IMG/VR virus record: IMGVR_UViG_3300048589_000533 | Span: 1 to 21,421 of that record | Origin: a virus | Length of the DNA: 21,421 nucleotides | Direction: 5' to 3' (one strand) | In this document: piece by piece, positions 1 through 21,421 of the stretch | Layout of the letters: each line of letters starts with the position of its first letter | Position numbering within the stretch: the first letter of the stretch is position 1 | Made by a program: the position numbers and the translations under genes | The notes under the pieces: generated by a model | Seen by the model: the letters and a program-made list of their open reading frames with translations, nothing else | What the model was told of the DNA's origin: nothing | Databases searched by the model: none

Positions 1-578
1 TAGCCCATGTTCCACGCGGTGCGCGCGAAGCCCTCCGGCGATGCGTCCGGGCAGCTCTTGCCGTCGATCAGCACCACGCCGTCGCCGGTCGGGCTGCACC
101 AGTCGGGCCGGCACTTGCACAGCTCGCCGGTCTGCTCGTCGATCCAGAATGCCGACGCCTCGGCCATGCCGTCGCTCATCAGCGCCGCGATGTCGGGGCT
201 TGCGCGAACGTTGCGGGCCTGGGTGCGGGCCTTGGCCAGCGCGTCGGCGTCGGTGATCTCCACGCCAGCCGGCAGCGCGTCACGCCAAGCCTTGCCGTCC
301 TTGCTGGCGAAGCTCATTCCGTCCGGCTTGACGACGTAGCGCTCGGCGATCGCCTCGGGCTCGAACAGCGCCACGTGAAACAGCGTGCCAGCCTTCATCG
401 CGGGCGTCGGCTCGTTGTCGCCCTGCGGCCGGTTCGGGTCCAGCTGCTTGCCGTAGAAGTGCGCCGGGCTCTGGCGCATGCGCTTCAGGCCGCCGGCGCT
501 CATCGCGGCGATCCGATGGTATTGCTCGGCCGGCATATCGGGGTGCAGGCCCAGCGTGATGCGATCGGGCGCGTTCAT
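1..578 (-). CDS. RecE-like PD-(D/E)XK nuclease (DUF3799 type), partial
   Basis: The gene starts at the ATG at 578 and runs off the left window edge, leaving about 192 N-terminal residues. Phage members of this family are exonucleases that process double-stranded ends for annealing-type recombination, usually next to a RecT-like annealase. The early motif YHRIAAMSAGGLKRM, then SPAHFYGKQLDP and GTLFHVALFEPEAI, is typical of the DUF3799 family as I know it. The core contains CKCRPDW followed by VLIDGKSCPDASPEGF. The Asp of RPD and the D-G-K triplet fit the PD-(D/E)XK metal-binding pattern. It overlaps the preceding small membrane gene by ATGA, so it is the sixth gene of the PL operon. A RecT-like partner and an integrase might lie further left, but I cannot see them. 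Confidence 0.85.
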   Translation of the reverse strand, partial: MNAPDRITLGLHPDMPAEQYHRIAAMSAGGLKRMRQSPAHFYGKQLDPNRPQGDNEPTPAMKAGTLFHVALFEPEAIAERYVVKPDGMSFASKDGKAWRDALPAGVEITDADALAKARTQARNVRASPDIAALMSDGMAEASAFWIDEQTGELCKCRPDWCSPTGDGVVLIDGKSCPDASPEGFARTAWNMG

Positions 579-670
579 CGCAGCACCATGTGCAGCAGCA
601 GCGGAATGACGATGCAGGCGACGGCCGGCGCCAGCGCTATCAGCATCTCGGTTGACGGGCCGCGGGTCAT
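575..670 (-). CDS. Tiny single-pass membrane protein (31 aa)
   Basis: This 31-residue reading frame is squeezed between its neighbours with an ATGA overlap on both sides, which is the main argument that it is translated. After a short polar start (MTRGPSTE) it is almost wholly hydrophobic (about residues 9-30), ending HMVLR. It is therefore predicted to be one membrane helix. I do not recognise a family and the function is unknown. It is the third hydrophobic small protein in a row in the PL operon. Confidence 0.5.
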   Translation of the reverse strand: MTRGPSTEMLIALAPAVACIVIPLLLHMVLR

Positions 671-936
671 GGCAGGCTCACGAACAGCGCGGCAATGCCG
701 GACACCACCAGCGCGACAGCCAGCATCAGCAGCAGGCCGTTGCGCATGCCGACGAACACGGCCAGCGGGTCGGTGCGGTCCTCTTCGGTGCCGATCTCAC
801 TGGCCGCATGCGCAGCCTCGACGCGCCCCTGTTCATCGCAGCCGTCCGGCACGAAGCCGACGCGCTTCTCCCAGCGCTGGCGCGCGAGTTCGGCGCCGGT
901 CAGCTTGCCGGCGCTCGGGGTGTCGTTCAGGTTCAT
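667..936 (-). CDS. Small C-terminally anchored membrane protein (89 aa)
   Basis: I place the start at the ATG at 936 because an AAGGGG Shine-Dalgarno lies just upstream on the minus strand. A longer frame upstream of it is arginine/alanine-rich shadow coding. Residues 1-60 are hydrophilic and charged (for example LARQRWEKRVGFVPDGCDEQ). About residues 65-88 form a transmembrane segment (LLLMLAVALVVSGIAALFV), which suggests a cytoplasmic domain with a membrane tail. The gene lies two bases after the stop of the preceding gene and overlaps the next by ATGA. I do not recognise the family. Its place in the early leftward operon suggests a host-interaction or accessory role, but that is a guess. 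Confidence 0.65.
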   Translation of the reverse strand: MNLNDTPSAGKLTGAELARQRWEKRVGFVPDGCDEQGRVEAAHAASEIGTEEDRTDPLAVFVGMRNGLLLMLAVALVVSGIAALFVSLP

Positions 937-938
937 GG

Positions 939-1139
939 TCAGCCCCTTGCAGCAAGAAGAATTCCGATGAAGCCCAGCAGCCCGAAGGTGCAGAGCCAAC
1001 CCAGCGCCCTGGACCAGCGCCGCCACAGCCGCACGGGCAGCGCGGGACGCCGCGCGTGGAAGCCGGCCCATCCCTGGTTGATGGTGCGGCGGTCGCGCGT
1101 GACGCTGCTGGCGCGCATGGTGTGTTCGGAGTAGTTCAT
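939..1139 (-). CDS. Small basic membrane protein (66 aa)
   Basis: The ATG overlaps the stop of the upstream gene (ATGA), implying translational coupling. The first 45 residues are basic (RASSVTRDRRTINQGW, then several Arg). They are followed by a hydrophobic helix, LGWLCTFGLLGFIGILL, near the C terminus. The basic side would stay in the cytoplasm. No family is recognised. It could work together with the neighbouring membrane proteins at 667-936 and 575-670. Confidence 0.6.
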   Translation of the reverse strand: MNYSEHTMRASSVTRDRRTINQGWAGFHARRPALPVRLWRRWSRALGWLCTFGLLGFIGILLAARG

Positions 1140-1486
1140 GGCTGCGCCTCGTACTCAATCGCCAGCAGGCTTTGGATGCGCTCTTCGATGCGCGTCGCGT
1201 CGCGCTGCGCGTCCGCCAGCACCCGTTTTTTCTCCGCGCGCAGCGACTGCACGGCGCCGGCAGTCATGGTCTTGCGGTCGATCAACTCGACGGTGATTTC
1301 CGCGTGGCCGACCATCACGTAGCCGTCCTTGGCCCAGAACGCGCTCAGCACCCCGTCTTCGCCGAGCAACTTCTCATCGACCAATGCGAAAGCGTGCGCG
1401 GGCGTCTCTTCTGGCTTGGCTGGGTCGAAGTTGGTGTACTTGCTGACCAGCGCGATTGCGCGGCCCTTGATGAATGTCTTGCTCAC
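1136..1486 (-). CDS. Hypothetical early phage protein (116 aa)
   Basis: The best start is a GTG at 1486. It overlaps the previous stop as GTGA and has GAGGAGG seven to eight bases upstream. The protein begins MSKTFIKGRAIALVSKY. The middle (FALVDEKLLGEDGVLSAFWAKDGYVMVGHAEITVELI) looks like beta-strands. The C-terminal 45 residues (SLRAEKKRVLADAQRDATRI onwards) are predicted to form a charged helix or coiled coil. I do not recognise the family. It is the second gene of the PL operon, a position often taken by proteins that act on the host or on recombination. Confidence 0.75.
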   Translation of the reverse strand: MSKTFIKGRAIALVSKYTNFDPAKPEETPAHAFALVDEKLLGEDGVLSAFWAKDGYVMVGHAEITVELIDRKTMTAGAVQSLRAEKKRVLADAQRDATRIEERIQSLLAIEYEAQP

Positions 1487-1842
1487 GACAACGCCTCCTC
1501 TTCCATCCGCCGCTGCAGCCGGTCCTGCGCGTGCATCAGCTCCGCCGCCCGCGCCTTGATCGCCAGCTCCATCGCCGCCTCGACCCGCTGCGACAGCTCG
1601 CGCGCCGCGGCGTAGACCGTCGTGCTGCACATGCTGTTGAAAAGCACCGCCAGCAGCTGCGCGTTGCTCGCCTCGTCCGCCAGCAGCTCGGGCCGGCACA
1701 GCGTGTCGACATCGACCTGCTGCGCCGGGTCGTCGATGCCCATGTCGTTGTTCAGCGCCCAGGCCAGGGAGTAGGGCTGGTGCATGTACTCCACCGCAGC
1801 GATGTCGCGGGCTTCGCTGTGGGTCAGGTCGTTGTGCGGCAT
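1483..1842 (-). CDS. Hypothetical first gene of the leftward early operon (119 aa)
   Basis: Translation starts at the ATG at 1842 behind AAGGGAAG, roughly 30 bases downstream of the predicted PL transcription start. The protein begins MPHNDLTHSEARDIAAVEYM and is mostly helical. The last third (ELSQRVEAAMELAIKARAAE onwards) is a charged, Ala/Glu/Arg-rich helix that could be a coiled coil. It has no signal peptide or membrane segment. As the first PL gene it should be made at once on induction. I do not recognise the family. Confidence 0.75.
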   Translation of the reverse strand: MPHNDLTHSEARDIAAVEYMHQPYSLAWALNNDMGIDDPAQQVDVDTLCRPELLADEASNAQLLAVLFNSMCSTTVYAAARELSQRVEAAMELAIKARAAELMHAQDRLQRRMEEEALS

Positions 1843-1880
1843 CTGCTTCCCTTTCGGCGCCGGGGTGGCGCGTTGAGGGA

Positions 1881-1909
1881 ATAATAGGGGCGCTATTTGG
1901 ATGTGTCAA
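1881..1909 (-). promoter_or_regulatory. Leftward early promoter PL
   Basis: Read on the minus strand, the sequence contains TTGACA (1909-1904), a 17-bp spacer and TATTAT (1886-1881), a near-perfect sigma-70 promoter. It lies directly upstream of the leftward operon that starts at 1842. The -10 is overlapped by one operator-like palindrome (1883-1897). The upstream edge of the -35 is overlapped by another (1908-1922). Repressor binding there would block it. Confidence 0.85.
1883..1897. promoter_or_regulatory. Operator OL, promoter-proximal copy
   Basis: AATAG-GGGCG-CTATT is a perfect inverted repeat with 5-bp arms and a 5-bp centre. It overlaps the PL -10. Its centre is 25 bp from the next copy, and near-identical sites lie at PR. 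It is inferred to bind the repressor, the Cro-like protein, or both. Confidence 0.75.
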
Positions 1910-1924
1910 TAGGGCCGCTAGTAT
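1897..1924 (+). promoter_or_regulatory. Possible weak rightward promoter at OL
   Basis: TTGGAT (1897-1902), a 16-bp spacer and TAGTAT (1919-1924) read rightwards towards the small gene at 2009. The -10 hexamer is the same as that of PR and overlaps the distal OL site, so it would be repressed together with PL. The -35 is poor (3 of 6), so this is only a candidate. Confidence 0.25.
1908..1922. promoter_or_regulatory. Operator OL, promoter-distal copy
   Basis: AATAG-GGCCG-CTAGT is the same 15-bp pattern with one arm mismatch. It overlaps the upstream end of the PL -35. The sequence running out of it to the right (GCTAGTATT) is identical to that at the PR -10. Confidence 0.7.
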
Positions 1925-1972
1925 TTTCTGGGACAATCTTGCGGAACCACTCATTCGAGGGGCCCAGAAACG

Positions 1973-1994
1973 AAAAAGCCCGCGCGCTGCGGGC
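1973..1994 (-). terminator. Intrinsic terminator of the leftward lysogenic cassette
   Basis: On the minus strand GCCCGC, loop AGCGC, GCGGGC is followed directly by five Ts. This is a textbook rho-independent terminator. It lies after the leftward cassette that begins with the repressor, and just before PL. It therefore separates the lysogenic transcript from the lytic leftward operon. Confidence 0.85.
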
Positions 1995-2008
1995 GCTAGG
2001 AGCTACGG

Positions 2009-2236
2009 ATGGATGTGACCAACGCCAGGCGGCTGATCTTCCAGGCGATTGAGCCCGGCGGGCGCGAGCTGCGCGTCTATGCCGACGGCACGAGCAGCGG
2101 CTTCGCTGAAGGAACCCGCGTGATCAACCACTTCATGGCCGACCGCAACGCGGCGATCGGCCTACTGATAAAGGCGCGTGATCAGGGTCTTATCGCCCAC
2201 GAGAAGGCCGCCGAGATCCTTGCGATCTGGCTTTGA
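2009..2236 (+). CDS. Small hypothetical protein, rightward, in the immunity region (75 aa)
   Basis: An AGGAG lies six bases before the ATG at 2009, which is a strong start signal. The codons are G/C-ending like the rest of the phage. The protein MDVTNARRLIFQAIEPGGRE... looks compact: a short beta-rich start (RELRVYADGTSSGF) and two helices (AAIGLLIKARDQ and HEKAAEILAIWL). It runs rightwards, against its neighbours. Its last 75 bases overlap the tail of the leftward gene at 2162-2446. No family is recognised. A weak promoter over the OL operators (1897-1924) could drive it, through DNA that also encodes the leftward terminator hairpin. Confidence 0.6.
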   Translation: MDVTNARRLIFQAIEPGGRELRVYADGTSSGFAEGTRVINHFMADRNAAIGLLIKARDQGLIAHEKAAEILAIWL

Positions 2237-2446
2237 GCAGGCGGCAGCGCCGAAGGCTTCGGCAACTGCTTGCGCCGCTGGCGTGAAGTAGTAGTGCATG
2301 CCGCCGTCGTCATCTACCCGCGAGAAAATGGCTGCATCGCCGCTGCGCGACGCGATGTCAGCCCAATACACGGCGTCCGCGAAGCGCCTCGAAGTCAGCA
2401 GCGCCTGTGTCGGGTCATCGATGTAGAGGTAGTGCCAGCTGCTCAT
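2162..2446 (-). CDS. Hypothetical cytosolic protein, last gene of the lysogenic cassette (94 aa)
   Basis: It starts at the ATG at 2446, which overlaps the HNH gene stop as ATGA. The sequence MSSWHYLYIDDPTQALLTSR... has alternating beta and alpha character, with aromatic-rich strands (HYLYID, MHYYF). It ends LGGLLVGDKTLITRLYQ. It has no signal peptide, unlike the three genes upstream. I do not know its function. Because it is coupled to an exported nuclease, an immunity or regulatory partner is conceivable, but nothing in the sequence proves this. Its 3' end overlaps the convergent gene at 2009-2236. Confidence 0.65.
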   Translation of the reverse strand: MSSWHYLYIDDPTQALLTSRRFADAVYWADIASRSGDAAIFSRVDDDGGMHYYFTPAAQAVAEAFGAAACSKPDRKDLGGLLVGDKTLITRLYQ

Positions 2447-2736
2447 CGCCCGCTGCTCCTGCACTCCATCACATCGCGCTTGGTCTTGCGCTTGTGGTCT
2501 TCGATCGTGAGCCACTGCAGGTTGCCGGCGCGGTCGGCGCCGCCCGCGCAGATGGCGATGCGGTGGTCCGCCTGGTAGCCTGGGCACTTGCCGCGCGTCG
2601 CGCCCGTCGAAGGGCAGGGGTTCTCGCGCTGGAACTCGGCACGCACTGCCTGGCTGCGCTTTGCGTCGGCGGCATAGGCCGGCAGCGCCAGCGCGCTAAG
2701 CGCCAGCACCGTCAGGCTCGTCGAAGGAACAGCCAA
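2443..2736 (-). CDS. Exported HNH nuclease
   Basis: The C-terminal part carries an HNH (beta-beta-alpha-metal) nuclease core. It has CPSTGATRGKCPGYQADHR with Asp57-His58, then GGADRAGNLQWLT with Asn72, then His81 in EDHKRKTK. Four cysteines (41, 51, 63, 92) could make disulphides or bind zinc. The N terminus (SLTVLALSALALPAYA, cut after about residue 22) looks like a Sec signal, so the enzyme should act in the periplasm or outside. Small exported proteins of this HNH type are known in proteobacteria as non-specific or poorly studied nucleases. The start is a TTG at 2736 inside the previous gene; a GTG at 2709 would leave only a 13-residue signal. The next gene overlaps by ATGA. It belongs to the cassette behind the repressor. 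Confidence 0.8.
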   Translation of the reverse strand: MAVPSTSLTVLALSALALPAYAADAKRSQAVRAEFQRENPCPSTGATRGKCPGYQADHRIAICAGGADRAGNLQWLTIEDHKRKTKRDVMECRSSGR

Positions 2737-2999
2737 AGCACCGCCAGTGGTCCGAGTAGGCCAATCACCGCAAGCGCGATTTCGCCCCCGCTCATGTCGC
2801 GCGGTTCAGACTGGCGAGCCAGCCTGTTGCGCATGCGCACTACGCAGCCGTTGACGTTGTCAGGCGATGCGCGCTCGCAGTAGCTCTGGATGCTCTCTGT
2901 CTCCAGTTCATCTATGTAGCGGTTCTGAGCCACTGCAGAGGAAGAAATGCACGCCCCTGCGACGGCAAGCGCCAGCGGAACCAGGAAGCTTCCATTCAT
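2712..2999 (-). CDS. Exported or membrane-anchored small protein (95 aa)
   Basis: Residues 1-24 form a signal peptide (SFLVPLALAVAGACISSSAVA), probably cut before QNRYIDEL. A polar domain with two cysteines follows (IQSYCERASPDNVNGCVVRM). The last 25 residues hold a transmembrane helix (IALAVIGLLGPLAVLWLFL) with a basic end (RRA). So the small domain would face the periplasm and be tethered to the inner membrane. No family is recognised. It lies ten bases after the 58-aa secreted protein and overlaps the exported HNH nuclease, suggesting that the three are made together. Confidence 0.65.
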   Translation of the reverse strand: MNGSFLVPLALAVAGACISSSAVAQNRYIDELETESIQSYCERASPDNVNGCVVRMRNRLARQSEPRDMSGGEIALAVIGLLGPLAVLWLFLRRA

Positions 3000-3009
3000 G
3001 GCCGCCAGG

Positions 3010-3186
3010 CTACCTGCCGATGCTGAGAGGGCAAAGGCTAACGCCGACGTTCAGCACGGTGCCGTTGTCGTACCTGCACATCTGGCTGCCGTTCTCGTAC
3101 CACTGGGCCACCAGGAAGCTCATCAGCGCATGAGCCGGACCAACGAACAGTGCGGTCAGCGCCAGCGCGGCGAACAGTCGTTTCAT
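3010..3186 (-). CDS. Small secreted protein (58 aa)
   Basis: The start at 3186 is set by AAGGAG five bases upstream. An upstream extension of the frame lacks such a site. Residues 1-20 are a signal peptide (MKRLFAALALTALFVGPAHA). The mature part of about 38 residues reads FLVAQWYENGSQMCRYDNG, then TVLNVGVSLCPLSIGR, with two cysteines that may form one disulphide. I have an impression of similar short WYENG/CPLSI-type secreted proteins in proteobacterial genomes, but no function comes to mind. It is the first gene after the repressor, 169 bases downstream. Confidence 0.7.
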   Translation of the reverse strand: MKRLFAALALTALFVGPAHALMSFLVAQWYENGSQMCRYDNGTVLNVGVSLCPLSIGR

Positions 3187-3355
3187 GAGCACTCCTTGGC
3201 TGCGGGGGAGACCCTTGTAGCCGGGCACTGGCACGCGCGGAGCGCTGTGACACACATCCGCCAGCGGGAACAGCCGCGCGGGGTTTCCCGACGTTCACTT
3301 CTGGGATCGACGTTGCGCGGCACTGCCTGTAAGGTAACTATCGAGGCTGTCATTT

Positions 3356-3835
3356 TCAGGCGGCCTTCGGGTTTGCTGAGCCGCGTGCCGCGCCCTTTGT
3401 TCCTGCCGGGCTCGGGCCTGCAGACATTGGTGGCAGCGCCTCCATATCAAGGTGTGACCTGATTGCGTTCTCGATCCTTCGGATCGTTGTGGCGTCAGCC
3501 TCGCCCATCTTGTCCAGAACCTCCATGGACAACACGTTGCGACGGTCGAAGTGGAACAGCTGGTCGGCCAGGCGCGGGCTGAAATCGGCAACTCGGCAGT
3601 ACATCCCGACCGCGAAGCCGACGGCTGCCTTCAGGCTGAGCGCAGTCTCGCCGTTGAGGAAGAACCCGACCGCACCCTGGCTGCCGATGCCGTACTTCTC
3701 GCCAAACGCTGCCTGAGTGCCGGCGCCGTCCTCAGCGCGACGAGATGCGGTTTCTTCCCAGATCGCCTTGAGGCGAGATGCCTCCCGGACGTTTTCCTCG
3801 GTGACCTTGCCTTGCTTTGGGCCGCGCTCTTCCAC
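3356..3835 (-). CDS. Xre-family phage repressor without peptidase domain
   Basis: Likely the lysogeny (CI-type) repressor. Near the N terminus, ASRLKAIWEET, AAFGEKYGIGSQGAVGFFLN and LSLKAAVGFAVGM fit an Xre helix-turn-helix of the kind found in phage repressors. The remaining roughly 75 residues (from VADFSPRLADQLF) have no S24/LexA-like domain; the tail is Ala/Pro/Lys-rich. Repressors of this type are often longer and self-cleaving, so induction here may work differently. I chose the GTG at 3835 because the longer frame from the ATG at 3916 would put both OR palindromes and the PR promoter inside the gene. GTG has only a weak GGGA about ten bases upstream, so the start is uncertain. It is transcribed away from the Cro-like gene and heads the leftward cassette. 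Confidence 0.75.
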   Translation of the reverse strand: MEERGPKQGKVTEENVREASRLKAIWEETASRRAEDGAGTQAAFGEKYGIGSQGAVGFFLNGETALSLKAAVGFAVGMYCRVADFSPRLADQLFHFDRRNVLSMEVLDKMGEADATTIRRIENAIRSHLDMEALPPMSAGPSPAGTKGAARGSANPKAA

Positions 3836-3868
3836 GGCGGAATCGTCCCAGGAGCAGCCCCATGGATG

Positions 3869-3874
3869 CAAATA
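3869..3874 (-). promoter_or_regulatory. Candidate repressor-maintenance promoter -10
   Basis: Read leftwards, TATTTG could be the -10 of a promoter for the repressor. It gives a leader of roughly 25-30 bases before the GTG at 3835. I see no good -35, as is common for promoters that need activation by the bound repressor. It overlaps the edge of the OR-distal palindrome. Confidence 0.3.
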
Positions 3875-3885
3875 GCGCCGCTGTT
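3871..3885. promoter_or_regulatory. Operator OR, promoter-distal copy
   Basis: AATAG-CGCCG-CTGTT is the 15-bp operator pattern with one arm mismatch. It overlaps the first bases of the PR -35 and the possible -10 of the repressor promoter. Its centre is 25 bp from the next copy, exactly as at OL. Confidence 0.7.
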
Positions 3886-3912
3886 GACGAAACAAACTAG
3901 GGGCGCTAGTAT
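3884..3912 (+). promoter_or_regulatory. Rightward early promoter PR
   Basis: TTGACG (3884-3889), a 17-bp spacer and TAGTAT (3907-3912) lie just before the Cro-like gene. Transcription should start about 3919-3922, at or within a few bases of the ATG at 3922. The operator layout over -10 and -35 mirrors that at PL. Confidence 0.85.
3896..3910. promoter_or_regulatory. Operator OR, promoter-proximal copy
   Basis: ACTAG-GGGCG-CTAGT is a perfect inverted repeat with the same 5-bp centre as the OL-proximal site. It overlaps the PR -10, so binding here should shut off the rightward operon. Confidence 0.75.
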
Positions 3913-3921
3913 TCATGCCCT

Positions 3922-4170
3922 ATGAACACTGTCCTTGCTATCCGCCAGCGCTTGGGCCTCACGCAGGCCGCCCTGGCGGAATTGCTCGGCTGCACGCAGG
4001 GCAACGTCTCGTTCTACGAGAAGGGTCAGACCGTACCGCCGCCGGTGGCGGGGAGGCTGATCGAGGTTGCGCGTGAGCGGAATCACAGCTATCTCACATT
4101 CGACCACGTGTACGGCGCAGCGGAGTTGCCGCCGCCCACCACCGAGTCCGCCGAGGCCAAGGCGGCATGA
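3922..4170 (+). CDS. Cro-like helix-turn-helix regulator (82 aa)
   Basis: The first half is a Cro/C1-type helix-turn-helix: LGLTQAALAELLGCTQGNVS (residues 11-30), then FYEKGQTVPP and a third helix around GRLIEVARE. The last 30 residues are Pro/Ala/Glu-rich and probably loose. As the first gene after PR, divergent from the repressor, it is the natural Cro equivalent, expected to compete at the shared palindromes. No Shine-Dalgarno lies before the ATG at 3922, and PR should start transcription at about that base. The mRNA is therefore probably leaderless. The HTH begins so close to this ATG that a later start is unlikely. It overlaps the next gene by ATGA. Confidence 0.85.
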   Translation: MNTVLAIRQRLGLTQAALAELLGCTQGNVSFYEKGQTVPPPVAGRLIEVARERNHSYLTFDHVYGAAELPPPTTESAEAKAA

Positions 4171-5099
4171 ACGACGCGGACAAGGCCAGCATCGTGATGC
4201 GCGCGCTGCGCGGCGATTCGCTGTCCCCCATGGCGGCCGAGTACGGCGTCACGAAGCAGGGCATTCAGATGATCGTGAAGCGGGCCGGGGCGGCAGAAGC
4301 CGCGCGGGAGGTCCGCAAGCAGATCGCCGAAGCCAACAAGCCCAAGCACGACGCCTGCGCGACACGCTGCGGCGTCAGCAAGGACGAATGGCGGCGCCTC
4401 TCTGATGCCGGGATCTTGGGGAAATGGCAGCGGCTGCGAGACAACTGCCACCGCAGAGCGATTCCGTTCGGCCTGTCCCTGGCCGACTACGCGCGCTTCG
4501 CCGAAGCGCTCCCTCTCGGCAGAGAGAAAGGCCAGTTCGTGCTGGCCCCGCGCAAGCCTGAACTTGGGTACATGCCGGGCAACATCGTTGTGCGCGGCGT
4601 CACTGCCCACGCGCGCACAACTCGGGCGCGCGACACAGAGGTTCCGCGAGTGGCTGTCAGCCCCGGCGTGCTTCATTTGTACCCGGGCACTGCCAAACCG
4701 TTCGCGGTGCGGGTCGGAAGCAAGTGGATCGGGAATTTCGCCACCGCCGACGAGGCTGTTGAGGCGCGCAGCCGGTACGTTGCCGAGAACCCGCCCGCCA
4801 CCGCGTTGGGCACCGGACGCGGATGGACGCTCGTCAAGCGTTGCAAGACGCGACCCTATCGAGTGTGCGTCGGTGGACGCCACAGCTTCCACGCCACCCC
4901 CGAAGAAGCGCGCGCCGCGTACCTGAAGGCGTGCGCCGAGATCGTGGCCGCAAGGGCGGCGTCAGCCACCGCGCACACCCCGATCCTGCCCCCGCCGCAT
5001 CAACTCCTCGGCCAAGCGCATGTGCTCCGCGGCCGCGGCTGCGATGCAGCGACGAATCGTGTCGCGCACGCGCAGCCAAGCCCAGGCTTCAACGGATAG
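4167..5099 (+). CDS. HTH protein with degenerate HNH-like and two AP2-like domains
   Basis: Three parts can be seen in the 310 residues. Residues 1-40 look like a helix-turn-helix (PMAAEYGVTKQGIQMIVKRA). Residues 85-150 (WQRLRDNCHRRAIPFGLSL, then GYMPGNIVVRGVTAHAR) recall the back half of an HNH homing-type nuclease, without a clear catalytic set. Residues 165-207 (KPFAVRVGSKWIGNFATADE) and 221-262 (RPYRVCVGGRHSFHATPEE) look like two AP2-type DNA-binding repeats. About 45 loose residues follow. AP2 next to HNH is a known layout in homing endonucleases. A domesticated DNA-binding regulator in the usual cII position is one reading; an active nuclease is another. ATGA overlap couples it to the Cro-like gene. 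Confidence 0.7.
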   Translation: MNDADKASIVMRALRGDSLSPMAAEYGVTKQGIQMIVKRAGAAEAAREVRKQIAEANKPKHDACATRCGVSKDEWRRLSDAGILGKWQRLRDNCHRRAIPFGLSLADYARFAEALPLGREKGQFVLAPRKPELGYMPGNIVVRGVTAHARTTRARDTEVPRVAVSPGVLHLYPGTAKPFAVRVGSKWIGNFATADEAVEARSRYVAENPPATALGTGRGWTLVKRCKTRPYRVCVGGRHSFHATPEEARAAYLKACAEIVAARAASATAHTPILPPPHQLLGQAHVLRGRGCDAATNRVAHAQPSPGFNG

Positions 5100-5103
5100 G
5101 GGC

Positions 5104-5382
5104 ATGAGACGTTCTCCGCTGGCCCCGAGCAGGCCCACGACTTCGCCGGTGGTGCACGAGAAGAACTCGGTCACCAAGAAGACCACGATCAGCGACCAGA
5201 TGGACGACGACCTGCGCCGCTTCGTGCGTGAGCACGGCTTCGCGTCGGATTCGGACTGCATCCGCGAGCTGTTGAGGCTGGCGCTGTACGGGTCTGAGCA
5301 TGTGATGAATTTGCATCGGCAGCGCCTCGATGCGCTGGCCCAGAACCTGGCCGCAAACCCGTCCCGTGGTGGTACGCAGTGA
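5104..5382 (+). CDS. Ribbon-helix-helix regulator (92 aa)
   Basis: The segment TTISDQMDDDLRRFVREHGF, then SDSDCIRELLRLALYG (residues about 27-64), fits an Arc/CopG-type ribbon-helix-helix: a beta strand for DNA contact and two helices for dimerisation. The ATG at 5104 lies four bases after the previous stop, with AGGGG very close to it. GTG codons at 5149 and 5152 would give shorter versions that keep the whole domain. It probably regulates phage genes. The next gene starts inside its stop codon (GTGA). Confidence 0.75.
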   Translation: MRRSPLAPSRPTTSPVVHEKNSVTKKTTISDQMDDDLRRFVREHGFASDSDCIRELLRLALYGSEHVMNLHRQRLDALAQNLAANPSRGGTQ

Positions 5383-5660
5383 GCCGCCGCGACCTCGTTG
5401 AAATGCTGGCCCCTACATCCCCCCCATGCTTTGCCGACCGCCTGTCCTGGCTGGAATACCTCGTGGCCACCGCCGGCGCGCAGTCGACGAAGGGGGAGCC
5501 GGAGGCGCTGATCTTCGAGGCCGGCAAGCCGGTGCGCTTCAACGACAAGCTGGACTTCTGCGGCGACTGCGATCCGCTGTACGCGCGCGTGATGGACGAG
5601 CAGGGCCGCTGCTGCCCGAACTGGTTGACCCGCAGTGCGGGGGAGGTTGCGGGGGCATGA
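5379..5660 (+). CDS. Small Cys-rich (zinc-type) phage protein (93 aa)
   Basis: Translation probably starts at the GTG at 5379, overlapping the previous stop. The region FNDKLDFCGDCDPLYARVMD, then GRCCPNWL, holds Cys61, Cys64, Cys78 and Cys79, consistent with a small zinc-binding knuckle. Short proteins with a C-x-x-C...GRC pattern are common in early phage operons, but I know no defined role for them. The next gene overlaps by ATGA. Confidence 0.7.
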   Translation: MSRRDLVEMLAPTSPPCFADRLSWLEYLVATAGAQSTKGEPEALIFEAGKPVRFNDKLDFCGDCDPLYARVMDEQGRCCPNWLTRSAGEVAGA

Positions 5661-6346
5661 GCTACGAACCGGCGCCAGGCTCGACAGCCTATCGCGCGAT
5701 CGCGCACCTGCAGTCGCTGCCGCCCGGCGCGGAGCTGATGACGTCGGCGCTGGCCGAGGCGATCGGCAGCGAAGGCAAGAACATCGTGCCGCCGCTCGAG
5801 GTGGCGCTGGCCAGCGGCCTGATCTTCAAGCGCCAGCGCGACACGCACGTGCGCAGCCCGATGTGGTGGTCGCTGACCGACCACGGCGCGCGTCCGAAGG
5901 TGGACATCAGGCAGCCGGCGGTGCCGGTGGCCAGCGCGAAGGATTCAACCGCTGGGGACGCCCAGCCATTCAGGGGCGACGAAGCGGCTCATGTCGCCCA
6001 ACAGGAAAGCCCGGGACCGGTGGCGGCGTCCACGCCGATGAATGGGCGGCCACCGGCCCGCAACGGACACGACGAACCGGAAGGGGCGGCGGCAATAGCT
6101 GGTGGGCCGGCAACGGCCAAGGAAACCGCCCAACGGGGCGCCACAAGCATCGAGCCGCACTCGGTTGCGAAGGGCGCGGGCGACGACGCCAAGCCAGCCG
6201 TAGGAGCCGCCGCCCCCGATGGCTTCCGCTGCGCGCTGTGGTCGAACGGCGCGCTGCAGCTCGAGCGCGGCGCGGCCACGCTGGCCGTGCTCACCGCCGA
6301 CGAAACCCGCGCGCTGGTGGCGTACCTGGAAAGGCTGGCGGAATGA
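5657..6346 (+). CDS. Winged-helix-like phage protein with long linker (229 aa)
   Basis: Residues 1-75 (AYRAIAHLQSLPPGAELMTS, EAIGSEGKNIVPPLEVALAS, then MWWSLTDHG) look like a winged helix-turn-helix. Residues about 80-185 form a low-complexity Ala/Pro/Gly linker. Residues 190-229 (FRCALWSNGALQLERGAATL, then TADETRALVAYLERLAE) form a small separate domain. This two-domain form is, as I recall it, frequent in phage early regions and probably binds DNA, but its role is not known to me. It is coupled by ATGA overlaps to both neighbours, including the methyltransferase. Confidence 0.7.
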   Translation: MSYEPAPGSTAYRAIAHLQSLPPGAELMTSALAEAIGSEGKNIVPPLEVALASGLIFKRQRDTHVRSPMWWSLTDHGARPKVDIRQPAVPVASAKDSTAGDAQPFRGDEAAHVAQQESPGPVAASTPMNGRPPARNGHDEPEGAAAIAGGPATAKETAQRGATSIEPHSVAKGAGDDAKPAVGAAAPDGFRCALWSNGALQLERGAATLAVLTADETRALVAYLERLAE

Positions 6347-7875
6347 GCGCAAGACAGTTCATCCTGCCGCTTGCGCACGAGCTCGTCGTCGACCTGTTCG
6401 CCGGCGGCGGAGGTGCCAGCACCGGCATCGAGATGGCGCTGGGCCGTCACGTCGACATCGCCGTCAACCACGACCCTGAGGCGGTGTCGCTGCACCAGGC
6501 GAACCACCCGCAGACGCAGCACTTCGTGTCCGACGTGTTCGAGGTCGACCCGCGCGTCGTCTGCGGCGATCAGTGCGTCGGCCTGCTGTGGGCCAGCCCG
6601 GACTGCAAGCACTTCAGCAAGGCCAAGGGTGGCAAGCCGGTCAGCAAGAAGATCCGCGGGCTGGCCTGGGTGGTGATCAAGTGGGCCAAGCTTGTGCGGC
6701 CGCGCGTCATCTGCCTGGAGAACGTCGAAGAATTCCAGACCTGGGGCCCGCTGGCCGACGACGGTCGGCCGTGCCCCGAGCGCAAGGGCTCGACCTTCAA
6801 GCGCTGGAAGGCGCAGCTGGAGAACCTGGGCTATCGCGTCGAGCACCGCGAGCTGCGCGCCTGCGACTACGGTGCGCCGACGATCCGCAAGCGCCTGTTC
6901 CTCGTGGCGCGCTGTGATGGTCTGCCGATTGTGTGGCCGGAGCCGACGCACGGTGCTGGCCGCAAGCCATGGCGCACGGCGGCCGAGTGCATCGACTGGA
7001 CGATTCCGTGCCCCAGCATCTTCGAGCGCGAGCGGCCGCTGGCCGAGGCCACGCTGCGGCGCATCGCGCATGGCATCAAGCGGTATGTGCTCGATGAGGC
7101 GCGGCCGTTCATCGTGCCCATTCAGAACGCAGGCTGGGGCGATCGCCCGCGTGACATCGACAAGCCAGCGCCGACCGTCACAGGCGGCACCAAGGGCGGC
7201 ACCTTCGCGCTGGCCGTGCCCACGCTGATCCAGACCGGCTACGGCGAACGTGCAGGCCAGGCGCCGCGCGTGCCGGGCCTGCACAAGCCGCTGGGCACGG
7301 CCGTCGACGGGCAGAAGCATGCGCTGGTCGCAGCATTCCTGGCCAAGCACTTCGGTGGCGAGCCGGAACCCGGCAAGACCGCAGCCGACTTGCGCAGACC
7401 CGCACCGACGGTACTGGCGCAAGGCGGGCCGCAGGCTGTCGTCACATCGCATCTTGCCAAGCTGCGCGGCACCAGCAACAGCGCCGGCACCTATGACCCA
7501 CTGGGCACCATCAGCGCCGGCGGTCAGCACCATGCCGAAGTCCGCGCGCTGCTGCTGAAGTACTACGGCACAGATCAGGACCCGCAGCTGCAGGAACCGC
7601 TGCACACCGTCACCACGAAGGATCGCTTCGGTCTGGTGACGGTCAAGGGCGAGATCTACGCCATCGCCGACATCGGCATGCGCATGCTGCAGCCGCGCGA
7701 GCTGTACCGGGCGCAGGGATTCCCTGACACCTACCAGATCGACCGCGGCGCCGATGGCCGCGTGCTCAGCAAGGCCGCTCAGGTGCGCATGTGCGGCAAC
7801 AGCGTTTGCCCGCCGTTGGCGCGCGCGCTGGTGCTGGCGAACTATGCCGATGCGGCGGAAAGGCTCGCCGCATGA
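6343..7875 (+). CDS. DNA (cytosine-5-) methyltransferase, orphan
   Basis: This 510-residue enzyme transfers a methyl group from S-adenosylmethionine to cytosine in DNA. Motif I is VVDLFAGGGGASTGIEMAL (residues 15-33). Motif IV is LLWASPDCKHFS with catalytic Cys88. Motif VI is ENV at 126-128. Motif VIII is IRKRLFLVAR at 181-190. Motif X is GNSVCPPLARALV at 485-497. Between VIII and X, where target recognition normally lies, a P-L/A-x-T-[VIA] unit recurs five times (about 275, 316, 353, 386, 419). The start is the ATGA overlap with the previous gene; an upstream in-frame extension is a shadow. No restriction enzyme lies beside it, so protection of phage DNA from host restriction is the likeliest role. 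Confidence 0.93.
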   Translation: MSARQFILPLAHELVVDLFAGGGGASTGIEMALGRHVDIAVNHDPEAVSLHQANHPQTQHFVSDVFEVDPRVVCGDQCVGLLWASPDCKHFSKAKGGKPVSKKIRGLAWVVIKWAKLVRPRVICLENVEEFQTWGPLADDGRPCPERKGSTFKRWKAQLENLGYRVEHRELRACDYGAPTIRKRLFLVARCDGLPIVWPEPTHGAGRKPWRTAAECIDWTIPCPSIFERERPLAEATLRRIAHGIKRYVLDEARPFIVPIQNAGWGDRPRDIDKPAPTVTGGTKGGTFALAVPTLIQTGYGERAGQAPRVPGLHKPLGTAVDGQKHALVAAFLAKHFGGEPEPGKTAADLRRPAPTVLAQGGPQAVVTSHLAKLRGTSNSAGTYDPLGTISAGGQHHAEVRALLLKYYGTDQDPQLQEPLHTVTTKDRFGLVTVKGEIYAIADIGMRMLQPRELYRAQGFPDTYQIDRGADGRVLSKAAQVRMCGNSVCPPLARALVLANYADAAERLAA

Positions 7876-8102
7876 CCGCCCCGACGCTCCCGCCGCCGCT
7901 GGTGCCGGCTGAGGTGGATTTGCCCAGGTCTCGCGCCGCGGCGATCGATGCCGGCGCCGTGCGCTACTTCAACGGCGAGCCGTGTCCCGCCGGCCACTTT
8001 GCAGCCCGCTACACGTTGGGCGGCTACTGCGTCGAGTGCCAGCGCCTGGCCACGCGGTCGAACAAAGCCGACGCCAAATCGAAGCGGGGTGCTGTCGCTT
8101 GA
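7872..8102 (+). CDS. Small zinc-finger-like protein (76 aa)
   Basis: It starts at the ATG overlapping the methyltransferase stop. The core NGEPCPAGHFAARYTLGGYC, then VECQRLATRS, has C-x2-H and C-x2-C pairs spaced like a small zinc finger. This resembles the front half of HNH-type phage proteins, but no full HNH site follows. The tail is basic (NKADAKSKRGAVA) and may bind nucleic acid. Its stop codon overlaps the TTG start of the replication gene. Confidence 0.75.
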   Translation: MTAPTLPPPLVPAEVDLPRSRAAAIDAGAVRYFNGEPCPAGHFAARYTLGGYCVECQRLATRSNKADAKSKRGAVA

Positions 8103-8932
8103 ACTACTACGAGCATCACCTCGGCGACTGGGCGGCGGCCACCGGACACCTCACGTGGGATGAGGACATGGCCTACACGCGCCTGCTGAGGGCCTACTAC
8201 CACGCCGAGCGGGCGATACCGCAGGGGCAGCAGTACCGCATCGCCAGGGCGGCAACACCAGCCCAGCGCAAGGCGGTCGACGCGGTGCTCGCGGAGTTCT
8301 TCATCCTCGTCGATGGCAACCATCACCAGAAGCGAGCGGATGCGGAGATCGCGAGGTTTCAGGACAAGCAGCGCAAAGCCAAAGCATCTGCGGATGCACG
8401 CTGGTCGCAATCCGGACGCAATGCGAACGCATCACCGGACGCAATGCGAACGCATAGCGAAGGCAATGCTCCCAGACACCAGACACCAGACACCAGACCC
8501 AGTGAAACACCAAGCCTGCTACCGCAGGCTCCCGCTTTTCCGGCGGAAAAGCCGCCGCTGGCGCTGGTCGGCGAACCCGAACCGCAGGCCAAAGGCCCGC
8601 CGGACTGCCCGCACCAAGCCGTGCTCGCCCTATGGGCCGAGGTGCTGCCGGCGCTACCGCAGCACAACCCGAGCCTGTGGCGCGGCGCCAGGGAGTCGCA
8701 CCTTCGCGCCAGGTGGCGGGAGACGGCCATCGAGAAGGGCTGGCGCAGCGAGGCCGATGGCCTGGCGTACCTGCGAAAGCTTTTCGCCTACGTCGGGCAG
8801 AGCCGATTCCTCACCGGCCGCGCGCCAGCCGCGCAGGGCCGACCGCCTTTCGTCGCCGAGCTGTCCTGGCTCGTGAACCCGGAGAACTGGGCCAAGACGA
8901 TCGAGGGCAAGTACCACAGCGAGGCAGCATGA
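8099..8932 (+). CDS. DUF1376 (YdaU-type) replication protein
   Basis: The start is an unusual TTG at 8099 that overlaps the previous stop (TTGA), with GGGG about nine bases upstream. It gives the family's characteristic beginning MNYYEHHLGDWAAATGHLTW. Residues 1-90 are the DUF1376 domain. Residues 91-160 form a polar linker. Residues 165-277 (AVLALWAEVLPALPQHNPSL, then FVAELSWLVNPENWAKTIEG) resemble the C-terminal part of phage initiator proteins. DUF1376 proteins sit in replication modules and probably act as initiators or helicase loaders. The linker-coding DNA contains two kinds of direct repeats (8412-8499), as expected if the origin lies inside the initiator gene. No DnaB- or DnaC-type gene is nearby, so host helicase is presumably recruited. 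Confidence 0.85.
   Translation: MNYYEHHLGDWAAATGHLTWDEDMAYTRLLRAYYHAERAIPQGQQYRIARAATPAQRKAVDAVLAEFFILVDGNHHQKRADAEIARFQDKQRKAKASADARWSQSGRNANASPDAMRTHSEGNAPRHQTPDTRPSETPSLLPQAPAFPAEKPPLALVGEPEPQAKGPPDCPHQAVLALWAEVLPALPQHNPSLWRGARESHLRARWRETAIEKGWRSEADGLAYLRKLFAYVGQSRFLTGRAPAAQGRPPFVAELSWLVNPENWAKTIEGKYHSEAA
8412..8455. repeat. Two 21-bp direct repeats with internal dyad (iteron-like)
   Basis: A 21-bp unit is repeated exactly at 8412-8432 and 8435-8455, a period of 23 bp, which is not a multiple of three. Each copy ends in ATGCGAACGCAT, a 5-bp inverted repeat around AA. The out-of-frame period argues that the DNA, not the protein, is under selection. It may be a binding site for the replication protein. 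Confidence 0.6.
8472..8499. repeat. Four-unit 7-bp tandem repeat
   Basis: CCAGACA occurs three times in tandem, followed by CCAGACC. It lies 17 bp after the 21-bp repeats, still inside the replication gene. It could be part of the origin or simple slippage. Confidence 0.6.
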
Positions 8933-9291
8933 AGCGCACCACCTTCGACGAGAACCGCGACCCGCAGGAGCCAGCCGAGCCGCAGCAGCGCAGCTACCGC
9001 TGCCCGGCCTTCGGCTGCCCGAACGCGGCGAGCGTGAGCTTCGACCACGGCGCCCGCTGGGCGTGCTTTGCCCACGCGAAGGCGAGCACCGACAAGTGGC
9101 AGCAGGTCACGCACGAGATCCGCCAGGGGTGGCCAGCCACAGCGAACTGGAACCACCCGGAGAAAGTCGCCTACGAGGCCGAGCAGGCGGCCAAGCGCCG
9201 CGCAGCGCTGCCGCCGCGTCGCGCCATCGCGCCGGGTGGCGCAGTCAGCATGTCGGGCGCGCTTGCGCCCTGGGAAGGAGCCGAAGCATGA
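8929..9291 (+). CDS. Zinc-ribbon phage protein (120 aa)
   Basis: The ATG overlaps the stop of the replication gene. Residues 23-50 (YRCPAFGCPNAASVSFDHGA, then RWACFAHAKAS) hold a C-x4-C and C-x2-H zinc site. The rest is helical and basic (YEAEQAAKRRAALPPRR). Its place straight after a DUF1376 gene suggests that it helps in replication or binds single-stranded DNA, but this is only from context. Confidence 0.75.
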   Translation: MKRTTFDENRDPQEPAEPQQRSYRCPAFGCPNAASVSFDHGARWACFAHAKASTDKWQQVTHEIRQGWPATANWNHPEKVAYEAEQAAKRRAALPPRRAIAPGGAVSMSGALAPWEGAEA

Positions 9292-9842
9292 AGACCCCCA
9301 GATCCCGCGCGGGCGAGAAGCGCACCGCATGGAGCGACGCCGAGAAGGCGCTGATGACCCAGCACTACATCGCGCGCGGCGCCGTGTTCCTCGCCGCGCA
9401 GCTGCCGGGCCGCACCCTCATTGCGATCCACCAGCAGGCGAAGGTGATGGGCCTGAAGACACAGTCCGAGTGCTGGACCGCCGAGCAAGACGAGCTGATC
9501 CGCCAGCACCTGCCGAGCGCTGGCGCGGTCGCGGTGTCCGCGATGGTCGGGCGCACGCCAGGCGCCGTGCGGGCCCGAGCGTCGCGGCTGAAGGTGCGCG
9601 CGGAGCGGCCGATTCGGCGCAAGGAACGCTCGCCGCGAGTCCCGGCGCCGACGGTGCTGCGCAAGGCGGCGAAGCAGAAGGCCGAGCCCCAGCCGCTGCA
9701 GGGCGAGGCGCGCATCACCAGCGCAACGCGCGTGACCATCGCGCCGGCTTTCGTCGATCGCCGGTTCGTGCCGACCGGGCCGGTGCCGCGCGTGGTGGAC
9801 TCGGCGCAGTGCCGCGATTGGGCGCGCGAGGCTGCGGCATGA
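9288..9842 (+). CDS. Myb/SANT-like double helix-turn-helix protein (184 aa)
   Basis: GGAAGGAG lies before the ATG at 9288, which also overlaps the previous stop. Two tandem Trp-headed helical repeats are visible. The first is WSDAEKALMTQHYIARGAVF, with LPGRTLIAIHQQAKVMGLK (residues about 15-57). The second is CWTAEQDELIRQHLPSAGAV, with VGRTPGAVRARASRLKV (about 62-102). This is the shape of Myb/SANT-like DNA-binding repeats. Residues 105-184 are basic and Pro/Ala-rich. It may act as a regulator of later genes, but its target is unknown. Confidence 0.7.
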   Translation: MKTPRSRAGEKRTAWSDAEKALMTQHYIARGAVFLAAQLPGRTLIAIHQQAKVMGLKTQSECWTAEQDELIRQHLPSAGAVAVSAMVGRTPGAVRARASRLKVRAERPIRRKERSPRVPAPTVLRKAAKQKAEPQPLQGEARITSATRVTIAPAFVDRRFVPTGPVPRVVDSAQCRDWAREAAA

Positions 9843-9991
9843 AGCTCAACCTCACCGACCCGGCGAGCATCGCATCCTGGTACAGGATCGCACCGAAGCG
9901 CCACGCGGCCATGCTGCGCCACTGGCTGCGCTGCGAGATGTTCCGCGCGTTCTGGCCGGCGATCGTGGCTTCGCGGGAGTTGGTGAAGTGA
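9839..9991 (+). CDS. Tiny hypothetical protein (50 aa)
   Basis: This 50-residue frame fits exactly between its neighbours, with ATGA at its start and GTGA at its end. The sequence (IASWYRIAPKRHAAMLRHWL, RCEMFRAFWPAIVASRELVK) is helical and rich in Trp, Arg and His. I recognise no family. Its position before rusA is where lambdoid phages keep small nin-type genes. Confidence 0.6.
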   Translation: MKLNLTDPASIASWYRIAPKRHAAMLRHWLRCEMFRAFWPAIVASRELVK

Positions 9992-10443
9992 TCCGCCTGA
10001 CCATCCCCGGCGCCCCGCAAGGCAAGGGCCGCGCGAAGATCGTCAAGATCGGCGGCTTCTCGCGCATGGCCACGCCACAAAAGACCGTCCAGTACGAGGG
10101 CCTGGTGGCCCACGCCGCGCAGGTCGCCATGGCCGGCCGCCCACTGCTGCAATCCGCCGTCGGCTGCAACGTGTTCATCGACTGCCAGGTGCCGGCCAGC
10201 TGGTCCCAGAAGAAGCAGCGCATGGCCCTGGCCGGCGAGGTGCTGCCCGAGGCCAAGCCGGACGCCGACAACGTGGTGAAGGCTATCTTCGACGGCCTGA
10301 ACGGCGTGCTGTGGCGCGACGACGTGCTGGTGGTTGATCTGCGGGTGCGCAAGCGCTACGCGGCCACGCCGTGCGTTCGGGTGGAGGTCTGGGAGCAGTG
10401 CCAGCCGGTGCAGCAGGCGCAGCTGCTGGGGGCTGCGGCGTGA
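9988..10443 (+). CDS. rusA: RusA-type Holliday junction resolvase
   Basis: It begins at a GTG overlapping the previous stop. RusA cuts four-way DNA junctions formed during recombination and before packaging. The fold starts IRLTIPGAPQGKGRAKI. The catalytic block is EAKPDADNVVKAIFDGLNGV, with Asp92 and Asp94, then LWRDDVLVVDLRVRKRY, with Asp111/Asp112. These match the conserved acidic residues and the trailing basic residues of the family. The length of 151 aa is slightly over the usual 120-130 because of a Gln/Ala-rich tail. It is the only clear recombination enzyme in the rightward early operon. Confidence 0.92.
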   Translation: MIRLTIPGAPQGKGRAKIVKIGGFSRMATPQKTVQYEGLVAHAAQVAMAGRPLLQSAVGCNVFIDCQVPASWSQKKQRMALAGEVLPEAKPDADNVVKAIFDGLNGVLWRDDVLVVDLRVRKRYAATPCVRVEVWEQCQPVQQAQLLGAAA

Positions 10444-10613
10444 GGCTCTACATCATCACGGTCCTCATCGTCTTCGGCCTTGACATCGTCGGGAAGATGG
10501 CGCGTCTGTTCACTGGCGACACGCACCGTTCTGCAGCGACGACATTTATTGACGCCGTGGTTGTGCTGGTGTTGCTGATCTGGGGTGCCGTGTTGATCGG
10601 GGGCCCGGCGTGA
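10440..10613 (+). CDS. Small two-helix membrane protein (57 aa)
   Basis: The GTG at 10440 overlaps the rusA stop. Two hydrophobic stretches (LYIITVLIVFGLDIV and FIDAVVVLVLLIWGAVLI) flank a short polar loop (RLFTGDTHRS), giving a membrane hairpin. No holin-like charged tail is obvious. I do not know a function. Its stop overlaps the next start. Confidence 0.6.
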   Translation: MRLYIITVLIVFGLDIVGKMARLFTGDTHRSAATTFIDAVVVLVLLIWGAVLIGGPA

Positions 10614-10819
10614 TATGCGTCCGCTGTGGCCGCCGCCTACTGCGCGCAGCGGCCACGATCCCCGCCGTAGAGACCGGACCAACGCCGCACCCCGCCGGCG
10701 CACTGGGCAAGACCTGCGCGGTCAAGGCGGGCCTGCTGCCGCCGTCGCTGTTCAGCCGCAGAAGGGTGTCGCGCAGGCGCCCCCGGCGGCCTTCTGCGCA
10801 GATGGAGCTGGCCCCATGA
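10610..10819 (+). CDS. Small Cys-rich protein, last gene of the early operon (69 aa)
   Basis: A GTG at 10610 overlapping the previous stop gives MICVRCGRRLLRAAATIPAV, then LGKTCAVKAGL. The C-x2-C pair and later Cys resemble small phage proteins with a zinc-type motif that end soon after this point. Here the frame goes on for about 25 arginine-rich residues. An alternative ATG at 10615 in another frame gives a less protein-like product. No gene follows for 627 bases. Confidence 0.55.
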   Translation: MICVRCGRRLLRAAATIPAVETGPTPHPAGALGKTCAVKAGLLPPSLFSRRRVSRRRPRRPSAQMELAP

Positions 10820-10942
10820 AGTCCTGACACCGAATCTCGTGGCTGTCGCCTGCGCGCCCATGACAGATGGGCGGCGAAGCCGGGGCTGACACCCCCACCT
10901 TTCACACCCGACGGCCGGGTGACGAATCTGTCGGCCGCACGC

Positions 10943-10976
10943 CTTCCGTTGACAACGGCAAAACGCCGGTTGAAAT
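10943..10976 (+). promoter_or_regulatory. Candidate promoter, CTTCCGTTGAC copy 1
   Basis: CTTCCGTTGAC (10943-10953) contains a consensus -35 (TTGACA, 10949-10954). It is followed after 16 bp by TGAAAT (4 of 6 matches to the -10). It would transcribe the inverted-repeat region and the late operon. The -35 lies inside the small dyad CCGTT-GAC-AACGG. Confidence 0.4.
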
Positions 10977-11017
10977 GTGCTTGCCATTGGTGCGGACCTT
11001 GGCAGACAATGCAGCCC

Positions 11018-11092
11018 GAGCCCTGAAGCTCATGCAGTCGCCCCGAAAGGGAGCCGTGTCCGCACCACGGGACTGCATGGCCTTCAGGGCTC
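11018..11092. ncRNA. Candidate structured RNA, three-way junction
   Basis: The arms 11018-11039 and 11071-11092 can pair over 22 positions with one mismatch and one G-U pair (if transcribed rightwards). The enclosed 31 bases contain CCCC-GAAA-GGG and CCGTG-(7)-CACGG (11054-11070), so the fold would be a three-way junction. No T-tract follows, so it is not a simple terminator. The strand is unknown, and no known RNA family is recognised. Confidence 0.4.
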
Positions 11093-11103
11093 TTGCATTC
11101 CGG

Positions 11104-11135
11104 GCGCCGGCTTGGCTCACGACGTGGGCCGGCGC
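11104..11135. repeat. Perfect 8-bp inverted repeat
   Basis: GCGCCGGC at 11104-11111 and GCCGGCGC at 11128-11135 flank a 16-base loop that contains CAC-GAC-GTG. It follows the three-way junction candidate by 11 bases and is probably part of the same structure. Confidence 0.5.
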
Positions 11136-11362
11136 ATCGAGGTCGCACACGGGTCGCGCGACATGGCGGGTTTTGGCGTGATGCGGTCGCCCGACAGGGG
11201 TCAGTCCAAGGCTGGCCGAAGGATCGCAAGTGCAGCGCCTTTGGATCGACTGCACCGAAGCACCCGATGCCGCGGCTCCGGGAAGCAGCGAACGCGAGGC
11301 AGCCTGAACAGGGTTGGCTTCGCTTCGCCCCTCAACCGCTCACCCAGAAGCAGCCAAGCCTG

Positions 11363-11396
11363 CTTCCGTTGACTTCCGCACTTCCCCCCAGATGAT
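11363..11396 (+). promoter_or_regulatory. Candidate promoter, CTTCCGTTGAC copy 2, before the small terminase
   Basis: CTTCCGTTGAC (11363-11373) gives TTGACT as -35. It is followed after 16 bp by GATGAT (4 of 6). It ends about 50 bases before the small terminase start, a natural place for a late promoter. The -10 is weak. Confidence 0.4.
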
Positions 11397-11446
11397 TCCC
11401 GCGCCGGGCCCCACGCCCGTGCGCTTCTCCACTTCAGGAATCGTCG

Positions 11447-12151
11447 ATGGGACGCAACGCGCAGGATGCGCTGTCCACGAAGGTCGCGGACTGGGACCTG
11501 ATCGAGGTCGACTACCGCGCAGGGATCAAGACGCTGCGGCAGATCGCCGACGAGCACGGCATCACCCACGGAGCCGTCAACAAGCGCGCCAAGACCCGCG
11601 GCTGGACGCGCGACCTGACCGCGAAGATCCAGGCCGCCGCGGAAGCCAAGGTATCCAAGGCGGCGGTATCCAGTGAGGTATCCGCGCAGAGGTTGGCTAC
11701 CGAGAACCAGGTGGTCGAGGCCAATGCCGATGTGCAGTTCCGCATCCGCATGGAGCACCGCCAGGACATCGGCCGCACGCGCCTGCTGTTCCGCACGATG
11801 CTCGAGGAGTTGGAGGTGGCCAGTTCCACCGAGGGCCGGGCCCTGATGGCGGCGATGGCCGATGCCTCAACGCTGCCCGGGCCGGACGAAACCGAGGAAT
11901 CCCGGGCGGCCCGCGTCGCCATGATGCGCCGGCTGCTCGACAAGATCACGAGCGGGCCGAACCGCATCGACAGCGCCAAGAAGCTGACCGACGTGCTGGA
12001 AAAGGTCGTCAAGCTGGAGCGCGAGGCGTTCGGCATCCTCCCGCCGGCAGGGAACCCTGAAGCAGCCGCGCCGCTGGCCGAAGCGTTGCAGGCCTTCGTC
12101 GGCTCGCTGCATCAGGCTGGCTCACGCCTTCCGATCGCCAAGCGCCCATGA
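11447..12151 (+). CDS. Terminase small subunit
   Basis: AGGAA lies eight bases before the ATG at 11447. Residues 18-52 form a helix-turn-helix (IEVDYRAGIKTLRQIADEHG, then THGAVNKRAKTRGW), the form used by small terminases to find the packaging site. The remaining part is helical (RIRMEHRQDIGRTRLLFRTM, KKLTDVLEKVVKLEREAFGI), suited to ring assembly, and ends in a Pro/Ala-rich tail. The direct ATGA overlap with the large terminase supports the call. Three GTATCC codon pairs at 11651-11683 are unusual for this GC-rich gene. Confidence 0.85.
   Translation: MGRNAQDALSTKVADWDLIEVDYRAGIKTLRQIADEHGITHGAVNKRAKTRGWTRDLTAKIQAAAEAKVSKAAVSSEVSAQRLATENQVVEANADVQFRIRMEHRQDIGRTRLLFRTMLEELEVASSTEGRALMAAMADASTLPGPDETEESRAARVAMMRRLLDKITSGPNRIDSAKKLTDVLEKVVKLEREAFGILPPAGNPEAAAPLAEALQAFVGSLHQAGSRLPIAKRP
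11650..11683. repeat. Three GGTATCC heptamers (possible pac-type site)
   Basis: GGTATCC occurs at 11650-11656, 11665-11671 and 11677-11683 inside the small terminase gene. Each encodes Val-Ser through the A-ending codon GTA, which is rare here. Headful phages such as P22 carry their pac site inside the small terminase gene, so a packaging signal is possible. Protein-level repetition is the plain alternative. Confidence 0.3.
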
Positions 12152-13686
12152 CCGATGTGGCCGTCGACCTGCAGACCGTGCTCGGCGAGCACTGGCGCAG
12201 CTTGGAATGGCGGCTGGACAATTGCTACTGGATCGTCGACAAGGACGGCAAGAAGACCCGGTTCCAGATGAACGACGCGCAACGCGACTTCGTGCGCAAC
12301 ATCTGGTATCGCAACCTGATCCTCAAGAGCCGGCAGCGCGGGTTCTCGACCCTGCTGCAGCTGATGCAGCTCGACCAGACGCTGTTCAACGCCGACCACA
12401 ACGGCGTGGTGATCAGCGACACGCTGCCCAACGGCGGCAAGCTGTTCGGCAAGATCGAGTACGCCTGGGACCACCTGCAGCCCGATCTGCGGGCGGCCTT
12501 CAAGCTCAAGAGCCGCACCAGCCGCACCGGCATGAGCTTCGGCCACGGCTCCGAGGTCAGCGTCAGCACCAGCACACGCGGCGGCACGGTGCAGTTCCTG
12601 CACGTGTCCGAGCTCGGCAAGATCGCCCGCAAGTACCCGGAGCGCGCCAAGGAGATCGTGACCGGCGCCTTCGAGTCTGTGCCCGTCGACGGCTGCATCG
12701 TGGTGGAGAGCACCGCCGAGGGCCAGGCCGGCGAATACTGGGACCTGTGCGCGCCGGCAATGAAGCGTGCCGCCGAGAAGACGCCTGAAACCCAGCTGGA
12801 CTGGCGGCTGCACTTCTACCCCTGGTACAGCGACACCGACTGCCGGCTGTCCGAGGCCGACGCCGCGATCGTGACGATCCCGGAGCGCTTCGCCAAGTAT
12901 TTCCGGCAGATCGAGGCGCAGCTGAGCATCACGCTCGATGCCTGCCAGCGCGCCTGGTACGTGAAGAAGGCGGAAACGCTCGGCGCGAAGATCAAGCAGG
13001 AGTTTCCGTCGACGCCTGAAGAGGCGTTCGAACAGGCGATCGAGGGCGCCGTCTACGGCCAGGAGATGACCTGGCTGCGCGAGCAGGGCCGCCTCATGGA
13101 GGTGCCCATCGATCCGGCCTACAAGGTGCACACCTTCTGGGACCTGGGCAAGCGCGACAAGACCGCGATCTGGTTCATGCAGAACATCCTCGGGCAGTTC
13201 CGCTGGGTGCGCTACCACGAGGACAGCAACCGCAGCCTGCGCCACTACTGGACGCTGCTTGAGGACCTGCGCCGCGAGCACGGCTTCCAGTGGGGCCGGC
13301 ACCTGCTGCCGCACGACGCCGCGACAGAGATCCTGGGCGAGTCGATCACCACGCACCAGCGCACGCTGACCGCGCTGGGCATGGAGGACAGCGCCATCGT
13401 GCCGCGCGTGTCCGAGCTGTCGATCGGCATCGACATGGTCCGCAAGGCGCTGACCGGCGCGCACTACTTCGACAAGGTCGGCTGCGCCGACGGCATCAAG
13501 GCGCTGGACGGCTACCAGTACGAATGGGACGACCGGCTCGGCGTGTGGAGCCGCATGCCGCTGCACAACTGGGCGTCGCACGGCGCCGATGCCTGGCGCC
13601 AGTTCGCGCAGGGCTGGGAGTCGGTGGGCGCCGCCAACGACTCGGCCTTCTCCTCCTTCAAATCCCGCACCAGATCCTGGAGATGA
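12148..13686 (+). CDS. Terminase large subunit
   Basis: This is the ATP-driven DNA packaging motor and nuclease, acting at the portal. The Walker A-like loop is KSRQRGFST (residues 60-68). A Walker B-like strand is VQFLHVSEL (148-156), and the coupling motif is VVESTAEG (185-192). The nuclease domain shows Asp332 in TFWDLGKRDKTAIWF, Asp390 in LPHDAATE and Asp481 in SHGADAWR, in the order expected for the RNase H-like fold. At 512 residues it is of normal length. It starts at the ATG overlapping the small subunit stop. Together with the P22-type portal it suggests headful packaging, but the sequence alone cannot decide this. Confidence 0.95.
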   Translation: MTDVAVDLQTVLGEHWRSLEWRLDNCYWIVDKDGKKTRFQMNDAQRDFVRNIWYRNLILKSRQRGFSTLLQLMQLDQTLFNADHNGVVISDTLPNGGKLFGKIEYAWDHLQPDLRAAFKLKSRTSRTGMSFGHGSEVSVSTSTRGGTVQFLHVSELGKIARKYPERAKEIVTGAFESVPVDGCIVVESTAEGQAGEYWDLCAPAMKRAAEKTPETQLDWRLHFYPWYSDTDCRLSEADAAIVTIPERFAKYFRQIEAQLSITLDACQRAWYVKKAETLGAKIKQEFPSTPEEAFEQAIEGAVYGQEMTWLREQGRLMEVPIDPAYKVHTFWDLGKRDKTAIWFMQNILGQFRWVRYHEDSNRSLRHYWTLLEDLRREHGFQWGRHLLPHDAATEILGESITTHQRTLTALGMEDSAIVPRVSELSIGIDMVRKALTGAHYFDKVGCADGIKALDGYQYEWDDRLGVWSRMPLHNWASHGADAWRQFAQGWESVGAANDSAFSSFKSRTRSWR

Positions 13687-13687
13687 C

Positions 13688-14188
13688 ATGGACATCAGCC
13701 CGATCCTGACCCCCGAAGGCCTCCCGATGTGGAGCGTCGGCGGCTCGCAGGCCTGGAAGACCTTCACGCACCGCGGCTACGTCGTCAGCCTGGAATGGGT
13801 CGGCAAGGGCAAGAAGGCCGTGGCCTCGATGTGCATCTGGCCGGAGTCCAACGTGTTCGTGCCCGGCAGCACCGACGGTGGCGTCTGGGTGATCGGCCGC
13901 CGCGCGATCACCGAGTTCGTGGGCTTCACCGCCGACAACCGCTGCACCGGCTCGGCCAGCGAGCACTGCTACCGCGAGTGCCTGGAGGCGCTGCCGATCC
14001 TGGGCAAGGACCGCAACGACAAGCAGGCCTTCCTGTCGCTGGTGGACACCGTGATCCGCTTCGCGCCCGACCTGGTGCTGATGCCGGCCACGCCACGCTC
14101 GATCCGCATGGCCAAGCAGCCGGCGATGTGGGAGATCACGGCATCCAACAAGAGCTCCGGCAAGGTGCTGTCCGAGACGGAGGTCTGA
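13688..14188 (+). CDS. Hypothetical late protein between terminase and portal (166 aa)
   Basis: GGAG lies five bases before the ATG at 13688, two bases after the terminase gene ends. The N-terminal half looks beta-rich (WKTFTHRGYVVSLEWVGKGK, MCIWPESNVFVPGSTDGGVW). The C-terminal half has helices (HCYRECLEALPILG, AFLSLVDTVIRFAPDLVLM) and a polar tail. It has no signal peptide. I do not recognise the family. The position suggests a packaging or structural accessory role. Confidence 0.8.
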   Translation: MDISPILTPEGLPMWSVGGSQAWKTFTHRGYVVSLEWVGKGKKAVASMCIWPESNVFVPGSTDGGVWVIGRRAITEFVGFTADNRCTGSASEHCYRECLEALPILGKDRNDKQAFLSLVDTVIRFAPDLVLMPATPRSIRMAKQPAMWEITASNKSSGKVLSETEV

Positions 14189-14191
14189 CGC

Positions 14192-16444
14192 ATGGCAACC
14201 AAGATCATGGCCCGCGACATGGGCCCGAAGCGCAAGAGCAGCGCCAGCGCGACGCGCGCGAACAAGCAGCGCCGCGCGCGCCCGCAGTCGACGGCAGAAC
14301 CGCAGCTGCTGCCCGACGGCGAAACCCCGGTGTCCAGCGATCCCGACCAGGCGCTGCGCGACCGCCACGAGATCCGCCGCGGCTGGTTCATGACCGAGGC
14401 GCATCGGCAGGCCTCGAACCGCACCCGCATGGCGCGCTGCGAGAGCATGTACGACAGCGACCAGTGGGACTACCGCGAGGCCCAGGACGTGAAGGACCGC
14501 GGCCAGAACCCGGTGGTCTACAACGAGATCAAGCCCACGGTGGACTGGCTGATCGGCATGGAGCGCCGCGCCCGCGTGGACTTCGTGGTGATGGCGGAAT
14601 CCGACGAGCCCGAGGCCGACGAGGACGCGGCGAACAAGACCAAGCTGCTGAAGTTCCTCGACGATACCAACATGGCGCAGTTCGAGCGCAGCTGGGCGGC
14701 CGAGGATGCATTCAAGGCGGGCGTCGGCTGGCTCGAGGTCGGTCTGCGCGGCGATGAGTCCGAAGGCCCGATCTTCGTCGGCGCCGTGCCGTGGCGCGAC
14801 ATCCTGTGGGACAGCCAGGCCCGCCGGCGCGACCTGGGCGATGCGCGCTACCTGTTCCGCGTCAAGGTGGTGGATCTCGACGTGGCCGAGGCCATCTTCC
14901 CCGACAAGGTCGAGCAGCTGCGCAAGGTCAGCCAGTCCGGCGACACGCTGCAGATGTTCGCCGAGTGGATGGGCGGCATGGGCATGCTCACCGGCCTGGA
15001 CCAGTTCAGCGGCATCGACGATCCGCTGGACAGTGTCACGGCCAAGCCGATCGACATGTTCAACGCCCGCAAGCGCGTGCTGCTGATCGAGTGCTGGAGC
15101 CGCGAGCCGCAGCGGCGCGAGGCGAACAGCGATGGCCTGTCGGACCCGGTGACGTTCAAGGTGCGCGTGTCGATCATGACCGAGCACGACACGCTGATCG
15201 AGGCGTGGTCGCCTTTCCGGCACAACAAGTTCCCGTTCGTCCCGGTGTGGGGCTACCTCAACCGGCGCACCGGCCTGCCGTACAGCCCGATCTGGCCGCT
15301 GATCGGCCCGCAGGTCTCGCTCAATCACCGCATGAGCAAGAGTCTGTTCGAGGCGAGTTCGAACCAGCTGATGCTCGAGAAAAGCGCCGTCGACCCCGAG
15401 GTCATGGACGTGGACGAGATCCGCGCCGAGCTCAACTCGCCGGATGGAATCCCGGTGTTCAGAGACGGCGCGCTGGGCGGCGGCCGCGTGAAGGATCGTG
15501 ATCGGCCTGGCGCGGCGCAACATCAGCTGCTGCTGGCCGAGAAGGACTCGGCGATGATCCGCAGCATGTCGGGCGTCAACTCCGACAACCGCGGCGAGCG
15601 CAGCAACGTCACCAGCGGCCGCGCCGTGCTGGCCAAGCAGGATCAGGGCTCGCTGCTGACCGCCGAACTTTTCGACAACCTGCTGTTCGCCCGCAAGATC
15701 GAGGGTGAGATCACGCTGTCAGTGGCCGAGCAGTTCATCGTGCAGCCGATGATGGTGCGCGCCGGCCAGAACCCGAAGGATCGCGTGCTGCTGAACCAGC
15801 CGCAGCCCGACGGCACCTACCTGAACGACATCACGGCCCGGCGCGCGAAGTTCGTGGTCGGCGAGCAGGCCTGGAAGCAGGCCTACGCCGAGGCGGCGTT
15901 CGAGTCGCTGTTCGAACTGCTGACCCAGCTGGCCCCGGCCGCGCCGCAGATCGTGGTCAACCTGCTGGACATCATCTTCGACATGCACCCGAACCTGCCG
16001 AAGAAGGCGGCGATCGTGGCGCGTACCCGGCAGATCAACGGCCAGGCCGACCCGGATGGCCGCGTGACGCCCGAGGAGCAGGCGGCCAAGGCGCAGCAGG
16101 CCGAGCGCGCCCGCCAGGAGTTCGAGCTGCAGATGCGCGCCATGCTGGCCGAGGTCAAGCTGAAGGAGGCCAACGGCGAGAAGCTGTCCACGCAGGCGAT
16201 GCGCGAGCGGCTGTCGACGCTGTACGAGGCGGCGCAGGCCGCGCAGGTGCTGGCCCAGGTGCCGGAAACCGCGCCGATCGCCGACGAGCTGGCGCGCAGC
16301 GTCGGGTTCAAGGACCAGGCCGGCAGCGACCAGGTCATCGACATGCCTGCGCAGGCGCCTCGCTCGGCGATGGCGCAGCTTCCACCGACGGGCGGCATGC
16401 CCGCTAACCCTGACCCCGGCGCCGATGGTGGCGTCATCCTGTAG
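14192..16444 (+). CDS. Portal protein, P22 type
   Basis: The 750-residue protein should form the ring at the capsid vertex through which DNA passes. After a basic start (about 45 residues) come WFMTEAHRQASNRTRMARCE, DQWDYREAQDVKDRGQNPVV and YNEIKPTVDWLIGMERRARV, the familiar opening of P22-like podovirus portals. Later parts include the crown and wing region (FPFVPVWGYLNRRTGLPYSP) and a long helical barrel-like C terminus (residues about 620-700, LEMRAM/EVKLKEANGEKLS-type helix). Its large size fits the P22 class, as opposed to the shorter lambda or HK97 classes. It stands in the usual order terminase, portal, scaffold, capsid. Confidence 0.93.
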   Translation: MATKIMARDMGPKRKSSASATRANKQRRARPQSTAEPQLLPDGETPVSSDPDQALRDRHEIRRGWFMTEAHRQASNRTRMARCESMYDSDQWDYREAQDVKDRGQNPVVYNEIKPTVDWLIGMERRARVDFVVMAESDEPEADEDAANKTKLLKFLDDTNMAQFERSWAAEDAFKAGVGWLEVGLRGDESEGPIFVGAVPWRDILWDSQARRRDLGDARYLFRVKVVDLDVAEAIFPDKVEQLRKVSQSGDTLQMFAEWMGGMGMLTGLDQFSGIDDPLDSVTAKPIDMFNARKRVLLIECWSREPQRREANSDGLSDPVTFKVRVSIMTEHDTLIEAWSPFRHNKFPFVPVWGYLNRRTGLPYSPIWPLIGPQVSLNHRMSKSLFEASSNQLMLEKSAVDPEVMDVDEIRAELNSPDGIPVFRDGALGGGRVKDRDRPGAAQHQLLLAEKDSAMIRSMSGVNSDNRGERSNVTSGRAVLAKQDQGSLLTAELFDNLLFARKIEGEITLSVAEQFIVQPMMVRAGQNPKDRVLLNQPQPDGTYLNDITARRAKFVVGEQAWKQAYAEAAFESLFELLTQLAPAAPQIVVNLLDIIFDMHPNLPKKAAIVARTRQINGQADPDGRVTPEEQAAKAQQAERARQEFELQMRAMLAEVKLKEANGEKLSTQAMRERLSTLYEAAQAAQVLAQVPETAPIADELARSVGFKDQAGSDQVIDMPAQAPRSAMAQLPPTGGMPANPDPGADGGVIL

Positions 16445-16454
16445 GAGTGACCTG

Positions 16455-17381
16455 ATGGCCAAGAAGCACGACAACTCGACCTTCGAGAACGCCGCCGACA
16501 AGGCGGTGATGGACGACCTGGCGGAGCGCCGCGCGCTCGGCGAGGACGTGTTCGGCGACGAGGACGGCGAAGACGCCGCTGCCGCAGCCAAGGCAAAGGC
16601 CCTGGCCGACGATGCCGGAGCCGACGAAGGCGCCGCAGAAGGCGCGGCCGACGAGATCGAGGCGGCTGCCGACGGCGATGCCGAAAAGGCGGCAGCCGAG
16701 GAGGGCGCCAAGGACGAGCCGGCGCAGGAGGCCAAGGAAGAGGCCGCCGCCGAGGGGCAGGCTCCGGTCGAACTGGTGGAGCCGGTGCAGTTCCGCACGG
16801 TGTCGAAGGAGGAGTTCGAGACCCAGCGCAAGGCGCTGCGCGCCGAGAAGAACGAGGCGTTCAAGAAGCTGTCGGCCGGCGAGATCTCCGAGGACCAGTT
16901 CCTCGAGGTGCAGGACCGCGTCGACGACCAGCTGATGGATCTGACTTCGAAGCACGCGCTGATGGAGGCCAACGAGCAGACCCGGCAGCGCGCCCAGGAA
17001 GCGAAGCTCACGCAGATCCGCACCGATGCCAAGAAGGCGGGGCTGATCGACTACAACGACGGCGACGCCGCGCAGGAGTTCGACGCCGCGCTGCAGTTCG
17101 TGGCCACGGTCAAGGCAAACGCCAAGCTTGGCTTCGAAGATCTGGCCGACAAGGCGCACGAGATGGTGCTGGCGCAGCGCGGCCTGGCGCCCAAGCCTGC
17201 CGCGCAGAAGGAGCGCAAGGCGCCGGCTGTGCCGCTATCGCTGTCCCGCCTGCCTGCGGCGGCCACGCCGAACGGCGCCGGCGGCGTCGGCGAGCAGCTG
17301 GGCCGCCTGGATGGCCTGGACTTCCAGGAGGCCATCGGCCGCATGCCGCGCCAGCAGCGGGACGCCTACCTCGATTCCTGA
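16455..17381 (+). CDS. Scaffold-like acidic protein
   Basis: GGAG precedes the ATG at 16455. The first 105 residues are very acidic and Ala-rich (repeats of EGAADEIEAA and EEGAKDEPAQE). The middle (EEFETQRKALRAEKNEAFKK, then EISEDQFLEVQDRVDDQLMD) is predicted coiled coil. The C terminus (LDGLDFQEAIGRMPRQQRDA) is a small helical end that could bind the capsid. Such layout, with position between portal and major capsid protein, fits an assembly scaffold that is removed before or during packaging. I infer the function from composition and place, not from a sequence motif. Confidence 0.8.
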   Translation: MAKKHDNSTFENAADKAVMDDLAERRALGEDVFGDEDGEDAAAAAKAKALADDAGADEGAAEGAADEIEAAADGDAEKAAAEEGAKDEPAQEAKEEAAAEGQAPVELVEPVQFRTVSKEEFETQRKALRAEKNEAFKKLSAGEISEDQFLEVQDRVDDQLMDLTSKHALMEANEQTRQRAQEAKLTQIRTDAKKAGLIDYNDGDAAQEFDAALQFVATVKANAKLGFEDLADKAHEMVLAQRGLAPKPAAQKERKAPAVPLSLSRLPAAATPNGAGGVGEQLGRLDGLDFQEAIGRMPRQQRDAYLDS

Positions 17382-17671
17382 TGCCCACCGAGCGCATCGA
17401 CCACATGCGCGCCCTCGCCACCGAGGGTGCGCGCAGCATGACAACGGACCTGATCGTCGGCGAGTTCATGACCTTCAGCGTCCGCGTCGGCGGCGCCGAT
17501 CTGCTGTTCGGCCTGGAGGCCAAGACGGCGCTTTCGGCGGCGATGCGCTCTTCCGTTGACAACGTCAAGATCGTTCTGACAATCGAGCCGAAACACGGGC
17601 AACGTGCCCGGGTTCGAGTGCAGGCCCCGGACTCCGTCAGGATTCGGAAGCCAGAAAAACCGGCGGGGTAA
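17381..17671 (+). CDS. Small protein with CsrA-like C terminus (96 aa)
   Basis: The ATG shares a base with the scaffold stop (TGATG), so it is coupled. The C-terminal third (NVKIVLTIEPKHGQRARVRV, then QAPDSVRIRKPEK) follows the pattern of CsrA strands 3-5: an I-x-L strand, a G turn, R-x-x-V, then A-P-x-x-V-x-I and a basic-acidic end. The usual CsrA start (a Met-Leu-x-Leu-x-Arg strand) is missing; the first 55 residues differ (SMTTDLIVGEFMTFSVRVGG). If real, it might bind mRNA and tune capsid or host expression. The match is by eye and could be chance. CTTCCGTTGAC copy 3 lies inside the gene. Confidence 0.6.
   Translation: MPTERIDHMRALATEGARSMTTDLIVGEFMTFSVRVGGADLLFGLEAKTALSAAMRSSVDNVKIVLTIEPKHGQRARVRVQAPDSVRIRKPEKPAG
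17550..17583 (+). promoter_or_regulatory. Candidate promoter, CTTCCGTTGAC copy 3, before the capsid gene
   Basis: CTTCCGTTGAC (17550-17560) gives TTGACA as -35, then after 16 bp GACAAT (4 of 6). The first 15 bases are identical to copy 1 (10943-10957). It lies within the CsrA-like gene, about 150 bases before the major capsid protein, where an extra promoter would raise capsid output. Confidence 0.35.
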
Positions 17672-17679
17672 CACCCGCC
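17662..17679 (+). promoter_or_regulatory. Hairpin over the stop codon before the capsid gene
   Basis: GGCGGG-(GTAACA)-CCCGCC forms a perfect 6-bp stem with the TAA stop of the preceding gene in its loop. No T-tract follows, so it is not a classic terminator. It could protect or punctuate the capsid mRNA. Confidence 0.4.
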
Positions 17680-17729
17680 ACCCCGGCGCGCAGGACGTGC
17701 GTCATGTGCCTAACCCATAGGAGCATGAC

Positions 17730-18842
17730 ATGGCACGTTCCACGATCCTCCCGACCGATCCGAACAAGCGCAAGGCGTGGGCTGCGGCCGTCGCCGAGGA
17801 CTCCGTCAAGGAGCAGTATTTCTCGCGCCTGGTGGGCCCCGAAGGCTCGCGCAGCGCGATCATCAAGAAGACCGACACCGAAAAGGGTGCCGCCGACGAG
17901 GTGACGACTGCCCTGGTGGCCAAGCTGCGCGGCGAGCCGATCACCGAAAACCAGAAGCTGGCCGGCCGCGAGTTCCGGCTGAGCCACGCCGCCCACACAA
18001 TGCGGATCAACGAGTTCCGCCACGGCGTGAACGTCGGCGCCCGTATCGAGCAGTCGCGCGTGGGCTTCAACCTGAAGCGCCAGGGCCGCGAGAAACTGAC
18101 CGAGTACATCAAGGAGTTGTACGAGGAGGTCATCTGCATGGCCGCCTCGGGCGCCCGCGGTGTCGGCGACGAGATCCAGAACTTCGGCACCGACTACACC
18201 GGATACCCGAACGCGCTGCGCGCCCCGGACACGGCGCACATGTTCTTCGGCACCGACAACACCCTGGTCAAGAACACCCTGACAAACACGCAGAAGATCA
18301 CGCTCGGCACGATCAACAAGCTGCGCACCAAGGCCAAGAAGATGTTGGGCGGCCAGCCGGACAAGGCCGTGAAGATGACGCCGATCCGCAAGGGCGGCAA
18401 GGAGTGCTACGTCCTGGCGGTGTGCCCCGAGGTCATGCAGGACATCCGCGACGACAGCGGCGCCCAGGGCTGGTTCGAGGCCCAGAAGGCGCTGACCGCT
18501 GCCATCGGCCGCGAAAGCGAGATCTTCAAGGGCGGCGCCGGCATGTTCAACGGCGTGCTGGTCGACGAGATGGAGACCTGCGTGAAGTTCAACGACTACG
18601 GCTCCGGCCTCAACCTGGTCGCCGCGCGCAGCCTGTTCATGGGCGCGAACGCGGTGGCCATCGCCCACGGCACCAAGGGCATGGACGACGGCATGACGGT
18701 CCAGCTCGACGAGGACACCGACGATCGCAAGCACGATCACATCCTGTTCTTCGAGATGATCTTCGGCGCCGACAAGTGCCAGTTCAACGGCATGGACTAC
18801 GGGCAGATCACGGTCGACTCGTACTACACGGCCGCGGTCTGA
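17730..18842 (+). CDS. Major capsid protein, N4-gp56 family
   Basis: A TAGGAG sits before the ATG at 17730. The 370-residue protein has the features I associate with the N4-gp56-type major capsid family: FFSRLVGPEGS-like start (QYFSRLVGPEGSRSAIIKKT), KLRGEPITENQKLAGREFRL, HTMRINEFRHGVNVGARIEQ, later KECYVLAVCPEVMQDIRDDS, GVLVDEMETCVKFNDYG and an end DYGQITVDSYYTAAV. It builds the head shell, very likely with the HK97 fold. Together with a P22-type portal this marks a podovirus head module. The hairpin at 17662-17679 and the possible promoter at 17550 lie in front. Confidence 0.93.
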   Translation: MARSTILPTDPNKRKAWAAAVAEDSVKEQYFSRLVGPEGSRSAIIKKTDTEKGAADEVTTALVAKLRGEPITENQKLAGREFRLSHAAHTMRINEFRHGVNVGARIEQSRVGFNLKRQGREKLTEYIKELYEEVICMAASGARGVGDEIQNFGTDYTGYPNALRAPDTAHMFFGTDNTLVKNTLTNTQKITLGTINKLRTKAKKMLGGQPDKAVKMTPIRKGGKECYVLAVCPEVMQDIRDDSGAQGWFEAQKALTAAIGRESEIFKGGAGMFNGVLVDEMETCVKFNDYGSGLNLVAARSLFMGANAVAIAHGTKGMDDGMTVQLDEDTDDRKHDHILFFEMIFGADKCQFNGMDYGQITVDSYYTAAV

Positions 18843-18871
18843 GCCACGCCACATCACAGGAGTAAACGCAA

Positions 18872-19369
18872 ATGGCACTTCGCAAATCTGCCCAAGTGGC
18901 TCGCCGGGTTCCGGCGCCGTCGGCTCTGGACGCCTCGAGCGCGATCCAGGTGTTCGGCGAGTTCACGACCGTCGCCGGTCAGTTCGCCAACACCGACGTG
19001 ATCGACATGATCCCGTGGCCTGCCGGCACCGTGCCGATCATGCTCAAGGCGATGATCGGCGACCTCGACAGCGCCACCGGCGTGACGCTGGACTTCGGCA
19101 TCCTCACCGGCCTGTACGGTGCGGAACTGGCCGAGGACGGCTCGACGGCCCGGGCCTGCGGCGACGAGTTCGGCGCCAACGTGACCACCGGCCAGGCTGG
19201 CGGTGCGATCGACGTGGCGGCGAACCTGCTCCTGGGTCTGGCGCCGTCGGTGAAGGATCGCTCCATCGGCCTGAAGGTCGAAGCTGCGCCGACCACGCTG
19301 ATCGTCGGCGCGAAGATCCGCGTCGCCGCGCTGTTCGTGCCGGTGCCGCAGGGCGTGGCCTTCGCCTGA
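18872..19369 (+). CDS. Hypothetical head protein after the capsid gene (165 aa)
   Basis: AGGAG lies nine bases before the ATG at 18872. The sequence is rich in Ala, Gly, Val and Thr, with many short beta stretches (VIDMIPWPAGTVPIMLKAMI, GVTLDFGILTGLYGAEL) and ends KIRVAALFVPVPQGVAFA. This composition fits a virion protein such as a decoration or stabilisation protein, which often follows the major capsid gene. No defined family is recognised. The next gene starts on its stop codon (TGATG). Confidence 0.75.
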   Translation: MALRKSAQVARRVPAPSALDASSAIQVFGEFTTVAGQFANTDVIDMIPWPAGTVPIMLKAMIGDLDSATGVTLDFGILTGLYGAELAEDGSTARACGDEFGANVTTGQAGGAIDVAANLLLGLAPSVKDRSIGLKVEAAPTTLIVGAKIRVAALFVPVPQGVAFA

Positions 19370-19692
19370 TGAGCAAGCCGGGCCCCAAGCCGGGATGGAA
19401 GAAGGCCGCCGCGGCGCAGGCTGCGGCGCCTGCTGCCGCCACGCAAGCACCAGTGCAGCAGCCGCTGCCCCCGGTGCTGGCCGTGGTGGCGCCCATCGTC
19501 GCGCCAGCAGCGCCAGCGGCCGCGGTGCTGTCGGCAGCCGACCGGGAGAACCCCGACAAGCTGACCGGCGAGGCGCTGCACGCGCTGGCGCACCGCCGCG
19601 GCCTGGCACGCTCGGCCATCGAGCGCTTGTCCGACGAGAAGATCCGCACCGAGCTGCGCTACCTCACCTATCGTCAGTATGAGGCGGCGTAA
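19369..19692 (+). CDS. Small Ala/Pro-rich protein with SAP/HeH-like tail (107 aa)
   Basis: The first 60 residues are low-complexity (KKAAAAQAAAPAAATQAPVQ and further Pro/Ala/Val). The last 45 (NPDKLTGEALHALAHRRGLA, then RSAIERLSDEKIRTELRYLT) form a compact two-helix unit like SAP or HeH motifs, which bind DNA in some phage head proteins. It is joined to its neighbours through TGATG and TAATG overlaps. Its role is probably virion assembly, but this is not proven. Confidence 0.7.
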   Translation: MSKPGPKPGWKKAAAAQAAAPAAATQAPVQQPLPPVLAVVAPIVAPAAPAAAVLSAADRENPDKLTGEALHALAHRRGLARSAIERLSDEKIRTELRYLTYRQYEAA

Positions 19693-20492
19693 TGGCGGGC
19701 ACGATCCTCGTCCGCGAGGCACTGCGGCGAGCCTGCTACCTGCTGGGCGACCTGAGCCCGGTGCAGTTCCAGCGGCATCGGGAAACCGAGCTCGTTGACT
19801 TCCTGAACGATGGCGCCCTGGCCATCGTCAGCTACCTGCCCACGGCCGGCGCGCGGCTGGACACCGTCAAGCTCAAGCCGGGCACGCTGCAGAGCATCGA
19901 GTCGATCGCCGCAGCCGACTGCAAGCCCGCCGACGGCAGCACCCCGGTCGATCCGGTGCTGGGCATCAGCTTCCTTCACGCGACCCGCAACCGCGGCTCC
20001 AACGGCCTGGGCAACGGCCGCGCGCTGCGCGTCGTCGACCGCAAGATGCTGGACGCCGCGGACCCGGACTGGCACTCGACTTCGAAGGCCAAGACCGAGG
20101 TGTCGGCCTACATCTTCGACCCGGTGCTGCCCAAGTATTTCTGGGTCACGCCGCCGGTGTCGTCATCCACGCAGGTCTGGCTCGAGATCGCGCACAACGC
20201 GCAGCCGATCAAGGTGCCGAACACCGGCGCACCGGGCACCGAGCTCTACCTGGCCGGCGGCGCCAGCACGACGAAGATCCCGCTGCCCGACATCTACCTC
20301 GACGACCTCGTCAACTACGTGGTGGCCCGGGCGAACATGAACCATTCGGAGTGGGCCGACGCCGACAAGGCGAGCCACTTCACCGCGCTGTTCACGGCCT
20401 CGCTGAACGCCAAGGTCGCGGCGGCCACCGGCTCGAACCCCAACCTACGCCGGCTGCCGTTCGCGCCCGAGCCGGTGGGAGCGGCAACATGA
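19692..20492 (+). CDS. Head-tail adaptor-like protein (DUF6682 type)
   Basis: The 266-residue protein begins TILVREALRRACYLLGDLSP, then RHRETELVDFLNDGALAIVS. It has a central WHSTSKAKTEVSAYIFDPVL, PKYFWVTPPVSSSTQVWLEI and ends in helices (LDDLVNYVVARANMNHSEWA). This order is the one I associate with the phage adaptor family placed after N4-gp56-type capsids. It should sit under the portal and connect the head to the tail. The start is a TAATG overlap. The family name is from memory, so the general role is safer than the label. Confidence 0.8.
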   Translation: MAGTILVREALRRACYLLGDLSPVQFQRHRETELVDFLNDGALAIVSYLPTAGARLDTVKLKPGTLQSIESIAAADCKPADGSTPVDPVLGISFLHATRNRGSNGLGNGRALRVVDRKMLDAADPDWHSTSKAKTEVSAYIFDPVLPKYFWVTPPVSSSTQVWLEIAHNAQPIKVPNTGAPGTELYLAGGASTTKIPLPDIYLDDLVNYVVARANMNHSEWADADKASHFTALFTASLNAKVAAATGSNPNLRRLPFAPEPVGAAT

Positions 20493-21100
20493 AGTGGGAG
20501 CAGATGCTGCCGAACGTGCTGACGCATGCCGTCGGCTGCCCTGACCAGCTGGCGGTGGACCACCTGATCAAGGCGGCCCGGCGCTTCTGCGGCTCCACGC
20601 TGGTGTGGAACTACTCGACGCCGCCGATCGAGGCCTCGGCCGGCCTGGCGCTCTACACGCTGCAGATCCGTCCCGGCGAGGAACTGGTGCGCATGCTGAC
20701 CTGCGAGGTCAACGGCGCGACCTACGACGTGCCCAGCGGCATGACCGGCCGCTCGATGCAGCGGCGCAAGACCGGCAACACCTGCGTGCTGGAAGGCAAC
20801 AACGACTTCAGGCTGCAGCCGGCGCCCTACATGGACGGCCACCAGATCATCACCGACGTGGCGGTGAAGCCGGCCTTCGAGCGGCCCGCCGAGTGGCCGG
20901 ACGACCTCGAGGAGTTCATCGCCGACATCGCTGCCGGCGCGATCTCGACGCTGTGCGCGCTGCCGAACGTGACCTGGCGTGACGACAAGGTCGCCGTCGA
21001 TCAGGCCAACCGCTTCGCCGATCGCATCGGCACCGTGGCCTTCAAGGTCACCAAGGGCTTCGGCCGCTCGCGCCACGGCGCGGCAATCACCTGGTACTGA
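20489..21100 (+). CDS. Second head-tail connector-like protein (203 aa)
   Basis: The ATG overlaps the previous stop. The protein starts MKWEQMLPNVLTHAVGCPDQ and has an early helix (LAVDHLIKAARRFCGSTLVW). A beta-rich centre follows (LYTLQIRPGEELVRMLTCEV, then VLEGNNDFRLQPAPYMDGHQ), and the C-terminal helical part is WPDDLEEFIADIAAGAISTL. Its general plan is like that of the preceding adaptor, and it stands in the head-tail joining region. I do not recognise a named family with certainty. Confidence 0.75.
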   Translation: MKWEQMLPNVLTHAVGCPDQLAVDHLIKAARRFCGSTLVWNYSTPPIEASAGLALYTLQIRPGEELVRMLTCEVNGATYDVPSGMTGRSMQRRKTGNTCVLEGNNDFRLQPAPYMDGHQIITDVAVKPAFERPAEWPDDLEEFIADIAAGAISTLCALPNVTWRDDKVAVDQANRFADRIGTVAFKVTKGFGRSRHGAAITWY

Positions 21101-21102
21101 GC

Positions 21103-21421
21103 ATGGCCGACAACTACATCAAGCGCCCGAACGACGTTCTCGATGCCGAGTTCGACCTGCGCGACTTCGTCGCCTCGGTGGCGGCCCAGGGCGTGGCGCC
21201 GGGCGACGTGGCCTTCAAGCTGCGCAACGAGCCGGGCATCAGCGTCACGTCGGAGATGCCCGAGATCGGCCTGATCAAGATGCGCGTCAGCGGTGGTCTG
21301 GTCGGCCGCGTCTACCAGATCGGCGTCGAGGCATCGACCGCCGACGGTGACTCGATGGTGGAGATGTCCCGCGTGCGCGTGCGCGACCCCAGCCTGTTCG
21401 ACGCACTGCCGCCGGCGCCCA
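21103..21421 (+). CDS. Fibre-tail adaptor-like protein, N-terminal part
   Basis: The frame starts at the ATG at 21103, two bases after the previous stop, and is cut by the right window edge after about 106 residues. MADNYIKRPNDVLDAEFDLR and VASVAAQGVAPGDVAFKL are followed by beta-rich sequence (LIKMRVSGGLVGRVYQIGVE, then GDSMVEMSRVRVRDPSLFDA). This looks like the small Ig-like proteins that join the podovirus tail tube to its fibres or needle. The label rests on general shape and gene order. Confidence 0.65.
   Translation, partial: MADNYIKRPNDVLDAEFDLRDFVASVAAQGVAPGDVAFKLRNEPGISVTSEMPEIGLIKMRVSGGLVGRVYQIGVEASTADGDSMVEMSRVRVRDPSLFDALPPAP

Follow-up and report, generated by a model that had tools for sequence, protein, structure and literature searches.

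Phage lambda carries rexAB between its repressor gene and its left operator, on the repressor strand, and rexAB is a membrane-depolarising abortive system. Exclusion genes were also described on the repressor transcript of Fc02 (PMC9936078). Inner-membrane exclusion expressed in the lysogen is established for P22 SieA which, like similar inner-membrane exclusion proteins, acts at DNA entry; SieA blocks the conduit and works without a nuclease (PMC10883804). Nuclease cutting of DNA during injection is established for SNIPE, an anchored single chain with GIY-YIG and DUF4041 domains (PMC13190303). Finally, exported DNases are encoded by integrated elements, such as Campylobacter CJIE1 Dns, Vibrio IdeA and Bacillus YokF; they are not described there as genes of a repressor operon (PMC4774983).

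The window studied here is a whole IMG/VR virus record of 21,421 bases. Portal, terminase and major head genes were recognised with PHROG. The portal protein shares about 35% identity with its counterparts in Burkholderia phages BcepIL02 and BcepMigl, and the structural region had no DNA-level match among 50,697 phage records. Behind its repressor gene, the window carries a cassette centred on a small HNH nuclease (Table 1). Like lambda rexAB, these accessory genes share the strand of the repressor, would lie in the interval from the repressor gene to the left operator, and should be expressed in the lysogen; they differ from rexAB in that a nuclease with exported partners takes the place of the membrane-depolarising abortive system. 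Like SNIPE, the nuclease is predicted to be located in the envelope and may cut DNA at entry, but it is of the HNH type and predicted to be periplasmic, whereas the catalytic part of SNIPE is cytoplasmic (PMC13190303). With SieA the cassette would share an envelope protein that a prophage expresses and that acts when DNA enters, and with CJIE1 Dns, IdeA and YokF an exported DNase made by an integrated element.

The repressor of the window had no match in Pfam or PHROG. Its residues 1-90 are 58% identical to 248-aa proteins found in the repressor position of two other loci (L107 and L108). In L107, the corresponding gene lies opposite a divergent cro-like gene. Clustering also groups the repressor with the repressor-position gene of L061.

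Table 1 Features of the repressor region and of the cassette in the window
Feature	Position	Strand	Basis or remark
cro-like HTH gene	3922..4170	+	divergent from repressor; Pfam HTH_31 5e-9, HTH_3 1.5e-8
Putative right operator/promoter region (OR/PR-like)	3869..3913		promoter scan; repeats shared with 1885-1925
Repressor (cI-like), 159 aa from GTG at 3835	3356..3835	-	frame open to 3916
58-aa exported microprotein (predicted)	3010..3186	-	hydrophobic N-terminus
95-aa protein	2712..2999	-	signal-like N-terminus, short ectodomain, C-terminal transmembrane helix (hydropathy); weak codon score
HNH nuclease, predicted exported, 97 aa (TTG) or 88 aa (GTG at 2709)	2443..2736	-	family alignment, catalytic residues, AlphaFold2, PDB matches
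94-aa cytosolic protein (predicted)	2162..2446	-	own-frame codon score; start overlaps HNH stop
75-aa ORF	2009..2236	+	convergent; covers last 75 bp of 94-aa gene; good codon score
Terminator-like hairpin with T tail, 3' of cassette	1978..1994	-	scan and fold
Putative left operator/promoter region (OL/PL-like)	1881..1925		promoter scan; 10-11-mers common to cI-cro gap
First gene of next leftward operon, 119 aa	1483..1842	-	downstream of PL-like promoter

The earlier note had described four tightly packed or overlapping genes behind the repressor and on its strand. This arrangement was confirmed, and all four reading frames were found on the minus strand where the note had put them (3186-2162). 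The repressor gene is followed by 169 bp and then by the 58-aa gene, itself separated by 10 bp from the 95-aa gene. The junction between the 95-aa and HNH genes is either a 25-bp overlap or a 2-bp gap, depending on whether the latter starts at TTG or at GTG. The HNH and 94-aa genes overlap by 4 bp (ATGA). The assigned frame obtains the best codon score in each of the five minus-strand genes, repressor included, and the 95-aa gene has the weakest of these scores. Third-position GC is 0.68-0.88 in the cassette genes versus 0.91 in those for structural proteins. Whether the 94-aa ORF is a gene is likewise uncertain, since the convergent plus-strand ORF has a better codon score; because the two overlap, one of them is perhaps not real. 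As to the terminator that had been said to close the cassette, a hairpin is indeed present (1994-1978), but the one terminator-like hairpin found compares with 1.7 expected by chance and is weak evidence by itself.

Short repeats are found on both sides of the block. TAGGGGCGCTA, GGCGCTATTTG (inverted) and CGCTAGTATT are common to the repressor-cro gap and to the stretch left of the block. The right region contains GGCGCTATTTG (minus strand, 3879-3869) and TAGGGGCGCTAGTATT (plus strand, 3898-3913), together with a promoter-like site, TTGACG-17-TAGTAT, at 3884-3912 (+). The left region contains TAGGGGCGCTA (1885-1895), GGCGCTATTTG (1889-1899) and CGCTAGTATT (1916-1925), with a leftward promoter-like site, TTGACA-17-TATTAT, at 1909-1881. 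The two promoter-like sites point outward. The pattern GGSGCTANTW, picked after the repeats had been seen, has three matches in the 21,421 bases, confined to the two regions, where 0.12 would be expected. The longest-match test is not significant for this record alone (p = 0.17); the operator argument thus rests on several shared motifs taken jointly. From these motifs, we read the two regions as putative OR/PR and OL/PL. Because operator-like repeats flank both sides, the cassette would occupy the place of rexAB in lambda, between cI and a left operator and on the repressor strand, the operators being deduced from the repeats.

The HNH protein of the window gave weak HNH matches in PHROG and is under the Pfam HNH cut-off. 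Its HNH residues are D57, H58, N72 and H81. The core of the AlphaFold2 model consists of a strand (54-58), a second strand (73-77) and a helix (78-94), in a beta-beta-alpha arrangement with pLDDT values of 95-98. Profile searches matched active HNH enzymes, and the PDB matches were to HNH nucleases. Foldseek ranked Cas8f-HNH, the Gme HNH nicking enzyme, McrA and colicin-type DNases highest, with weak E-values; the lowest, 0.026, came with a probability of 1.00, and probabilities are high for Cas8f-HNH and lower for the others. A beta-beta-alpha-metal core with matching D-H, N and H is shared with the Gme enzyme (4h9d), McrA, Cas8f-HNH, ZRANB3 and the DNases of colicins E7 and E9. By its beta-beta-alpha fold and its catalytic D/H, N and H, the protein belongs to the HNH superfamily, and we infer nuclease activity from these features. 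The enzymes just listed are cytosolic or are toxins that cross membranes, whereas the HNH domain of the cassette stands alone behind a predicted Sec signal and has four cysteines. CJIE1 Dns, IdeA and YokF belong to nuclease families other than this one. Pfam detected neither DUF4041 nor GIY-YIG in the HNH protein and its relatives, which sets them apart from SNIPE.

A profile built from six HNH proteins retrieved 85 relatives in viral contigs, 80 of which were kept, and 23 in genome contigs. Judging from record titles, all 23 genome matches are in phyla with a periplasm. Two cultured strains have such a relative in their genomes, Rhodoferax sp. BLA1 (L084), in which a repressor gene precedes it, and Ideonella livida TBM-1 (L089). 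The family is nearly missing from sequenced named phages, and our literature search found no exported or periplasmic HNH protein in phages. There is no dedicated model for it in NCBIfam or PADLOC; PADLOC gave no match for the protein of the window and matched its relatives only to type IV restriction models, weakly. A Pfam HNH match with E<0.01 was obtained for 41/68 relatives, and the Pfam matches of the family are all of HNH type except for a marginal one to SRCR.

D57, H58, N72, K84, C41 and C51 are invariant in all 68 aligned relatives; H81 is found in 60 of them and C92 in 66. The mature part has exactly four cysteines in 62/68 sequences, and the family has no CxxC pairs. Two disulfides are a plausible arrangement of these cysteines, and zinc binding is possible. 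At least 77 of 89 non-redundant representatives have a strongly hydrophobic N-terminus under a strict hydropathy rule, and several of the remaining 12 also look exported upon inspection. These N-termini, which a simple hydropathy rule classes as Sec signal peptides, and the cysteine pattern make export of the nuclease, as the earlier note had claimed, very probable. The window's own copy has a hydrophobic core and an AYA site but lacks a positive charge in the n-region, so that the case for its export rests more on the family than on the copy itself. Its signal peptide also depends on a TTG or GTG start. With its uncharged N-region and the need for such a start, the signal peptide might have been misread, and the protein would then be a cytosolic HNH enzyme used in restriction, packaging or homing. 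We find this very improbable: N-termini are signal-like in most members, an even number of cysteines outside CxxC pairs is conserved, and in the window the HNH gene is away from the terminase gene. The same features disfavour the identification of the protein as a homing, packaging or restriction HNH enzyme.

Expression in the lysogen, previously proposed from the gene order in this DNA, can now be argued from the position of the HNH gene in many prophages. A same-strand HTH_3 gene is found 359-1868 bp upstream of the HNH gene in 36/68 non-redundant viral records, against a baseline of 7.1% at random positions and strands of the same contigs. This count is a lower bound, as Pfam HTH_3 fails to detect the repressor of the window as well as several more. 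S24-type repressors are found in three further loci (L011, L044 and L052). An HTH gene lies upstream on the opposite strand in 26 records, as cro would. The repressor stop and the HNH start overlap by 4 bp in L017 and L097 and are 1-13 bp apart in L050 and L044; the 4-bp overlaps make transcription of the HNH gene in the lysogen likely. DNA of the repressor promoter is repeated downstream of the HNH gene in at least 11 of 39 loci at p<=0.05, a value that is optimistic, as are those for position, because related loci are treated as independent. The longest exact repeats measure 30 bp (L028) and 23 bp (L052). The mean longest match is 11.9 downstream of the HNH gene; the corresponding means are 9.6 for the early-gene side and 9.2 for random windows, and the early-gene side of the 39 loci showed no excess of such repeats.

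On the HNH tree, one sub-branch adjoins endolysin/holin-like genes (L057, L062, L068, L076 and L078-L081), which suggests a possible second use in lysis. On a lytic reading, the exported nuclease would be freed at lysis and degrade host or competitor DNA or lower viscosity, its place after the repressor being incidental. Such a role at the lytic end is improbable, as the repressor-operon context is dominant and is that of the window itself; mapped on the tree, this context requires 6 changes over 45 rows, and 0/500 shuffles gave a number as low. That some HNH relatives lie in lysis cassettes or next to an integrase gene, and not after a repressor, counts against a repressor-linked role. In L027, L040, L045, L053, L058 and L091, the HNH relative is found beside a tyrosine-integrase-like gene or near lysis genes.

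The partners of the nuclease are less constant than its position. The non-repressor gene directly 5' of the HNH gene encodes a hydrophobic N-terminus in 22/36 cases, versus 13.4% for genes of 45-200 aa taken from the same loci. As proposed for the window, the nuclease thus tends in general to be preceded directly by a membrane or exported partner. The sequences of these partners differ widely between loci. Their Pfam scan recognised no known exclusion family; matches were to Rap1a-type immunity proteins in two cases, to BamE and HIRAN in single cases, and to zinc ribbons and others. The suggestion that the same four-gene set would be found in other prophages did not hold, since only the nuclease and the slot recur. 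No relatives of the 95-aa and 94-aa proteins were detected in the viral contigs searched. The 58-aa protein has 36 relatives there (L109-L144; 55-73% identity), all outside HNH loci, and none was found together with an HNH gene in the other loci examined. This family, with the pattern LVAxWYxNGxxxCRYDNGTVLNxGxxxCPLxI, consists of widespread exported microproteins in early/replication modules of uncultured phages; none was detected in named phages. As far as sequence comparison goes, what is conserved is the nuclease and the slot, not the four-gene set. A slot that accepts many unrelated exported genes could also hold an accessory moron of benefit to the host, apart from competition between mobile elements, and exported DNases are capable of roles such as nucleotide scavenging or biofilm DNA turnover. 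We give this explanation a low probability, as no enrichment in nutrient genes was seen near HNH genes and the majority of matches are on viral contigs.

We tentatively favour, with a little less than even confidence, a periplasmic HNH DNase that would be made in the lysogen, exported by Sec and used to cut incoming DNA, chiefly that of superinfecting phages. The block would be that part of a lambda-like immunity region which stays switched on, with the repressor and accessory genes enclosed between two sets of operators. The Sec pathway would carry the small endonuclease to the periplasm, where disulfides would probably stabilise it. There it would guard the envelope of the lysogen by cutting naked or exposed double-stranded DNA during entry, mainly superinfecting phage DNA. 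The varying small membrane or exported proteins encoded just 5' may place the nuclease at the inner membrane; alternatively, they may stall incoming DNA in the periplasm for cutting. The compartment would prevent self-damage, as the prophage and its packaged progeny would never be naked in the periplasm. In many phages, a conduit crossing the periplasm shields the DNA (PMC10975011), as with the ejection proteins of P22 (PMC10883804), so that a free periplasmic nuclease may miss phage DNA.

Transforming DNA is naked in the periplasm and freely accessible to an exported nuclease. The nuclease may thus degrade DNA taken up by natural transformation, or nearby eDNA, and shield the prophage from recombinational replacement. 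This explanation fits the same anatomy about equally well. Element-encoded DNases (CJIE1 Dns, the CJIE2 and CJIE4 nucleases, YokF and IdeA) reduce transformation ten- to thousand-fold (PMC4774983), and HNH relatives are also carried by two Burkholderiales plasmids. ComEC was found in 11/13 host genomes, but it is near-universal (10/14 control genomes, E. coli included) and therefore does not discriminate between exclusion and transformation blocking. SNIPE, which acts on phage entry, did not affect plasmid transformation, so the two functions are separable (PMC13190303). Transformation blocking alone leaves the recurrent membrane partner unexplained, and we consider it somewhat unlikely as the main function. 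Superinfection exclusion is put slightly ahead, and held loosely, because of the membrane partners and of the position next to the repressor.

A more specific form of superinfection exclusion, which we regard as rather doubtful, would be a modular entry immunity of prophages that works by 'divert and cut'. In the rex position, a single conserved HNH nuclease of the periplasm would be combined with interchangeable small membrane or exported partners, which would stall particular kinds of incoming DNA in the periplasm or keep the nuclease where DNA enters. If true, prophages would be achieving exclusion with a nuclease that acts outside the inner membrane. In a 2024 review of superinfection exclusion, the word nuclease is absent from the main text (PMC11436027), and SNIPE, described in 2026, cuts entering DNA from the cytoplasmic side (PMC13190303). 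Exported nucleases in the repressor operons of many diverse prophages would give mobile elements a second means of policing DNA entry, this one in the periplasm. This raises the question of whether one prophage gene acts against phages, transforming DNA, or both.

Some loci show particular arrangements of the slot. In L004 (5582-5986), L011 (5574-6029) and L037, the genes just 5' of the HNH gene fall into one cluster. In L003, a single ORF of 183 aa (5665-6216) contains hydrophobic segments in frame with the HNH domain and may be a natural fusion of a partner with the nuclease.
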